64,000 bases of DNA from the NCBI GenBank assembly GCA_022709695.1, contig JAKLII010000001.1:150881-214880 (forward strand), given 5' to 3'. Both the position numbers and the translations under genes were made by a program. This document shows positions 1 to 64,000 of this stretch, in pieces. The DNA is from Bacteroidota bacterium (GTDB taxonomy: Bacteria > Bacteroidota > Bacteroidia > Bacteroidales > SKPS01). Position 1 is the first letter of the stretch, and every line of letters begins with the position of its first letter. Below the pieces are notes generated by a model. That model was not told the DNA's origin. It did no database searches and saw only the letters and a list, made by a program, of their open reading frames with translations.

Positions 1-2179
1 TTGTGTACCTGGCACTCAGATCCATTCTGTGATACGGTTCCATCCTCTGGGAATTTTTCGCTCCATACGATGGGATTTCGCGTGTCCAGTTAAGCCATTC
101 ACTCATTTCTGCATTGTGGGGAATCACGGGGTATTCTGCGGTGGGCAGGTTGATGGCGTTTCCGGTACCATACACCCAGGTGCCTGAAAAAGTGAATTTG
201 TCGTTCAGTTTGTAAATCCCCACCACCGAGATATCATTTCTCCGGTCGTATTTGGCAAAGAACTTATCACCATTATTTACCTCATCAAACTGCAACTGGG
301 TCCAGGAGAGGGTGTAGCCGATCCATCCGGTAAATGCACCAAATTTTCGCTGCAGGAGAAATTCGGCACCATAGGACCAGCCCTGCCCCTGGGTAACATT
401 ATCTTCCCACTTCACCTCCTCGGTCGACTCAGGATCCTCAAACATCAGGAATGAAGCCCCTTCTGAATACCCCAAAACATTTTTTGAATACTTGTAATAC
501 CCTTCCAGGGATACATTCAATCCCAGAGGAATCAGATCTTTGGCAAGGCCGGCGGCTACCTGCTGCGATTGCTGGGGGGCGATGTTCTCGGTGGTCGGTA
601 CCCATAAATCGGTGGGCAGCGACAGCCCTGAATTGGATATCAGGTGCACATACTGGGTCATGTGGGCATACGATAACTTGGCTGAAAAGTCATCGGCAAG
701 CATCCAGGAAGCCATCAGGCGGGGTTCAGGATTGAAATATTGTTTGTCCCTGGTGGTAAAATGGCTGAGCCTGATACCCACATTGGCTTTAAACCTGTCG
801 CCCAGCCTCAGCTCATCCTCCACATACAATCCGTTTTCGAATGAAAAGAGTCTTCTTACTTTGAAGGTATATTCGTCAATATCCATGGCTTTCAACACCA
901 CCGCGCTGGGCCTGAAGGTATGATAGGTAACCAGCAGTCCGGCCCTGATCAGGTGGTTGGGCGTAGGACTGTATTCCCAGTCGGACTTAATGCTTACATC
1001 CTCAATATCAGAAATATAATCCAGATCGAGCATGAGCTTCTCCTTTTCAAATTGCGAAAAGAAGACATTAAATCTGTAGGTGCTGTAAATCAGGGAGGTG
1101 TTCGTGAACAAACGGGGATTGAAAATGTGGTTCCACCTGCCTGTGGTAGTGGCATTCTGCCAGAACATCCCTGCCTGAAATTCGTCCCAGTCTGTTTCTT
1201 CTCCCACGTTAAATTTATCTCTGCCGAAATAGCCGCTTACATAGACCCGGTCGCGGGGACTGATCTCGTAATTCAGTTTGGCGTTGAGGTCATAAAAATA
1301 GTATCCGGCCGATATACCATCAGGGATAAAGGGCTTTGCCAGCACATCAAGATAGGTTCTTCTGCCGGAAACAATAAAGGAGGCTTTGTCTTTGATGATG
1401 GGGCCTTCAAGCATCAACCTACTCGATATCAGTCCAATACCAGCTTCGCCATGGTACCCTTTGCGGCTGCCGTCCTTCATTTGCATCTCAACCACCGACG
1501 ACAATCTGCCGCCGAACCGTGCGGGAAATCCCCCTTTTGAAAGCTCCACACTTTTCAGGGCATCCCCGTTGAAGAGGCTGAAAAAGCCGAACAGGTGAAA
1601 GGCGTTGTACACCAGTGCATCATCCAGAATGATCAGGTTCTGGTCAGGGCCGCCGCCGCGCACATACAGCCCGCTGGTTCCTTCACCTCCCGACTGCACC
1701 CCCGGCATGAGCTGCAATACCTTGAAAACATCCTTCTCGCCCAGCAGGGCAGGGATCTCCTGAATCTGCCGTATGGGAACACTCACCACACTCATCCGGT
1801 TCTCGGTGCTGATAGGGGTGTTGGTTTCTGCGGTCACCACAAAGGTCTCTAGCCTGATCGGGTTTAAGGTGATGTCGATCACCGTATCCCGGTGCAGAAA
1901 AAAACGGATGTTCTGAGGGGCATAGCCGATAAATGAATACACGATTTCAACGGTATCCTTCATCGGGCTGATGGAATAAAACCCGTAATTGTTGGAGATG
2001 GTACCTGTGCTGGTCCCTTTAAGAAAGATGTTTACACCGGGTATGGTCTCCTTTCCTTCCGATTCCACCATATGGCCGCTGATGGTGAAGCGTTGGGAAC
2101 GGGCCGGATTGTTCAGCGAAGATGCAAGGGAAACGAACAGAATAACACCTAAATAAAGGGCGTAACGGCTATAGGGCAT
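1..2179 (-). CDS. TonB-dependent outer-membrane receptor, 3' end outside window
   Basis: The gene reads leftwards from the ATG at 2179 and stays open to base 1, so about 726 residues are visible and the C-terminus is missing. An N-terminal signal peptide (hydrophobic ALYLGVILFVSLASS, likely cleaved after ARSQ) is followed by a carboxypeptidase-regulatory-like beta-sandwich (about residues 30-110, with FTISGHMVE and GVNIFLKGTSTGT). Next comes a plug domain (about 120-225: LQLMPGVQSGGEG, GLYVRGGGPDQNLIILDD, FPARFGGRLSS) and then alternating beta-strands of a 22-strand barrel (LSYAHMTQYVHLI, WIGYTLSW). In this family the barrel takes up a ligand using TonB energy. No SusD partner is visible on the sequenced side, and the substrate cannot be inferred. 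It is divergent from the gene at 2342. Several long open frames on the opposite strand are shadows of this gene. Confidence 0.93.
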   Translation of the reverse strand, partial: MPYSRYALYLGVILFVSLASSLNNPARSQRFTISGHMVESEGKETIPGVNIFLKGTSTGTISNNYGFYSISPMKDTVEIVYSFIGYAPQNIRFFLHRDTVIDITLNPIRLETFVVTAETNTPISTENRMSVVSVPIRQIQEIPALLGEKDVFKVLQLMPGVQSGGEGTSGLYVRGGGPDQNLIILDDALVYNAFHLFGFFSLFNGDALKSVELSKGGFPARFGGRLSSVVEMQMKDGSRKGYHGEAGIGLISSRLMLEGPIIKDKASFIVSGRRTYLDVLAKPFIPDGISAGYYFYDLNAKLNYEISPRDRVYVSGYFGRDKFNVGEETDWDEFQAGMFWQNATTTGRWNHIFNPRLFTNTSLIYSTYRFNVFFSQFEKEKLMLDLDYISDIEDVSIKSDWEYSPTPNHLIRAGLLVTYHTFRPSAVVLKAMDIDEYTFKVRRLFSFENGLYVEDELRLGDRFKANVGIRLSHFTTRDKQYFNPEPRLMASWMLADDFSAKLSYAHMTQYVHLISNSGLSLPTDLWVPTTENIAPQQSQQVAAGLAKDLIPLGLNVSLEGYYKYSKNVLGYSEGASFLMFEDPESTEEVKWEDNVTQGQGWSYGAEFLLQRKFGAFTGWIGYTLSWTQLQFDEVNNGDKFFAKYDRRNDISVVGIYKLNDKFTFSGTWVYGTGNAINLPTAEYPVIPHNAEMSEWLNWTREIPSYGAKNSQRMEPYHRMDLSARYT

Positions 2180-2284
2180 GTAATGTGATTTTAAGGATAA
2201 TCTTACAATGACGGATGCCTGGTGATTTTTGTTGCGAAGGAAGAAAAAAATAATAAAGTATGTACACGATTAATCATTTCTTTG

Positions 2285-2292
2285 TAATTTTG
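2285..2292 (+). promoter_or_regulatory. -7 promoter element TAATTTTG
   Basis: This is an exact match to the Bacteroidota housekeeping -7 consensus TAnnTTTG, 49 bases before the ATG at 2342. No good -33 TTTG was found at the usual spacing, so the assignment rests on the -7 element alone. Confidence 0.4.
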
Positions 2293-2341
2293 GTCTAATT
2301 GGCAAATTTTTTCTTTTTAGAAACCCTCAAACTGAAACTAT

Positions 2342-3643
2342 ATGAAACGACATGCAGCAGTGTTGACCTGTTGGTGCTTTCTTCTGATCTTCACCTCACC
2401 CGTGGTTTCGGGCCAGTCTGGTCAAAAAGCTACTTCCTCCCAGTCCGGAGATCTCATCATGCCATACCTTAAAAGCTGCAAGGATGCCTCATCCGATGCC
2501 GAGCGGTATCAGTGCACCCTTGATGAGCTGGTGACAGTTCTGAAGAGGAATTTCGTATGCCCATGGCGCGACCTGGAAGGGGAGTACGCAAGAATCATCC
2601 TCCGTTTTATGGTGAACAACGAAGGAAACCTTGAGAAGTTCCTCACACTCTACAGCGACAATGTGGCCAACCGTCCGTCAGACAATTTCAACGCAGCAAT
2701 GATCCGCGCTGTAAACAGCACCTCAGGCCAGTGGGTGCCTGTAAAGGAATCGGGGAAGGCGATGCCGCGTGAATTTGTACTTCCGGTCGAGTGTAATTGT
2801 ACTGATGATAAGGCACCAGATATCCGGTTGCTGGATACCGTTCCGGCCTATTATGCGGATGGCCATTTCCAGCTGGAGGGCTTTATTGAACGAAATATTG
2901 TCTTCCCTGACGGATTTCTGAGCAAGTCGGGCCGCCAGACAACAGCCTTGCTGAAAGCCAATATCAGTCCGGAAGGCAAGCTCGATACCACCACCATCCG
3001 TGTCCTTAACCTGAACAGCATCGACTACCGGCTTTCTGAAAATGCGATTCACATTCTGCTCAATCTGGCAAGAAGGCCGTGGAAACCTGCGACGGTACGA
3101 GGGGGTGGCCCCATCAGCTATGAGATGTATTTTAAAGTAACCTACGTGGATGACAAAAACCCCCGCAAGGGTTCCGTACCGATGGAGTGGGATATCACAG
3201 TTGGTAACAACCAATTTTATAACAATGGGGCGATGGAATTTACAGGGAAAAACTACATCACTGCCATTGAAATGTTCAAAAAAGCGGTGTACCTCGATCC
3301 GGATGATCGTGAGTCATGGCTGATGCTGGGGCAGTCGTACATCGGCGCAGGGCAGAACTCCAATGCCCGTGTGGCTTTGCAGCGGGCCATCAACCTGGGC
3401 TCCAAGGAAGCGGAGACATGGATGAAGGATGCCCAGAAACCTGATGTGGAAGCTCCTGCACCACTGCCGGAGAAAGAAGTAAAAAAACGACCGATAAAGA
3501 CCGAAAAAGTGAAACCGGTGGGATACGGTGGAGCCGAACAGGCAAAACAGCCCGAGCAACCCCAGCAGCCTGAGCAGCAGCCTGAACAGGTGCCTCAAAC
3601 CAACCAGAAACCGGCTGCAAAAACCCAGACCAAATCCAAATAA
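2342..3643 (+). CDS. Periplasmic protein with two TonB_C-like domains and TPRs
   Basis: A 433-residue exported protein. Residues 1-25 form a signal peptide ending near VVSG. Two stretches have the strand pattern and W-P/A signature of the TonB C-terminal fold: about 70-155 (RIILRFMVNNEGN, then GQWVPVKESGKAMPREF) and about 180-275 (TTALLKANISPEGKLDTTTI, then RRPWKPATVRGG). A TPR pair follows at about 285-360 (AMEFTGKNYITAIEMFKKAV, LMLGQSYIGAGQNSNARVAL), then a Lys/Pro/Gln-rich tail (about 375-433). It lacks the cytoplasmic or proline-rich spacer of a true TonB, so an energiser role is unlikely. It could be a periplasmic adaptor. It is divergent from a TonB-dependent receptor, but a functional link is only inference. 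Confidence 0.7.
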   Translation: MKRHAAVLTCWCFLLIFTSPVVSGQSGQKATSSQSGDLIMPYLKSCKDASSDAERYQCTLDELVTVLKRNFVCPWRDLEGEYARIILRFMVNNEGNLEKFLTLYSDNVANRPSDNFNAAMIRAVNSTSGQWVPVKESGKAMPREFVLPVECNCTDDKAPDIRLLDTVPAYYADGHFQLEGFIERNIVFPDGFLSKSGRQTTALLKANISPEGKLDTTTIRVLNLNSIDYRLSENAIHILLNLARRPWKPATVRGGGPISYEMYFKVTYVDDKNPRKGSVPMEWDITVGNNQFYNNGAMEFTGKNYITAIEMFKKAVYLDPDDRESWLMLGQSYIGAGQNSNARVALQRAINLGSKEAETWMKDAQKPDVEAPAPLPEKEVKKRPIKTEKVKPVGYGGAEQAKQPEQPQQPEQQPEQVPQTNQKPAAKTQTKSK

Positions 3644-3670
3644 TTCTCCATCAGCAAATCAAACCACTGA

Positions 3671-3694
3671 CCATTAACCATTAACCATTAACCA
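3671..3694 (+). repeat. 7-bp tandem repeat CCATTAA, about 3.5 copies
   Basis: Three perfect copies of CCATTAA and a partial fourth lie between the genes at 2342-3643 and 3708-4649, ending 13 bases before the second start codon. They sit in the probable leader of the secreted protein, so a change in copy number would alter leader spacing. Confidence 0.85.
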
Positions 3695-3707
3695 ATACCT
3701 TAAGATT

Positions 3708-4649
3708 ATGAGAAGAACATTTACTCTGTTAGCTGCGCTGTGCCTATTGGTCCCCATGTATATTCAGGCTCAGACAACCCTCTATCAGGAGAATTTCGAC
3801 AGTTACACAGCGGGTAACAAACTCGGAGCCTCCAATCCTACCTGGTGGGTACCCTGGAGTGGTACCGCCGGTGGAACCGATGATGCCCTCATTAGCAACG
3901 AAAAGTCGAGCTCACCTCCGAATTCTGTCAAATTCAATGCTGCTGCTGCACAGGGCGATTTTGACATGGTGCTGAAACTGGGCGACAAAACCTCAGGAAA
4001 ATTTGAGGTGACCTTTAACATCTATGTGGGGGACCAACCCACGGACGGCGCGTATTTCAACATGCTGCACATCCTGCCGGCAAGTGCAGAATGGGCCTTT
4101 TCGGTGGTGTTTGATCCCAATACCGACATCACCATGACCCACAATAATACCCCGACCGACATCGGAACGTATACCAAAGGCGCATGGACCGAAGTGAAGA
4201 TTTCGGTGGACCTCGACAAGGACTCTGCTGAGATGAAGGTGAACAACAACAAGCTGGCTGAATGGCAGTTCAGCATCAAGGAAGATGGAGGAGCGGGCCT
4301 GAAACAGCTTGCCGGGATGAATTTTTTCACCTATGCAGGTGGCGGCACCGGAAGCACCGTGATGTATTATATTGATGACCTTGAGTTTGAACAATATGGC
4401 GGTGTGGGCATCCAAACCCCGGTTCCCTTCGAGTGGGCCTTTATTTCCCCCAATCCAACCAAAGGTATGGTGCGGTTCAGTCAGCCCGGGGTAACCGAAC
4501 TGAAGGTGTTCGACCTGGCAGGAAGCCTTGCAGGTGTGTACCCTGTAGCCGGAGGTTCAGCCGACCTCTCTGTGTTACCTGCCGGACTCTATATCGGTGA
4601 GTTTACCTCAGGCGGTATCATCCACAGAACCCGCATCGTGCGGAACTAA
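3708..4649 (+). CDS. Secreted protein with type IX secretion C-terminal sorting domain
   Basis: A 313-residue protein with a signal peptide (LLAALCLLVPMYIQAQ). Residues about 23-232 form a LamG/concanavalin-like beta-sandwich: it begins LYQENFDSYTAG, contains GKFEVTFNIYVGDQ and ends YYIDDLEFEQYG, a pattern typical of carbohydrate-binding or laminin-G-like domains. Residues about 243-313 are a classic type A T9SS sorting domain: ISPNPTKGMVRF, LKVFDLAGS, LSVLPAGLYIGEF and the basic end RTRIVRN. Proteins of this kind are carried across the outer membrane by PorU/SprA-type machinery and either released or attached to A-LPS. The ligand is not evident. It is convergent with rarA, with only 4 bases between the two stop codons. 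Confidence 0.87.
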   Translation: MRRTFTLLAALCLLVPMYIQAQTTLYQENFDSYTAGNKLGASNPTWWVPWSGTAGGTDDALISNEKSSSPPNSVKFNAAAAQGDFDMVLKLGDKTSGKFEVTFNIYVGDQPTDGAYFNMLHILPASAEWAFSVVFDPNTDITMTHNNTPTDIGTYTKGAWTEVKISVDLDKDSAEMKVNNNKLAEWQFSIKEDGGAGLKQLAGMNFFTYAGGGTGSTVMYYIDDLEFEQYGGVGIQTPVPFEWAFISPNPTKGMVRFSQPGVTELKVFDLAGSLAGVYPVAGGSADLSVLPAGLYIGEFTSGGIIHRTRIVRN

Positions 4650-4653
4650 AGCG

Positions 4654-5919
4654 TCATTTTCTGACTTCCCACCATCCCTTCATCCGCTCGGCAATTTTGA
4701 TTTCCGAAGGATTTTGTCCGGGATGATACAGTTTCTTCCCTTTTACTTTGTCAGGCAGGTACTCCTGCCTGACGAAGTTTCCGGGGTAGTCGTGGGCGTA
4801 TTTGTACCCCAGCCCGTAGTCCATCCTCTTCATCATGCCGGTAGGTGCATTGCGCAGGTGCAGGGGTACCGGAAGATCCCCGGTCTGCTGTACCATGTCC
4901 TGCGCTTTGCCGATGGCCATGTAGGCTGAGTTGCTCTTGGGGGATGTGGCAAGGTACAGGGTGGTCTCCGACAGCACGATCCTGCATTCGGGCCAGCCGA
5001 TTTTATGCACGGTATCGAAGCATGCATTGGCCAGCAACAGGGCATTGGGGTTGGCAAGCCCGATATCCTCAGCCGCCAGGATGATCAGCCTCCGCGCAAT
5101 GAATTTCGGGTCTTCACCCCCCTCCACCATACGGGCAAGCCAGTACACAGCCCCGTCAGGATCACTTCCGCGTACCGATTTTATAAAAGCCGAGATCACA
5201 TCGTAATGCAGTTCTCCCTGTTTGTCGTACATGGCAAGGTTTTCCTGTACGAGACTTAGTACCATTGCATTGGTGATTTTTACCTCACCTCCGCTACCTC
5301 CCGCTGTAACTACAAGCTGCAGCGCGTTATAGAGCTTTCTCGCATCTCCGCCACTGAACCTGTACAGGGCCTCCTCCTCCTCAACCACGATCACGACACC
5401 CTGCTGCCGGTACCACTCTATGGCCTTCTCCAGCAGCGTTTTCAGATCACTCACTTCCAGTGGTTTCAAAACATATACCTGACATCGCGAGAGGAGGGGA
5501 GGGATCACTTCGAACGATGGATTTTCGGTTGTGGCACCGATCAGGGTTACGATACCGCGCTCCACCGCACCCAGCAGGGAGTCCTGCTGCGATTTGCTGA
5601 ACCGGTGGATCTCATCGATGAACAGGATCGCCCTGCCCTGCATGGGAACCGCCTGGTCTATGACCGACCGCACCTCCTTAACGCCCGACGAGATGGCGCT
5701 TAGTGTAAAGAAATGCATATCGAGTGAACGGGCAACGATATGGGCCAGGGTGGTTTTACCGACCCCGGGAGGGCCCCAGAAGATCATAGAGGGGATGGTG
5801 CCGGTGGCAATCGCTTTCTGCAGCACTGCACCCTCGCCCGTTAAATGCTGCTGCCCTGCATAATCCGATAAGGTTTCAGGCCTGAGGATCTCCGCCAGCG
5901 GAGCTGATAACACATCCAT
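4654..5919 (-). CDS. rarA: Replication-associated recombination protein A (RarA/MgsA)
   Basis: A 421-residue AAA+ ATPase of the RarA/MgsA/WRNIP1 family, which acts at stalled replication forks. It starts with the family's short RPETLSDYAGQQHL segment. Walker A is GPPGVGKTT (about residues 49-57) and Walker B is LFIDEIHRF (about 99-107). The sensor region GATTENPSFEVIPPLLSRC follows, then the C-terminal tetramerisation region (SFIKSVRGSDPDGAVYWLAR, and PVPLHLRNAPTGMMK near the end). Length and motifs match the family throughout, with nothing truncated. It is transcribed alone, away from the gene at 6265, and converges with the secreted protein at 3708-4649. Confidence 0.96.
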   Translation of the reverse strand: MDVLSAPLAEILRPETLSDYAGQQHLTGEGAVLQKAIATGTIPSMIFWGPPGVGKTTLAHIVARSLDMHFFTLSAISSGVKEVRSVIDQAVPMQGRAILFIDEIHRFSKSQQDSLLGAVERGIVTLIGATTENPSFEVIPPLLSRCQVYVLKPLEVSDLKTLLEKAIEWYRQQGVVIVVEEEEALYRFSGGDARKLYNALQLVVTAGGSGGEVKITNAMVLSLVQENLAMYDKQGELHYDVISAFIKSVRGSDPDGAVYWLARMVEGGEDPKFIARRLIILAAEDIGLANPNALLLANACFDTVHKIGWPECRIVLSETTLYLATSPKSNSAYMAIGKAQDMVQQTGDLPVPLHLRNAPTGMMKRMDYGLGYKYAHDYPGNFVRQEYLPDKVKGKKLYHPGQNPSEIKIAERMKGWWEVRK

Positions 5920-6264
5920 GATCCGGTGATATTTTCAGCAAAACTAAGATAAATGACCCTACCTCTTGATTTCCCTGTCAAATATTCCTATTTTTACGGG
6001 TACAACCCCCTTTGAACATTAACAAACAAGAGTTGTTACTTCTGAAACTCCGGAGTACCGGATAACCGATGCCTGTACGTACCTGAGTTACTCCTGAGGC
6101 CATTAATACAATTTTAAAATGTAGCTAAGTGAAGGCGGGTATGAATGTGATGAAGGACGAAATTTTGATGGAAATTACCAAAGGTTAGCGGGTAGTTGGT
6201 CGAATGGGTGAAATTTCATGGTACCTTTACACCTCTTTTGCAGAAAACCCATAACCTTTTTCCT
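5920..6264. other. Intergenic region between rarA and acyl-CoA synthetase
   Basis: These 345 bases separate two divergent genes. On the minus strand, 5946-5939 reads TAGTTTTG, an exact TAnnTTTG -7 element 20 bases before the rarA start. On the plus strand, 6222-6229 reads TACCTTTA (one mismatch), about 35 bases before the synthetase ATG. No tRNA, ORF with good coding features, or strong hairpin was seen in the rest. Confidence 0.5.
5939..5946 (-). promoter_or_regulatory. -7 promoter element of rarA
   Basis: The minus strand reads TAGTTTTG, an exact TAnnTTTG match ending 19 bases before the rarA start codon at 5919. No clear -33 TTTG lies at the usual distance. Confidence 0.45.
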
Positions 6265-7887
6265 ATGCTGAAAGAAAACTTCACCCGGTACATCCTGCAA
6301 AGCATCGCAGAAAACCGGGAAAAAAAGGCTCTTACCGATTACGAAGGTGAGACATTTACGTATGGCGATGTGGAGTTGTATATCTCCCGTATGCATAAAT
6401 TTTTCAGGGCTTTTGGCCTGCAGGAGGGGGATAAGGTGGCTCTGGTGGGTAAAAATTCGTCGCGGTGGGGCATTGTTTATCTGGCTGTTGTAACCTATGG
6501 AGCCGTAATTGTGCCGGTATTGCCCGATTTCAGGGAAGATGACCTCCATGAAATTATCGCCCATTCGGATGCCATCCTGCTCTTTGCCGGAGAGTCATTC
6601 CTTGACAAGGTCGATTACAACCGCCTTGCAGCCATCAGGGCAACCATTGCCATCGAAAGCTTTTCACGTGTGTGGGCACGGACACCGGAGGATACCGCTG
6701 CACCTGACGCCGGCTCCGAAAGGACCGGAGAGCATTTTCATGTGGCAGAAGTTCCCAACGACAGGCTGGCTGTGATCAGTTACACCAGTGGCACCACCGG
6801 TAATACCAAAGGGGTGATGATCACCCACAATGCCCTGGCGGCCAACGTGCGGTATGCCCGGAACAATATGCCCCTGAAATCCGGCGACCCGATAGTCTCA
6901 TTCCTTCCCCTGGCCCATACCTTTGGATGCGCCTTTGAGTTCCTGTTCCCGTTTTCCCTCGGATGCCATATCACCATCCTTACCAAAACCCCGTCGCCCC
7001 AGATCATCATCCGTGCTTTTCAGGAGATCAGACCGGCCCTGGTCCTTACGGTACCGCTGGTCATCGAAAAGATATTCGTAAAGCAGATCCTGCCTGTGAT
7101 CTCAAAACCGGCGATGAAGACCCTGCTGGCAATCCCGGTACTCAACCTTCTGATCAGAAATAAGATAAAGAAAAAACTGGTACAGGTGTTCGGCGGACGT
7201 TTCCTTGAGATCGTGATCGGGGGTGCGCCTTTGAACCATCAGGCAGAGCGTTTCTTCAAAAAGATCGGGTTCCCCTTTACCGTGGGCTACGGGATGACGG
7301 AGTGCGGCCCGCTGATCAGCTACGCACCCTGGACCGAGAACCCGCTCCGGGCATCGGGCAGGGCAATAGACACCCTTGATATCAGGATCGATTCAAATGA
7401 CCCTGTCAGGGAGGTGGGAGAGATCATGGTGAAAGGTGAAAATGTACTTCCGGGATACTACAAAAACGAAAAAGCCACGAAAGAGATCCTGGACGAAGAG
7501 GGGTGGCTCCACACCGGTGACCTGGGCCTGCTCGATAAAAAGGGCTTCGTCTACATCAAAGGGCGGAATAAAAGTATGTTTCTGGGTGCCAACGGAAGAA
7601 ATATCTATCCCGAAAACATCGAATCGATCTTCGATACCAAACCAGGCATCGCCGAAACACTGGTGGTACAGCGGGGCGAAAAACTGGTGGCGCTGATGTA
7701 TCCCGACAAAGAGTACCAGCAGAAGGAAAAACTCACCGACGAACAGCTCAGGGAGCTGCTTGAACAGAATCTGAAAGCGGTAAACAACCACCTCCCGTCG
7801 TATATCCATATTGCTGAGCTGGAAATCAGGGATACCGAGTTCCAGAAAACCCCGAAGCGGAACATCCGCAGGTTTTTATACCACTGA
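6265..7887 (+). CDS. AMP-binding acyl-CoA synthetase (long-chain fatty-acid ligase-like)
   Basis: About 540 residues from the ATG at 6265. An in-frame start at 6196 would add 23 residues unlike the family N-terminus, so 6265 is preferred. The protein belongs to the ANL adenylating superfamily, which activates a carboxylic acid with ATP and passes it to CoA. The signature P-loop YTSGTTGNTKG, the aromatic motif GYGMTECGP, the hinge segment GWLHTGDLG and the C-terminal KGRNKSMFLGANGRNIYPEN are present. The end, KTPKRNIRRF, contains the region of the adenylating lysine. The long-chain type (FadD/FAA-like) is suggested by overall similarity, not by specific substrate residues. It is convergent with clpC, with a single base between the stop codons. 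Confidence 0.85.
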   Translation: MLKENFTRYILQSIAENREKKALTDYEGETFTYGDVELYISRMHKFFRAFGLQEGDKVALVGKNSSRWGIVYLAVVTYGAVIVPVLPDFREDDLHEIIAHSDAILLFAGESFLDKVDYNRLAAIRATIAIESFSRVWARTPEDTAAPDAGSERTGEHFHVAEVPNDRLAVISYTSGTTGNTKGVMITHNALAANVRYARNNMPLKSGDPIVSFLPLAHTFGCAFEFLFPFSLGCHITILTKTPSPQIIIRAFQEIRPALVLTVPLVIEKIFVKQILPVISKPAMKTLLAIPVLNLLIRNKIKKKLVQVFGGRFLEIVIGGAPLNHQAERFFKKIGFPFTVGYGMTECGPLISYAPWTENPLRASGRAIDTLDIRIDSNDPVREVGEIMVKGENVLPGYYKNEKATKEILDEEGWLHTGDLGLLDKKGFVYIKGRNKSMFLGANGRNIYPENIESIFDTKPGIAETLVVQRGEKLVALMYPDKEYQQKEKLTDEQLRELLEQNLKAVNNHLPSYIHIAELEIRDTEFQKTPKRNIRRFLYH

Positions 7888-7888
7888 T

Positions 7889-10441
7889 TTACTCGGCGGG
7901 TTTGGTCTGATTGAGGGTAAACGTGATTTTCTCCTCTGCCGGATTGTACCCCACCACAATGACATCGTGCTCTTTGAGGTCGGTGCGGATGATCTCTTCT
8001 GCCAGCTCGTCTTCGATGTACTTCTGGATGGCACGCTTCAGCGGGCGTGCACCATAGTTCGGGTCCCATCCCTTTTCCACGATGAAATCCTTGGCTTCAG
8101 GAGTAATTTCGAGGCTGAACCCGAGGTCTTCCACCCGATTGTAAAGCTGCTTCAGCTCGATGTCGATGATCTTATGGATGTCGTCCCTCTCGAGGTTGTT
8201 GAATACCACCACATCATCGATACGGTTCAGGAACTCAGGGGCAAAAGCCTTTTTGAGAGCATTTTCGATGATGCTCCTGTCCAGCTCATTGCGGTTTTCT
8301 GAACGGGCATTGGTGGCAAAGCCTACACCGGCTCCGAAGTCCTTCAGCTGCCGCGATCCGATGTTCGAAGTCATGATCACAATGGTGTTCTTGAAGTCGA
8401 TCTTCCTGCCGTATGAATCGGTAAGGAGGCCATCGTCGAGCACCTGCAGCATGATGTGGAACACGTCGGGGTGGGCCTTTTCGATTTCGTCGAGGAGCAC
8501 TACGGAGTAAGGTTTGCGGCGCACTTTTTCCGAGAGCTGCCCCCCTTCTTCATACCCCACATACCCCGGAGGTGCACCCACAAGGCGCGATACTGCGAAT
8601 TTTTCCATGTACTCGCTCATATCAATCCGTATCAGGGCATCGTCAGAATCGAAGAGGTACCGGCTCAGCACCTTTGCCAGGTGGGTTTTTCCCACGCCGG
8701 TAGGGCCCAGGAAGATGAAGGTGCCGATGGGTTTGCCCGGATCCTTGAGCCCTGCGCGGTTCCGGCGTATCGCCTTCACCACTTTCTTAATGGCCTCCTC
8801 CTGTCCGATAACACTCCCTTCTAGCTCATCTTCCATCCTGATCAGCCTTTCGCTCTCATTGCGGGCAATCCGCTGCACCGGCACGCCGGTCATCATCGCC
8901 ACCACTTCGGCCACATCCTGCTCCTCTACCTTTTCGCGGTGCCTGCGGGCATCGGTTTCCCAGTTCTTCTTCTCCTGCTCCAGCTTCTCCAGCAGGATCC
9001 GCTCCTCATCGCGGCACCGGGCTGCGTCCTCAAACTTCTGGTTCCGCACCGCCAGGTTCTTCCGGGATTTCACAGCCTCAAGGTCCTGTTCAATGGTGAG
9101 GATTTCCACGGGCACATTCAGGTGGGTAAGATGCACCCTCGACCCGGCTTCATCCAGGGCATCAATGGCCTTGTCTGGGAGGCAACGGTCGCTGATGTAA
9201 CGTGATGTTAATGACACACAGGCTTTTATGGCCTCAGGGGTGTATTCCACCAGGTGGTGATCTTCGTATTTCTCCTTGATGTTGTGCAGAATCTCAATGG
9301 TCTCCTCGGGAGAGGTGGGATCCACCATAATCTTCTGAAAACGGCGTTCCAGCGCCCCGTCCTTCTCGATGTGCTGGCGGTATTCATCCAGGGTGGTGGC
9401 CCCGATGCATTGCAGGTCACCGCGGGCCAGCGCCGGCTTGAACATGTTGGAGGCATCCAGCGAACCACTGGCACCACCGGCCCCAACAATCGTATGTATC
9501 TCATCGATGAACAGGATCACATCGGTGTTCTTTTCCAGCTCGTTCAGCACCGCCTTCATGCGCTCCTCAAACTGCCCGCGGTACTTGGTGCCTGCCACCA
9601 GCGAGGCCAGATCCAGGGTTACAATGCGCTTGTTGAACAGCGCCCTGGATACCCTGCGCTGAATAATCCTGAGTGCCAGCCCTTCGGCAATAGCCGATTT
9701 GCCCACTCCGGGCTCGCCAATCAGGATCGGGTTGTTCTTCTTCCTCCTGCTCAGTATCTGTGCGATACGCTCCAGCTCACGCTCACGCCCCACCACCGGG
9801 TCGAGCTTGTTCTCCTCGGCAGCCTTCGTCAGATCGCGGCCAAAGTTGTCGAGTACCGGAGTCTTGCTCTTGGTTTCTGCCCCTTTTCTCGATCCCGGCA
9901 TGCCCCCCCCCGACGACCTTTGCCCTTCCGGCTCCTCCATGTCATCATCAGCACCACCCTCCGGATAATCGGAGGTGGGGGAGGAGGTCGATTCAGAATC
10001 ATCAAAATCGCTGAACTTCGATACCTCGGCTTTCACCCGCTCATAGGTAACCCCCTCCACGGAGAGCAGTTTGGAAATGAAATTGTCCTGATCCTTTAAG
10101 ATGGCCAGCAGAAGATGCTCTGTGCCAATCATTTCACTGCGGAACAAACGGGCTTCCAGGTAGGTGATCTTAAGCGCTTTCTCTGCCTGCCGCACCAGCG
10201 GCAGATTGGTTCCGTCCTTTACCACCACATCCTGCCTGCGAACAGTCTTCTCAATACGCTTCTTCAGGGCGGCTATGTCCACATTCTGATAGGCAAGAAT
10301 TTGCATCGCCTTCCCTTCACCTTCGCGGATCAGCCCCAGGAACAGATGCTCCAGCCCGATGTAGTCGTTCCCCAACCGGACCGCCTCCTCGCGACTGTAT
10401 GAAATTACATCCTTCACCCTCTTGGAAAATTTGGCTTCCAT
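7889..10441 (-). CDS. clpC: ATP-dependent Clp protease ATP-binding subunit ClpC
   Basis: An 850-residue HSP100 unfoldase of the ClpC type, which feeds proteins to ClpP. It has the double Clp N-domain (about 1-145: [37 protein letters not shown]) and an acidic, glycine-rich linker (about 150-190). The first AAA+ module has Walker [10 protein letters not shown] and [19 protein letters not shown] short middle domain carries the UVR-like motif [11 protein letters not shown], which separates ClpC from ClpB. The second AAA+ module has GPTGVGKTH and [14 protein letters not shown]. The acidic linker is longer than in Bacillus ClpC. It is transcribed alone and divergent from gyrA; the upstream minus strand has TATATTTA, one mismatch from the -7 consensus. 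Confidence 0.94.
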
Positions 10442-10720
10442 ATCGTTTATTTGCTTCGTTTACAATGATTTAAATATAATTACATGCCGGCATATCAATA
10501 AACAAACCAGCAGCGGTTTTGTTACCCGTCAAAAGTACTATCAAAAGCTCCAGCAAGGTCTGAATATCTTCCCTTTTTTTAACAGATTTATGTTTGTAAT
10601 ATCCTGCAATATCCTGCGTGTTCTGTCGTCTGTTATTGGTTAAAAATGCTTACCTTCGTGAACGGAAAAAATCGGATCAATACTAATCTTTAGATATTGA
10701 TTTTCAAGTAATTAAATAAG
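10442..10720. other. clpC-gyrA divergent intergenic region
   Basis: These 279 bases hold promoters for both genes. On the plus strand, 10589-10596 reads TATGTTTG (exact TAnnTTTG) and 10651-10658 reads TACCTTCG (one mismatch, nearer to gyrA). A 10-bp direct repeat AATATCCTGC occurs twice in a row at about 10598-10617, between the two candidate -7 elements; its role is unknown. Confidence 0.4.
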
Positions 10721-13216
10721 ATGCAGGAGAAAGACAGGATTGTGCGGGTTGATATTGGCAACCAGATGAAAACGGCCTACATCGATTATTCGATGTCGGT
10801 AATTGTATCCAGGGCACTGCCCGACGTGCGCGACGGGATGAAGCCGGTACACCGGCGGGTGCTCTTTGGCATGCGTGAGCTTGCGCTTTGGGCTTCAAAA
10901 CCTTATAAGAAATCGGCCAGGATCGTGGGGGAGGTGCTCGGTAAGTACCACCCGCACGGCGATACATCGGTGTACGATGCCATGGTACGTATGGCCCAGG
11001 AGTGGTCGTTGCGCTATCCGATGGTGGATGGGCAGGGTAATTTCGGCTCGGTCGACGGCGACAGCCCTGCCGCCATGAGGTATACCGAAGCACGGCTCCA
11101 GAAGATTGCTGAAGAGATGCTGGGGGATATCGACAAGGATACGGTGGATTTTCAGAACAATTTCGACGATACCCTGGAGGAGCCTACGGTGCTGCCATCG
11201 GCTATTCCCAACCTGCTGGTGAACGGTGCCAGCGGCATCGCCGTGGGGATGGCCACCAACATGCCGCCCCACAACCTCAACGAAATTATCGACGGCATCA
11301 TCGCCTACATCGATAACCGGGAGATCACCATCCCGGAACTGATGAAGCACATCAAAGGCCCCGATTTCCCGACCGGCGGACTGATCTACGGCTACGACGG
11401 TGTTAAGGAAGCCTATGAAACCGGCCGCGGACGTATAGTAGTCCGCGGTGTGGCCGAGGTGGAGATGGCCGAAAATGGTGGCCGCGACCGGATTATCGTC
11501 TCCAGCATCCCGTACCAGGTGAACAAGGCGGAGATGATCAAGAAAACCGCCGACCTGGTCAACGATAAGAAACTGGAAGGGATTGCAGATATCCGCGATG
11601 AGTCCGACAGAAACGGGATGCGCATTGTGTATGAACTGAAGAAGGATGCCATTCCGAATGTAGTGCTTAACAAGCTCTACCAGATGACGATGCTGCAGTC
11701 GTCGTTCAACGTAAACAACATCGCCCTGGTGAAGGGGCGCCCCATGTTGCTGAACCTCAAGCAGCTGATCCATTACTTTGTGGAGCACCGGCACGAGGTG
11801 CTGCTCCGCAAAACCCGCTTCGAGCTGAAAGAAGCCGAAGACAAGGCGCATGTGCTTGAGGGACTGCTCATTGCCCTCGACCATCTGGATGAGGTGATTG
11901 CCCTGATCCGCGCTTCAAGCACCCCGGAAGATGCCAGGAACGGGCTGATGGAAAAGTTCGGGCTATCGGAAATACAGGCACGCGCTATCCTGGATATGAG
12001 GCTTCAGCGCCTTACCGGCCTCGAGCGACAAAAGGTGAAGGATGAGTACGATGCCCTGCTGAAGCAGATCGAATACCTGAAACAGATCCTCGAAGACGAA
12101 ACCCTGCAGTTCACCCTCATCAAAAAAGATCTCTCCGACATCAAAGATAAATACGGCGACCCGACCCGCACCGAAATCGAGTATGCTGCCGAAGACTTTA
12201 AAATTGAAGATACGATCCCCGATGAAGATGTGCTGGTAACGATCAGCCATCTGGGCTATATCAAAAGAACCAATATGGCGGAATACCGTACCCAGAACCG
12301 GGGCGGGGTAGGAGCCAAAGGATCGGATATACGCTCCGACGACTTCGTGGAACACATGTTTGTGGCATCCAACCACAACTACCTGTTGCTCTTCACCGAA
12401 AAGGGCAGGTGTTTCTGGCTGCGGGTGTTCGAAATTCCCGAAGGATCGAAAGCATCCAAGGGAAGAGCCATTCAGAACATGATCAATATTGAGCCAGACG
12501 ACAAGATCAAGGCATACATCAATATTAAAAACCTGAAGGATGAAGCGTATGTGCAGAGCAACTACATCATCCTGGCCACCGAAAAGGGGGTCATCAAGAA
12601 AACCTCCCTCGAAGCCTACAGCCGCCCCCGTGTGAACGGGATCAATGCGGTAAACATCAAGGACGATGACCACCTGCTCGAAGCCCGCCTCACCAACGGC
12701 ACCTCCGAGGTGATTCTGGCCCTGCGGTCAGGCCGTGCACTCCGCTTCAACGAAAAGCATGTAAGGCCCATGGGCCGCAATGCCACAGGTGTAAAAGGGA
12801 TTACCCTGCAATCGGCTGAAGACAAGGTGATTGGCATGATCTGCATGGAGAACAATCAGTATGATGTGCTGGTAGTATCCGAAAACGGCTTCGGCAAGCG
12901 CTCTAGCCTCGAAGACTACCGTATCACCAGCAGGGGTGGTAAAGGGGTGAAGACCCTCAGCATCACCGAAAAAACCGGAAAGCTGGTGGCCATCCTCAAT
13001 GTGAATGACCTCGACGATCTGATGATCATCAACAAATCGGGCATTGCCATCAGGCTCGCCGTGGGTAGCCTCAGGGTACAGGGAAGAGCTACCCAGGGGG
13101 TGAAACTGATCAACCTGAGAAACCAGGATTCCATTGCTGCTGTGTCTAAAGTAGCCCATGAAGAGGAAGAGTCAGAACCAGAGACTGCCCCGCAGGAACC
13201 TTTAACTGATGCATAA
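10721..13216 (+). CDS. gyrA: DNA gyrase subunit A
   Basis: An 831-residue type IIA topoisomerase subunit that breaks and rejoins DNA, with GyrB, to introduce negative supercoils. The catalytic tyrosine is Tyr121 in MRYTEARL. The quinolone-resistance region reads [17 protein letters not shown]; Thr82 and Asp86 occupy the E. coli Ser83 and Asp87 positions, so no obvious resistance change is seen. The coiled-coil and C-terminal beta-pinwheel follow, with the GyrA box in the form [10 protein letters not shown] (about residue 735). This distinguishes it from ParC. It ends in an acidic tail. The next gene starts 70 bases downstream on the same strand and may be cotranscribed. Confidence 0.96.
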
Positions 13217-13286
13217 ACCGCAAACCACCCGTTTGGCACCATATTTATCAGAAAAATAAAAACATCAACCCAAACCTTTATATCAG

Positions 13287-14606
13287 ATGAAAAAGAGTCT
13301 TTTGGTATTTGTATTAGCGATAATCTGCACGGCAGGGCTGCAGGCCCAGAATCCGGTGCTGAACCTGTCGAACTACCTCCGGAACGGGATGCTCGACAAA
13401 GCCTATGAAAACCTGAACCTGGCCATGGCCGAGGAGCGGTACACCTCCGATGCCAAAACCTGGCTGCTCAGGGGCAATCTCTACTATGCCACTTTCCGTT
13501 GCTATGATTTCGTAAACGGGATTTATATCGGCATGCCCGAGAGCGAACTCCGCACCCTGAAGGGGGATCCGCTCACCGATTTCAAAAAGCAAAAGACTCC
13601 GCAGGGTAAAGCCAGTAAGTTCGAATGGGACCTCGGGTTTACTGTACTGCTGATCGACCAGAAGGTGATCAGTTTCACCGAGCCGGTAGATGGCAGCTAC
13701 AAAATCATTGCCCCCACAGCCGAGGATGCCCTCCGCCTGGCGCAGGAATCCTACCTGAAGACCATCGAGCTCGATCCCAGGTTTATGGGCGAACAGACTT
13801 TTCCCACCAACGCCTATCAGGGGCTGGCCATTATTGCTGAGGGGTACTTCAACCTGGGGGTTCAGCATTACAATGCCAACGATTTTAAATATGCCTACGG
13901 AAGCTTCAGGGCATCGCACGAACTGAAGAAACAGATGGGTTTCAGGGAAGCACGCGACACCCTGCCCGGTCATTATGCCGTAAAAGCAGCCTCGTACTAT
14001 ATCCGTCAGCTTTCCGACAGCAGCCGCTACGACGATGCAGTGGCCCTTGCCACCGAGGCCCGTGCCATCAATCCCGATGACGTGGATCTTTCCCTCAGCG
14101 AGGCCGATGCCTACCTGAAGAAGAAGGATTACCTGAAAACCAAAGCCCTGCTTGAAGAAGTGATTCAGAAACAGCCCAACAATGCCAACCTGTACTTCGT
14201 AATCGGAAATATTTACGATCAGCTGGCAAAAGAGGGAAACCTCACCGAAGCGCAAAACCAGGAGAATTTCGACCTGTGTGTGAGCTACTACAAGAAAGCC
14301 ATCGAGGTGAAGCCCGATTATTTCGAGGCATTGTTCAACCTGGGTACGATGTATAATAACAAAGCCGTTGATTTGCTTGCCATTGCCCAGAAACTGCCGT
14401 TCGGAGACCCCAGCTACGAAGGGAGAATCAAAGAGGTGGACGAACTGTTCAACACCGCATTGCCCCACCTCGAAAAGGCCCATACCGTAAATCCCACCGA
14501 TATCGACCCGATGCGTATGTTGTATTCGATTTACCTGCGGCAGAAAAAGAACGACATCGCCGCCGAAATGAAGAAAAAAATCGACGCAGCCACGAAAAAG
14601 GAATAA
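13287..14606 (+). CDS. Exported TPR protein with inserted BamE-like segment
   Basis: A 439-residue protein with a signal peptide (LLVFVLAIICTAGLQAQ). It consists mainly of tetratricopeptide repeats: YLRNGMLDKAYENLNLAM at the start, then DVDLSLSEADAYLKKKDYLK, NLYFVIGNIYDQLAKEGN, YFEALFNLGTMYNNKAVDL and IDPMRMLYSIYLRQKKND. Residues about 70-135 break the TPR pattern and read as a small alpha/beta unit (GIYIGMPESELRTLKGDP, then FTVLLIDQKVISF), which resembles SmpA/BamE-type domains; this is tentative. The protein probably sits in the periplasm as a scaffold. No specific function is known. It follows gyrA by 70 bases without an intervening terminator. Confidence 0.75.
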   Translation: MKKSLLVFVLAIICTAGLQAQNPVLNLSNYLRNGMLDKAYENLNLAMAEERYTSDAKTWLLRGNLYYATFRCYDFVNGIYIGMPESELRTLKGDPLTDFKKQKTPQGKASKFEWDLGFTVLLIDQKVISFTEPVDGSYKIIAPTAEDALRLAQESYLKTIELDPRFMGEQTFPTNAYQGLAIIAEGYFNLGVQHYNANDFKYAYGSFRASHELKKQMGFREARDTLPGHYAVKAASYYIRQLSDSSRYDDAVALATEARAINPDDVDLSLSEADAYLKKKDYLKTKALLEEVIQKQPNNANLYFVIGNIYDQLAKEGNLTEAQNQENFDLCVSYYKKAIEVKPDYFEALFNLGTMYNNKAVDLLAIAQKLPFGDPSYEGRIKEVDELFNTALPHLEKAHTVNPTDIDPMRMLYSIYLRQKKNDIAAEMKKKIDAATKKE

Positions 14607-14630
14607 CATTCGGTAATATTTGAAATTTAC

Positions 14631-14757
14631 CCGTAGGGTCAACGCACGCGTTGACCCGTTTTTGTTTTTAGCATTATCACCCCGTAGGGTCAACGCACGC
14701 GTTGACCCGTTTTTGTTTTTAGCATTATCACCCCGTAGGGTCAACGCACGCGTTGAC
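14631..14757 (+). repeat. 51-bp tandem repeat, terminator-like hairpins
   Basis: Three copies start at 14631, 14682 and 14733. Each holds perfect 10-bp arms GGGTCAACGC and GCGTTGACCC around the dinucleotide AC. In the first two copies this is followed by GTTTTTGTTTTT, giving the form of an intrinsic terminator. The third copy runs straight into the next repeat family and lacks the T tract. The position just after the TPR gene fits a role in ending gyrA-operon transcription. Confidence 0.9.
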
Positions 14758-15157
14758 CCGGATGCAGTGACCATTGGGAAATCTATGGTTTCACGAAACC
14801 CTCTGCTGGTCACGGAATCCGGGGTTGATGGCGCCCGCGTGCCCCCCAAAAACCCCGTAGGCGGTGCCCTGAGCCTGCCGAAGGGGGTCGAATATTTGTA
14901 GCCCCGGATGCAGTGACCACAGGAATACCCATGGTTTCCGGATTCCCTTTGATGGTCGCGGAATCCGGGGTTGTTGGCGCCCGCGTGCCCCACGACCTCG
15001 GAGGGGTCGAATATTTGTAGCCCCGGATGCAGTGACCATTGGGAAATCTATGGTTTCACGAAACCCTGTGCTGGTCACGGAATCCGGGGGTTGATAGCGC
15101 CAGCGTGCCCCCCAACGACCCCGGAGGCGGTGCCCTGAGCCTGCCGAAGGGGTCGAA
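14758..15157. repeat. Nested-hairpin repeat, three copies
   Basis: Copies span 14758-14903, 14904-15022 and 15023-15157. Each has an outer inverted repeat: CCCCGGAT-GCA-GTGACCA on the left and TGGTCAC-GGA-ATCCGGGG on the right (in copy 1, left arm 14757-14773, right arm 14807-14824). Copies 1 and 3 have an inner hairpin GGTTTC-AC-GAAACC. Copy 2 differs inside, and its right arm has TGGTCGC, a change that keeps pairing as a G-U wobble. Copies 1 and 3 end with a GGTGCCCTGAGCCTGCCGAA segment of a type seen scattered in many environmental genomes (recalled, not searched); copy 2 has lost it. Confidence 0.85.
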
Positions 15158-15375
15158 CAGGTTTTGGCTGTCTGGTAGGAGAGGGGCTCGCCGGAATTGT
15201 CGGTATAAGGGCAAAGTCTGCAAATGAGTTATGATTTATATGTTATTAGTGATGAAGTTTGGCAATGCCCGAGTGACATTAAGCATTAGGCATTGAGACC
15301 ACTCTGAAAAGAAAGGCCCGCTGATTCCTCTAACATGGAACCTGGAACATGTGGAACATGGAACCATTTTTTGTT

Positions 15376-15452
15376 ATCGCTGCTTCGCAGCTTTAAAATT
15401 CTGGTGAGGCACCGAATTTCTACCGAATTAATCGCTGCTTCGCAGCTTTAAA
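15376..15452. repeat. Two copies of a 22-bp hairpin element
   Basis: An identical 22-bp element occurs at 15376-15397 and 15431-15452. It contains the small hairpin GCTGC-TTC-GCAGC followed by TTTAAA. It sits beside AT-rich short-period repeats, within the gene-free region. Confidence 0.8.
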
Positions 15453-15679
15453 CATATAAACATTTGAACATTTAAACATTTAAACACTTGAATATTTGAA
15501 CATTGATCCTTGATCCTTGAACATAATGAGTAGGGGGTATGTGAAATAATATAGTTAACATAATATAAATTATAGGACAAACGGATGTGTTGAAAAAATC
15601 CCGAAATATTCCGGAGTACGCTGCGTTATAGCTATGGCAAGTCTTTCTACCTTGCAGCCCATTTTATACAGCGATCGAT

Positions 15680-18600
15680 ATGCAAAGTTTATTGGCACGT
15701 GTTTGGTTACTACTTCTGTGTGTTTTCTGTTTATCCAATTCCTTTTCCCAGAATGTTCCGCAGGATCCGCCCATCCAAACCGATGATCAGGGACTCCTGT
15801 GGAAAATCGAAGGAAAAAACCTTTCAGCTCCATGCTATCTCTATGGCACCCTGGAGACCTCCAGCAAACTCGCCTACCATCTCAGCGATTCGTTCTTCGT
15901 TGCCTTCCGCAATGCCAAACGGGTTATCATTACCCTTCACCCCGATTCTGTTGAAAATGCCCAACACTACCCGGCCCTGATGCGACGCTATTATCAAAAC
16001 AATGATATCGACCTATCTTACTCACCTGCATACAATTACTACAGCCAGCTTACCCCGCAGAAAACCGATGAGGGTTTCTGGGAATATGTGGTTTCGGGAC
16101 TGGCTGTGAATCCGTGGATGCTCTATACAGCCAGCGACGACAGCGAAGAGGAAAAATCGCTGTCGGAATTTATGTACCTCTCGGCCCTGAAGCTGAAAAA
16201 GCCTGTGCTGGGGCTGATTTCCATGGAAGAAGAGCTTTCGTATCGGGAGAAACAGACGAAGTATTTTCAGGATAAAAAGGAAAATACCGACAATGAGCGG
16301 GAAGATTATGGTGAATCGGAACTGGTGGTGGAACGCGCCCTGGCGGCTTACCGTCGTGGCGACCTGGCCTCATTCGATTCGCTGTACCGCAAATATGTGA
16401 ACGATACCAGTTATTTCCGGCAGGTGCTCGAGCCCCGGTACCGTTTTCTGGCCGCAAAACTGGCGGAAAGGCTGCAGGATAACAAGCCTTTTCTGGCGGT
16501 GGTTGAAGTGTTTGCCCTGCCCGGCGACAGCGGTATAATCGCTGCACTCCGTGCCGGCGGATATCATGTTACAGCTGTAAAACATCAGATCATTACCAAA
16601 CCAAACCCGGAGGTCAGGAAGCTTGAAAACCTCACTTCACCGGCCTCCTTTGTCCCCTACACCTCCCGCTCAGGCCTGTGGAGCGTTATGATTCCGGAAA
16701 ATTCGCAGAGCGCCCATGCCGAAGAGGGACTTACCGCAGGGTTTACCGACAGGGTTAACGATGTAACATTCTATGTGTGGCGAATTCCGAACCACAGCCA
16801 GGTGGAAGGAAAAACCCCTGCATGGTTGTTCGCGCAGATGGACTCTGTGTTCTTTGAATTTGTACCCGGAAAGGTGGTGCGCCGAAGGGAGCACACCCTG
16901 GCAGGTTATCCCGCAGTGGATGTCACCTCCAGAATCTCGCGCGACCGGCAGGAGATGTTCAGGCTGGTCATCACCCCTATCGAAGTGATCCTGGTCAGGG
17001 TCTCGGGACCCCGCAAATACCTCCGGAAGAACAAGGCCGGGGAAAAATTCATCCGCAGTGCAAAAATCCATCCCCCTGCCGGAGACAGCCTCATAACCTG
17101 CAGTCCGGAACATGGGGAGTTTGCGGTATCCCTGCCCGCTTACCATTTTGCCGACAGCACCCTGAGCCACGGGATCTTTCCGGCTCCCGACCTGGAATAC
17201 CAGGCCTGGGATCCCGTTTCCGGATCGTGGTACCTTCTTAAGCGAAAAGTGCATTTCGACCTGGAGACCCTCGAAGAGGATACGTTTGATCTCCATTTCA
17301 TGGCCGAATCCATCGCCAAAACGCAAAAAAAAGAGCTCGTTACCGGCGAAACCGCTGCCCTGCAGGGGTATCCTTCGTACACCTTCAGCCTCTGGTCGGC
17401 CGATGCCCCGGATACCCTTTACCACAAGATCATCAAGGCCGGCAAACGGCTCTATCTGCTGGCCGTCAGGACTTCTGACCCACTGCGGGCGAACCGGTAC
17501 TTCGAAAGCTTCACGCTGAAACCGGTGGTTTATGCCCTCCGTACCGACACCCTTACCGATACGGTACTCGCCTGCAGGGTGGTGTCGGGGGTGCCCAAAC
17601 AGGAGTGGGATCTCACGGGCAGCAACGAAAACGAATACGCAGACTGGAACGACAGTGATTACGAACAGAAAAAGCGGGAGTATTCCCATCTTCCCCAGCG
17701 CCGGCAGGCTACATGGTACTTCCCCGACGGTGATGAGTATATCGTGGCAGAGCGGCTGAAACTGCATGACTACACGCAGTTTTCATCCTTCGGGGAGTTC
17801 CGGGAGGTGGTTACACGCAACGCCACTCGCAAAAACGATCTGCAGGTCATCCGTTCCGGGGCCGATTCTGCCTGCGCCTTTCCATGGATCGATCTGGTGC
17901 TTGGAGATACCGGAACCATCGCCCTGATCCACAAACGGTTTATCCTCCATCACGGAGCGCTGTTTACCCTCACCACCATGTCGGATACCATTACCGGTGA
18001 ACCACCCTACACCCGCCTGTTTTTCAGATCTTTCACCCCCATAGCCGATACCCTTGCCGGAATTTCTCCCTTTGCCGACAAAGGATCGATGTTCCTGCGC
18101 AACTACCTGTCGAACGATACCATCGCGGTAAAACAGGCCATCTCCTCGGTGGATAAGGTACAATTCGGGGTCCAACATTATGATTCACTGCTTCTTATAC
18201 TGAAAGACAAAGCCCTGATGCAGCGAAATCTGGAGCTGACCACCCACCTCATTGAAGCCTTCGGTCGGATGGATGCACCCCGAACCCCCGCAGACCTTCA
18301 GCAACTCTACCATTTCTACCAGGGACAACCGGCACTTCAGGTAGCCGTTTTCAAAGCATTGATAATGAATGGAAGACATCATTCTGCCCCAATGGTGATG
18401 GAGATCCTTACCAGCGACCCTCCCCTACCCGACGATGAAGCGGAACTCCATACTTTAATTAAACCATTCCAAAAAACATCAGATCAATATGTTAAAATTC
18501 TGAAAGACCTGATCGGAATGGAACGTTATCCTGAATACAGAAAACTGGTGTATGGCGTGGTACTGGGCATGATCGAGGATAAAAAGCTTTCGAAGGAGCA

Positions 18601-19489
18601 GTCTGCCGGTTTATATCCTGCCCTCAGATCCAGCCTTTCCGAAGAGGTGAAGCGGAACCGCATTTATCTGCAATCCGATCCGGCAGATACAGAGAAGCCC
18701 GGGGAAAAGACCAGGTACCTTGCAGAGGAGGAAGATGGGTACGACTGGGAGGAAGAATTCGTGGAGGAGGATGACCCTGTGGCAGATGATCGTTCGGAGG
18801 ATTTGAAGGATACCCTGCTGAACGACCCCTACGCCAATGTCTCTGACCTGATGATGCTGTACAGGATGGTATATCCGTTAACCCCGAAGCAGGATTCGGC
18901 ATGGCTGGAATCGGTAACTTCTGAGATTTTACGAGGGAAAATCCGCAACGATGCCCTGAGCGTCACCCTCTACCTCGCCAAAAAGGGGCGCCAGCCTGCT
19001 GATTCCCTGCATCTTGAATTCATCCGGGACCCGCGAATCCGCCTGGATTATTACCGTATGCGGAAAGAATCGGGGCTTGATTTTCAGGATTCAACGAAGC
19101 AGTTTACACAGCAAAGCATTGCCGAAAGCATGCTGTACCGCGAGGTTGATGCGGAGGAGAGTGACAGCATCACCTATGTGGGAAAGCGTTTTATCCACAC
19201 CCCCCGCAGGGAGGGTTATGTCTGTTTTTTCAAATACAGGTCGGGGTACGGAAGCGATAAAGACTGGTATCTGGGAGCTGTGGGGATACAGCCTGCCGAT
19301 ACCCTGGAGATCAGCGTTAAACCCGATTTTCTGCTCACCGAGGCAGAGCGGATTTTTCCGGGGGACGACCTTGAGAAGCTGATGGACAAAATGGTGACCA
19401 CCCAGTTCAGAAAACTGTACCGGAAACGTTTTTCCGATCCATCATCCTATGAAACCTACTATGAGGAAGAAGAAGCTTATGAAGAATAA
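15680..19489 (+). CDS. Giant TraB/GumN-family protein, catalytic motifs lost
   Basis: A 1269-residue exported protein (signal peptide LLLLCVFCLSNSFSQ). Residues about 38-305 align by eye with the TraB/PrgY/GumN/TIKI fold: LLWKIEGKNLSAPCYLYGTL, and ALPGDSGIIAALRAGGY near the end. The family's metal-binding GxxH motifs are missing: position His of motif 1 is Glu59 (G56-T-L-E), and motif 2 reads E276-V-F-A279. The family's conserved Glu is also not evident. Three alpha/beta modules follow (about 325-470, 475-620, 690-795), sharing GYPA and F-x-SF endings, then a helical HEAT-like part and a C-terminal domain (EGYVCFFKYRSGYG, IQPADTLE). It overlaps its paralogue by 11 bases. Function is unknown; it reads as an inactive partner. 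Confidence 0.75.
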   Translation: MQSLLARVWLLLLCVFCLSNSFSQNVPQDPPIQTDDQGLLWKIEGKNLSAPCYLYGTLETSSKLAYHLSDSFFVAFRNAKRVIITLHPDSVENAQHYPALMRRYYQNNDIDLSYSPAYNYYSQLTPQKTDEGFWEYVVSGLAVNPWMLYTASDDSEEEKSLSEFMYLSALKLKKPVLGLISMEEELSYREKQTKYFQDKKENTDNEREDYGESELVVERALAAYRRGDLASFDSLYRKYVNDTSYFRQVLEPRYRFLAAKLAERLQDNKPFLAVVEVFALPGDSGIIAALRAGGYHVTAVKHQIITKPNPEVRKLENLTSPASFVPYTSRSGLWSVMIPENSQSAHAEEGLTAGFTDRVNDVTFYVWRIPNHSQVEGKTPAWLFAQMDSVFFEFVPGKVVRRREHTLAGYPAVDVTSRISRDRQEMFRLVITPIEVILVRVSGPRKYLRKNKAGEKFIRSAKIHPPAGDSLITCSPEHGEFAVSLPAYHFADSTLSHGIFPAPDLEYQAWDPVSGSWYLLKRKVHFDLETLEEDTFDLHFMAESIAKTQKKELVTGETAALQGYPSYTFSLWSADAPDTLYHKIIKAGKRLYLLAVRTSDPLRANRYFESFTLKPVVYALRTDTLTDTVLACRVVSGVPKQEWDLTGSNENEYADWNDSDYEQKKREYSHLPQRRQATWYFPDGDEYIVAERLKLHDYTQFSSFGEFREVVTRNATRKNDLQVIRSGADSACAFPWIDLVLGDTGTIALIHKRFILHHGALFTLTTMSDTITGEPPYTRLFFRSFTPIADTLAGISPFADKGSMFLRNYLSNDTIAVKQAISSVDKVQFGVQHYDSLLLILKDKALMQRNLELTTHLIEAFGRMDAPRTPADLQQLYHFYQGQPALQVAVFKALIMNGRHHSAPMVMEILTSDPPLPDDEAELHTLIKPFQKTSDQYVKILKDLIGMERYPEYRKLVYGVVLGMIEDKKLSKEQSAGLYPALRSSLSEEVKRNRIYLQSDPADTEKPGEKTRYLAEEEDGYDWEEEFVEEDDPVADDRSEDLKDTLLNDPYANVSDLMMLYRMVYPLTPKQDSAWLESVTSEILRGKIRNDALSVTLYLAKKGRQPADSLHLEFIRDPRIRLDYYRMRKESGLDFQDSTKQFTQQSIAESMLYREVDAEESDSITYVGKRFIHTPRREGYVCFFKYRSGYGSDKDWYLGAVGIQPADTLEISVKPDFLLTEAERIFPGDDLEKLMDKMVTTQFRKLYRKRFSDPSSYETYYEEEEAYEE

Positions 19490-22400
19490 AAACAAGGGCA
19501 TTTCAACGCCCCGCTTTCACGTATTTCTTGCCGGCCGGCTCCGGATATGGCTTTACCTTGTGTGTTGTTTTCCGGTGATATCCGCAACCGCACAGGTGGT
19601 GCAGGATTCTGTTTCCGTGCCTGCCGTAGCAGAAACCCAGGCAAAACCGGAGGCAAAGTACCCCTCTCTGTTGTGGGAAATCACCGGTCCGGGGATGGAG
19701 CAGCCTTCGTGGCTGTATGGAACCATGCATGTGAGCCGCAGGCTGGCGTTCCACCTGGGCGACACCTTTTTTATGGCCATCCGTGCCGTGGATGTGGTGG
19801 CCCTTGAGTCGAACCCCGGTGAGTGGATGGAAAACTACACCACCTCCCCCTTCTACCGGAACAAGGTGCTGAGCAGCTCCAGCCACCTGAGTACCTATCA
19901 GTACCGCAACTTTTACCGGAACCTGTTTTTCCCCGAGCTCCCGGAAGTAAAGAAATTCTCAGGCCTGTTGTCGAAGAAATACGACATCATGAACCACATG
20001 CTTTACCGGAAAAACGATGCCCTGTCGGATTTCCAGGAGAAGACCTACCTCGATCTGTTCATTTATCAGGCCGGTGCCAAGGGGGGTAAGAAGATCATCG
20101 GGCTCGAGGACTTTGAGGTATCGAGGGAGATGGTACGGAATGCAGAGACCCCGCCCGACAAAAAGGAGCGGAAGAAGGAGGAGATTACGCGTGACCAGTC
20201 AAAATTGCGCTCCAGGGCCGGAGAGATGATCGAAGATGCCTACCGCAGGGGTGACCTGGACATGCTCGACAGCCTTTCGCGCCTGATGGACCCCTATCCG
20301 AAGTACCACACCTGGATGATCGTAAAGCGCAACGAAGTGATGGTGCAAACAATCGACTCGGTGATCCGCTCGGGCGGGTCGATTTTTGCCGCTGCAGGTG
20401 CCGCACACCTCCCCGGCGACAGCGGTATCATCGAGATGCTGATCCGCCGGGGGTACACCCTGCGGCCGGTGGCACGTTCCATCAACAAAACGCAGAACAA
20501 GGGCAAGGACAAAATCGATGCGAAAACGGTAGCCCTGCCGCTTGCTGCCTGGGCCACCCCCGACGGCGATATCCGCCTGGAGACACCAGGAACCCTATAC
20601 AACAGCATGCTCTTCTCGGAACAGGGCGAATACCTCTTCCCCGATATGACCAACGGCAGCTTTTTCGTGCTGAAACGTTTCCCGACCTATGCCCCGTTCA
20701 GAGGGCATACCCCCGACGATGTCAAGGCACGCTTCGACAGCCTGATCTACGAGTTTATCCCCGGCAAAATCAACCATTTCAAAGATATTACCCTGTCGGG
20801 CTACCCGGCCTATGACATCGGTGCTACCCTGAATTCGGGCGACAGGCAGCGGTACCGCATCCTGTTCACCCCGCTCGAGGTGATCGTGCTGAAGGTGAGT
20901 GGCCCCGCCAACTACATGAAAAAGGAGAAAGCACCTGAGAAATTCCTCAGCTCCTTCAGTTTCAGGAACAGCAAACCGGATGCATGGAGCACCTGGGAGG
21001 CCGGAAACGGGCATTTTTCTGTGAAGCTCCCCTCCTACCGTCTGGCGGATACTACAGCGATGTTCTTCACCTCACTCAAAGACCTCATCGTCCAGGCTTA
21101 TGAGCCGGAAGACAGCAGCTACTACCTGCTTACAAAAGGCTCCTATTTCGACCTGAATTACATTGAATCCGACACCTTCGAGCTCAACATCCTCGCAGAG
21201 CAGTTCGCTGAACAGTTCGACCTGAAGATGTATGACACCAGGCATACGCAGGCAGTCGGTTATCCATCGCTGGTGTGCACCATGGCCGGTGCCGACTCCC
21301 TGAGGTTCTACCGCACACAGTTCGTAATTGCAGGGCCGGCTTACTATATGCTCCTTACCACCAGCAGGGATCCGGAAAAACAGAACCGGTTCCTGGCGTC
21401 GTTTACCCCTGCACCACCTGCCTGGTCAGAGGGGGATTTTTTCACCCATACCGACACCACCATGCATTTCACCGTTGAAACGGTATGCCGACCCCCGGTG
21501 GAGGAACCGGGTGGGTACTACTCCTATTATTATGGTAATGAAAAAGAGGAGGACAACTCCCACCGTGCGGAATCTTCCGATACCTATTTCTTTGATTATA
21601 AAACCGTTGAGTTGATCAGGGTTGAATTCGAAAAGTTCCACAAATACCGGTCTTTTGCCAATACAGATTCTCTCTGGAAAAGAGAAATCAGGTTTCTCAA
21701 CGATGACTCATCGATGGTGCTGCGCAAAATGAACCCGGACCAGTTTACCTCCCCTTCGGGCCAGGTTGTAAACACCTGCTATATTGAATTTTGCGATACG
21801 GCATCTTCCCGGATGATCCTCCACAAGCTGATCCGGAAACATGGCGCCCTGTACACCCTCTCCACCGTTTCCGATACCGTAAACGGCCCTTCTGCCTTTA
21901 TCACCCGCTTTTTTGCATCCTTTACCCCTTCGGACGACACGCTGATCGGCTGGAATGTTTTTGACGACAAGGGCACCCTGTGGCTGAATGATCTGGTATC
22001 AGCAGATTCCACCACCCGTGCCCAGGCCCGTAACTCGCTGAGTGTGGTTGATTTCAGTGACCATCATGCCCCGTTGCTGATGGAAAGGATTGCAAACCCC
22101 CTCTGGAAGGAGCACACCTTTTCCTTCAGAAAATCCCTGATACAATCGCTGCAAACGCTTAAAAATCCTGATATCCCGGCATTTCTGGAGCAGCAGTACG
22201 GCAGGGCAGGCGATACGGTAACCCTGCAGCTGGCCATTCTGGAAGCCCTGGCCGGCCAAAAAAACGAAGCTTCGGTGCGTGCATTTCTCAGTTGCCTCCG
22301 TACAGATTTGCCCCTTACCCAAAACAGCGGCGATATCGATGACCTGTTTTACAGCTTCAGAGACAGCCTGCAGATGGCCCGTTTGTTATTTCCTGAAATA

Positions 22401-23267
22401 CTGAACTATACCCGTTACCGGGAATATGAGGACAACATCTATCAGACGCTGGTAGTGCTGCTCGACAGCGGATTTATCCAGGCCAAGGATTTCAGGTCGG
22501 AATACGACATCATCGTCAGGAATGCCAGGGATGCATGGAAGCGGCATCTGGCCCGGGAAGAGGCCGATAACGACAAAAAGAGCGAATACTATGGATCCGG
22601 TTCAGGGGGTTCCACATGGTCGGCCTACGGAGGAAGCTACCATTACCGTCTGCTCACCGGTCTCAAGCTCCTGCTTGCCTTTGGAAATGATGACCCTAAT
22701 GCAGTGAAGCTGATCAGCCAGATGATGTCGACCCGCACCATGAACCTCCGGATTGACCTCACTGTGCTGCTCCTCTCGAAAGGGTATCCGGTCCCGGATT
22801 CACTCGTCAGCGCTTTGAGCTGTGACCCCTGGTCGATGGCAACCTTCTATCAGCGGCTCGATAAAGCAAAGATCCTGAAGTATTTCGATTCCACTGCCAT
22901 CCACCAGCAGTTGTTTGCACAAAGCCTGCTGCAGAAGGAGGTGAATCTGCAGGTGCGTGACAGCATTGAATATCTCGATCGCAGGTATACCAACGGGCTC
23001 AGGGGGGAAGGATATGTGTATTTCTTCAGGATCAGGAAGCAGGGCGACAATTACTGGAAGCTCTACTGGACCGGCATTCAGCCGGCCGACTCATCAAATG
23101 TGGCGTTTAAAGACCTGATCTGTGATTCACGAGGACAGAGGATCTACGTGAACGACAAAATGGAAGAGCTGATGGAAAAGGAGATCAAGAAAATCAGGCT
23201 GATGGGGCGAAAGCGGGCTGAGAACATGAGCTTCGAGAAGGAGAAGTTGTCGTATCTCATCTTTTAG
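19479..23267 (+). CDS. Giant TraB/GumN-family protein, catalytic motifs intact
   Basis: A 1262-residue paralogue of the preceding gene. The start at 19479 (ATGAAGAATAA overlapping the upstream stop) is preferred over 19449 because a purine-rich AGGAAGAAGAAG lies before it. A signal peptide ends near ATAQ. The TraB domain (about 60-325) keeps both GxxH motifs, G81-T-M-H84 (YGTMHVS) and G307-A-A-H310 (GAAHLPGDSG), and Glu110 (ALESNPGEW), as expected for a metal-dependent hydrolase of the TIKI/TraB superfamily. Three repeated modules follow (cores near 425-495, 584-650 and 756-820; endings KFLSSFSF, RFLASFTP, RFFASFTP), then a HEAT-like helical region and a conserved C-terminal domain. Usual GumN proteins have about 300 residues, so roughly three quarters is extra. 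The substrate is unknown. Confidence 0.78.
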   Translation: MKNKNKGISTPRFHVFLAGRLRIWLYLVCCFPVISATAQVVQDSVSVPAVAETQAKPEAKYPSLLWEITGPGMEQPSWLYGTMHVSRRLAFHLGDTFFMAIRAVDVVALESNPGEWMENYTTSPFYRNKVLSSSSHLSTYQYRNFYRNLFFPELPEVKKFSGLLSKKYDIMNHMLYRKNDALSDFQEKTYLDLFIYQAGAKGGKKIIGLEDFEVSREMVRNAETPPDKKERKKEEITRDQSKLRSRAGEMIEDAYRRGDLDMLDSLSRLMDPYPKYHTWMIVKRNEVMVQTIDSVIRSGGSIFAAAGAAHLPGDSGIIEMLIRRGYTLRPVARSINKTQNKGKDKIDAKTVALPLAAWATPDGDIRLETPGTLYNSMLFSEQGEYLFPDMTNGSFFVLKRFPTYAPFRGHTPDDVKARFDSLIYEFIPGKINHFKDITLSGYPAYDIGATLNSGDRQRYRILFTPLEVIVLKVSGPANYMKKEKAPEKFLSSFSFRNSKPDAWSTWEAGNGHFSVKLPSYRLADTTAMFFTSLKDLIVQAYEPEDSSYYLLTKGSYFDLNYIESDTFELNILAEQFAEQFDLKMYDTRHTQAVGYPSLVCTMAGADSLRFYRTQFVIAGPAYYMLLTTSRDPEKQNRFLASFTPAPPAWSEGDFFTHTDTTMHFTVETVCRPPVEEPGGYYSYYYGNEKEEDNSHRAESSDTYFFDYKTVELIRVEFEKFHKYRSFANTDSLWKREIRFLNDDSSMVLRKMNPDQFTSPSGQVVNTCYIEFCDTASSRMILHKLIRKHGALYTLSTVSDTVNGPSAFITRFFASFTPSDDTLIGWNVFDDKGTLWLNDLVSADSTTRAQARNSLSVVDFSDHHAPLLMERIANPLWKEHTFSFRKSLIQSLQTLKNPDIPAFLEQQYGRAGDTVTLQLAILEALAGQKNEASVRAFLSCLRTDLPLTQNSGDIDDLFYSFRDSLQMARLLFPEILNYTRYREYEDNIYQTLVVLLDSGFIQAKDFRSEYDIIVRNARDAWKRHLAREEADNDKKSEYYGSGSGGSTWSAYGGSYHYRLLTGLKLLLAFGNDDPNAVKLISQMMSTRTMNLRIDLTVLLLSKGYPVPDSLVSALSCDPWSMATFYQRLDKAKILKYFDSTAIHQQLFAQSLLQKEVNLQVRDSIEYLDRRYTNGLRGEGYVYFFRIRKQGDNYWKLYWTGIQPADSSNVAFKDLICDSRGQRIYVNDKMEELMEKEIKKIRLMGRKRAENMSFEKEKLSYLIF

Positions 23268-23275
23268 TTCAGGAG

Positions 23276-24550
23276 TCAGGCAGTCTGCGGTTCAGGGTTC
23301 AGCGGCTTTTCGGCACGGATCTTCCGGAGGGCATTGAGGCGCGCCAGCAGCGGCGGATGGCTGAAATGGACAAACACGTAAGCTTTATGGGGCTTGAGGT
23401 TGGTAAGATGGTTTACCGAGAGCTTTTTCAGCGCACTGATCAGGTGGTCAGGATCGTATTGTTCGCCTGCAAAACGGTCGGCCTGGAACTCGTTTGACCT
23501 TGAGATGGTATTCATCACAATCCCCAGGATCGTGGAGATGGGGCTGTACAGGATGCCGAAGGCAAGCAGGGAGAGGTGGAAGCTCTGGGTTTGGGCACCA
23601 AAAGCATAGGATAATTCGGGTGATTCGACAATAAGGGAAAACAGGAATAGCAGCATTCCGGTTTCGAGGGTGCTGATGAAAAGAGATCTCAGGATGTGTT
23701 TTCGTTTGAGATGTCCGATCTCGTGTGCCAGGATGGCCACCAGTTCTTCGGTAGTGTGGTCCTTGATCAGGGTATCATACAGCACGATCCGTTTTTTGGG
23801 GCCCAGCCCGCTGAAGTAGGCATTGGCCCTGTTGGAACGTTTTGAGCCATCCATCACATAGATATCGGAGATCCTGAATCCGGTGCGGGAGGCAAATGCC
23901 TCGATGGCATTGCGCAGTTCACCCGACTCAAGTGGGGTAAGCTTGTTGAACAAGGGCACAAACAAACTGGAATAGAACATGGTGGCAAAGATGGAGAAGA
24001 GGGTGATGGCGATCCATGCCAGAATCCAGAATTGTTGTCCGGTTTCCTGATACAGGATAACGATAAGGGTAAGGATACCGCCTCCCAGCAGGCCTGATAT
24101 CATCCATGATTTGAAACGGTCGAGAATAAAAGTCCCGATGGTCGTGCGGTTAAAACCAAACTGCTCTTCGATCACAAAGGTGGACCATGCGGCAAAGGGG
24201 ATTCCGAGCAGGTCGTTGGCCATTCCCAGCACCCCGAAAAAGAAAAGGGTAATCAGCACCGGGTGCGAGGTGAAGCTCCTGATCTGCAGATCGAGCCAGG
24301 CAAACATATTGAAAAAGAGCATGATCAGCAGGGCCGCAAAAAAGATCACACTCACCAGCGATGAGAAGCGGTGCCGCACCTTGTTGTAGCGCTGCGACTT
24401 CCTGTATTTCTGCTCGTCGTAAATTCCTTTCACCTCTTCGGGCATCTCTTCCGACCAGTTGCGGGTGTTCAGATAATCGAGGATCCTCTCCATGAGGAAT
24501 TCCGCGGAAAGGAAGATGATGATGAGGATAAATACAAATTGTGCTGTCAT
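23276..24550 (-). CDS. M48-family membrane metalloprotease (Ste24/CAAX-protease-like)
   Basis: A 424-residue zinc endopeptidase in the inner membrane. The zinc site is His276-Glu277-x-x-His280 in LAHEIGHLKRKH, with the third ligand Glu354 in SRSNEFQADRF. Several membrane segments are visible (about 5-20, 63-83, 97-112, 150-168, 175-200, 288-310, 325-345), an arrangement like yeast Ste24. The N-terminal segment with YDEQKYRKSQRYNKVRHRF is typical of the family. In bacteria this type is thought to degrade or clip membrane proteins. The VWA protein gene lies 12 bases upstream on the same strand, so the two probably form an operon. It converges with the TraB-family gene, with 8 bases between. Confidence 0.92.
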   Translation of the reverse strand: MTAQFVFILIIIFLSAEFLMERILDYLNTRNWSEEMPEEVKGIYDEQKYRKSQRYNKVRHRFSSLVSVIFFAALLIMLFFNMFAWLDLQIRSFTSHPVLITLFFFGVLGMANDLLGIPFAAWSTFVIEEQFGFNRTTIGTFILDRFKSWMISGLLGGGILTLIVILYQETGQQFWILAWIAITLFSIFATMFYSSLFVPLFNKLTPLESGELRNAIEAFASRTGFRISDIYVMDGSKRSNRANAYFSGLGPKKRIVLYDTLIKDHTTEELVAILAHEIGHLKRKHILRSLFISTLETGMLLFLFSLIVESPELSYAFGAQTQSFHLSLLAFGILYSPISTILGIVMNTISRSNEFQADRFAGEQYDPDHLISALKKLSVNHLTNLKPHKAYVFVHFSHPPLLARLNALRKIRAEKPLNPEPQTA

Positions 24551-24562
24551 AGCGGATTCTGT

Positions 24563-26662
24563 TTAGTAGGTTCCGGCCCATTTCCTCAGAAACCATTCGG
24601 TACCCAGCAGCAGGATGAGGGTCATGAGCAGCCAGAACACTGCGGTAAGGTCGACGAATTTTTCCCTCAGATGGCTTATGGGTTTGATATCGTCGCGGTT
24701 TCGGATATGGTCGGTGATGGTCTTCCAGTCGGCTGCCGGTGCTGAAACAGCCACTGATTGTGCGCTCAGGGCTTTCAGCAGGTTATGGTCGGCCCTGGTG
24801 ATGGTGGATTCAATCTGCACCGGTGCCACAATGAATTTTCCGGAGGCGCTGAAGCGTTCGGAACCAAGGGTTGTGGATGATTTATAGGTATACTCCCCTA
24901 CCGGCATGCGTCCCAGTTCGAGGTGGTAGAGGTTGTCGCGCCGCGAAAAGGTGTAATCATATTTTTTTCCGTTGGAAGCGGTCACCTCCAGGGTAACTTC
25001 AGGATCGGTAACCGGTACAAAAGCGGCGTTATAGAGCTCAGCAGTAAATACAACCGATTCGTTTTCAGGTAAATAATTACGGGTACTTACTTTAAACCTC
25101 GACCGTTCCTCATTCACGGTAAGGTATTGTACCAGTTGCTGAAAGAAGCCGTCGAACGCTTTATGGCTTTTGGTATTTCTGAATGAGAACATTCTCCATT
25201 TCCAGATTCCCTCTCCTGCAATAAAGCCGGTGCGGTGGCCCGGAAGCTGGTAAAAGGAGATCAGGGGATAGGAAGTTATCACCTTTCCGATTTTCTGATA
25301 CAGCAGGATCTGTTCTCCAGGTTTGGGTTCATATTTCCCGAAAGGCACAAACAGCGGGGGTAACCCCTGTAGCTGACCGGTAAAGTCCTGGTTTGGGTTG
25401 AACAGGGTAAAGGCGGGGTTTACCGTGGCAATCACCTCATTGTGTTCTCCCTGTGCTTTTCCGGCTACAATGGCGGGGCCTGCCCCTGCCCTGCTGATGA
25501 ACTCCTGGCGTGTTTTTCCGCCGCCGATGATCAGCAAAGGGATCCGTTCTGCGGCGCATTTGTTCAGAAGGTCGGTGCTGCGCTGATCGGTCGGCAGCTG
25601 GTGCAGAATCACCAGGTCGTACGAAGCAAGAGGTGCATTAAAGGCATTGAGCATCACCACTTCCGATTCTATGCGGTCGTTTTGCTCCAGCGCACTCTGC
25701 ATGGCCCCCAGGTCGGGATGGGGAGCTGCAGCCAGCAGCAGCACCTTTTTCCGGCTGTTGAGCACCTCGATAAAGGCCCTCATCCGGTTGTTTACAAGTG
25801 TCACCTCTCCGTTTACCGGTTCAAGGGAGATATCGAGGTCGATAAATCCCTCCTTTTCAGCGGTGAGGTTGAGCTGAATGATTTTAGTAAACATCTCCCC
25901 GCTAATCTGCAGAGGTTGGTTTACCAGGGTTTTCTCACGATTCCGCACGACGAGCCGGGTGTTCATCCCGTTGCAACGTACCCCCCTCACGGCAATCTCC
26001 AGCGGGAAATCATTCCCCAGGTAGGCGATGCGGTTGTAGTTCACTTCGGCAAGCACCAGATCCCTTCTGATGGCCGTATCGCCCCAGGTTGCGGTGTACA
26101 CGGGGACCGGAAGCCTGCTGAGCAGCGAGGTCGGGTTGAGCCCCTTGTTGTAAATCCCGTCGCTGAGGATGATGACGGCACCCCGGTTACGTCCGGCATG
26201 ACGGGTTTCCACCATCGAGAGCACCGAGGCCATGTCGGTTTCTTTCTCCCCGAAGGTGACCGGAACCGTATCCCTGACCGTTTCCCCGAAAGTGACCTTC
26301 TCAACCGTGTACCGATCCTCCAGGGCACCGGAGATGTTATCGGTCACCTGCTTCAGAAATGCTGCATCAGCAGCCGAATCGCGGCTGTTGATGAGCATCG
26401 AGCTGCTGTTGTCGACAGCCAGCACAACCAACGGTGGTTCACGGTCTCTTACGAAATTCTTCACCAGCGGTGTGAGCAGCAGGAAGGCCATAACGGAATA
26501 GGCGAAAAACCGGATGATTCCCAGCAGGATGCGCAGCTTTCGGTCAAGCGCCTGATCCGGATTGCGGAAATAGAGCAGCAGTGATACCACTGCGCCAGCA
26601 AGCACGCACAACAATACAAACCAGATGGGGGCTTCCGTTATCAGGGTTAAGGCCGGGATCAT
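24563..26662 (-). CDS. VWA-domain membrane protein, BatA-like
   Basis: About 699 residues from the ATG at 26662. An in-frame start at 26782 would add 40 residues that do not look exported. Two N-terminal membrane segments (WFVLLCVLAGAVVSLLLYF, FFAYSVMAFLLLTPLV) precede a von Willebrand A domain with the metal-site motif DNSSS (VVLAVDNSSSMLI) and AVIILSDGIYNKG. A second alpha/beta domain resembles class I glutamine-amidotransferase-like or flavodoxin folds (VLLLAAAPHPDLGAMQSAL, YDLVILHQLP, PLLIIGGG). Ig-like strands and a final membrane helix (FWLLMTLILLLGTEWFL) follow. Such proteins are common in Bacteroidota and have no established role. It lies upstream of the M48 protease in the same operon. 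Confidence 0.72.
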   Translation of the reverse strand: MIPALTLITEAPIWFVLLCVLAGAVVSLLLYFRNPDQALDRKLRILLGIIRFFAYSVMAFLLLTPLVKNFVRDREPPLVVLAVDNSSSMLINSRDSAADAAFLKQVTDNISGALEDRYTVEKVTFGETVRDTVPVTFGEKETDMASVLSMVETRHAGRNRGAVIILSDGIYNKGLNPTSLLSRLPVPVYTATWGDTAIRRDLVLAEVNYNRIAYLGNDFPLEIAVRGVRCNGMNTRLVVRNREKTLVNQPLQISGEMFTKIIQLNLTAEKEGFIDLDISLEPVNGEVTLVNNRMRAFIEVLNSRKKVLLLAAAPHPDLGAMQSALEQNDRIESEVVMLNAFNAPLASYDLVILHQLPTDQRSTDLLNKCAAERIPLLIIGGGKTRQEFISRAGAGPAIVAGKAQGEHNEVIATVNPAFTLFNPNQDFTGQLQGLPPLFVPFGKYEPKPGEQILLYQKIGKVITSYPLISFYQLPGHRTGFIAGEGIWKWRMFSFRNTKSHKAFDGFFQQLVQYLTVNEERSRFKVSTRNYLPENESVVFTAELYNAAFVPVTDPEVTLEVTASNGKKYDYTFSRRDNLYHLELGRMPVGEYTYKSSTTLGSERFSASGKFIVAPVQIESTITRADHNLLKALSAQSVAVSAPAADWKTITDHIRNRDDIKPISHLREKFVDLTAVFWLLMTLILLLGTEWFLRKWAGTY

Positions 26663-26703
26663 ACGTAGGTAAAATTTTTGCGAAAATAGGGAAAAAAGTC
26701 TGT

Positions 26704-26711
26704 TACCTTTG
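26704..26711 (+). promoter_or_regulatory. -7 promoter element TACCTTTG
   Basis: An exact TAnnTTTG match, 83 bases before the ATG at 26795, with TTTG at 26677-26680 upstream (23-base gap, slightly long). On the opposite strand, 26688-26681 reads TATTTTCG (one mismatch), a candidate for the VWA gene. Confidence 0.45.
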
Positions 26712-26794
26712 CAGCAGAAGCAAGGTAAGTGTGCTGTGATGCAATATCGGGCAGGATTATCTGTTTTAAAACCAACCACCATTCACACTGTTTG

Positions 26795-27694
26795 ATGAGA
26801 AGGATGTATTCTGATAAAACCCTGTACAGTATTTTAATCATTTTGCTGTTCCTTTGCAGCATGCCGGTTTACGGCAATTCGCCCGACGACTCCACAAGGC
26901 TGGGCTGGCAGGTAGGACTTTCTACCGGTTTTTTCATCCCTTCGCCCCACTCTGCCTCATTTTACAACGGCAAGGAGGGTAACGAAAACACCATCGGGTA
27001 TATTCTGAAAAACAAATATTACTACGAAGAGGTGTTTTCCCTGCTCGAAGCCTCCGATACCTTCCTGCTGCAGAACCTACCTTCCGATATGCGGTACAAC
27101 AATTCGATGATGGTGGGATTTACCTTCAGAAACAAATACAGGAAAGATTTCTCGTGGTACTTCAGCATACGTCAGGTACGCCTGAAAGCGGCCGATTTTT
27201 ACACCCTGGAGGTGGATCCGCTGAAGCACATTGCCACTGAACCCGACATCAGGAGATTCATGATCTGGGGCGAAGAGGACAGGCACCACTTCGATTTCGG
27301 CGTTACCTGGGAATTCGACTCGAAGCTCACCGGGTTCTATCCCTCATTCGATCTTGGGGTTACGGTCACCAATGCAAAGGTGAAAACACACAAAATCTTT
27401 GTGAATGAGAGGGAGTTTTCTCTTATCAATGTATACGGGAATCAGCCCTATGTGCCCGGTTCAGGCCAGCAAACCTTTATGGTGGAACAGGGCGGAATAG
27501 GATTTGGCGGCTTTGTGACTGCCGGGGGCCGGTATTACATCAATTCCAGTTTTTCGCTCGATCCATCCGTGCAGCTGTATGTGAATACTATTCATCTGAA
27601 ACCCTACCAGCAACCCAGGCTTCATATCCTCTTCAACCTTACCTTTTCGGTGAACAACCTGCTGATGCTTCGCAACGAACCGGTAGAGCCTTAA
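26795..27694 (+). CDS. Outer-membrane beta-barrel-type protein, unknown function
   Basis: About 299 residues from the ATG at 26795 (an alternative ATG lies at 26804; the more upstream frame lacks export features). A signal peptide (LIILLFLCSMPVYG) is followed by alternating amphipathic strands ending in aromatic residues, typical of a small outer-membrane barrel: LGWQVGLSTGFFIPS, SMMVGFTFRNKYR, FSWYFSIRQVRL, FDFGVTWEFDSKLTGFYPSF, GGFVTAGGRYYI and the final strand RLHILFNLTFSVNN. No domain was recognised. It lies 7 bases before the glycosyltransferase gene and may be cotranscribed with it. Confidence 0.65.
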   Translation: MRRMYSDKTLYSILIILLFLCSMPVYGNSPDDSTRLGWQVGLSTGFFIPSPHSASFYNGKEGNENTIGYILKNKYYYEEVFSLLEASDTFLLQNLPSDMRYNNSMMVGFTFRNKYRKDFSWYFSIRQVRLKAADFYTLEVDPLKHIATEPDIRRFMIWGEEDRHHFDFGVTWEFDSKLTGFYPSFDLGVTVTNAKVKTHKIFVNEREFSLINVYGNQPYVPGSGQQTFMVEQGGIGFGGFVTAGGRYYINSSFSLDPSVQLYVNTIHLKPYQQPRLHILFNLTFSVNNLLMLRNEPVEP

Positions 27695-27700
27695 CCTCCT

Positions 27701-29674
27701 ATGAAGACCCTCTCTGTTATCATTGTAAACTACAATGTGGTGCACTTTCTGGAGCAGTGCCTCATTTCGGTGCAGAGTGCATGCAGGGACCTTGATACCG
27801 AGGTGATTGTGGTGGATAACAATTCGGTGGACGGCAGCATTGCCATGGTAAGGGAGAAGTTCCCCGATGTCACCCTGATAGCCAACCGGGAAAATGTGGG
27901 GTTCAGCCGGGCCAACAACCAGGGCATTCTTGCCTCCGAAGGGAAATATGTGCTGCTGCTCAATCCCGATACCGTGGTTGAGCCCGATACGTTCCGCAAA
28001 TGTGTGGCATTCATGGAGGGTCAGCCCGACGGTGGGGCGCTGGGGGTCTATATGGTGAACGGAAAAGGGGAATACCTTCCCGAATCGAAACGTTCGCTGC
28101 CTACCCCGGCAGTAGCCTTTTACAAGATTTTTGGATTGTCGTCCCTGTTTCCACGCTCGCACCGGTTTGGCAGGTATCATTTAGGTTTTCTGGATAAAAA
28201 CCAAACCCACGAAGTGGAGGTGCTCTCAGGGGCATTTATGCTGCTGAGGCGCGAGGCACTGGACAAAACCGGCCTGCTGGATGAGACCTTCTTTATGTAT
28301 GGCGAAGATATTGACCTCTCGTACCGTATTACCAAAGCAGGGTATAAAAACTACTATTATCCGGGTACACGGATCATCCACTTCAAAGGGGAAAGTACCA
28401 AAAAGAGCAGCCTCAACTATGTGTTTGTATTTTACCAGGCCATGGCTATTTTTGCCCGCAAGCACTTTTCGGGCAGCAATGCACGGCTGTTCTCCTTTCT
28501 GATCCATGTGGCCATTTACTTCAGGGCATCTGTGGCGATTGCCCGCAGGACCCTCTCAAGGCTCCTGTTTCCGGTGGCTGATGCGGCCCTCATCTGGGCC
28601 GGTTTCTGGTTCCTGAAACAATACTGGGCCGAGAAGGTGACTTTTGGTTCCGGCAGCGATTACCCTGTTGAATTCATGAGGTTTGTGGTTCCGGCCTATA
28701 TTGCTGTGTGGCTGGTTTCGATGTTTTTTAGCGGGGCATACGACAGGCCTGTGAACCTGGCGCGGGTGCTGAGGGGAATGGGGATTGGCACCCTGGTGAT
28801 CCTGGTAGTGTATGCCCTCCTTCCGGAGTCGCTCCGGTACAGCCGCGCTTTGATTTTGCTCGGATTTATGGCAGGATCAGCCGCTTTGACAGCCTACCGG
28901 TATATCCTCGGGCTTACCCGTATCCCGGCATTTGATACCGGAAAGGCAAAACTGATGAGGCTTGCAGTGATCGGGAACCGTGAAGAAGCAGAACGTGTGG
29001 TTGCCCTTATCCGGAAAACTGATCCGGCGGCCGGGGTAGCCGGTGTCATCACGCCTGAACCGGAAGAGGATTTTCCGGGCCTTATTGGCCACCTCGGACA
29101 AATGCGGGAAATCACCAGCATTTATCAGATCAATGAACTGATATTCTGCCAGAAAGACCTGTCAGCCAAAGCCATCATCGACCTGATGACCGGTGCAGCG
29201 CCCGGCATTACCCGGTACCGTATCGCTCCTCCCGAAACACTCTACCTGGTGGGGTCAGGTTCCATCCACTCCTCCAGCGACCTATACCTGTTCAGCCTCA
29301 ACGCCATCACCTCCCCTGCCAACCGGCGCAACAAACGACTGCTCGACCTGCTTGCTTCGGTGCTCCTGCTGGCCTTATGGCCGCTGATGGTGCTGATCCA
29401 GAAATCACCGGGAGGTTTCTTCATCAACTGCTTCAGGGTCATTGCAGGGAAGCGCAGCTGGGTGGGATACCATGCCGAACAGGACACTGCCCAGCACCCT
29501 GCGCTGCCAGCGATCCGTCCGGGCATCTTTCACCCGGCCGACGGCATCCGGATCCCCATCACCGATGCCGAGATGATCCAACGGCTCAACCTCCTATATG
29601 CCAGGGATTACCGCATCCATACAGATCTGTTAATCCTCTGGAAAAATATCCGGAAGATTGGTACATGCGGGTGA
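27701..29674 (+). CDS. GT2 glycosyltransferase fused to degenerate sugar-phosphotransferase
   Basis: A 657-residue protein. Residues 1-250 are a GT-A family 2 glycosyltransferase of the rhamnosyltransferase type: SVIIVNYN, VVDNNSVDGS, ENVGFSRANNQG, NPD at 88-90 and FMYGEDIDLSYR. Residues about 285-400 hold several membrane helices and 405-500 a Rossmann-like segment (LMRLAVIGNREEAERVVALI), as in the N-terminal half of polyprenyl-phosphate glycosylphosphotransferases (WcaJ/WbaP type). Residues about 541-657 resemble the catalytic domain of those enzymes (NKRLLDLLASVLLLALWPL, then GKRSWVGY, IRPGIF, LYARDYRIHTDLLILWKNI), but the catalytic stretch with the QxRxGxxG and KFRTM motifs is absent. The second half is therefore probably not an active transferase. 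Likely role: surface polysaccharide synthesis. Confidence 0.75.
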   Translation: MKTLSVIIVNYNVVHFLEQCLISVQSACRDLDTEVIVVDNNSVDGSIAMVREKFPDVTLIANRENVGFSRANNQGILASEGKYVLLLNPDTVVEPDTFRKCVAFMEGQPDGGALGVYMVNGKGEYLPESKRSLPTPAVAFYKIFGLSSLFPRSHRFGRYHLGFLDKNQTHEVEVLSGAFMLLRREALDKTGLLDETFFMYGEDIDLSYRITKAGYKNYYYPGTRIIHFKGESTKKSSLNYVFVFYQAMAIFARKHFSGSNARLFSFLIHVAIYFRASVAIARRTLSRLLFPVADAALIWAGFWFLKQYWAEKVTFGSGSDYPVEFMRFVVPAYIAVWLVSMFFSGAYDRPVNLARVLRGMGIGTLVILVVYALLPESLRYSRALILLGFMAGSAALTAYRYILGLTRIPAFDTGKAKLMRLAVIGNREEAERVVALIRKTDPAAGVAGVITPEPEEDFPGLIGHLGQMREITSIYQINELIFCQKDLSAKAIIDLMTGAAPGITRYRIAPPETLYLVGSGSIHSSSDLYLFSLNAITSPANRRNKRLLDLLASVLLLALWPLMVLIQKSPGGFFINCFRVIAGKRSWVGYHAEQDTAQHPALPAIRPGIFHPADGIRIPITDAEMIQRLNLLYARDYRIHTDLLILWKNIRKIGTCG

Positions 29675-29838
29675 TGGTGTAACGTTAGAAATAATTGTCT
29701 CAATTCTGCTTTTTTTATCGGTTCGAATTCAGAATTCTCATATCATTGTTTCGGTTCTGATGATATTTATTGAAGGATGGGTTCAACAAAACCACCTGCT
29801 GCTTGTTAGAATGCCATAACGACGATTTTTAATAAGAT

Positions 29839-31134
29839 ATGTACCAGATAGTAATGCCCAAACTGGGCGAAAGCATCATTGAGGCCACGATAACCCGTTG
29901 GCTGAAGGGGGTTGGTGAAACGATCGGTGAAGACGATCCTGTTGCAGAGATTGCCACCGACAAGGTGGATTCGGAAATCCCTTCACCGGTGGAGGGCACG
30001 GTGGCAGAGTTGCTGTTTAAAGAGGGTGATGTGGTACCGGTGGGTACTGTGATTGCACGGATTCAGCTGCAGAAGGAAAGTGTTGCTGGCGTTCCGTCTG
30101 CCCCGGTCCAACCCGTTGCAGAAGAGCCCATTCAGTTGGGTTCAGAGAAACCCATGGTGGTAAACCCTGTCGGCACCCCTGATCTTGAGCCGGCCACCCC
30201 CGGGAGATTTCTATCCCCGCTGGTGAAAACCATCGCCCGTTCCGAAGGGGTAGGTGCAGAAGAACTTGCCACCATTCCCGGGTCAGGGAAAGAGGGCAGG
30301 CTCACCAAAGAGGACCTGCTCAGTTACCTGGCCTCAAGAAAATCGGGTGCACCAGCTGCTCAGCCGGAGGTTTCCCAAACGCAGGCAGCAACAGCCTCTG
30401 CAAGCCCTGTGTTGCACACACCCCCGGCGGTGCAGATGTATCCCGGAGATCAGATTGTGGAGATGGACCGTATGCGGCGGTTGATTGCCGACCATATGGT
30501 GATGTCGAAACAGGTTTCCCCACATGTAACCAGTTTTATCGAGGCTGACCTTACTGCCCTCGTGAAGTGGCGGGAAGCCCAGAAAGCCACTTTCGAGAAG
30601 CAGGAAGGTGAAAAGCTCACCTACACGCCCATCCTTTTCGAGATGGCTGTAAAAGCGCTGAAAGAGTTTCCGGGGATCAACGCCTCGGTAAACGGGAACC
30701 AGATCATTTTACGCAAGAACATCAATCTGGGGATGGCTACCGTGTTGCCAAACGGTAACCTGATCGTACCCGTGATCAAGGATGCCGATCAGAAGAACCT
30801 GGCAGGGATGGCACGTGCGGTCAACGACCTCGCACGCCGCGCCCGGGGCGGGCAGCTGTTGCCCGATGAGATCCAGGGGGGCACCTTTACAATCACCAAC
30901 CTCGGTTCGTTCGGAAGCCTTACGGGAACTCCCATCATCAACCAGCCCCAGGTTGCCATCCTGGCCCTGGGTGCCATCAGAAAGGTGCCTGCCGTAATCG
31001 AAACCGAACATGGCGATGCCATAGCCATCCGGCATAAAATGATCCTTGCCCTTACCTACGACCACCGTGTGGTTGACGGAGGGCTCGGAGGGATGTATCT
31101 ACAAAAGCTTGCGAACTACCTGGAGCATTTCTGA
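29839..31134 (+). CDS. 2-oxo acid dehydrogenase E2 acyltransferase
   Basis: A 431-residue dihydrolipoamide acyltransferase. The single lipoyl domain (1-78) carries the lipoylated Lys42 in ATDKVDSE. A Pro/Ala linker leads to the E3/E1-binding domain (about 117-160: FLSPLVKTIARSEGVG, GKEGRLTKEDLLSYL), then a second linker. The catalytic domain (about 200-431) contains the active-site motif D408-H409-R410-V-V-D413-G. The enzyme transfers the acyl group from lipoamide to CoA. Domain layout and the KVDSEIPSP lipoyl sequence fit the branched-chain or pyruvate type common in Bacteroidota, but the substrate cannot be decided. E1 and E3 genes are not in the window. A 164-base leader without a clear hairpin precedes it. 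Confidence 0.92.
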   Translation: MYQIVMPKLGESIIEATITRWLKGVGETIGEDDPVAEIATDKVDSEIPSPVEGTVAELLFKEGDVVPVGTVIARIQLQKESVAGVPSAPVQPVAEEPIQLGSEKPMVVNPVGTPDLEPATPGRFLSPLVKTIARSEGVGAEELATIPGSGKEGRLTKEDLLSYLASRKSGAPAAQPEVSQTQAATASASPVLHTPPAVQMYPGDQIVEMDRMRRLIADHMVMSKQVSPHVTSFIEADLTALVKWREAQKATFEKQEGEKLTYTPILFEMAVKALKEFPGINASVNGNQIILRKNINLGMATVLPNGNLIVPVIKDADQKNLAGMARAVNDLARRARGGQLLPDEIQGGTFTITNLGSFGSLTGTPIINQPQVAILALGAIRKVPAVIETEHGDAIAIRHKMILALTYDHRVVDGGLGGMYLQKLANYLEHF

Positions 31135-31145
31135 TAAAAATTTCT

Positions 31146-31153
31146 TACGTTTG
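31146..31153 (+). promoter_or_regulatory. -7 promoter element TACGTTTG
   Basis: An exact TAnnTTTG match just after the E2 stop codon and 22 bases before the start of the GtrA-like gene. It suggests that gene has its own promoter although it follows the E2 gene by only 41 bases. Confidence 0.5.
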
Positions 31154-31175
31154 CCCTCTTTTTCGGCAAACAGCA

Positions 31176-31706
31176 ATGATTGAACTGGGAAGACTGATCC
31201 GAGACCTCATCATACGATTCCTCGACTGGCTCTATATCCCTTTTGCGGGATGGATCCCAAGGGAGACCTTCCGGTATGGTGCTACCGGGGGAGCCAATAC
31301 TGTTCTGGATATTTTCCTCTATTTCCTGTTTTACAATTTTGTGCTGGGAAAAAATATCGTCCATTTTGGCCGCATTGCCATCAGTCCGCACATTGCCGCA
31401 TTCCTCATCGTTTTTCCCATCACCTTTACCACCGGGTTTATCCTGGCAAAATATGTAACATTCACCAATTCAGCTTTCAGAGGGCGAAAACAGCTTATAC
31501 GCTACGGCTTTGTGGTCGCAGGGGCAATCCTTATCAACTATCTGTTGCTGAAGCTCTTTGTAGACATCTGGGGCCTCTACCCTACCCCTTCAAAACTGAT
31601 TATTACCCTGTTTGTGGTGGTTTACAGCTACCTGATGCAGCGCTATTATTCATTTCAGACTGCAGCGATCTCCATTATCAGAAAGCGGGGTTCTGTTAAA
31701 TCATAA
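31176..31706 (+). CDS. GtrA-family membrane protein
   Basis: A 176-residue protein with four predicted membrane helices: TVLDIFLYFLFYNFVLG, IAAFLIVFPITFTTGFILA, YGFVVAGAILINYLLLKLF and LIITLFVVVYSYLMQRYYSF. The first segment follows FRYGATGGANT, and the second ends with the typical YVTFTNS motif of the GtrA/DPMS family. Members assist transfer of sugars or polyprenyl-linked sugars across the membrane, or have unknown roles in teichoic acid or O-antigen modification. It extends about 45 residues before the first helix, longer than usual. The last codons overlap the pyruvate kinase remnant on the other strand by 11 bases. Confidence 0.88.
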   Translation: MIELGRLIRDLIIRFLDWLYIPFAGWIPRETFRYGATGGANTVLDIFLYFLFYNFVLGKNIVHFGRIAISPHIAAFLIVFPITFTTGFILAKYVTFTNSAFRGRKQLIRYGFVVAGAILINYLLLKLFVDIWGLYPTPSKLIITLFVVVYSYLMQRYYSFQTAAISIIRKRGSVKS

Positions 31707-31893
31707 CAACAGGGGGATATTCTTCAGGCAATATCCATGATAAGGTTCTGCACCGTGCCGATTTCCACGTAATAAGCCTGATGACATCCATCCCTGCTTC
31801 GTATAACTGCCTGAGAAACTCTGTGGAACAGTTTTTATCTGAAACAGTGGCAACTATTTTTGTTTTCTTCTCTTCGGGCAACGATTTAATCAT
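31696..31893 (-). pseudogene. Pyruvate kinase N-terminal remnant
   Basis: A 65-codon frame from the ATG at 31893. The segment TKIVATVSDKNCSTEFLRQL followed by YEAGMDVIRL is the well-known start of bacterial pyruvate kinase (strand 1 and helix 1; family form TKIVAT...LRxLxEAGMNVVRLN). After about residue 39 the similarity stops: the expected NxAH is replaced by ITWKSARC and the frame ends 26 residues later. The rest of the roughly 480-residue enzyme is missing; another frame (VEIGTVQNLIMDIA, then a stop) could hold further broken sequence. It is a decayed or truncated gene copy, with no sign of a translated functional product. Confidence 0.7.
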
Positions 31894-32009
31894 ATAATAT
31901 TTCAATTAATGATGGGCAAAATTCATAAAAAATATTGGCATGCAAGGCATTAAATTCTTAAATTATCAAAAAAATAAAATAATATAATAAATTTTACAAT
32001 TAAATGAAT

Positions 32010-32017
32010 TAATTTTG
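32010..32017 (+). promoter_or_regulatory. -7 promoter element TAATTTTG
   Basis: An exact TAnnTTTG match 53 bases before the ATG at 32071, in a very AT-rich stretch (31906-32070). Two near matches (TACGTTTC, TACCTTTA) lie closer to the gene, so the true start site is uncertain. Confidence 0.4.
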
Positions 32018-32070
32018 ATGCCTCAAATAAAAATTACGTTTCAATATTTATAACTAATACCTTTAATATC

Positions 32071-32793
32071 ATGGAAAACAATGAATTGCAGGAGAATATT
32101 CCTGTTATTGAGCCTGAGAAAAAACGCAGGACCATTATTCAGCTTTCTGAAGAGGAAATGATTGGGAAAATCAATGAATTCAAGGCGAGCGGCCTTACTC
32201 CCAAGGAGTATTGCAAGCTGAATGACTATTCAATGTCGAATTTCTATTATTGGAGAAAAAAATATCTTGAAAAATTTCCGGAACCGCAGGAAAAACCGAA
32301 ACGGGGACGGAAACCCAGGCAAGTGGTTGAAGGTGAAGCACCTGTAAAAGCGAAAAAAGAACGCAAAGCGAAAAAAGGGCGTAAAACCGCTGCAAAAAAG
32401 GCAAAGAAACCTGTAGTGAAAAAACAACCTGTTGAAGCCCCTGAAGGTGGCGAAACTCCTATGTTAAAGAGGCGTGGCAGACCCAAGAGTGCTGCACGGA
32501 TTGCAGCCGAAGAAGCTGCTTCCAGAGGAGAAGCACCCGTAAAAGTTATTCGTAAACCCCGCGTAAAGAAAGAGAAAGCTGTACTTCCGGTAGTGGCAGG
32601 AGTGAAAGCTGAAAAGGCTGTCAAGGCTGAGAAACCTTCCGGTAGAGGCAGAAGGATCAGGGCAGAAAAACCTGAGAAGTCACCTAAAATTATGGCCGGC
32701 GCTTCCATCATTATCAGGTACCCTAATGGTACAAAGATCTCTGTTGATGCCAATATCGACCTCAAAAAACTGAAACAGCTGATCAACCTGTAA
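32071..32793 (+). CDS. IS66-OrfA-derived DNA-binding protein with AT-hook-like linker
   Basis: A 240-residue, very basic protein. Residues about 25-70 match the N-terminal helix-turn-helix of the IS66 accessory protein OrfA/TnpA (EEMIGKINEFKASGLTPKEY, then FYYWRKKYLEKFP). The last 30 residues match its C-terminal segment (SIIIRYPNGTKISVDANIDL, KKLKQLINL). Between them lies a long Lys/Ala/Pro-rich linker (about 72-208) with AT-hook-like cores KRGRKPR (77-83), RRGRPK (134-139) and GRGRR (191-195), recalling histone H1-like and AT-hook proteins. No IS66 tnpB or transposase gene and no terminal repeats are nearby. It has its own promoter and terminator. It is most likely a domesticated transposon protein acting on DNA; function is inferred. 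Confidence 0.7.
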   Translation: MENNELQENIPVIEPEKKRRTIIQLSEEEMIGKINEFKASGLTPKEYCKLNDYSMSNFYYWRKKYLEKFPEPQEKPKRGRKPRQVVEGEAPVKAKKERKAKKGRKTAAKKAKKPVVKKQPVEAPEGGETPMLKRRGRPKSAARIAAEEAASRGEAPVKVIRKPRVKKEKAVLPVVAGVKAEKAVKAEKPSGRGRRIRAEKPEKSPKIMAGASIIIRYPNGTKISVDANIDLKKLKQLINL

Positions 32794-32817
32794 ACCTTTC
32801 GTAAGATCAATTGTTTG

Positions 32818-32854
32818 AATGCAGGGTGATCTATCGCACACCCTGCATTTTTTA
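32818..32854 (+). terminator. Intrinsic terminator
   Basis: An 11-bp perfect stem (AATGCAGGGTG with CACCCTGCATT) around a 10-base loop, followed by a T run. It ends transcription of the IS66-OrfA-like gene and lies 18 bases before the next start codon. Confidence 0.88.
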
Positions 32855-32871
32855 TGTAAATTCCGGAATCC

Positions 32872-34308
32872 ATGATCAATGAATTATCCACACGGCAGAA
32901 GGCGCTGCAAATAAACCTTGATCCGGTTAACTATGGCTCCTTTGCGGAAATTGGTGGCGGACAGGAGGTTTCACGCATCTTTTTTACTGCGGGCGGTGCT
33001 TCAGGAACCATCGCAAAAACCATTTCAGCCTATGACATGGCCTTCAGTGATCATATTTACGGAAAATCGGGGCGTTATGTAAGTCGTGAACGCCTGCAGA
33101 AGATGCTGAAAACGGAGTACACCCAGCTGGTAGAGCTCCTTTCGTCGAAAAGGGAACCCGAAACAAGGTTTTTTTCCTTTGCCAATACCGTTACCACCAT
33201 CAACTACCAAAAGACCAATACGGGCAACGGATGGCTCGGGATCCGGTTCCAGCTGGTGCCGGGGGATGCACCCAACCAGGTGATCATGCATGTAAGACTG
33301 CTCGAAAACGATGCCCTGTTGCAACAACAGACGCTGGGAATTCTGGGTACAAACCTCATTTTTGCAGCGTTCTATTACCACGATAAACCCAACACTTTCC
33401 TCCGTTCACTGCTCGATGACCTTGGCCCTGACCGGGTGGAGATTACCATGGTGGAGATGACCGGTCCGCAGCTTTCCTACGTCGATAACCGCCTGCTGAG
33501 CCTCCAGCTTGTAAAAAACCACATGACCAGCGCGGTGATGTTCGACCGGTATGGGGTGGTCCAGCAACCTGCAGATCTTCTTCACCGGAAAAACCTGATG
33601 ATCCTGAGAGGAAGCTTCAGGCCGGTGACCTATGTGGAATTTGATATGCTGAAAACCGGATACTCTATGTTGAAAGAGGAAACGGAATGTGACAAATCGA
33701 ACCTGCTGGTGCTGTGCGAGATGACCCTGGATAACCTGCTGGCTACCGGAGATCTCGATGAACGTGACTTTCTGGCCAGAGTGGATATCCTGAACGGAAT
33801 GGGACAAAATGTGCTGGTTTCAACCTTCAGGGAGTTTTACCGCCTGACCGATTATCTGGGCCGTTTTCAGCTCAGTAAGATCAGAATTGTGATTGGAATT
33901 GACAATTTTGCCAATATCCTGGAGGAAAAATATTACGCCGACCTGCCCGGAGGGTTGCTGGAAGCTTTTGGAAAACTCTTCAGGAAGAATACCCGGTTAT
34001 ATATTTACCCTACCCTCCATCCCGGCAACCAAACCCTCATCACCCTGCAGGAGATCCGTGTTCCTGAATCGTTGCAGGAGTTATACAAATTTCTGTACAC
34101 CAATCAGTATATCAGGGATATCCCGAACGTGAAAAAAGACAGGCTTTATATCAGGTCGAGGGATGTGGTGCAGAAGATCTCCGCGGGTGACCCGAAATGG
34201 CTTGAATGCGTGCCGGTGTACATTTCTGAAGCCATCATCCGCAAGCGGCTGTTCGGCTATGTGGAGGTAAAAAAAGAGGATACCGGAAAAGAACATCTTT
34301 GCCACTGA
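32872..34308 (+). CDS. Conserved protein of unknown function
   Basis: A 478-residue soluble protein without a signal peptide or membrane helix. Characteristic segments are QINLDPVNYGSFAEIGGGQE, FFTAGGASGTIAKTISAYDM, FSDHIYGKSGRYVSRERL, GWLGIRFQLVPGDAPNQ and NRLLSLQLVKNHMTSAVMF. I recall this family as widespread in Bacteroidota and other phyla, often with conflicting automatic names such as nicotinate-nucleotide adenylyltransferase or TonB-dependent receptor. Nothing in the sequence (no HxGH, no barrel strands) supports either name. The strongly conserved glycine-rich N-terminal segment suggests an enzyme or nucleotide binding, but this is inference. It follows the terminator at 32818-32854 and precedes a GNAT-like gene that has its own -7 element. 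Confidence 0.75.
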   Translation: MINELSTRQKALQINLDPVNYGSFAEIGGGQEVSRIFFTAGGASGTIAKTISAYDMAFSDHIYGKSGRYVSRERLQKMLKTEYTQLVELLSSKREPETRFFSFANTVTTINYQKTNTGNGWLGIRFQLVPGDAPNQVIMHVRLLENDALLQQQTLGILGTNLIFAAFYYHDKPNTFLRSLLDDLGPDRVEITMVEMTGPQLSYVDNRLLSLQLVKNHMTSAVMFDRYGVVQQPADLLHRKNLMILRGSFRPVTYVEFDMLKTGYSMLKEETECDKSNLLVLCEMTLDNLLATGDLDERDFLARVDILNGMGQNVLVSTFREFYRLTDYLGRFQLSKIRIVIGIDNFANILEEKYYADLPGGLLEAFGKLFRKNTRLYIYPTLHPGNQTLITLQEIRVPESLQELYKFLYTNQYIRDIPNVKKDRLYIRSRDVVQKISAGDPKWLECVPVYISEAIIRKRLFGYVEVKKEDTGKEHLCH

Positions 34309-34312
34309 TGTG

Positions 34313-34320
34313 TATCTTTG
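34313..34320 (+). promoter_or_regulatory. -7 promoter element TATCTTTG
   Basis: An exact TAnnTTTG match 21 bases before the ATG at 34342. It supports that ATG over the in-frame start at 34318, which would lie inside the promoter. Confidence 0.55.
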
Positions 34321-34341
34321 TGCTATCAAGAACCCTTGTGC

Positions 34342-35511
34342 ATGAAGCTTACAGAAGTAACCACACCGGCTTTAATCAGAGAGTTCCATCGCATTCAGGT
34401 TCAGATCAATAAAAATGATCCTGCCTGGATTCAGCCCCTATTTGCAGAGGTGGAGAAGGTATTCAGTCCCAAAGAGAACAAGAGCTTCAGGAATGGTGAA
34501 GCCATCCGTTGGATCCTGCAGGATGATGACGGAAATACCATTGGCCGGGTTGCTGCTTTCATCGACCGGAAAATCAGCAGTAAAAACGAGCAGCCTACGG
34601 GTGGCATGGGCTTCTTTGAGTGTATCAACAACCTGGATGCGGCCTTCATGCTGTTTGATGCTGCCCGCCGGTGGCTGGCGGAACGTGGCATGGAGGCGAT
34701 GGACGGGCCGGTAAACTTTGGCGACCGAGACCGCTGGTGGGGGTTGCTGGTGGAGGGTTTTCATGAACCCAACTTCTGCATGCCCTATAACCCTCCTTAC
34801 TACCGCGGGCTGTTCGAGGGTTACGGATTTCAGGATTACTTCAGGCAATATACCTATCACCGGCATGTGTACGACGGGGATCTGGATATCCATCTGAAGG
34901 AAACTGCAGACAGGATTGCCGCCAACCCCAGGTACCGGATCTGCCACATCAACAGGGGAAACCTGCGGAAATACGCGGAAGAGTTTGCCTGGATTTATAA
35001 CCACGCCTGGACACGCCATGGCGGAGTGAAGGAATTTTCCACAGCGCATGCCATGGCCCTGCTGAAAAGCCTGAAGCCCATCCTGGATGAACGGCTGATC
35101 TGGTTCGCTTACTACGATGATGAACCGGTGGGTTTCCTGATTATGATACCGGAAATGAACCAGATCTTCAGATATGTAAACGGGAAGATGGACCTGTTGG
35201 GAAAACTGAAGTTCCTGTGGTATTTCAAATGGCTGAAAAGGTGCAGCAAAGCCCTCGGGCTTATTTTCGGATTCGTGGAGCAACACCAGCGCAAAGGGCT
35301 CGAAGGGGCCATGGTGTATGCCTTCAGGAGCGTAGCACTGGCAGAGGGATTTCCGTATCGTGAGATCGAGCTGAACTGGATCGGGGACTTCAACCCCACG
35401 ATGATACGCATCGTGGAGATGGTGGGATTTAAAGTGCGAAAGACCCACATCACCTACCGGTATCTTTTCGACCGCACAAAACCCTTTACCCGCGCAAAAA
35501 AGGTAAGCTGA
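34342..35511 (+). CDS. GNAT-like N-acyltransferase family protein
   Basis: About 389 residues from the ATG at 34342; the start is supported by the -7 element at 34313-34320. The C-terminal half reads as a GNAT fold: LIWFAYYDDEPVGFLIMIPE (strand pair), then GFVEQHQRKGLEGAMVYAFR, where the CoA-binding loop is expected, and WIGDFNPTMIRIVEMVGFK, the typical late GNAT helix. The N-terminal part (PAWIQPLFAEVEKVFSPKEN, WILQDDDGNTIGRVAAFIDR, FFECINNLDAAFMLFDAARR) reads as a second GNAT-like half, giving a tandem arrangement. The acyl acceptor is unknown. It ends 6 bases before the next gene, so it is probably cotranscribed with the TIGR01777 epimerase. Confidence 0.75.
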   Translation: MKLTEVTTPALIREFHRIQVQINKNDPAWIQPLFAEVEKVFSPKENKSFRNGEAIRWILQDDDGNTIGRVAAFIDRKISSKNEQPTGGMGFFECINNLDAAFMLFDAARRWLAERGMEAMDGPVNFGDRDRWWGLLVEGFHEPNFCMPYNPPYYRGLFEGYGFQDYFRQYTYHRHVYDGDLDIHLKETADRIAANPRYRICHINRGNLRKYAEEFAWIYNHAWTRHGGVKEFSTAHAMALLKSLKPILDERLIWFAYYDDEPVGFLIMIPEMNQIFRYVNGKMDLLGKLKFLWYFKWLKRCSKALGLIFGFVEQHQRKGLEGAMVYAFRSVALAEGFPYREIELNWIGDFNPTMIRIVEMVGFKVRKTHITYRYLFDRTKPFTRAKKVS

Positions 35512-35517
35512 CCCACA

Positions 35518-36438
35518 ATGAAAAAACGTGTCATCATCACAGGGATTACAGGCCTGGTTGGGAAAGCACTGGCAAAGGCCTGTCTGCAGGCCGGATACGA
35601 AGTGTCCGGAACAGCAAGGGATCCTGGCCGGGCAAAGGCCCTCCTGCCCCCCGAAGTACATTTGCTCCCCTGGAATGAGGTGGTTAATGGCAGGTGCCAG
35701 GATGAACTGGAAGATGCCTTCGCTGTCATTAATCTGGTGGGTGAAAACATCGGATCTTCGCGATGGACAAGAAAACGCAGGCAGCAGATCCTGGAAAGCC
35801 GTATCAGGGCAGTTGAGCAGCTTGGTGCTGTGATCAGCAGATTGAAATCGAAACCCAACCGCTTTCTGCAGGCCTCAGCTGTAGGATTTTATGGGTATGA
35901 ACTTGCTGACCCTGTGGATGAAACCGGTGCCCAGGGGAGCGGCTTTCTGGCAGAGGTATGCACGAAACTGGAAGCAGCTGCCGGTTCCATGCATCATACC
36001 CGGTTGGTGGTCATGCGGTTCGGGGTGGTGCTCGATACCCGTGAAGGGGCTCTGGCAAAGATCCTGATGCCGGTACGAAGGTTCCGGATAGGTACATTTC
36101 CTGTACCTGCCGCAAATATTCTTTCATGGATTCATATCGAAGACCTCACGGGGGCAATACTCCACATTCTCTCGAAGGAAGATCCATCCCGGGTGTATAA
36201 CATGTCTGCTCCTCAGTATGTTGCATACCGTGATCTGTATAGCTATGTCGTAAAAATGCAACGGATTCTTATTACCCTTCCCGTTCCGTTCTTCTTGCTG
36301 AAAATCCCTTTCGGTGCATCCATGGTGCGGGAAACACTGCAGGCCAGCCAGTCAGTAATTCCTGCGAGGCTGAAAGCCGAAGGTTTTACCTTTGCTTTTC
36401 CCGGATTGGGTGATGCCCTGAAACAGCTGCTTACCTGA
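35518..36438 (+). CDS. TIGR01777-family NAD-dependent epimerase-like protein
   Basis: A 306-residue short-chain dehydrogenase/epimerase of the YfcH/TIGR01777 type (also called SulA homologues or DUF1731 proteins). The nucleotide-binding loop is ITGITGLVGKAL at the N-terminus. INLVGENIGSSRWTRKRRQQ, SRIRAVEQLGAVI and QASAVGFYGYE are family hallmarks. The C-terminal DUF1731-like part includes VYNMSAPQYVAYRDL and IPARLKAEGFTFAFP. The substrate is unknown; the family is implicated in cell division or cell wall only weakly. The gene overlaps the convergent HMCES-like gene by 8 bases at the 3' end. Confidence 0.88.
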   Translation: MKKRVIITGITGLVGKALAKACLQAGYEVSGTARDPGRAKALLPPEVHLLPWNEVVNGRCQDELEDAFAVINLVGENIGSSRWTRKRRQQILESRIRAVEQLGAVISRLKSKPNRFLQASAVGFYGYELADPVDETGAQGSGFLAEVCTKLEAAAGSMHHTRLVVMRFGVVLDTREGALAKILMPVRRFRIGTFPVPAANILSWIHIEDLTGAILHILSKEDPSRVYNMSAPQYVAYRDLYSYVVKMQRILITLPVPFFLLKIPFGASMVRETLQASQSVIPARLKAEGFTFAFPGLGDALKQLLT

Positions 36439-37213
36439 ATTTGTATCGCCCCATACCATGCAGGTCGAGGCGGGTGGTACCCTGTACGGCCTCTTCGGGC
36501 ATAAGCCTTTCACCGGCAGGTTCTATCAGTTCCTTTCCCCGGGCTTTTGGATTTTTAATCAGGTTGCTGATGGGATAGCCGTTCATCTTTTCGGCAGGAT
36601 AAGGCTGCAGCATCCAGGTGATGTCATCCAGATGGGTGCCCCGTAACCAGCCTGCCTCCATCTCCTTTTCCAGGATTACAGGAGAACGGTGGTGAGGGAG
36701 CATCGCCAGCAGCGGATTTGCCACCGTGGTGATAATGGCAAACGATTTCAGAATTTCACCGGTCTCACGGTTTATCCATTCGTCCCAGATGCCGGCAAAC
36801 GCAAAGGGTTTACGGCCCCTGAGATAGATCAGGAAAGGTTTTGCCAGCTTCTCAGCCGTGGTGCCTTCAATAAAGGCATCTGCCGGCACCAGGCATCTCT
36901 GGCTGCGGATGGGCTTCCGGAACGCCGGCTTGGTGATGATCCCTTTCGCCCCGGAATAGGTGGTGAGATTATCAGGATTATGATCCCCCTCAGCCCGGGC
37001 ATTGATCAGATACATGGGCTTTTGTGCCCAGGACGGGGTGAGCCCGAAGACCATCAGCTGGGCTTCACGCGGCTGGTCGGAAGTGACCACCAGCGCCCTG
37101 TTACCCGGGCTTATATTATATGATGGTTGATAATCAATATGTTGAGGAATAGTGATCTGAAAAGTTTTTTCAATCACCTCCGCTTTCTGTACCAATATAT
37201 ATCTGCCACACAT
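36431..37213 (-). CDS. SOS-associated peptidase / abasic-site cross-linker (HMCES/YedK)
   Basis: About 260 residues from the ATG at 37213. This start is chosen because the catalytic Cys must be residue 2 after Met (MCGRYIL); a start at 37243 would bury it. The family (SRAP; E. coli YedK, human HMCES) forms a thiazolidine link with abasic sites in single-stranded DNA. Further motifs are NISPGNRALVV, INARAEGDHN (usually NARSET), RCLVPADAFIEGT, with the catalytic-type Glu, and LPHHRSPVIL, with the conserved His. The NARAEG variant and PADAFIEG (for PADGFYEW) are mild departures from the usual sequence. The minus strand has an exact -7 element TATCTTTG at 37248-37241. Confidence 0.92.
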   Translation of the reverse strand: MCGRYILVQKAEVIEKTFQITIPQHIDYQPSYNISPGNRALVVTSDQPREAQLMVFGLTPSWAQKPMYLINARAEGDHNPDNLTTYSGAKGIITKPAFRKPIRSQRCLVPADAFIEGTTAEKLAKPFLIYLRGRKPFAFAGIWDEWINRETGEILKSFAIITTVANPLLAMLPHHRSPVILEKEMEAGWLRGTHLDDITWMLQPYPAEKMNGYPISNLIKNPKARGKELIEPAGERLMPEEAVQGTTRLDLHGMGRYKFR

Positions 37214-37240
37214 CGCGAAAAAAAAATTCATGGTTTTATG

Positions 37241-37248
37241 CAAAGATA
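37241..37248 (-). promoter_or_regulatory. -7 promoter element of HMCES/YedK gene
   Basis: The minus strand reads TATCTTTG, an exact TAnnTTTG, with TTTC about 15 bases further upstream as a weak -33. It ends 27 bases before the ATG at 37213, and also supports that start because the alternative ATG at 37243 would fall within the element. Confidence 0.6.
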
Positions 37249-37287
37249 ATACAGATCCTTCCGGAAATTGCCTATCTTAGTTGCGTG

Positions 37288-37923
37288 ATGAAAGATGCGT
37301 ATCTCAGTATCGCCGGAGAAGCCAGGGCAGTCTACAGGGACCGTGGAAGCAGGTTTATCGGTATCGTAATTCCGGTGGGCTCGGAAGAGGAGATCAGGGA
37401 AAATCTCGAACGGTTCAGGAAAGAGTTCCACGATGCCCGTCACCATTGCTATGCCTATCGCCTGGGACCCGACGGGCTCCAATGGAGGGTGAATGACGAC
37501 GGGGAACCCGCAGGGTCGGCCGGAAAGCCAATCCTGGGACAACTTCTGTCGGCCGGGGTGAGCGACGTTCTGGCATTGGTGGTGCGGTATTTCGGAGGTA
37601 CCAAACTGGGCGTTCCCGGCTTGATTCAGGCCTATAAAACTTCGGTCAGAGAAGCTTTGTCGGATGCGGGAATGGCCACAAAGGTACTCATGACCCGGCT
37701 GAGGGTGGAATTTGGCTTTGAACAGATGAACCCTGTGATGAAGTGCCTGAAGGAAATCAGTCCTGAAATTATTAAAAATCAATATGATACCCAATGCATG
37801 ATGGAAATCAGAGTGCGGGCTTCCCTGGCCGAAAGCTGTATGGACCGGTTGAACTCCCTGGAAGGAGTAAAATGCCGGAATATGGATGAGGCCCTTGCTT
37901 TGACAAAGTTTTCCGATAATTGA
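37288..37923 (+). CDS. IMPACT/YigZ-family protein
   Basis: About 211 residues from the ATG at 37288 (a GTG at 37285 is in frame). The N-terminal UPF0029/IMPACT domain shows RFIGIVIPVGSEEE, HHCYAYRLG, NDDGEPAGSAGKPIL and LVVRYFGGTKLGVPGLI, all family hallmarks. The C-terminal DUF1949-like part covers about 140-205. Relatives include yeast Yih1 and mouse IMPACT, which regulate Gcn2; the bacterial role is not established. TATCTTAG (one mismatch to TAnnTTTG) at 37273-37280 lies only 7 bases before the start, which would give an almost leaderless mRNA. The gene is divergent from the HMCES-like gene with 74 bases between. Confidence 0.92.
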   Translation: MKDAYLSIAGEARAVYRDRGSRFIGIVIPVGSEEEIRENLERFRKEFHDARHHCYAYRLGPDGLQWRVNDDGEPAGSAGKPILGQLLSAGVSDVLALVVRYFGGTKLGVPGLIQAYKTSVREALSDAGMATKVLMTRLRVEFGFEQMNPVMKCLKEISPEIIKNQYDTQCMMEIRVRASLAESCMDRLNSLEGVKCRNMDEALALTKFSDN

Positions 37924-38277
37924 TAATGAGTTTATTTGCTGACTTTTATACTGTATTATCAGAAGAGAATTAGGTTTAATATACTGAATATCAATGCAAT
38001 AAAATATATTAACATATATGCAACATCCTGTTGTCGAGAAACGGTCTGTTCCACCATCCGGTTATGTTAATATAAAAAGAGAATCTGATTTTAAGTAACC
38101 GTTATAATCAATACACAATGAAGATTTTACTTTTTGATCTTCCCTTTTCCATGGATTTGACCTATACAACATTTTTTATATAAAGTCAAGTATTTTTTAA
38201 AGTTTCAATCGCTATTTTTTGAACCAACTTTGCAACCTGTCAACCTAACCATAACCCGAAAATCTGATTAGTAACGT
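37924..38277. other. AT-rich region upstream of dnaA
   Basis: These 354 bases are strongly AT-rich. No consensus DnaA box (TTATNCACA) was found on either strand by eye, so there is no support for an origin here. A candidate dnaA promoter lies at its right end: CAACTTTG at 38225-38232 (one mismatch to TAnnTTTG) with TTTC at 38203-38206. No tRNA or ORF was seen. Confidence 0.5.
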
Positions 38278-39720
38278 ATGCCTGTCACCCACCAAGAAGT
38301 TTGGCAAAACTGTTTATCAGTGATCCGGGACAACCTGAGCCATCAGAGTTTTACCACATGGTTTCAGCCGATTGTTCCTGTTAAGCTTCAGGATTCTGTC
38401 CTTACCATACAGGTTCCCAGTCAGTTCTTTTACGAATGGCTGGAGGAGCATTACATCACACTGCTGCGGAAAACGATCCGCAAGGAGCTTGGTCCCGAGG
38501 GCAGGCTGGAGTACAGCATCATTATGGACAACAAGGTGCAACAGGGCAATGGTGAACCCTATACCATAAAGTTACCCACCGCCAACAAGCGGGCTACCCA
38601 GAATGATTTTGTACCGATGCCTATTGACCTGAACCGTGACAATGCCAAAGAGATCCCCAATCCCTTCATTATTCCCGGGCTTAAGAAGATCAAAATCAAC
38701 TCACAACTCAAGGAGAACTACTCCTTCGAGAATTTTGTGGAAGGGGAATGCAACCGGTTGGCGCGGAGTGCCGGTTTTGCCGTGTCGAAGGCCCCCGGGG
38801 GTACTGCTTTTAATCCACTCCTGATATACAGCAATGTGGGGTTGGGAAAGACCCACCTGGTACATGCCATCGGGCTGGAAGTGAAGAACAATTTCCCCGA
38901 GAAGACCGTGCTGTATGTTACAGTGGATCAGTTTACCAATCAGTTTATTGATGCGGTAAAGAACAACTCCCAGAACGACTTTGTCCATTTTTACCAGATG
39001 ATCGATGTGCTGATTATTGATGATATCCAGTTCCTCAGCGGAAAAGAGCGCACCCAGGACATCTTCTTTAACATTTTCAACCATCTGCACCAGAACAACA
39101 AGCAGATTGTGCTCACCTCCGATAAACCACCGGTGGAGATGCAGGGGATCAAACCAAGGCTCCTGTCCAGGTTTAAATGGGGATTATCAGCCGATCTGCA
39201 GGTGCCTGATCTGGAAACCCGTATTGCCATCGTGGAAAAAAAGCTCTATCAGGATGGCATTGAGATCCCGCAGGAAGTGGTCGAATACCTGGCGTACAGC
39301 ATTTCCACCAACGTCAGGGAGCTGGAAGGTGCGCTTATCTCCATTATTGCCCAGCTGTCGCTGAACCGGAAAACCATCACCCTGGACCTGGCCCGGCAGA
39401 TGATCGACAAGTTTGTGAAGAACACCACCCGTGAGATCTCCATCGATTATATCCAGAAAGTGATCTGCGACTATTTCAACCTGCCTGTGGAGCTGATGGT
39501 TTCCAAAACCCGGAAACGGGAGATTGTGCAGGCACGGCAGCTGGCCATGTATTTCAGCAAGAAACTCACCAAGGCTTCTCTGGCCACCATCGGACTCCAT
39601 TGCGGCAACAAGGATCACGCAACGGTGCTGCATGCCTGTCGCACCGTCAACAACCTGCAGGATACCGACAAACAGTTCAAGACCTATATCGACGAGCTGG
39701 AAAAGAAGATTAAGCTTTGA
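38278..39720 (+). CDS. dnaA: Chromosomal replication initiator protein DnaA
   Basis: A 480-residue AAA+ initiator that binds DnaA boxes at oriC, opens the duplex and loads the helicase. Domain I is at 1-80 (VWQNCLSVIRDNLSHQSFTT, WFQP), followed by a linker. The AAA+ domain starts at YSFENFVEGECNRLA (about 149), with Walker A NVGLGKTHLVHAIG and Walker B VLIIDDIQFLSGKE. Sensor and box VII follow, and domain IV ends with the DnaA signature GNKDHATVLHACR. Length is normal. The genes for a small phosphatase, a PLP dehydratase and an RsmI-like methyltransferase follow on the same strand with short gaps (37, 1 and 12 bases), consistent with one operon. Confidence 0.97.
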   Translation: MPVTHQEVWQNCLSVIRDNLSHQSFTTWFQPIVPVKLQDSVLTIQVPSQFFYEWLEEHYITLLRKTIRKELGPEGRLEYSIIMDNKVQQGNGEPYTIKLPTANKRATQNDFVPMPIDLNRDNAKEIPNPFIIPGLKKIKINSQLKENYSFENFVEGECNRLARSAGFAVSKAPGGTAFNPLLIYSNVGLGKTHLVHAIGLEVKNNFPEKTVLYVTVDQFTNQFIDAVKNNSQNDFVHFYQMIDVLIIDDIQFLSGKERTQDIFFNIFNHLHQNNKQIVLTSDKPPVEMQGIKPRLLSRFKWGLSADLQVPDLETRIAIVEKKLYQDGIEIPQEVVEYLAYSISTNVRELEGALISIIAQLSLNRKTITLDLARQMIDKFVKNTTREISIDYIQKVICDYFNLPVELMVSKTRKREIVQARQLAMYFSKKLTKASLATIGLHCGNKDHATVLHACRTVNNLQDTDKQFKTYIDELEKKIKL

Positions 39721-39757
39721 TGCAGGGTGTTACACCAATCCCCTTTCTGATGCTCCC

Positions 39758-40225
39758 ATGAAAAGAATCCTGATGGTATGTCTGGGGAATATCTGCCGTT
39801 CACCCATGGCAGAGGGGATCCTGAAAAAGCGGATTGCAGCATCGGGCATTCAGGCGTTAGTGGATTCAGCCGGAACCTCGGCATGGCACCAGGGTGAAGC
39901 TCCGGATGAGCGGGCCATTGAAATCTGCCTGAAATACGGCACCGACATCCGGAAGCAACGCTCCCGCCCTTTCACCCGCGACGATTTCAGCCGGTTCGAC
40001 ATGATCCTTGCCATGGACCGTGAAAACCGTCGGAATGTGCTGGCGCTGGCACGAACCCCTGAGGAGCGCAGCAAGGTATCGCTGATTATGGAGCTGGTGC
40101 ACCCGGGAAGGGAGGTTGAGGTGCCGGATCCCTGGTACGGCAATGGCGACGGTTTCGAACGGGTGTACCGGATGCTCGACGAAGCTGCCGGCTGTCTGGT
40201 GGCAGAGATCGGGCAGCAAAAATAA
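39758..40225 (+). CDS. Low-molecular-weight protein tyrosine phosphatase
   Basis: 155 residues from the ATG at 39758; an earlier in-frame start lies inside dnaA and is not used. The P-loop C8-LGNIC-R14-S (MVCLGNICRSPMAEGIL) matches the CX5R(S/T) active site, and VPDPWYGNGDGFERVYRMLD carries the general-acid Asp in the typical DPW context. The family dephosphorylates phosphotyrosine, and in bacteria often acts on polysaccharide tyrosine kinases, or on arginine phosphate. No cognate kinase is nearby. The gene sits between dnaA and the PLP dehydratase, which starts 2 bases after its stop codon, so translational coupling is likely. Confidence 0.93.
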   Translation: MKRILMVCLGNICRSPMAEGILKKRIAASGIQALVDSAGTSAWHQGEAPDERAIEICLKYGTDIRKQRSRPFTRDDFSRFDMILAMDRENRRNVLALARTPEERSKVSLIMELVHPGREVEVPDPWYGNGDGFERVYRMLDEAAGCLVAEIGQQK

Positions 40226-40226
40226 T

Positions 40227-41207
40227 ATGACCATGAACCAAAGCAGGTTACAGCCCGACAGACTGCGTACCGAAGAGGCGCACCGCCGCATTGCCGCGTA
40301 CATCCACCGAACCCCGCTCCTCTCATCCCGCAACATCAACCAACTGCTGGGCGCTGAGCTCTGGTTCAAATGCGAGAACTTCCAGAAGGCTGGTGCCTTC
40401 AAGTCGAGAGGTGCCTGCAACGCCGTATTTTCGCTCTCCGAAAAAGAAGCATCCCGCGGTGTGTGCACCCATTCCTCCGGGAACCATGCCCAGGCACTGG
40501 CACGGGCTGCTGGCCTCAGAAGCATCAGTGCCCATATTGTAATGCCTTCCAATGCCCCGGCCGTAAAGGTGAACGCTGTGAAGCACTACGGAGGGATCAT
40601 CACTTTCTGTGAGCCCACCCTGGAAGCCCGGGAATCCATGCTGTCCGGAATCCGTGAAACGACCGGTGCTGTAGAGATTCATCCGTACAACCATCCTGAC
40701 GTGATTTACGGGCAGTCGACCTGCGCCAAAGAGGTATTTGAAGATTTGGATGTTCAGCCCGATATCATCATCACCCCGGTGGGCGGAGGGGGCCTGCTTA
40801 CCGGTACCTGCCTTTCTACCCGGATCTGGGCCCCGGGCACCCTTGTGATGGCCGCTGAGCCTGAAGGTGCCGACGATGCCTTCAGATCATTTACCTCTGG
40901 GGTGCTGGTACCTTCTGAAAATCCCAAAACCATTGCCGACGGTCTTCTTACGTCGCTGGGATCACTCACCTGGCCTGTGATCCGTGATGAGGTGGCTGCC
41001 ATTCACACCGTACCGGACGAACTGATCGTACAGGCCATGAAACTGCTGATGGAACGGATGAAGCTGGTGGTGGAACCTTCTGCTGCCGTAACCCTGGCTG
41101 CACTGCTGAAAATGCATCAAAACCCTGAGGGTAATCCTTTCAGGGGGAAAAAGGTGGTCCTGGTATTGTCGGGCGGCAATGTGGATGTGAGTCGTTTACC
41201 TTTTTAA
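40227..41207 (+). CDS. Fold-type II PLP dehydratase/racemase (serine/threonine type)
   Basis: 326 residues from the ATG at 40227. The Schiff-base lysine is Lys59 in FQKAGAFKSRGACNAV. The substrate loop SSGNHAQALA, the phosphate-binding glycine loop TPVGGGGLLTGT and the C-terminal LSGGNVD are typical of threonine/serine dehydratase and serine racemase. The protein lacks the C-terminal regulatory ACT domain of biosynthetic IlvA, so it belongs to the short group that includes catabolic threonine dehydratase, serine racemase and hydroxyaspartate dehydratase. These cannot be told apart here. It follows the phosphatase gene by one base. Confidence 0.88.
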   Translation: MTMNQSRLQPDRLRTEEAHRRIAAYIHRTPLLSSRNINQLLGAELWFKCENFQKAGAFKSRGACNAVFSLSEKEASRGVCTHSSGNHAQALARAAGLRSISAHIVMPSNAPAVKVNAVKHYGGIITFCEPTLEARESMLSGIRETTGAVEIHPYNHPDVIYGQSTCAKEVFEDLDVQPDIIITPVGGGGLLTGTCLSTRIWAPGTLVMAAEPEGADDAFRSFTSGVLVPSENPKTIADGLLTSLGSLTWPVIRDEVAAIHTVPDELIVQAMKLLMERMKLVVEPSAAVTLAALLKMHQNPEGNPFRGKKVVLVLSGGNVDVSRLPF

Positions 41208-41219
41208 AAACTGTTTGGT

Positions 41220-41927
41220 ATGCAAAAGACACTCTATCTGGTTCCCGTGGGTATTGGTCAGGATTCTGCAGGACAGGCGGAAGGCTGGCCACTCGCCCAC
41301 CACCTCCTGGAGCAGGCAGGTGTGGTGTTTGCTGAATCGGCCCGCAGCGCACGCAGGTCGATGCGCCGCGCCGGCTATCAGGGGGATCTTGACGGTAAAA
41401 TCTGGCTGGAAATCCACAGGGATCTGCAGGTCAAAGAGATTTTTGAGGCACTGCAATCCATCACCGCCGATGCCCATGGGGTCATCCTTTCGGAAGCCGG
41501 GATGCCCTGTATTGCCGATCCGGGAAGCGATGTGGTGGCACTTGCCCATCAGTTGGGTATCCGTGTAATCCCGGTGCCGGGACCCTCATCGGTGTTCCTG
41601 GCGCTGGCGGCTTCAGGCCTCAACGGACAACAATTTGTGTTTCACGGATATGTACCCGTAAAACCTGCCGACAGAACCCGCAGGTTGAAGGATCTTGCCG
41701 CGGCAGCCCTCCAGACCGGTTACACCCAGATTGTGATGGAGACCCCATACAGGAATAAAGCCATGATCGACAGTATGTTACAGGTATTTCCAAACGACCT
41801 GAGGCTTTGTATCGCTGCAGGGATTACTTCCCCGGATGAAAGCATTAAAACGATGCCGGTATCAGAATGGAAGAAACGCAGCTATAATCCGGGAAAAGTT
41901 CCGGCCCTGTTTCTCTTCGGGCGGTAA
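41220..41927 (+). CDS. RsmI-like SAM-dependent methyltransferase (short paralogue)
   Basis: A 235-residue member of the tetrapyrrole methylase fold. LYLVPVGIG at the N-terminus, GVILSEAGMPCIADPGSDVV and VIPVPGPSSVFLALAASGL are the RsmI motifs (the latter two form the SAM site). RsmI makes the 2'-O-methyl of C1402 in 16S rRNA. This protein is shorter (typical RsmI about 280) and has GIG where RsmI has GNLGD, so it is likely the second, uncharacterised paralogue seen in Bacteroidota. Its target may differ. It is the last gene of the dnaA cluster and converges with argS, with 11 bases between. Confidence 0.85.
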   Translation: MQKTLYLVPVGIGQDSAGQAEGWPLAHHLLEQAGVVFAESARSARRSMRRAGYQGDLDGKIWLEIHRDLQVKEIFEALQSITADAHGVILSEAGMPCIADPGSDVVALAHQLGIRVIPVPGPSSVFLALAASGLNGQQFVFHGYVPVKPADRTRRLKDLAAAALQTGYTQIVMETPYRNKAMIDSMLQVFPNDLRLCIAAGITSPDESIKTMPVSEWKKRSYNPGKVPALFLFGR

Positions 41928-41938
41928 AAATGGGGCAG

Positions 41939-43729
41939 TTACATCCGCTCGGGGAGTGAAATCCCCAGCAATCCCATTCCGTTTCGCAGCATGGTGCCTG
42001 TTGCCTGTGCCATAGCCAGCCTTCTGTGGATTATATCCGGGGATGGGGCCCCCAGTACAGAATGTTTGTGGTAAAACTGGTTGAACTCCCTTGCCACTTC
42101 GTAACAGAAACCGGCTACCAGTGAGGGATTCAGCATTTTAGCTGCCTCTTCAAGTACCGATGGCCACCGGTGGAGCACCCTGAGCAGGCTACGCTCCTCC
42201 CCTTCCAGCTGCTCTTGGGTCAATACTTCAGCTGTAACCGAAAATCCGGTCTCCTCCCCTTTTTTCAGCAGGGATGCGATCCTGGCATGGGTATACTGGA
42301 TGAAAGGGCCTGTATTTCCATCGAAATCAATGGATTCATCGGGGTTGAAAAGCATATTTTTCTTAGGATCCACCTTCAGGATAAAATACTTCAGGGCACC
42401 CTGGCCTATCATTTCGAACATCCAGCCCAGATCAGCCAGCTCCTCTTCTGCCCATTTACCCAGCTCTGCAGCCACCCTTGCGGCAGTTTGTTTCATCTCC
42501 TCCAGCAGATCATCGGCATCCACCACAGTCCCTTCCCGTGATTTCATACGTCCACCAGGCAGCTCAACCATACCATAGGATATATGGTGAATCTTGCTGT
42601 GGCAGCCGAATCCGAGGTTTTTCAACACCTTTTCGAGCACACTGAAATGGTAGTCCTGTTCATTACCCACCACATAATACATCCGTTCCGGATTGAATTC
42701 CCGGTCGCGGAGAATGGCTGTACCGAGGTCCTGGGTAATGTACACCGAGGTGCCATCAGACCGTAGCAGCAGCTTCTCATCCAGCCCTTCCGGGGTAAGA
42801 TCAGCCCACACCGATCCGTCGGCTTTCCGGAGCAGCCTTCCTTCGTTTACAGCTGCCTGAACGATCTCCTTGCCAAGAAGATAGGTATCGGACTCATAGT
42901 AGGTTTTATCGAAACGGATCCCGAGCCTCTTGTAGGTCACCTCAAACCCTTCGTACACCCAGCCGTTCATCTGGTGCCATAATTTCTTTACTTCGGGCTC
43001 ATTCTCTTCCCACAGGCGGAGCAACGACCGGGCCTCTTCCATGAGGCGGCTTCTTCGTTCCGCTTCCTCCCTGGTCATCCCTGAGGCTTCCAGCTCTGCA
43101 ATCTCGCGCTTGTAGGCCTTGTCGAATGCCACATAGGCATCGCCCACAAAGCGGTCACCCTTAATTCCTGCCAGTTCAGGTGTAAGTCCCCCGGAGAATT
43201 TCATCCAACCCAGCATACTTTTGCAGATATGGATCCCACGGTCGTTCACCAGGTTCACCTTCAGTACCCGGTTACCCGTTGCCTCCAGCAATGCAGCGAT
43301 GGAGTACCCCAGCAGGTTATTCCGGATATGCCCGAGATGCAGCGGTTTGTTGGTATTGGGGGAAGAGAATTCCACCAGCACGGGCGGAGTTTCGGGATCA
43401 GGCGCCCTGAATCCGAATTTTTCATCAGAAAGAAGGCTCCCGAGAAATTCTGACCACACCTGGTCTTTCAGGGTGATGTTCAGATACCCGTTGACCGTTT
43501 CCGTTGATTCTACCATACCAAGGTGCTCCGTAAGCCAGGAGCCGATCTCCTGTCCCGTGGCAAACGGATTTTTTCGTGAAATCTTCAACAACGGGAAAAG
43601 GACCAGGGTAAAGTCCCCTCTGAAGTGAGCCGAGGTCTCCTGAATCTGAATGATATCAGCGTCGGGAAGGGTTTGGTAATGATGGGCCACTGCCTCCCGG
43701 GCTGCCTGTTTTAAACGCTCTGTGATCAT
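41939..43729 (-). CDS. argS: Arginyl-tRNA synthetase
   Basis: 596 residues from the ATG at 43729. Upstream in-frame codons give a hydrophobic stretch not found in ArgS and lie beyond the promoter, so they are excluded. The N-terminal Add-1 domain (1-110), the class I HIGH motif in the form HLGH (SSPNTNKPLHLGHIRNNLLG), the catalytic domain and GGRMKSREGTVVDADDLL (the ArgS counterpart of KMSKS) are present. The C-terminal anticodon-binding helical domain ends near LLGISLPERM. The minus strand has an exact -7 element TACTTTTG at 43758-43751. It is divergent from the GTPase gene at 43854. Confidence 0.96.
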   Translation of the reverse strand: MITERLKQAAREAVAHHYQTLPDADIIQIQETSAHFRGDFTLVLFPLLKISRKNPFATGQEIGSWLTEHLGMVESTETVNGYLNITLKDQVWSEFLGSLLSDEKFGFRAPDPETPPVLVEFSSPNTNKPLHLGHIRNNLLGYSIAALLEATGNRVLKVNLVNDRGIHICKSMLGWMKFSGGLTPELAGIKGDRFVGDAYVAFDKAYKREIAELEASGMTREEAERRSRLMEEARSLLRLWEENEPEVKKLWHQMNGWVYEGFEVTYKRLGIRFDKTYYESDTYLLGKEIVQAAVNEGRLLRKADGSVWADLTPEGLDEKLLLRSDGTSVYITQDLGTAILRDREFNPERMYYVVGNEQDYHFSVLEKVLKNLGFGCHSKIHHISYGMVELPGGRMKSREGTVVDADDLLEEMKQTAARVAAELGKWAEEELADLGWMFEMIGQGALKYFILKVDPKKNMLFNPDESIDFDGNTGPFIQYTHARIASLLKKGEETGFSVTAEVLTQEQLEGEERSLLRVLHRWPSVLEEAAKMLNPSLVAGFCYEVAREFNQFYHKHSVLGAPSPDIIHRRLAMAQATGTMLRNGMGLLGISLPERM

Positions 43730-43750
43730 AGCCTGAACCTGATTATCGGG

Positions 43751-43758
43751 CAAAAGTA
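43751..43758 (-). promoter_or_regulatory. -7 promoter element of argS
   Basis: The minus strand reads TACTTTTG, an exact TAnnTTTG match ending 21 bases before the argS start codon. No clear -33 was seen. Confidence 0.55.
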
Positions 43759-43779
43759 AGAAAAAGTGCCGGAGGGCGG

Positions 43780-43811
43780 TTTGGGGTATTCGGTAAATCC
43801 TTATATCTTTG
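43780..43811 (+). promoter_or_regulatory. Full Bacteroidota promoter, TTTG-N20-TATCTTTG
   Basis: TTTG at 43780-43783 and TATCTTTG at 43804-43811 are separated by 20 bases, matching both the -33 and -7 elements. This is the best complete promoter in the window. It lies 42 bases before the ATG at 43854. Confidence 0.75.
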
Positions 43812-43853
43812 CCGTTCCTATCAATATTAAATCCAACCAAAATATAAAAAACG

Positions 43854-45191
43854 ATGGAAATCAAGAAAAAAAACGTGATTATCATAGGCGCCGCGGGCCG
43901 CGATTTTCACAATTTTAACACGTACTTCCGCGATAATGAGGAGTTTAACGTAGTGGCTTTTACCGCTGCCCAGATTCCTGATATCTATGATCGCCGTTAT
44001 CCTGCTGCCCTTGCCGGAAAACTGTATCCGCAGGGAATTCCTATTTATGCTGAAGCAGAACTTGATAAGCTGATCAGGGAACTGAAAGTTGATACCTGCG
44101 TTTTCGCCTATTCCGACGTTACCTACAAGCATGTGATGGGCATGAGCGCAAGGGTAAATGCTGCCGGTGCCAATTTCAGCCTGCTTGGACCGAAGGAAAC
44201 GCAGATTAAAAGTACCAAACCTGTGGTTGCCGTGGGTGCAATACGTACCGGATGTGGCAAGAGCCAGACCTCACGCCGGGTGATTGAAATCCTGATGGAA
44301 CAGGGCCTGAAGGTGGTGGCCATACGCCATCCGATGCCTTATGGCGACCTGGTAGCCCAGAAAGTGCAAAGGTTCGCCACCGTCGAAGACCTGGCAAAAC
44401 ACAAATGCACCATCGAAGAAATGGAAGAGTATGAACCACACGTGGTTCGCGGAAATGTGATCTATGCCGGTGTGGATTATGAAGCCATCGTGCGCGAAGC
44501 AGAAAAAGAAGCTGATGTGATCCTCTGGGATGGCGGTAACAACGACTTTGCCTTCTACAAACCTGACCTGATGATTACAGTGGTGGATCCCCACCGTCCG
44601 GGTCACGAACTGAACTATTATCCCGGTGAAGTCACCCTCCGCCTTGCTGATGTGGTGGTAATCAATAAGATGGACAGCGCATCTCCGGAAGGAATCCAGA
44701 TTGTCAGGGAGAGTATCAACAAGGTGAATCCCAACGCCATTGTAATTGACGGAGCTTCACCCCTTACCGTTGATAAACCTGAACTCATCAAAGGCAAGAA
44801 TGTACTGGTGGTGGAAGACGGCCCAACCCTCACCCACGGTGAGATGAAGATCGGTGCCGGTGTAGTGGCTGCCCTCAGGCATGGTGCAGCTTCCCTCGTG
44901 GATCCCAGACCCTATACCGTTGGCAAACTCAGCGAAACTTTCCGCATCTATCCCAATATTGGTACCCTGCTCCCTGCAATGGGTTACGGCGAAGAACAGG
45001 TACGCGACCTGGAAGCCACCATCAACAGGGTGGAATGCGACAGTGTGGTGATTGCCACCCCCATCGACCTGAACCGCCTGGTGAAAATCAACAAACCCAC
45101 CGCCAAGGTCGACTATGAACTGCAGGAGATTGGAAAACCCGACCTGAAAGATGTAATCTCAGACTTTATCAGGAAACACAACCTCAAATAA
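43854..45191 (+). CDS. Cyclic-2,3-diphosphoglycerate-synthetase-like GTPase/ATPase
   Basis: A 445-residue cytoplasmic P-loop protein. The N-terminal Rossmann-like domain (1-125: KNVIIIGAAGRDFHNFNTYF, YDRRYPAALAGKLYPQGIP) is followed by an NTPase domain with Walker A GAIRTGCGKSQTSR (about residues 127-140), WDGGNNDFAFYKPDL and VVINKMD, similar to the G4-type NKxD motif. The sequence resembles archaeal cyclic 2,3-diphosphoglycerate synthetase (Methanothermus CpgS), which makes a thermoprotectant, but the family is common in mesophilic bacteria where its role is unknown. It has its own strong promoter and terminator and is therefore monocistronic. Confidence 0.78.
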   Translation: MEIKKKNVIIIGAAGRDFHNFNTYFRDNEEFNVVAFTAAQIPDIYDRRYPAALAGKLYPQGIPIYAEAELDKLIRELKVDTCVFAYSDVTYKHVMGMSARVNAAGANFSLLGPKETQIKSTKPVVAVGAIRTGCGKSQTSRRVIEILMEQGLKVVAIRHPMPYGDLVAQKVQRFATVEDLAKHKCTIEEMEEYEPHVVRGNVIYAGVDYEAIVREAEKEADVILWDGGNNDFAFYKPDLMITVVDPHRPGHELNYYPGEVTLRLADVVVINKMDSASPEGIQIVRESINKVNPNAIVIDGASPLTVDKPELIKGKNVLVVEDGPTLTHGEMKIGAGVVAALRHGAASLVDPRPYTVGKLSETFRIYPNIGTLLPAMGYGEEQVRDLEATINRVECDSVVIATPIDLNRLVKINKPTAKVDYELQEIGKPDLKDVISDFIRKHNLK

Positions 45192-45195
45192 TCTG

Positions 45196-45232
45196 AAAAA
45201 CCCGGCTGTTATCACAAGCCGGGTTTTTTTTT
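45196..45232 (+). terminator. Intrinsic terminator
   Basis: The stem CCCGGCT/AGCCGGG (45201-45207 with 45217-45223), extended by A-T pairs on the flanks, encloses a 9-base loop and is followed by nine T. It lies just after the stop codon of the GTPase gene. Confidence 0.93.
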
Positions 45233-45273
45233 ATTACTTATCAACAATGCCTGTCCCGACAAACCTTATGCTT

Positions 45274-45281
45274 TATTTTTG
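45274..45281 (+). promoter_or_regulatory. -7 promoter element of pyrBI
   Basis: TATTTTTG is an exact TAnnTTTG match 58 bases before the pyrB start. The leader shows no obvious pyrimidine-attenuator peptide or terminator hairpin of the E. coli pyrBI type. Confidence 0.5.
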
Positions 45282-45339
45282 TCAGATACAATTCCGCTGT
45301 TCAAAATGCCTATTTACAGAACTTTAAAACCTACAGGAA

Positions 45340-46251
45340 ATGAAGAAAAAAAGCCTGGTATCCATCCACGATTTCTCAAAAGAAGAACAACTGAGAATCC
45401 TCGAGCTGGCCGGAGAATTTGAAAAAACACCCAATTCATCAATTTTGGAGGGACAGGTGATCGCATCCCTCTTCTTTGAACCCTCCACCAGAACAAGGCT
45501 CAGCTTTGAGACCGCAGTCCAGCGAATGGGCGGAAGAGTGATCGGGTTTGCCGATGCAAATATCTCCAGCACATCAAAAGGGGAATCACTCATGGACAGC
45601 ATCAAAACCGTAGCCCTCTATTCCGACCTGATTGTCATGCGTCATCCGGTGGAAGGGTCTGCCAGATTCGCCAGCGAAGTGAGTGATGTGCCGGTGATCA
45701 ATGCCGGCGACGGCGCCAACCAGCACCCTACCCAATGCCTGCTGGATATGTATTCGATCCTCAAAACCCAGGGGAAGCTCGATGACCTCCACGTGGCTTT
45801 CGTGGGAGACCTCAAATATGGCAGAACGGTTCATTCCCTTACCATTGCCCTTACCAATTTCAACTGTACCTTCCATCTGGTCTCTCCCGAAGAGCTGAAA
45901 CTCCCCAGTTCCGTAAAACAGCACATCAAGGATAAAAACCTGAAGTATTACCAGTATACCGATCTGATGGAAGCAATTCCCAAGGTTGATATCCTCTATA
46001 TGACACGCATTCAGAAAGAAAGATTTTCTGACCCTGTGGATTACGAGAAAGTAAAGAACGCATACATCCTCACCCGTCAGATGCTTGGCAATACAAAGCC
46101 CAACCTCCGGATCCTGCACCCTATGCCGCGGGTGAATGAGATTGAGGAACAGATCGATACCGACCCCAGGGCTTACTACTTCCAGCAGGCACTGAATGGT
46201 GTGTACGTAAGGCAGGCACTCCTTGCCTACCTTCTCGGACTGAAATCATAG
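45340..46251 (+). CDS. pyrB: Aspartate carbamoyltransferase, catalytic subunit
   Basis: A 303-residue ATCase catalytic chain, which condenses carbamoyl phosphate and aspartate in pyrimidine synthesis. The carbamoyl-phosphate loop is FFEPSTRTRLSFE (about residues 46-58). Also present are GDGANQHPTQCLLD, VAFVGDLKYGRTVHSL, the 80s-loop region FADANISSTSKGESLMDS and LYMTRIQKERF, with HPMPRVNEI near the end. Length matches E. coli PyrB. It is followed 29 bases later by pyrI, which indicates the regulated dodecameric (class B) enzyme. Confidence 0.97.
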   Translation: MKKKSLVSIHDFSKEEQLRILELAGEFEKTPNSSILEGQVIASLFFEPSTRTRLSFETAVQRMGGRVIGFADANISSTSKGESLMDSIKTVALYSDLIVMRHPVEGSARFASEVSDVPVINAGDGANQHPTQCLLDMYSILKTQGKLDDLHVAFVGDLKYGRTVHSLTIALTNFNCTFHLVSPEELKLPSSVKQHIKDKNLKYYQYTDLMEAIPKVDILYMTRIQKERFSDPVDYEKVKNAYILTRQMLGNTKPNLRILHPMPRVNEIEEQIDTDPRAYYFQQALNGVYVRQALLAYLLGLKS

Positions 46252-46280
46252 TGTAAACATCTATCCAAAAAACACTTGTA

Positions 46281-46748
46281 ATGGAAAACATCAAGATTAA
46301 GGAATTGAAAGTATCGGCCATTGAAAATGGTACGGTAATCGACCATATTGCTCATGGCAAAGTGCTTCAGGTGGTAAAGATTCTGGGGCTGGAGGATTTC
46401 GAGGATCAGATTTATCTGGGTGCCAACCTTGAAAGCAAGAAATACGGGAAAAAGGGAATTATCAAGATTTCCAACCATTTCTTTGAGGAGAGCGATATCA
46501 ACCGGATTGCCCTGATTTCGCCATCCGCCACCATTATCGAGATCAAAGACTTCGTGATTGTGAAGAAATTCAATGTGCAGGTTCCTTCGCTGGTGCAGGG
46601 TATTGTAAAATGTATCAATCCGAAGTGTGTCACTAACCAGCAGAAAGTTGAAACCCGCTTTGAGGTTTTTACTATTGAAAACCGCATGCGGCTGAAATGC
46701 CACTACTGTGAGAAATTCACCAATCAGGAGAATTTCGACTTTAATTAA
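46281..46748 (+). CDS. pyrI: Aspartate carbamoyltransferase, regulatory subunit
   Basis: A 155-residue regulatory chain. The nucleotide-binding N-terminal domain (KELKVSAIENGTVIDHIAHG, KVLQVVKILG) binds CTP/ATP. The C-terminal zinc domain has four cysteines as CINPKC and CHYC (about residues 112-117 and 136-139). It binds PyrB chains and gives allosteric control of ATCase. It lies between pyrB and the yggS gene on one strand, in a probable operon. Confidence 0.97.
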   Translation: MENIKIKELKVSAIENGTVIDHIAHGKVLQVVKILGLEDFEDQIYLGANLESKKYGKKGIIKISNHFFEESDINRIALISPSATIIEIKDFVIVKKFNVQVPSLVQGIVKCINPKCVTNQQKVETRFEVFTIENRMRLKCHYCEKFTNQENFDFN

Positions 46749-46783
46749 TCCTGATAAACCAACTGATTTAAAGGCTACTGGCA

Positions 46784-47455
46784 ATGTCAGATATCGCAGC
46801 CCGTTTGAAGGAAATCAGGGAAACACTGCCTGACCATGTGCGCCTGGTGGCTGTATCAAAAACACGGTCAGTAGCCGAAATCCTTGAAGCCTGGCAAGCC
46901 GGTCAGAAGGTATTTGGCGAAAACAAAGCCCAGGAACTCACGGCAAAGGCTCCCCTGCTGCCGCAGGATATCGAGTGGCATTTTATCGGCCACCTGCAGC
47001 GGAACAAGGTACGCAGCATTATGCCGTATGTACATATGATCCACAGCATCGATTCGCACAGGCTGCTGAAGGAAGTGGCCGGGGAAGCGGAACGTGCAGG
47101 CCGCAGGATCAAATGCCTCCTTCAGTTTTATATTGCTTCTGAAGAGACCAAATTCGGGCTTTCGGAGGATGAAGCAGCAGAAATATGCCGCGACAGGGAA
47201 CTGATCCATCATCCTGCGGTATGCATCGCCGGAGTAATGGGAATGGCCTCCCTCACCGACGATCAGCAAGTGATCCATAAGGAGTTTGCTACCCTCCGGA
47301 CCATCTTCCGGAACCTGAAAGAGGTGTACTATTCTGATAACCCTGAATTCACAGAGATATCCATGGGGATGTCCGATGACTATCCGGTGGCTATTGCGGA
47401 AGGATCCTCTCTTATCCGGCTGGGGACCGCTGTTTTTGGTTCCAGAAACCCCTGA
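46784..47455 (+). CDS. YggS-family PLP homeostasis protein
   Basis: A 223-residue PLP-binding TIM-barrel protein (YggS/PROSC/PLPBP). The PLP lysine lies in LVAVSKTRSVAEIL. FGENKAQELTAKA, WHFIGHLQRNKVRS, HSIDSHRL, CIAGVMGMASLTDD and EISMGMSDDYPVAIAEGSSL are family hallmarks. The protein buffers pyridoxal phosphate and has no proven enzyme activity. It follows pyrI by 35 bases, so it probably belongs to the pyrBI operon, although no functional link is known. Confidence 0.95.
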   Translation: MSDIAARLKEIRETLPDHVRLVAVSKTRSVAEILEAWQAGQKVFGENKAQELTAKAPLLPQDIEWHFIGHLQRNKVRSIMPYVHMIHSIDSHRLLKEVAGEAERAGRRIKCLLQFYIASEETKFGLSEDEAAEICRDRELIHHPAVCIAGVMGMASLTDDQQVIHKEFATLRTIFRNLKEVYYSDNPEFTEISMGMSDDYPVAIAEGSSLIRLGTAVFGSRNP

Positions 47456-47519
47456 TGTTTACCCTTGGTTGATTTCCAGTCCCTTCACCCTGATATCATG
47501 GTATATAAGGGAAAACGTC

Positions 47520-47527
47520 TACCTTTG
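47520..47527 (+). promoter_or_regulatory. -7 promoter element TACCTTTG
   Basis: An exact TAnnTTTG match 33 bases before the start of the Na/Pi cotransporter-family gene. No -33 TTTG was found at the usual distance. Confidence 0.5.
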
Positions 47528-47560
47528 TTTCAAGTTTAAATCAAGGAAGAACCTGTTGCA

Positions 47561-49246
47561 ATGAAAGAAACCCTGCTTATCCTTTCCATGGCCGGCTCCC
47601 TCGGATTGTTCCTTTTTGGAATGAAACTGATGAGTGAAGGGATCCTCAAGCTTGCAGGATCCGGATTACGTAATGTACTGACCAACCTTACCTCAGGCCG
47701 GTTGAAGGGGGTTCTGCTGGGGCTGGTGAGTACCGGAATCCTGCAGTCATCATCGGCCATCACCATCATGACGGTTGGATTTGTAAATGCAGGAATCATT
47801 TCCCTCCCCGCTTCCATCAGCATCATACTGGGCGCCAACATCGGTACAACCGTAACAGGCTGGCTGGTGTCGCTTCTTGGCTTCCAGCTCCAGATGGGCA
47901 CCCTTTCACTGGTGATTATCGCTTTTGCCATACCATTGAATTTTCTTGGAAAAGGTGCGATGCGGAACTGGTCTGAGTTTCTCATCGGTTTTGCGCTCCT
48001 CTTTATCGGCCTCCAGCTGCTGCGGGAAACCCTGCCCGATATTCAGAATAATCCGGAGATGCTCGGATGGTTTTCCTCCATTGCCTTTGAATACCGGTTT
48101 TCAGCTTTGATTTTTCTTGGCATCGGTACACTTCTTACAATGGTGTTCCAATCGTCGAGCGCCATCATGTCGCTTACCCTTGTTTTGTCCGCGGGCAGCC
48201 TGATTCCCTTTACGGATGCAGCTGCCATGATCATCGGACTGAATATCGGCACCACCTTTTCAGCCAATCTTGCAGCCCTGGTGGCAAACCATGATGCCCG
48301 TACGGCAGCCCGAACCCACTTTCTGTTCAACCTGTTCGGTGCCATCTGGGTCTTCCCCCTGCTCCCTTTCCTTGTGCAACTTATCGACTGGATCATGCTC
48401 CGGGCGGGAGCCAATTCGCCGGTTACCAGCCCCTCAGCCGCCCCGGTGGGCCTGGCCCTTTTCCATACCTTTTTTAATATGAGCAACGTGCTGCTGCAGG
48501 TCTGGTTCATCCCTTATCTTCAGAAAGCGGGTGAATTTCTTGTGTTTAAAAGGAAAAGAAAGCACAGGGATTATGGCCTTACCCTTATCCATGCAGGAAT
48601 GATTTCCACAGCCGAGTTATCGATTGTACAGGCCCGGCGGGAGATGAAAAAGATGTTCGATCTCTCTGTAAGTACCCTGGCCGACAGCACACAACTCCTC
48701 ATAGAAATGGATCATCCGGAGTCGGAAAGGATCATGCGCCGGGTAAAACAGAATGAGGCAACCTCTGATCTCAAAGAAAAAAGGATCAACGAATTCCTCA
48801 CCAGGCTATCTGAAGGTAACCTCAGCCATCGGGCCAACCTCGAAATCAAAAAAATGGTGAAACTGGCCGATGAGCTGGAAACCATTATCGACTACTGTCT
48901 GAGCATCACCAACACCATAGACCGGAAAAATCAGGAACGGATCTGGTTTACCCAGGAGCTTCGGGATCAGTTGCTGGCTTTGCTCCAGAGGGATCATATG
49001 CTGCTCACACTGGTTTCCGAAGTGTATGCCGGAACCCTTATGCTCGACAAGGCAAAAGCCAGGGCACTCGCCCTTGAATCCGAAATCAATGCCCTCAGGG
49101 CAGGCTACAGAAACGAACAGTTGCAGATCTCCGGAGAAAAAGAGTATTCGTATCAGGCAGGTATCACATTCCTCACCCTCATTGGGCAGGCTGAAAAGAT
49201 CGGTGATCACAGCATCAACATACTAGAAGAACTTGAAACCACCTGA
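47561..49246 (+). CDS. Na/Pi cotransporter-family protein with PhoU-like tail
   Basis: A 561-residue membrane protein of the NptA/YjbB (SLC34-like) family. Both inverted-repeat QSSSA motifs are present (GILQSSSAITIMTV and VFQSSSAIMSLTLVL), as are the flanking GANIGTT and GLNIGTT motifs that form the Na/phosphate site. About nine helices occupy residues 1-330. Residues about 345-560 are soluble, mainly helical, and resemble PhoU (SIVQARREMKKMFDLSVS, NEATSDLKEKRINEFLTRL, IGQAEKIGDHSINILEEL). In E. coli YjbB exports phosphate; the direction here is not clear. It lies upstream of a PiT-family gene but has its own promoter. Confidence 0.92.
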   Translation: MKETLLILSMAGSLGLFLFGMKLMSEGILKLAGSGLRNVLTNLTSGRLKGVLLGLVSTGILQSSSAITIMTVGFVNAGIISLPASISIILGANIGTTVTGWLVSLLGFQLQMGTLSLVIIAFAIPLNFLGKGAMRNWSEFLIGFALLFIGLQLLRETLPDIQNNPEMLGWFSSIAFEYRFSALIFLGIGTLLTMVFQSSSAIMSLTLVLSAGSLIPFTDAAAMIIGLNIGTTFSANLAALVANHDARTAARTHFLFNLFGAIWVFPLLPFLVQLIDWIMLRAGANSPVTSPSAAPVGLALFHTFFNMSNVLLQVWFIPYLQKAGEFLVFKRKRKHRDYGLTLIHAGMISTAELSIVQARREMKKMFDLSVSTLADSTQLLIEMDHPESERIMRRVKQNEATSDLKEKRINEFLTRLSEGNLSHRANLEIKKMVKLADELETIIDYCLSITNTIDRKNQERIWFTQELRDQLLALLQRDHMLLTLVSEVYAGTLMLDKAKARALALESEINALRAGYRNEQLQISGEKEYSYQAGITFLTLIGQAEKIGDHSINILEELETT

Positions 49247-49442
49247 CATTAAGGTAACAATATGGTAACCTGAAGTTGACGGTTCAATAGCAGAGGTTCA
49301 GCAATGACCCGGAATGGTTTGTGTATTCCAGCCTGTCGCACAATGAAATACAATCACCGTCATTGCCCTGGGCAGCACCAGCAGTTTGTTTTATCATTAT
49401 GAGATCGGAAAGAAGGGGGTGCGAGGTAATAATTTGTTAACA

Positions 49443-49470
49443 TTGCAACGGATAATCTATTCTACTTTTG
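49443..49470 (+). promoter_or_regulatory. Promoter, TTG-N17-TACTTTTG
   Basis: TACTTTTG at 49463-49470 is an exact TAnnTTTG match, 20 bases before the PiT gene, with TTG at 49443-49445. The rest of the 244-base gap (49247-49490) shows no gene or strong hairpin; no PhoB-type box was recognised. Confidence 0.6.
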
Positions 49471-49490
49471 CGCCATAAAAATTCAATCTG

Positions 49491-51752
49491 ATGCAAACTG
49501 AAATGATCTATCTGATTATGGTAGGGATACTTTTTACCCTTGCCGTCGCTGATCTGATTGTTGGGGTATCCAACGATGCGATCAATTTTCTGAACAGCGC
49601 TATTGGATCCCGTGCTGCCCGTTTCAGAACGGTGATGATCGTAGCGATGATCGGAATCATTGTGGGTGCTGCCTTTTCCTCAGGGATGATGGAGGTGAGC
49701 CGTAAAGGGATCTTTAATCCGCAGTTCTTCTACTTCAGAGACCTTATGATCATTTTCGTCTCGGTGATCATTGTGGACGTAATTCTGCTGGATACCTTCA
49801 ACTCCTTCGGATTGCCAACCTCAACCACCGTTTCCATGGTGTTCGAGCTTCTGGGAGGTGCTGTAGCGGTTGCCTTCGCCTATTATCTGAGAGGTAATCT
49901 CATTAACCTCAACGGTAGTCTGGTGGTGGGAAGTGTAAACGATTACATCAACAATAAAAAGGCCTTTGAGATCATCATGAGCATCCTGCTGTCCATTGTG
50001 ATGGCCTTTACCTTTGGAGCGCTGATACAGTACATTTTCAGGATCATTTTTACCTTTAACTACAAAAAAGTACTCCCCTATTTTGGTGGCATCTTCAGTG
50101 GGATCGCCTTTACAGCCATCATCTATTTCATGCTGATTAAGGGTGCAAAGGATGCTTCCTTCATGACCGAGGGGGTGAAATCCTTTATCCATGATAACTC
50201 ACGGATTATCATCATTATCAATCTGATTTCCTGGACGGTGATTTTTCAATTGTTGTATTTCGTGATAAAGGAATGGATTCTCAGGATCGTGGTGCTGGCA
50301 GGAACTTTTGCGCTGGCTATGGCCTTTGCAGGCAATGACCTGGTGAACTTTATCGGCGTATCCATTGCCGGGTTGAACGCCTATTCAGCCTTTTCGGCCA
50401 GTGGCGGGGTCAATCCATCTGCCTTCACCATGGAATCCCTGCTAAACTCGATGACTACCGAAGGGTGGCTGCTGGTAACTGCAGGTATCATCATGGCCAT
50501 TTCACTCTGGACCTCCAAAAAAGCAAAGAAAGTTATCAGTACGACCATTGATCTTACAAGGCAAAATGAAGGGGAAGAGCAATTCAGCTCCAATTATCTG
50601 GCCCGCACGATCGTAAGGGTTGGCCGTCATTTTGGCGAAACTTCAGGAAAAATAGTCCCACAGGCAATTAAAGAGGCTGTCAACAAACGATTCGAAAAGG
50701 TACACACCACCAAAGATGAAGCGCCGCTGGCCTTTGATCTGATCCGGGCTTCGGTAATTCTGGTGGTATCCAGTGCCCTTATTGCTTTTGGAACATCCAA
50801 TAAACTTCCACTCTCTACAACCTATGTTACATTCATGACTGCCATGGGCGCCTCCTTCGCAGACAGATCCTGGAGTCGTGAGAGTGCAGTATACAGGATC
50901 AGCGGGGTCCTGAATGTAATCGGCGGATGGTTTATTACTGCCTTTGCAGCCTTCTGTGGCACATTTATCCTGGCTACTGTAATATTCTATCTGGGAACAT
51001 GGTCGGCATTTGTATTCTTCCCCCTGGCCATCTATACTTTCATCAGATCCAATATTCTTCACAGAAGAAAACTTACAAAAGCTGCCCAGGAAAAGTCTAT
51101 GGATACCGTTACAACTTTATCATCCAATGCATTAAAAGCAAATTGTGTTTCAACAATTCAGCAGTATATTTCGGAAATAGACGGGATGTACAAACAAACC
51201 CTTGAAGCATTGTTTGCCGAAAAACGAAAGGTGTTGCTGGATAGCAGGAAAGCTTCAAAGGATACCAGAAGAAGAACACAGGAACTGAAACTGCAGCTCC
51301 CTGAAATACTGAAAAAGCTTGATGCAGAGGCCGTTCCCGGAAGCTATAATTATGTACAGATTGTGGAAAATCTGAATGAACTTGCCTATACTTTCAACTC
51401 TATCACCAAGTATGCTTTTGATCACGTGGACAACAACCACAAAGAGCTCATTCCAGACCAGATCGCAGATCTCAGTGAGTTGATCAGGAGAAAGGATAAT
51501 CTGGTGGGCAATCTGCTCCTGGGACTTGAAAATCCGGATGATGATTACATGGAACTGATGAATCAGGAAAATAAAAAGATGATCCATTATATGGATGAGT
51601 GCATCCTCAGGCAGATCAAAAGGGTAAAGAACGGCACCTCAGGTAAGAAGACCAGTATACTCTTCATGAACCTCATTTCAGAAACCAAGAACCTGGTCTC
51701 CTTTGAGATGAACCTCCTCAGGGCACATCACCAGTTCATGCAAAAGGACTGA
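49491..51752 (+). CDS. PiT-family inorganic phosphate transporter with helical tail
   Basis: A 753-residue PHO4/PiT-family permease. The duplicated family signature appears as GVSNDAINFLNSAIGS (about residue 25) and FAGNDLVNFIGVSIAG (about 283); the second half also holds NKLPLSTTYVTFMTAMGASF. About ten to twelve helices occupy residues 1-525. The C-terminal 220 residues are soluble and helical (SMDTVTTLSSNALKANCVST, MYKQTLEALFAEKRKVLLDS, IPDQIADLSELIRRKDNLVG) and resemble PhoU/DUF47 accessory proteins, which are usually separate. The family takes up phosphate with H+ or Na+. It has its own promoter 20 bases upstream and a bidirectional terminator after it. Confidence 0.92.
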   Translation: MQTEMIYLIMVGILFTLAVADLIVGVSNDAINFLNSAIGSRAARFRTVMIVAMIGIIVGAAFSSGMMEVSRKGIFNPQFFYFRDLMIIFVSVIIVDVILLDTFNSFGLPTSTTVSMVFELLGGAVAVAFAYYLRGNLINLNGSLVVGSVNDYINNKKAFEIIMSILLSIVMAFTFGALIQYIFRIIFTFNYKKVLPYFGGIFSGIAFTAIIYFMLIKGAKDASFMTEGVKSFIHDNSRIIIIINLISWTVIFQLLYFVIKEWILRIVVLAGTFALAMAFAGNDLVNFIGVSIAGLNAYSAFSASGGVNPSAFTMESLLNSMTTEGWLLVTAGIIMAISLWTSKKAKKVISTTIDLTRQNEGEEQFSSNYLARTIVRVGRHFGETSGKIVPQAIKEAVNKRFEKVHTTKDEAPLAFDLIRASVILVVSSALIAFGTSNKLPLSTTYVTFMTAMGASFADRSWSRESAVYRISGVLNVIGGWFITAFAAFCGTFILATVIFYLGTWSAFVFFPLAIYTFIRSNILHRRKLTKAAQEKSMDTVTTLSSNALKANCVSTIQQYISEIDGMYKQTLEALFAEKRKVLLDSRKASKDTRRRTQELKLQLPEILKKLDAEAVPGSYNYVQIVENLNELAYTFNSITKYAFDHVDNNHKELIPDQIADLSELIRRKDNLVGNLLLGLENPDDDYMELMNQENKKMIHYMDECILRQIKRVKNGTSGKKTSILFMNLISETKNLVSFEMNLLRAHHQFMQKD

Positions 51753-51762
51753 TGATCGGAAT

Positions 51763-51806
51763 AAAAAAAAGAAGAGGCTGCCTCCCGTGAGACAGCCTCT
51801 TTCGTT
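51763..51806. terminator. Bidirectional intrinsic terminator
   Basis: The stem AAGAGGCTG/CAGCCTCTT (51772-51780 with 51793-51801) has T-rich sequence on the plus strand (TTCGTTT) and an A8 run on the left that is a T run on the minus strand. It lies between the convergent PiT and FKBP genes and can serve both. Confidence 0.9.
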
Positions 51807-51823
51807 TAGCATACTGAAGCAGA

Positions 51824-53077
51824 TCAGATCTTTTCCACTACTTCCAGGTCAAAAACCAGCGGTGAATACGGCCTTATGACCGGTGGATATCCATCGGCAC
51901 CATACCCGAGGGAAGATGGGATAATAATCCTTGCGCGTTCACCCACTTTCATCATCTTCAACGCCTGATGCCATCCCTTGATCACATCGCTTTTGTCGAT
52001 GATTACCTCCATGGGTTCCCCTTTCTGACGCGATGAATCAAATACCCCCATGTCGAGGTAGAAACCTGTATAGTGCACCATTACTTTGTCGCCGCTTTTC
52101 AGTTTAGCCCCGGTACCTTCCTGCTGGCGCACAAAGTACATCCCGCCTGCAACGGGCTTTTCGGTGATTTTATTCCGTTTCACGAACTGGCCGATGCTGT
52201 ATCCTTCGAATTCCTTCATTCCGGCAGAAACCTTTACGATTTCGATATCGAGGATCACGGGCTGATACGGTTTTACCATCCCCTGCCTGAAACCACGCTT
52301 CCCGAATGCATTGGGTGATGTGAGCACAAGCCTTCCTTTTCCCCCTTCGCGCAATTCACGCAGCGCACTGTTCCAGTTGAAAGGGATCTGGTTGTCGTCT
52401 TCAATCCTGAAGTCGATCGGATCCATCGAAGCCTCCCAGAAAGTGTCACCTTCGAGGGAGGTCCCGATGATTTTCACGCTCAGGATGGCTGTGTCGTTTA
52501 CGGCAGGTCCCTTGCCATCAGCCGATTTCAGAAAATGTACCCCCGGAAGCAATTCGTTGAACCCGGTGAGATTGGCGGTTTTATAGGCTTCGAACGTGGC
52601 TGTCTCCGCCTTCATCAGGCTGTCCTCTTCCGCAGCAATCATCTCCGAAGTAAGGATCTCCTTCATCACAATGTCTGCATAGATAAACGCAGCACTGTCG
52701 AGGCCAAACTCAAAACCGAAGTACTGTTTGAGCGAATCGGCCGATAAAATAAAGGTTGCACTGTCACCGGCACACATCATACCCAGCGCTTCGTACAGAT
52801 CCCCCTTGTAACGCGATGAATCCATCACCTGGCGTTCGTATTCCATGAAGTCATCGGAGAAGACCGTGTCTTCGGCATACACCTTCATTTTAAAGCTGAT
52901 GATGTCGCCGGGTTTCGCCTGTGCATCACAATCCGATTTCACGTGAAACTTATAGTATAACCCGTTGTCGGTTTTCTTGTAACCGGGAAATTTACCCTGG
53001 CACGACCAGAATCCACCGGCCAGCATCAATAATGCGATAATACTCGCTACACCTGCTCTTGTCATTTTCATGTTCAT
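51824..53077 (-). CDS. Lipoprotein with three tandem FKBP-like domains
   Basis: About 417 residues; an in-frame ATG at 53071 is possible. The N-terminal lipobox is GGFWSC, giving a lipid-anchored, periplasm- or surface-facing protein. Three FKBP-type modules can be read: about 40-135 (GDIISFKMKVYAEDTVF, YEALGMMCAGDSATF), about 175-285 (NDTAILSVKIIGTSLEGDTF, LRELREGGKGRLVLTSPNAF) and about 310-417 (GDKVMVHYTGFYLDMGVFDS, VIKGWHQALKMMKVGERARI, SSLGYGADGY). Only the third keeps the full peptidyl-prolyl isomerase signature; the first two look degenerate and may bind substrate. It is the third gene of a minus-strand operon. Confidence 0.85.
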   Translation of the reverse strand: MNMKMTRAGVASIIALLMLAGGFWSCQGKFPGYKKTDNGLYYKFHVKSDCDAQAKPGDIISFKMKVYAEDTVFSDDFMEYERQVMDSSRYKGDLYEALGMMCAGDSATFILSADSLKQYFGFEFGLDSAAFIYADIVMKEILTSEMIAAEEDSLMKAETATFEAYKTANLTGFNELLPGVHFLKSADGKGPAVNDTAILSVKIIGTSLEGDTFWEASMDPIDFRIEDDNQIPFNWNSALRELREGGKGRLVLTSPNAFGKRGFRQGMVKPYQPVILDIEIVKVSAGMKEFEGYSIGQFVKRNKITEKPVAGGMYFVRQQEGTGAKLKSGDKVMVHYTGFYLDMGVFDSSRQKGEPMEVIIDKSDVIKGWHQALKMMKVGERARIIIPSSLGYGADGYPPVIRPYSPLVFDLEVVEKI

Positions 53078-53082
53078 TTGTT

Positions 53083-53646
53083 TTATAAAGATTCAGATTT
53101 GATAATCTCCAGTACTTCAATATCATAAATCAGGGTGGCACCTTTGGGAATGCGCCCCTGTTCACCCGAAAAACCGTATGCCAGATGTGAGGGAATGATG
53201 GCACGTGCTTTCGCTCCTTTGTTCATTTTGCCAAGCAGCTCATGCAATCCGCTGATGGCTTCCCCCTTCTCCAGAATCAGTTCGGAAACCGCTCCTTCTG
53301 CGGAAGATTCGAGCTGCACCCCATTGATCAGGCTGACAGCATAGGTGAATTTTACCAGATCCCCGGTACGGGCTGCTGCACCTTTTCCTGGTCTGTACAC
53401 CGTATAGCGCAATCCTGTTGGGCTAACTGTCAACTCCAGGTCATGTCTTTTAATATACTGATTTATAATTTTTTCTTCTCTTTCATTTAAAGCTTTGTTG
53501 GCATCTTCCAGTTCCTGTTGCAGGGTCTCAGCATCTGCTGTATCCCCGCTTGCAGAAGGGTTGATCACGGGCTGGCGACAGGAAGTTAGAAACACCACAA
53601 CCACCAGATAACTGCCCAGGAGGATCCTTTTACCGGTAGATTTCAT
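53083..53646 (-). CDS. FKBP-type peptidyl-prolyl isomerase lipoprotein (GldI-like context)
   Basis: About 187 residues from the ATG at 53646. The lipobox is VFLTSC (about residue 20). A coiled-coil segment (about 40-70: AETLQQELEDANKALNEREE) precedes a single FKBP domain with LRYTVYRPGKGAAARTGDLV, GLHELLGKMNKGAKARAIIP and SHLAYGFSGEQGRIP. Such proteins fold exported proteins. A DHH phosphoesterase, a lipoprotein FKBP and ndk are, from memory, arranged similarly around gldI of Flavobacterium, a gliding-motility PPIase; orthology is not proven here. The gene overlaps the upstream phosphoesterase by 17 bases. Confidence 0.88.
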   Translation of the reverse strand: MKSTGKRILLGSYLVVVVFLTSCRQPVINPSASGDTADAETLQQELEDANKALNEREEKIINQYIKRHDLELTVSPTGLRYTVYRPGKGAAARTGDLVKFTYAVSLINGVQLESSAEGAVSELILEKGEAISGLHELLGKMNKGAKARAIIPSHLAYGFSGEQGRIPKGATLIYDIEVLEIIKSESL

Positions 53647-54697
53647 CTCGCTCCAGTTCTGTTTTATACTCAGGAAGCAGGGATTCAAAAAGCTCCACGG
53701 CTTGTTTGAGCGAACCGTTGAATGAACCTCCGGCAGCATTCCGGTGCCCTCCCCCGTTGAAATGACGCCTGGCAAACTCGTTCACGGAGAAAGTCCCCTT
53801 TGACCTGAAGGAGATCTTCACTTCGCCGTCGCGGATGGAGAAGAATGCCGCCAGAATGATCCCTTTGATCGACAGGGCAAAATTCACAATCCCTTCGGTG
53901 TCACCCACCTGACTTCTGTTTTTCTCCAGTTCATCCTTGTCGAGGGCAATAAAGGCAGTACGGAAGTCATGCAGAACCTGCATCTTGTGCAGGGCGTACC
54001 CCAGCAGGCGAATCCGGCCTTCGGTATTATTGTCGTACACCAGCTTATGCACCCGGTCGGGGACCACCCCGTTGTGTATCAGCTTGCCGGTTACCTCGTA
54101 GGTTTTTGGTGAATTGCAGTTGAAGCTGAAAGACCCTGTATCGGTCATAATACCGGTATATAAAGCTTCTGCAACAGGACGATCCATATGCTTATCCCAG
54201 CCCAGTGCTTCGAAAATATGGCAGATCAGCTCGGAGGTAGAAGAGACCGTCACATCTGAGAATACCAGGTTGAATTCTGATTCTTCAGGATCGATATGGT
54301 GATCGATCAGTACCCGTTTTCCGGTAAACCCGGTAAAATGGATGGCCATTTTTCCGGTTCTGGATAGCGACGAAAGGTCAACACCGATAAGGACCTCTGT
54401 TTCTGCAAGCTCCTTCAGAAAGGCTTCTGGCTGCTCCGAAAGGTACCTGATGGTATCTGAGGAGGAGAGCCAGCGGTAATAAGCAGGAAATCTTCCGGGA
54501 AGCCATACAGAAGCCTCCTTTCCCAGCCTGTGCAGCATCAGCTTCAGTGCAAGCGCTGATCCTACGGCATCCCCGTCCGGATTTTCATGCGAAACAATCA
54601 TCAACCGTGTATGGGCGGTTAACAATTTTTCGAGTGCCTTGCAATTGGATTTCAAGATTTTGGTATTTTTATCCTTTGGTTGTTCGGGATTGAACAA
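53630..54697 (-). CDS. DHH-family phosphoesterase, NrnA-like
   Basis: About 355 residues if it starts at the TTG at 54697; no ATG lies between the upstream stop and the conserved N-terminal helix, and another TTG at 54655 is possible. An ATG start at MIVSHENPDGDAVGS would remove part of the fold. The DHH motifs are SHENPDGDA (about 35-43), a central DLSSLSRTGKM, and VLIDHHID (the DHH motif, about 130-137). DHHA1 ends with GGGHRNAAGG. NrnA degrades short oligoribonucleotides and converts pAp to AMP. TATCTTCG (one mismatch to the -7 consensus) lies at 54735-54728 on the minus strand. It is the first gene of the FKBP operon. Confidence 0.88.
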   Translation of the reverse strand: MFNPEQPKDKNTKILKSNCKALEKLLTAHTRLMIVSHENPDGDAVGSALALKLMLHRLGKEASVWLPGRFPAYYRWLSSSDTIRYLSEQPEAFLKELAETEVLIGVDLSSLSRTGKMAIHFTGFTGKRVLIDHHIDPEESEFNLVFSDVTVSSTSELICHIFEALGWDKHMDRPVAEALYTGIMTDTGSFSFNCNSPKTYEVTGKLIHNGVVPDRVHKLVYDNNTEGRIRLLGYALHKMQVLHDFRTAFIALDKDELEKNRSQVGDTEGIVNFALSIKGIILAAFFSIRDGEVKISFRSKGTFSVNEFARRHFNGGGHRNAAGGSFNGSLKQAVELFESLLPEYKTELERDEIYR

Positions 54698-54794
54698 TCA
54701 GAAATTAAGGTTGTTCTGATGCAGGGGCGAAGATAACACAATTTTTAATCCCAGATGAGTATCTACATTCGTACATTCAATACCTAATCACCTC

Positions 54795-55214
54795 ATGGCC
54801 CGTAACATTACGCTAACCATTATCAAGCCTTTCGCCGTTCAGAACGGATACACCGGAGGAATTCTCGGGAAAATCAATGAAGCAGGTTTTCGCATCGTGG
54901 CCATGAAGTATCTTCAGATGACCCCAAAGCAGGCCGGTCAGTTCTACGCAGTGCACAAAGCAATGCCCTTCTACGACAGCCTGGTTTCCTTTATGTCGTC
55001 CGGCCCTGTGGTAGCTGCCATCCTTGAAAAGGAGAATGCTGTGGAAGAGTACCGCAAACTGATCGGATCCACAGATCCTTCAAAGGCTGAAAAAGGTACG
55101 ATACGCCAGCTGTTCGGGAAGTCGATCCAGCAAAATGCTGTACATGGCTCCGATTCAGATGAAAATGCGGAACGTGAAGCAGCATTTTTCTTCTCGGAAA
55201 TTGAACGGTATTAG
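54795..55214 (+). CDS. ndk: Nucleoside diphosphate kinase
   Basis: A 139-residue NDP kinase that balances nucleoside triphosphate pools with a phosphohistidine intermediate. TIIKPFAVQNGYTGGILGKI is the N-terminal motif, and the active-site histidine lies in QNAVHGSDSDENAEREAAFF (about residue 116). FYDSLVSFMSSGPVVAAIL is also typical. The usual family sequence has KP-D-A after TIIKP; here it is KPFAVQNG, a variation seen in other Bacteroidota. It is divergent from the DHH phosphoesterase gene; TACATTCG (one mismatch to the -7 consensus) lies at 54764-54771. Confidence 0.95.
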   Translation: MARNITLTIIKPFAVQNGYTGGILGKINEAGFRIVAMKYLQMTPKQAGQFYAVHKAMPFYDSLVSFMSSGPVVAAILEKENAVEEYRKLIGSTDPSKAEKGTIRQLFGKSIQQNAVHGSDSDENAEREAAFFFSEIERY

Positions 55215-55304
55215 CAACCCCCGTTAACTGCCACCATATCCTTCCTGTGGGTTGTTCCTGTGATACAGATGCCACGATTCATCCATATTCCCATTACGGC
55301 AGAT

Positions 55305-55829
55305 TTATACCCTTTTCGAGTAAATCCGGTAGGTACCATCAGGATATAACACGGTAATTTCATCATCAAACTGTTCAACAGAACCCTTGACAGCTTTTTC
55401 GGGTTTGTCCTGAATTTCATTCTCATCCCGTAATTCAGAACCGGTAGCCCGGATAGCTTCCCGCCCTTCCTTATGAACAGGGTTTACATCTGTAATCGCC
55501 TGGCTCATATCTGAATTTACATCTGTAATTACTCTCTGTTCATTAATGGTTGGATGATCTGTTACAGTAGAATTTACTGATGTAACATTTTGGCTTTGCA
55601 TTTCAGGTTTCTCCCTTACATCATTAATATCCCTTTTTCCCAGCAACAGCCAGTCCGGATCAATATCAGGAAATACCTCCAGTATCTTAAGAATCAGGTC
55701 CAGGCTGGGTCTGTTCCTGCCACTGAACAAATGGGACAGTCCCGATCGCTGTATCCCCAGTTTTTCCGCAAAAGCCACAGCACTCAGGCTCTTTGACTCC
55801 ATGAGGTATTTGATTCTTTTTGTAATCAT
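55305..55829 (-). CDS. XRE-family transcriptional regulator, likely autoregulated
   Basis: 174 residues from the ATG at 55829. The N-terminal helix-turn-helix (residues 1-60: RIKYLMESKSLSAVAFAEKL, GIQRSGLSHLFSGRNRPSLD, ILKILEVFPDIDPDWLLLGK) is a standard XRE/Cro domain. A low-complexity linker (about 65-115) has a repeated motif (NVTSVN, VITDVNS, AITDVNP). The C-terminal 25 residues have a short beta pattern (DDEITVLYPDGTYRIYSK). The palindrome TTACA-AT-TGTAA at 55831-55842 abuts the start codon, and the linker codons contain the same type of palindrome three times. Autoregulation is inferred. Targets are unknown; the gene stands alone, facing ndk. Confidence 0.85.
   Translation of the reverse strand: MITKRIKYLMESKSLSAVAFAEKLGIQRSGLSHLFSGRNRPSLDLILKILEVFPDIDPDWLLLGKRDINDVREKPEMQSQNVTSVNSTVTDHPTINEQRVITDVNSDMSQAITDVNPVHKEGREAIRATGSELRDENEIQDKPEKAVKGSVEQFDDEITVLYPDGTYRIYSKRV
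55484..55585. promoter_or_regulatory. Three operator-like palindromes inside the XRE gene
   Basis: TTACA-TC-TGTAA occurs at 55484-55495 and at 55517-55528, and TTAC-TGAT-GTAA at 55574-55585. The same arms, TTACA and TGTAA with two bases between, form the palindrome at the gene's start codon. The sites are 33 and 57 bases apart. Each is encoded by a repeated peptide motif (ITDVN or VTSVN), so repeat duplication at the protein level is the alternative explanation. Confidence 0.5.
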
Positions 55830-55830
55830 G

Positions 55831-55842
55831 TTACAATTGTAA
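55831..55842. promoter_or_regulatory. Palindromic operator candidate TTACAATTGTAA
   Basis: A perfect 12-bp palindrome, one base upstream of the XRE start codon. Further upstream, TGTAAC at 55883-55888 and GTTACA at 55899-55904 form another inverted repeat with a 10-base centre. Both are candidate binding sites for the XRE protein or for another regulator. Confidence 0.55.
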
Positions 55843-56032
55843 ATTTTAGCAATCCATAATAATGCAATCAGGTGTTTATACGTGTAACGTTTATGGATGT
55901 TACAAGTTTCAATAGATATGAATAATGTATTTTCCAAACCCTGATATTTCCAACCTCCTCTGGAAGCTGGAAAATGAAATTTTGTAATCATTTGAATAGT
56001 AGTAATTTCCTCTTTTAAAGGCGCTGAGAATT

Positions 56033-56062
56033 AAAAAAAAGCCCCGGCATTATCACCGGGGC
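56033..56062 (-). terminator. Intrinsic terminator of DUF6340 gene
   Basis: On the minus strand the stem GCCCCGG/CCGGGGC (56041-56047 with 56056-56062) encloses an 8-base loop and is followed by a run of eight T. It lies 30 bases after the stop codon at 56092. Confidence 0.92.
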
Positions 56063-56091
56063 GCAAAAATGGGATCCAGAATTCGTTATCG

Positions 56092-57141
56092 TCAGTCGGT
56101 CTTCATCTGTTCATCCAGGCGGTATTCATCAGCTTTTCTTCTTTCAAGAACCGCAATATAGGTTCTTGACTCTTTGATATGGTATTCTTTTGAGGCACGA
56201 CTTGCAAACTGGATGGCTTTATCAAGATCGCCTTTCATTTCAGCAGCCAGTGCCATATTGTGCAATGCTCTGCCAGCCACAACTGGATCGGGGTCTTTGC
56301 TGAGGTTCATCCAGATTTGTTCGGCTGCATCCCAGTTATTGAATTTCACATGCTTCCTGGCTTCCTTAAAGCCATCGTGCCCCTTCACAAAATAGGTTCT
56401 CTGCACGGTAATCCAATTGGGCGAGATCCGGAGTCCGTACTGTTGTCCGGAGAAATACCCTGTCTGGTTAATGGCCTGTCGCTTGACCGGGAGTTTGTTT
56501 TTTGCAGCACTGATGTTGGGCCCCTCCCCTCTGAAGCACTTCCCGTCGAGATAATCATTCTGGTCGATGATCCGTTTCTGGATATTGTCATAGATCCTCC
56601 ATCCAGAATTCACATCAATACAAAGCTCGGCCATAAATACTTTTTCGTAGTACTCTTTGCCATCTCTGGATTTTTTCACATCCTTGCTGCTTTCCCTGAT
56701 ATTAGTGTTGGAATCGAAGGTTTCCAGCAGGATTACGGCATCAACGCCATACGCTTTACAGATACTGTCGACGCTGGCCCAGGAGAGTGCCGGCGCGAAT
56801 TCACGGGTACCGGTCCCGAACAAGGTATTGCTGGATGCCATCACAGCCACAAACCTTGGGGCACTGTTGAGGTTCTCCACCAGTCCGTTGATACAGTGGT
56901 TGGAACCCTCACGGTCAGCAAAAATCTGTTCTCCGGAAATCAGTCCTTCGAGAATGTTGGCAAGCTTATCCCCTTTTGCCGGCAGCGAGCGGTTTGCTAC
57001 CGCCACTTTTTTAATATGCTGCGGCACATTGATGTCGGCAGGTTTCAAGACCTCCATGGAGGTTTGTGATACCTTGCAGGAAAAGAGAAAGATGGTAAGT
57101 AAAAGCGTTACGGGTGGAGCGAGTTTCAACAGTGTTTTCAT
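56092..57141 (-). CDS. DUF6340-family lipoprotein
   Basis: A 349-residue protein with a lipobox (IFLFSCKVSQ, Cys22). The segment VAVANRSLPAKGDKLANIL, FADREGSNHCINGLVENLN, VDAVILLETFDSNTNI and the C-terminal TPR-like repeat (FNNWDAAEQIWMNLSKDP, RALHNMALAAEMKGDLDKAI) match the Bacteroidota family I recall as DUF6340. The fold of the first half recalls CsgG-like or GldN-like periplasmic alpha/beta proteins, but this is not certain. It is transcribed alone with a clear terminator. Function is unknown. Confidence 0.75.
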   Translation of the reverse strand: MKTLLKLAPPVTLLLTIFLFSCKVSQTSMEVLKPADINVPQHIKKVAVANRSLPAKGDKLANILEGLISGEQIFADREGSNHCINGLVENLNSAPRFVAVMASSNTLFGTGTREFAPALSWASVDSICKAYGVDAVILLETFDSNTNIRESSKDVKKSRDGKEYYEKVFMAELCIDVNSGWRIYDNIQKRIIDQNDYLDGKCFRGEGPNISAAKNKLPVKRQAINQTGYFSGQQYGLRISPNWITVQRTYFVKGHDGFKEARKHVKFNNWDAAEQIWMNLSKDPDPVVAGRALHNMALAAEMKGDLDKAIQFASRASKEYHIKESRTYIAVLERRKADEYRLDEQMKTD

Positions 57142-57166
57142 AGGCGTTTGTTTTTAGGTTAGATAT

Positions 57167-60106
57167 TCAGATAGTGTTTGTCGGATTTACCAGGGCATCT
57201 GTCAGGATCTCAACAGGATGTCGGGCTATCAAACCTGTTCCGTCCAAAACCTGCTGCCTGCAGCTGGTGCCCGCGATAGCAATCATCGTACCATCAGGAA
57301 TATTTCTCAGGTAAGGAAAGAGGATCTGTTCCCCGATCTGCATGGAGAGTGCATAGTTTTTCTGCTCCATACCAAACGATCCGGCCATCCCGCAGCATCC
57401 GGATTTAATCACCTCAACTGTATGATTCACAGGTATTCCAAGCATTATACTTAAAGCATCCGATGGCTTCAGGGATTTCTGATGGCAATGACCATGAACT
57501 ACGATCCGGGCAGGGGCATCGTGGAACTGATCACCGGTGATGTTACCTGCTTCTAATTCCTGCACGATAAACTCTTCCATCAGCATCGTATGCGAGGCGA
57601 TATGCAATGCGGCTTCCTGCAGATGGTGCGGTACGATGGAAGGATATTCATCCACAAAAGCCAGGATCGCAGACGGCTCTGTGCCGATCAGCGGAGTATC
57701 TGCATCCACCAGGTTATGAAGCGACTGCACATTACGCACGGCACATTTTCGGGCATAGGCAAGTTTCCCCTTGGAGAATGCCGCCCTGCCGCTTTCCCTG
57801 CCATAGTATGGAATGATCCCGTACCCAAGGCCGTGAAGCAAGCGTATGGCAGCTTTGGCAACGGAGGTATCGAACAGTTCGGTAAACTCATCAATATACA
57901 ACACCACCTTCCCTTTTGCATGCTCCGGAGCCGCCTGTAGAAGGCCGGGATTTTTCCGGATCCATGAGACAAATGAAGGGACTGAGAGCCTGGGTAAATC
58001 CCTTTTCGGGTGTATTCTGACAAGTGATTTTATCAGGGATGATACAGGCTTTAGTGAAAGGACTGTATTGTAAATCCGGGGAGTCCGGCTGAACATTCTG
58101 AGTATCCGGGAGAGGTTGGCCACCATCGAAACATGCAGGGGTGTGCCATGATGCAGGTAGTACTGATGCATCACCTCGGCCTTGTAACGGGCCATATCCA
58201 CGGCACTCGGACACTCCTGTTTACACCCTTTGCACGACAGGCACTGATCGAGGATCTCTTTGAGGGCAGGATAGGAAAAGGGATCATCCGGAAACCTGGA
58301 TAAGGCCTCGCGAAGCAGATTGGATCGTCCGCGGGTGGAAAGGCGCTCGTCAGAAGATGCCTGGTACGACGGGCACATAACCCCTTCGTACCAGAAGGGC
58401 CTGCGACAGTCACCCGAGCCGTTGCATCGTTCAATGGCCTGCAAAAACCCTCCATCTTCCCGGTAATCGAAAACCGGGGTAAAAACAGGTTCAGTGTATG
58501 CTCCGCTGTAGCGCATCGATGAATCCATGGGTGGTGTTGCAGTGATCTTCCCCGGATTCAAAATCCCGGACGGATCCCATGTGCGCTTCAGTTCGCAGAA
58601 CCAGCGGTACACCTCCTCCCCTGCCATCAGGGGGATAAATTCACCACGTAAGCGCCCGTCGCCGTGTTCGCCACTCAGGGAGCCCCGGTATTTTTTCACC
58701 AGTTGCGCTGTGCGTGTGGCAACCTCGCGAAACAGACGCAGGTGTTCGGGGTTTTTCAGATCCAGCACAGGCCTCAGGTGCAGTTCACCGGTACTGATGT
58801 GGGCGTAATACACGCACGTCAACCCCAATTCATCAAGCATCAGCTGAAAATCTGCCATATAATCAGGGAGATCCTGTGGCCTGACGGCAGTATCTTCAAT
58901 CACCGGAACCGGTTTGGCATTGCCCTTCACGTTTGACAGAAGCCCAAGGCCTGCCTTACGAAGTTCCCAAACCTTACCGATTTCAGCACCTGTCACCAAC
59001 GGATAATGGTACCCCAGGCCTGCTGCAGTGAGTGCTTTGGTAATCTCATCTGAAATATGGTGCATCTCTGAGGCTGTGGCAGAGCAGATCTCTATCAGCA
59101 ATACCCCTTTAGGATCACCTTTGATAAAGAACCTGTTACGGTGCAGTCCCTGATGATTCGAGGTACACTCCAGAATCACATTGTCTATTAATTCTATAGA
59201 ACTTACAGGATATTGCAATGCCACCAGGTTTCCCCGAAAAGCTTCATCCAGCGTTCCGAAATGGGCACAGAGAAGACCGGATACTTGGGGAAGCAATGGT
59301 TCCAGTCCGACTTTAATTTCCGATATCATCATCAGGGTTCCTTCTGAACCAGCGATCAGTTCACAGAGATTCAGATCTTTCCCTTCAGGATTCCACGGCT
59401 TTTGATGTATCAGAAGATCGAGGGCATAACCGGTATTTCTTCTTCGGATATCTGGCCAAGGTGCGTTCTGGATGATGGCATTCCGCACAGTTTCGTTGCT
59501 CAACAGATCCAATAAATGTCCGTATATCGTCCCTTCTAGGGAGTTGAGCCCGGCTTTATCATGCAAATTCGTCTCATCCACAGGTTTGAAATGGACCGGA
59601 GATCCATCGGCAAGGAAACCTTTTACCTCCAGGAGGTGGTCCCGTGTACTTCCATACAATAAAGAGTGGGCACCGCAGGCATTGTTGCCCACCATACCCC
59701 CCATCATGCACCGGTTCGAAGTGGAGGTTTCAGGGGCGAAATGCAGGTTATACGGTTTCACTGCGCGGTTCAGATCATCCCTGATCACCCCGGGCTGCAC
59801 CCAGGCTGTTCGGGTTTCAGGATCCACAGAGAGGATACGGTTCATATACCTGCCTGTATCCACTACCACTCCCGATCCAACCACCTGTCCAGCAAGTGAG
59901 GTGCCGGCAGCCCTTGGGATCAGCGGAACGGAATGCTTCGCGGCCCACAGGACCAACCCCTGCAATTCTTCGTTGGTTTGCGGAAATGCCACAGCGAGGG
60001 GTATTTCCCGGTAAACTGAAGCATCAGTGGCATACAGGCTTTTATGGGTAATATCATCAAATACCCGATCGGGTAACAGGTCTTTTAATTCTTCAAGAGG
60101 AGTCAT
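57167..60106 (-). CDS. FAD-linked oxidase / Fe-S dehydrogenase (D-2-hydroxyacid type, YdiJ-like)
   Basis: A 979-residue fusion protein. Residues about 35-265 form a PCMH-type FAD-binding domain (PRAAGTSLAGQVVGSGVVVD, GGMVGNNACGAHSLLYG). Residues about 280-525 form the FAD-linked oxidase C-terminal domain (HISTGELHLRPVLDLKN, YRGSLSGEHGDGRLRGEF). Cysteine clusters for Fe-S binding follow (CNGSGDC and VMCPSY; then CLSCKGCKQECPSAVDMARY). The end holds CCG motifs (HGHCHQKSL, SGCCGMAGSFGME). The architecture matches D-2-hydroxyglutarate dehydrogenase YdiJ and similar D-lactate or glycolate oxidases; the substrate is not fixed by sequence. No terminator or partner gene is evident nearby. Confidence 0.9.
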   Translation of the reverse strand: MTPLEELKDLLPDRVFDDITHKSLYATDASVYREIPLAVAFPQTNEELQGLVLWAAKHSVPLIPRAAGTSLAGQVVGSGVVVDTGRYMNRILSVDPETRTAWVQPGVIRDDLNRAVKPYNLHFAPETSTSNRCMMGGMVGNNACGAHSLLYGSTRDHLLEVKGFLADGSPVHFKPVDETNLHDKAGLNSLEGTIYGHLLDLLSNETVRNAIIQNAPWPDIRRRNTGYALDLLIHQKPWNPEGKDLNLCELIAGSEGTLMMISEIKVGLEPLLPQVSGLLCAHFGTLDEAFRGNLVALQYPVSSIELIDNVILECTSNHQGLHRNRFFIKGDPKGVLLIEICSATASEMHHISDEITKALTAAGLGYHYPLVTGAEIGKVWELRKAGLGLLSNVKGNAKPVPVIEDTAVRPQDLPDYMADFQLMLDELGLTCVYYAHISTGELHLRPVLDLKNPEHLRLFREVATRTAQLVKKYRGSLSGEHGDGRLRGEFIPLMAGEEVYRWFCELKRTWDPSGILNPGKITATPPMDSSMRYSGAYTEPVFTPVFDYREDGGFLQAIERCNGSGDCRRPFWYEGVMCPSYQASSDERLSTRGRSNLLREALSRFPDDPFSYPALKEILDQCLSCKGCKQECPSAVDMARYKAEVMHQYYLHHGTPLHVSMVANLSRILRMFSRTPRIYNTVLSLKPVSSLIKSLVRIHPKRDLPRLSVPSFVSWIRKNPGLLQAAPEHAKGKVVLYIDEFTELFDTSVAKAAIRLLHGLGYGIIPYYGRESGRAAFSKGKLAYARKCAVRNVQSLHNLVDADTPLIGTEPSAILAFVDEYPSIVPHHLQEAALHIASHTMLMEEFIVQELEAGNITGDQFHDAPARIVVHGHCHQKSLKPSDALSIMLGIPVNHTVEVIKSGCCGMAGSFGMEQKNYALSMQIGEQILFPYLRNIPDGTMIAIAGTSCRQQVLDGTGLIARHPVEILTDALVNPTNTI

Positions 60107-60130
60107 GCCGTAAAAATACGGACTTTCTTA

Positions 60131-61336
60131 TTATTTGTCATTCGAAAGCGATAAACCGTCGAGCGTTTTGATAATCAGCTGTATGGCTTCATCGATTTCC
60201 TGTTGGTCAATGGTAAGCGGGGGTGCTATACGGAAGGCATGGTCGCAGAACAGGAACCAGTCGGAAAGGATACCATTTTCCAATCCCCGGATGATAAAAT
60301 CCTGTACCCTGATCCCAGAAACCAGTTCACAGGCTAACATCAGTCCGTGCTGCCGGATAGCCCGGATCGCAGGGTGACCTGACAATCCCCTTACAAACCT
60401 TTCTCCCTTGGCCGGAATGGCTTCAAGAAATCCGGGTTCTTCGATGATTTCCAGGGAGGCTAAGGCAGCTGCTGCCGAAACCGGGTGTCCGCCGAAGGTA
60501 GTGATATGGCCGAGTGGGGGATTATCCTGAATTACAGCCATTGTTTCATCGGATGCGATGAAAGCGCCAATGGGCATCCCTCCTCCCATCCCCTTGGCCA
60601 GGGTCAGGATATCAGGTACAATGCCGTACTGTTCAAAAGCGAACATTTTACCGGTTCGGCCAAAACCGGTCTGCACCTCATCGATGATGAGCAATGCACC
60701 GGTTTCACTGCACCGTTCACGGATTGCTTTAAGAAAACCGGGGCGACCGGCTATGATACCTCCCTCACCCTGAATCACTTCCAGTATAACACATGCAGTA
60801 TTCCGGGTAATTGAGGTAACCGATTCCATGTCATTGAATTTCTGCCTTTTGACATCTTCCAGCATAAGTCCGTAACCTTGCTGGTATGCATCTCCCCCAA
60901 TCACGCTCAGGCACCCATGGGTACTTCCGTGGTAAGCATTTTCAAAACAGATGATGCCGCTGCGGCCGGTCGCTTTTTTGGCCAGTTTCAGTGCCCCTTC
61001 ATTGGCTTCACTCCCTGAATTCACCAGGTAAACCTTATTCAGGTGAGCGGGCAGATGACCTGTGAGTTTCCGGGCCAGAAGCACCTGCGGCGACTGGATA
61101 ATCTCACCATATACCATCAGGTGCATATACCTTTCCATCTGGGAGGTCACTGCACGCACAACGGCAGGGTGCCTGTGTCCGACATTATTTACGGAAACCC
61201 CTGAAATAAGGTCAATGATTTTTTTTCCTTCGGGAGTATAGAGAAAGACCCCTTCGGCCTTTTCGATTTCGAGAGCGAGCGGAGCCGGTGATGTCTGGGC
61301 CAGATGGCGGAAAAAGAGTTCCCTTTTGCTGATCAT
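60131..61336 (-). CDS. Class III PLP aminotransferase (acetylornithine/ornithine-like)
   Basis: A 401-residue fold-type I aminotransferase. LVNSGSEANEGALKLAKKAT, CFENAYHGSTHGCLSVIGG, IIDEVQTGFGRTGKMFAFEQ and the PLP lysine in LTLAKGMGGGMPIGAF are class III hallmarks. The mid-section resembles ArgD, GabT and other omega-aminotransferases, so the substrate is uncertain; no arginine genes are nearby. The gene overlaps the upstream cupin gene by four bases (ATGA), so the two are translationally coupled and may act on one metabolite or share regulation. Confidence 0.88.
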   Translation of the reverse strand: MISKRELFFRHLAQTSPAPLALEIEKAEGVFLYTPEGKKIIDLISGVSVNNVGHRHPAVVRAVTSQMERYMHLMVYGEIIQSPQVLLARKLTGHLPAHLNKVYLVNSGSEANEGALKLAKKATGRSGIICFENAYHGSTHGCLSVIGGDAYQQGYGLMLEDVKRQKFNDMESVTSITRNTACVILEVIQGEGGIIAGRPGFLKAIRERCSETGALLIIDEVQTGFGRTGKMFAFEQYGIVPDILTLAKGMGGGMPIGAFIASDETMAVIQDNPPLGHITTFGGHPVSAAAALASLEIIEEPGFLEAIPAKGERFVRGLSGHPAIRAIRQHGLMLACELVSGIRVQDFIIRGLENGILSDWFLFCDHAFRIAPPLTIDQQEIDEAIQLIIKTLDGLSLSNDK

Positions 61337-61674
61337 TCTGCAAATTTACGGATAAAAACCGCCAGCCACACAGCGGGGGGATTGGTTGAGGTGAATGAAA
61401 CCCTGTGGCGGCAGTGGGCAGGGATCAGGAGATGATCGCCGCGTGTAAGCCGTATTGCAGGCTGATCAGAAAACGCTATCTCTGCTTCCCCATCCAGCAA
61501 GGCAACCCACTCATCTTCAGCCTGGTCGTACCAGAATCCTTCAGGGCTTACCTGTCCGGTGGATATGATCCGCTCAATACGGACCAGCTGAGAATGGTGG
61601 AGTATTTCCGTAAACTCTATATCCCGTAAAACCTTTTCCGGGATACCTGCGTACAGATTATCTGCTTCTGGCAT
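61333..61674 (-). CDS. Small cupin-domain protein
   Basis: A 113-residue single-domain cupin. The first metal motif region reads EGFWYDQAEDEWVALLDGEA and the second reads LTRGDHLLIPAHCRHRVSF, with histidines typical of a metal-binding double-stranded beta-helix. The start motif ... HSQLVRIERIISTGQ fits the cupin family. Its role (metabolite binding or isomerase) is unknown. It lies upstream of the aminotransferase in a coupled pair and 11 bases after the Sua5/YciO gene, so all three probably form one operon. Confidence 0.82.
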   Translation of the reverse strand: MPEADNLYAGIPEKVLRDIEFTEILHHSQLVRIERIISTGQVSPEGFWYDQAEDEWVALLDGEAEIAFSDQPAIRLTRGDHLLIPAHCRHRVSFTSTNPPAVWLAVFIRKFAE

Positions 61675-61685
61675 GATTCAGGGAT

Positions 61686-62303
61686 TCAGATGAACAACAA
61701 CTCCTCTTTCCCTTCGCGAACAATTTCGATACGGTCGTCGGTGCAATCCACCAGGGTAGTAACATGATTATCTCCATAACCCCCATCGATTACCAGATCT
61801 ACCTCATTTTCATAGCGTTCATGGATCAGTTCAGGATCGGTGGTATACTCCAGTATTTCATCATCATCGTGAACGGAACTTGACATCATTGGATGCCCCA
61901 GGCGTCGCACAATTTCACGGGCAATGGAATTATCTGGAATACGGATTCCTATGGTTTTACGGTTTCCTGTTAACAGCTTTGGGATTTTGTTATTGGCTTC
62001 AAGGATGAAAGTAAAGGGGCCGGGAGTGTTTTTTTTGATGACTTTAAATACCTGGGTGGTAATAGGCCGGGTATACATGGACAGATCGGTAAGGTCACAG
62101 AAGATAAAAGAGAATCTGGACTTTTCGGGTTTCACCCCTTTGAGCCATGCCAGCTTTTCTACCGCACGGGGTTTCAGGATGCTGCAACCCATGGCGTACA
62201 CTGAATCGGTCGGATAAATGATGATGCCCCCTTGTAAAAGCACCTCAACTGCCTGATCCAGCAGCTTTTCAGAGGGATTATCGGGGTATATTCTGATCAG
62301 CAT
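61686..62303 (-). CDS. Sua5/YciO/YrdC-family protein (L-threonylcarbamoyladenylate synthase type)
   Basis: A 205-residue protein. IIYPTDSVYAMGCSIL near residue 33 is the family's nucleotide/threonine-binding start, and KPEKSRFSFIFCDLTDLSMY, PFTFILEANNKIPKLL and IGIRIPDNSIAREIVRRLGH are typical. The sequence is closer to YciO than to YrdC/TsaC, so whether it makes threonylcarbamoyl-AMP for t6A of tRNA is uncertain. The start codon lies only 16 bases after the 3' end of the SRP RNA gene on the same strand. Confidence 0.9.
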   Translation of the reverse strand: MLIRIYPDNPSEKLLDQAVEVLLQGGIIIYPTDSVYAMGCSILKPRAVEKLAWLKGVKPEKSRFSFIFCDLTDLSMYTRPITTQVFKVIKKNTPGPFTFILEANNKIPKLLTGNRKTIGIRIPDNSIAREIVRRLGHPMMSSSVHDDDEILEYTTDPELIHERYENEVDLVIDGGYGDNHVTTLVDCTDDRIEIVREGKEELLFI

Positions 62304-62319
62304 AATGGTAAAATAAAAA

Positions 62320-62418
62320 CGGGCAAGCTACTTATATCGCACCGCTACAACTGCCTGCCCTTGCTTCCTTCCGGACCTGGGGGAGTTCAACAGGAGCTGG
62401 TCGTATAAGACTTACCCG
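62320..62418 (-). ncRNA. ffs: Signal recognition particle RNA (small bacterial type)
   Basis: On the minus strand the universally conserved SRP domain IV reads CCAGGTCCGGAAGGAAGCA, with the GGAA tetraloop and asymmetric loop, near 62380-62361. The 5' and 3' ends pair with each other (CGGGTAAG... with ...CTTGCCCG, and CTTATA with TATAAG), giving a closed RNA of about 99 nt. A T-rich tail (62319-62311) follows directly, as expected for termination. The RNA binds Ffh to target membrane proteins. Confidence 0.95.
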
Positions 62419-62422
62419 CGTG

Positions 62423-62430
62423 CAAATATA
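62423..62430 (-). promoter_or_regulatory. -7 promoter element of ffs
   Basis: The minus strand reads TATATTTG, an exact TAnnTTTG match placed 5 bases before the inferred 5' end of the SRP RNA, and TTTG lies 16 bases further upstream. The match between this element and the independently folded RNA end makes it one of the best-supported promoters here. Confidence 0.75.
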
Positions 62431-62582
62431 CGATGTTTTTGGTTTGCAAAGCACTTCCTCTTGAAAATGTTGAGGTGGTTTAGGGAGTTGAGAAAGTTGA
62501 GATTTGTTTGACAGTGTAAATTGTTGTATACTGCCATTTAAAAAAGCAGTGAACTATAGTATGGATTGTTAGAAAAAACCTG

Positions 62583-62590
62583 TAGGTTTG
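62583..62590 (+). promoter_or_regulatory. -7 promoter element TAGGTTTG
   Basis: An exact TAnnTTTG match 17 bases before the DUF4199 start codon. TTG at 62566-62568 is a weak -33 at short spacing. The remaining bases between ffs and this element show no gene. Confidence 0.5.
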
Positions 62591-62607
62591 CATAAAATTT
62601 CACCTTT

Positions 62608-63198
62608 ATGAATACGAATAAATCTGTATTTATCAATGGAGTCATCAGGTTCGGACTCATTTCGGCAGCGGTGTTTGCTTTATACTGTATTCTGATCTAT
62701 GTGCTTGAAGTAAACATCTTCGCTCCCTTTTTCTCCATTTTCAGCCTTTTGCTCACCATCCTGTTCATGGTTGTTCCCATGGTGATGGGTATCAGGTACA
62801 TCAACAAGATGCAGGTTTCGCCGATGGGGTTTGGCAGCAAATACCTGGCTGCATTGCTGATCGGATTTATCGGAATGCTTGTATATTCGATTTTGTTCTG
62901 GATCCTCATGTATCAGGTCGATCCTGCCTACATGGCTGGTATGCAGGAGCAGTTTATCTCAGACATGTACGACCGGTTTGCAGAAGCTGGAATGTCTGAA
63001 GATCTTGTGGCTTCCCAGATGGAGCGGATTATCCGCCAGATGGAAAGAGCGAAGGATCCGGTGAGGAACCTTCTTACTTCTCTTGCATCGTCCATCATCA
63101 CACCGGGACTTATCGGACTGATTGTGGCAGCGGCTGTGAATACCCGCCGGTATCATGAAGATCATATTGTTGTACTGGACGAGGAAACAGGCAAATAA
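62608..63198 (+). CDS. DUF4199-family membrane protein
   Basis: A 196-residue protein with four membrane helices (FGLISAAVFALYCILIYVL, IFSLLLTILFMVVPMVMG, YLAALLIGFIGMLVYSILFW and SIITPGLIGLIVAAAVN) and a soluble loop between the third and fourth (about 110-155, with YDRFAEAGMSEDLVAS). This is the DUF4199 family, found almost only in Bacteroidota and without known function. Its stop codon overlaps the start codon of the next gene (TAATG), so translation of the two is coupled. A role near polyprenyl-linked glycan synthesis is suggested by that neighbour only. Confidence 0.85.
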   Translation: MNTNKSVFINGVIRFGLISAAVFALYCILIYVLEVNIFAPFFSIFSLLLTILFMVVPMVMGIRYINKMQVSPMGFGSKYLAALLIGFIGMLVYSILFWILMYQVDPAYMAGMQEQFISDMYDRFAEAGMSEDLVASQMERIIRQMERAKDPVRNLLTSLASSIITPGLIGLIVAAAVNTRRYHEDHIVVLDEETGK

Positions 63199-64000
63199 TG
63201 GATATCAGCATAGTTGTTCCCCTGCTCAACGAAGAGGAATCACTTCCCGAGCTTTGCCAATGGATCGACCAGGTAATGCAGGAACATGGTTACACCTACG
63301 AGATCATACTGATGGATGACGGCAGTACAGATGCCTCGTGGAATGTAATCAGCCGTCTTGCCAAGGAGAATCCAAGTATAAAAGGGATCAGGTTTCAGCG
63401 GAACTACGGAAAGAGTGCTGCACTTCATACCGGATTTCAGCATGTTACAGGCGATGTGGTGATTACCATGGACGCGGATTTACAGGACAGCCCTGATGAA
63501 ATACCCGGGCTTTACCGGATGGTGATGGAGGAAGGGTACGACCTGGTTTCAGGCTGGAAGAAAAAAAGGTATGATCCGCTTAGCAAGACTGTTCCTACCA
63601 AACTTTACAACTGGGCCACACGCAAGATGTCGGGCATAAAGCTGCACGACTTCAACTGTGGATTAAAGGCATACAGGAATGTAGTAATCAAGAACATAGA
63701 GATTTATGGGGAGATGCATCGATACATCCCTGTAATCGCCAAATGGGCCGGGTTTGGGAACATCGGCGAGAAGGTAGTGCAACACCGGGCACGGCAATAC
63801 GGAGAAACTAAATTCGGCATGGAGCGGTTTATCCGCGGACCGCTTGATTTGCTCACCATCTCCTTTGTGGGTAAGTTTCGCAAACGCCCGATGCACCTGT
63901 TCGGGATCCTGGGCACCATCATATTCATTATCGGTTTCGGGATCGCCGGATATCTGGTGTATGTAAAGATATTCCACGATGTGTACAAGATGACCGACAG
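63198..64000 (+). CDS. GT2 glycosyltransferase (DPM1/ArnC-like), 3' end outside window
   Basis: The gene starts at the ATG overlapping the DUF4199 stop and is open to the window edge (267 codons visible). The GT-A domain has ISIVVPLLNEEESLPELC, LMDDGSTDAS, FQRNYGKSAALHTGF and the DxD-type TMDADLQDSPDEI, followed by HRARQYGETKFG near the acceptor site. The visible end has the start of a membrane helix pair (FGILGTIIFIIGFGIAGYLV). This fits the group that transfers sugar to polyprenyl phosphate (DPM1, ArnC, GtrB). In other Bacteroidota, from memory, a similar DUF4199-GT2 pair occurs. Substrate unknown. Confidence 0.93.
   Translation, partial: MDISIVVPLLNEEESLPELCQWIDQVMQEHGYTYEIILMDDGSTDASWNVISRLAKENPSIKGIRFQRNYGKSAALHTGFQHVTGDVVITMDADLQDSPDEIPGLYRMVMEEGYDLVSGWKKKRYDPLSKTVPTKLYNWATRKMSGIKLHDFNCGLKAYRNVVIKNIEIYGEMHRYIPVIAKWAGFGNIGEKVVQHRARQYGETKFGMERFIRGPLDLLTISFVGKFRKRPMHLFGILGTIIFIIGFGIAGYLVYVKIFHDVYKMTD

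Follow-up and report, generated by a model that had tools for sequence, protein, structure and literature searches.

Results

The window analysed here, a stretch of 64,000 nucleotides from a Bacteroidales genome, carries two co-directional, overlapping and full-length open reading frames, which we refer to as UP (the upstream giant TraB paralogue) and DN (the downstream giant TraB protein).

15680..19489, forward strand: UP, 1269 residues, a putative pseudoenzyme with its catalytic residues lost (open reading frame; PF01963, 71 bits; motif census)
15680..15751, forward strand: probable type I signal peptide of UP, MQSLLARVWLLLLCVFCLSNSFSQ (sequence inspection only)
19449..23267, forward strand: DN, 1272 residues (1262 from start 19479), catalytic residues intact (open reading frame; PF01963, 119 bits)

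A first-pass annotation had placed tandem giant TraB/GumN paralogues at 15680-23267, and the open reading frame check of the window and a Pfam search bear this out. Both proteins score above the cut-off (26.8 bits) of PF01963 (TraB_PrgY_gumN), the Pfam family of the TraB/PrgY/GumN/TIKI superfamily, with one N-terminal domain each (71.2 bits for UP, 119.2 bits for DN). Pfam revealed no other significant domain in either protein, NCBIfam and PADLOC gave no match, and no known anti-phage defence protein was matched in PADLOC. UP and DN are the sole TraB genes of this genome; they share 28% identity across 1040 aligned residues (E = 3e-104), with a further alignment at 34% identity in a C-terminal block. 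Unlike usual members of the TraB family, which have about 300 residues, they comprise about 1270 residues, with some 900 residues of extra modules. The extent of their overlap is set by the choice of the DN start, being 41 bp for the start at 19449 and 11 bp for the ATG at 19479; the 11-base overlap noted in the first pass therefore holds for the latter start. DN residues are numbered here from 19449 (G91xxH94, E120, G317xxH320), which from 19479 correspond to G81xxH84, E110 and G307xxH310, the motifs that had been described, correctly, as intact. On inspection, the start of DN also looks like a type I signal peptide, and DN is probably exported. Flanking genes were searched for a conserved neighbourhood that might hint at function, and none was conserved outside Chitinophagaceae. 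At the Chitinophagaceae giant loci, a queA-like gene in divergent and an ABC transporter gene in convergent orientation are found repeatedly. An M48 peptidase gene neighbouring the pair is common to the window and one congener only.

The state of the active site was evaluated by alignment and by a residue census over giant homologues.

15794..16573, forward strand: UP TraB domain, residues 39-298 (Pfam match; profile of the giants' TraB domain, E = 2e-43)
15845..15856, forward strand: UP motif 1, G56-T-L-E59, His replaced by Glu (alignment)
15932..15934, forward strand: UP T85, in the column of catalytic Glu120 (alignment)
16505..16516, forward strand: UP motif 2, E276-V-F-A279, with neither Gly nor His kept (alignment)
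19668..20465, forward strand: DN TraB domain, residues 74-339 (Pfam)
19719..19730, forward strand: DN motif 1, G91-T-M-H94 (alignment, motif census)
19806..19808, forward strand: DN catalytic Glu120 (motif census)
20106..20108, forward strand: DN Glu220, kept by all giants scored (95/95) and missing from both upstream copies (census)
20397..20408, forward strand: DN motif 2, G317-A-A-H320 (alignment, motif census)

DN conforms to the TIKI superfamily in having two GxxH motifs and a Glu 26 residues past the first His; comparable His-Glu pairs are reported for Bcr135 (H85/E113) and VvRRSP (H3902/E3930) (PMC6254334). UP departs from this family pattern in both motifs and the Glu (G56xxE59, T85, E276xxA279), as the first-pass annotation had reported. 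Among giant homologues with the respective column aligned, G91, H94 and E120 are kept in 94/94, G317 and H320 in 97/97, E220 in 95/95 and N295 in 97/97, and all five catalytic positions are kept in each of the 94 homologues in which all five align. Every residue of this set, including E220 and N295, is present in DN, whereas the replacements in UP, in DN numbering, are H94E, E120T, E220I, N295Y, G317E and H320A. The near-invariant positions of the TraB domain are retained at 31/31 in DN and at 17/31 in UP, where structural positions are retained and the lost ones include H94, E120, E220, N295, G317 and H320. All other giants that could be scored are invariant in these columns (94/94 to 97/97); by this census, the motif loss in UP exceeds general divergence. 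The TIKI-fold endopeptidase VvRRSP requires the equivalent His and Glu residues, and the C-terminal TIKI-fold domain of PMT, in which the 2His/2Glu set is reported missing, had no endopeptidase activity on KRas (PMC6254334); UP is therefore very likely to be catalytically inactive. Like the TraB-type domain of UP, the PMT domain is devoid of the catalytic residues, but it is a toxin domain and not a paralogue adjoining an active copy.

The regions behind the TraB domains were assigned from structure models and from the alignment of the two proteins.

16649..18031, forward strand: UP, three PsbP/Mog1/DcrB-like alpha/beta modules, at about 16649-17059, 17090-17509 and 17546-18031 (AlphaFold2 model, mean pLDDT 82; Foldseek to PsbP)
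18080..19429, forward strand: UP HEAT-like helical part and C-terminal beta domain (alignment to DN)
20544..20951, forward strand: DN PsbP-like module 1 (model; Foldseek)
20985..21398, forward strand: DN PsbP-like module 2 (model; Foldseek)
21441..21920, forward strand: DN PsbP-like module 3 (model; Foldseek)
21969..22943, forward strand: DN HEAT-like helical solenoid (model; sub-threshold HEAT_2 matches in two relatives)
22962..23201, forward strand: DN C-terminal beta domain (model)

The model of DN residues 343-1272, computed with 65 family members as input (mean pLDDT 88, pTM 0.81), displays three successive alpha/beta modules followed by a long solenoid of helical hairpins and a C-terminal beta domain. 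Foldseek searches of the PDB with the alpha/beta modules returned PsbP (2vu4 and 2xb3), DcrB (6e8a), EagT6 (6xrf) and Tli4 (4r1d) with a probability of 1.00 and target TM scores up to 0.67 (PsbP), and PsbP matches were again obtained with the AlphaFold2 model of UP residues 25-827 (pLDDT 82). According to these models the modules of both proteins have the PsbP/Mog1/DcrB fold, a name given by fold and not by sequence family: the fold resembles that of PsbP, DcrB, EagT6 and the Tli4/TplEi immunity protein, while the modules differ from such proteins in standing three in a row behind a TraB domain and in giving no sequence-family match in Pfam for any of the giant proteins tested. Tli4/TplEi is a two-domain immunity protein of the type VI secretion system. 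The HEAT-like part consists of paired helices in the DN model, and PF13646 scored 19.6-19.7 bits in two relatives, below its cut-off of 27.7. Given the confident model and the fold matches, the earlier description of three alpha/beta modules, a HEAT-like part and a common C-terminal domain is supported. For the TraB domain of UP, the model shows alternating strands and helices at moderate to high confidence, and all Foldseek matches came from the PsbP modules; no solved TraB structure was found in the PDB, where sequence searches gave chance matches only.

Giant TraB proteins are not rare oddities. In GTDB genomes, a profile of the non-TraB part matched 173 related loci; 80 of these were retained for analysis, and about 100 giant homologues were examined across Bacteroidota. 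Hosts include Chitinophagaceae, Crocinitomicaceae, other Flavobacteriales, Cytophagaceae and Bacteroidales, among others; a phylum-wide sample had the giant form in 17 of 395 genomes and an order-wide sample in 7 of 393, one of the latter seven (G121) being a weak, false match. These proteins constitute a conserved, widespread Bacteroidota family of about 1200-1300 residues with a strictly invariant active site. The gene is almost always single and stand-alone within a genome, and no second giant gene was found nearby at any other locus (flanks longer than 3 kb were available on either side at 54 of 76 loci). Three genomes (G545, G584 and G592) encode a divergent giant form of 1150-1179 residues with intact motifs, which is not a pair of the UP/DN kind, the second gene being unlinked in G545 and G584 and the gene single in G592. 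As to whether the two copies always co-occur in Bacteroidota, the active giant is alone almost everywhere; hence, for the active copy, many genomes hold only one of the two, a finding that the first pass had named as speaking against a pair. A literature search of limited reach yielded no account of the giant TraB form and none of a TraB pseudoenzyme.

The UP/DN pair was seen in two genomes, that of the window and that of the sole congener sampled (G001), and is specific to this genus. The congener's genes, UP' and DN', are likewise adjacent and co-directional, with a 4-nt overlap for a GTG start or gaps of about 17 or 74 nt for a downstream ATG. DN', which is split between contigs C8 and C302, keeps the full set (YGSMH, E, GAAH). 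UP' has an open reading frame of at least 1092 codons up to the contig end, beyond which its motif 1 lies; it carries M at 220, D at 317, L at 320 and, depending on the alignment, R or E at 295. Loss of motif 2 is thus conserved in both genomes with the pair, through differing substitutions (E276 versus D, A279 versus L).

UP and UP' share 36% identity overall, and DN and DN' about 49-57%. The differences between UP and UP' by codon position amount to 0.51/0.42/0.68, from which we infer that UP is under protein-level constraint and not decaying, as judged from these two sequences. In the half of the TraB domain visible in both species, DN and DN' are identical at 99/145 positions (68%) versus 435/901 (48%) elsewhere (p = 7e-6), while UP and UP' are identical at 41/139 (29%) versus 325/900 (36%) elsewhere (p = 0.15; domain-by-lineage interaction, z = 4.1, p = 4e-5). 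By these comparisons the UP lineage has lost the extra constraint on the TraB domain, and its other modules are still constrained. UP was met only together with DN, in these two genomes, which would fit a dependence of UP on DN.

Phylogenetic trees, which are unrooted and in which the UP branches are long, grouped UP with UP' (100) and DN with DN' (100), and the four sequences of the genus clustered against the rest with SH-aLRT support of 98 in a quick tree and 94/97 in a careful one. The pair thus probably arose by one tandem duplication in the lineage of this genus, and UP as an older, unrelated paralogue is rejected, the tree grouping it with DN, albeit on long branches. Since the split of the two species, UP has accumulated 2.08 and DN 0.96 changes per site, UP evolving about twice as fast; the UP stem branch measures 1.25-1.43.

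An order-wide search with PF01963 (198 genomes) showed tandem TraB genes to stand out in one further genus, g24. In two species of this genus (G024 and G137), an intact short TraB gene is followed by two tandem copies with degenerate motifs, and the degenerate motif states agree between the two; elsewhere in the order, the short TraB proteins sampled mostly retain their motifs. These triplets parallel the UP/DN pair in placing tandem degenerate copies beside an intact TraB gene, conserved between two species. They differ in that the proteins have about 320-350 residues, the active copy comes first, and they belong to another family of the same order and have a separate origin.

Discussion

Enterococcal plasmids encode the PrgY/TraB pheromone shut-down proteins, TraB-domain proteins that act outside the cytoplasm on a peptide signal and that have been proposed to be peptidases (PMC7117660). 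We took these as the functional model for DN, which is most likely a TraB-type hydrolase and perhaps a peptidase as proposed for PrgY/TraB, while a pheromone target for DN finds no support in our data. The shut-down proteins are not known to have PsbP-like, HEAT or C-terminal modules.

UP is full-length with its catalytic residues lost, and the single copies elsewhere all keep theirs, which suggests that the spare copy was retained in a non-catalytic role, as helper or regulator. The reading we favour, with the balance of confidence about even, is that UP is a conserved pseudoenzyme beside its active parent DN and a non-catalytic partner made from the same transcript. DN would be an exported hydrolase of the TIKI/TraB type and probably a peptidase. 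Behind its TraB domain stand three PsbP/Mog1-like binding modules, then a HEAT-like solenoid and a C-terminal domain, and this module array would bind a target or a partner. After tandem duplication of the giant gene in this genus, UP would have lost the catalytic His, Glu and Gly while retaining the TraB core scaffold and the other domains. Produced from one putative transcript with DN, it may, through the common modules, attach to DN itself or to the same target, and would thereby tune the active enzyme, recruit to it or compete with it. As in enzyme/pseudoenzyme pairs, UP is without residues essential in a DN-type enzyme and, judging from two sequences, is kept by selection. A co-produced regulatory or capture partner is the most economical role for UP. 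The pairing of an inactive with an active copy, as put forward in the first pass, is thus supported in part for this genus, with the catalytic set lost, UP conserved, motif 2 lost in both pair genomes and the genes tightly co-directional; as a general system it is not supported.

A partnership, physical or functional, is suggested by the adjacency and co-direction of the pair in both genomes; against it, giant homologues elsewhere work without any partner, and the faster evolution of UP would fit an independent new role as well. The chief rival explanation, possible though on the unlikely side, is that UP is dead as an enzyme and was turned into a binding protein of the periplasm or surface that no longer acts with DN, adjacency being a remnant of duplication. 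Its long stem (1.25-1.43) and fast evolution would agree with this, as would a TraB domain stripped of its extra conservation among domains that remain constrained, but two species have retained adjacency and co-orientation although their DN proteins share no more than about 49-57% identity, and UP has not been met without DN. That UP still is an enzyme, through replacement residues such as E59 or H87 near the lost Glu, we consider improbable: new polar residues (E59, E276, H87) do lie close to the old site, but where both copies are visible the congener has different replacements (D for E276, L for A279), both UP copies are hydrophobic or variable at the positions of E220 and N295, and the equivalent His and Glu are essential in a TIKI-fold endopeptidase (PMC6254334).

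The loss of catalytic residues and the elevated rate might also be expected of a decaying duplicate without selected function, which is nevertheless very improbable given uninterrupted full-length frames that are 36% identical (the congener's being at least 1092 codons long), the codon-position pattern of 0.51/0.42/0.68 and the conservation of all non-catalytic domains; on the open frames in two species, this pattern and the conserved outer domains, UP as a pseudogene was rejected. Least probable, to the point of being negligible, is an artefact of assembly or alignment. The genome of the window is in 21 contigs and probably a metagenome assembly, in which single-genome errors are possible, but six separate positions are hit, their flanking residues align gap-free (YGTLETS, VIITLHP, LPGDSG), and the congener independently shows loss at motif 2, E220 and N295.

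Taking the short tandems of g24 together with the giant pair, it is tentatively conceivable that in some Bacteroidota lineages TraB/TIKI hydrolases are controlled by dedicated inactive tandem paralogues, an arrangement that would have had two origins or more, one in the giant form (genus of the window) and one in the short form (g24). UP would then serve an exported TraB peptidase as its regulatory subunit or as a decoy that captures substrate.

In the giant family, the TraB domain is the only part known to Pfam. UP is a putative natural catalytic-dead variant that retains every binding module, and its comparison with DN would offer a direct route to what the modules bind and to whether the role of the family needs catalysis. 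If the partnership is borne out, the TIKI/TraB superfamily, for which few bacterial substrates are known, would have a regulatory pseudoenzyme in UP.

Repeats preceding the upstream giant TraB paralogue

14607-15679 (window), intergenic gap of 1.07 kb preceding the upstream paralogue, which has lost its catalytic residues

This gap contains a 51-bp unit in three tandem copies with a perfect 22-bp palindrome (GGGTCAACGCACGCGTTGACCC), together with a 119-bp repeat (1.9 copies) and an array of 8-bp units of the TTTAAACA type. When the rest of the genome was searched, the palindrome was found at three further places, in one-mismatch forms only.

Other TraB genes in the comparison genomes

L157:4112-7651, L158:4419-7904, L159:3974-7429, divergent giant TraB genes (genomes G545, G584, G592)
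L164:2069-2986, - strand, stand-alone short TraB gene (G040)
L163:4908-7983, L167:433-3500, three short TraB genes in tandem (G024 and G137)

The divergent genes represent a second giant TraB type of 1150-1179 aa with intact motifs; genes resembling glycerol kinase and glycerol-3-phosphate dehydrogenase, named by inspection, lie nearby in G584 and G592. Within a giant TraB clade from five genomes of one genus (L139-L143), VANE replaces VALE around the catalytic Glu, and the clade scores clearly below the remainder of the family.

Both motifs of the stand-alone short TraB are degenerate (FATIR, IAGAN), and no active TraB neighbour was present within the 8 kb read. The tandem triplet is an arrangement common to both species, G024 and G137, and is surrounded by sulfatase genes in G024. 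Its first gene retains intact motifs; at the first GxxH, catalytic Glu and second GxxH positions, the second gene has GSFN, Ala and GVLH or GVFH, and the third AVRST or AVRNT, Glu and DARYV.
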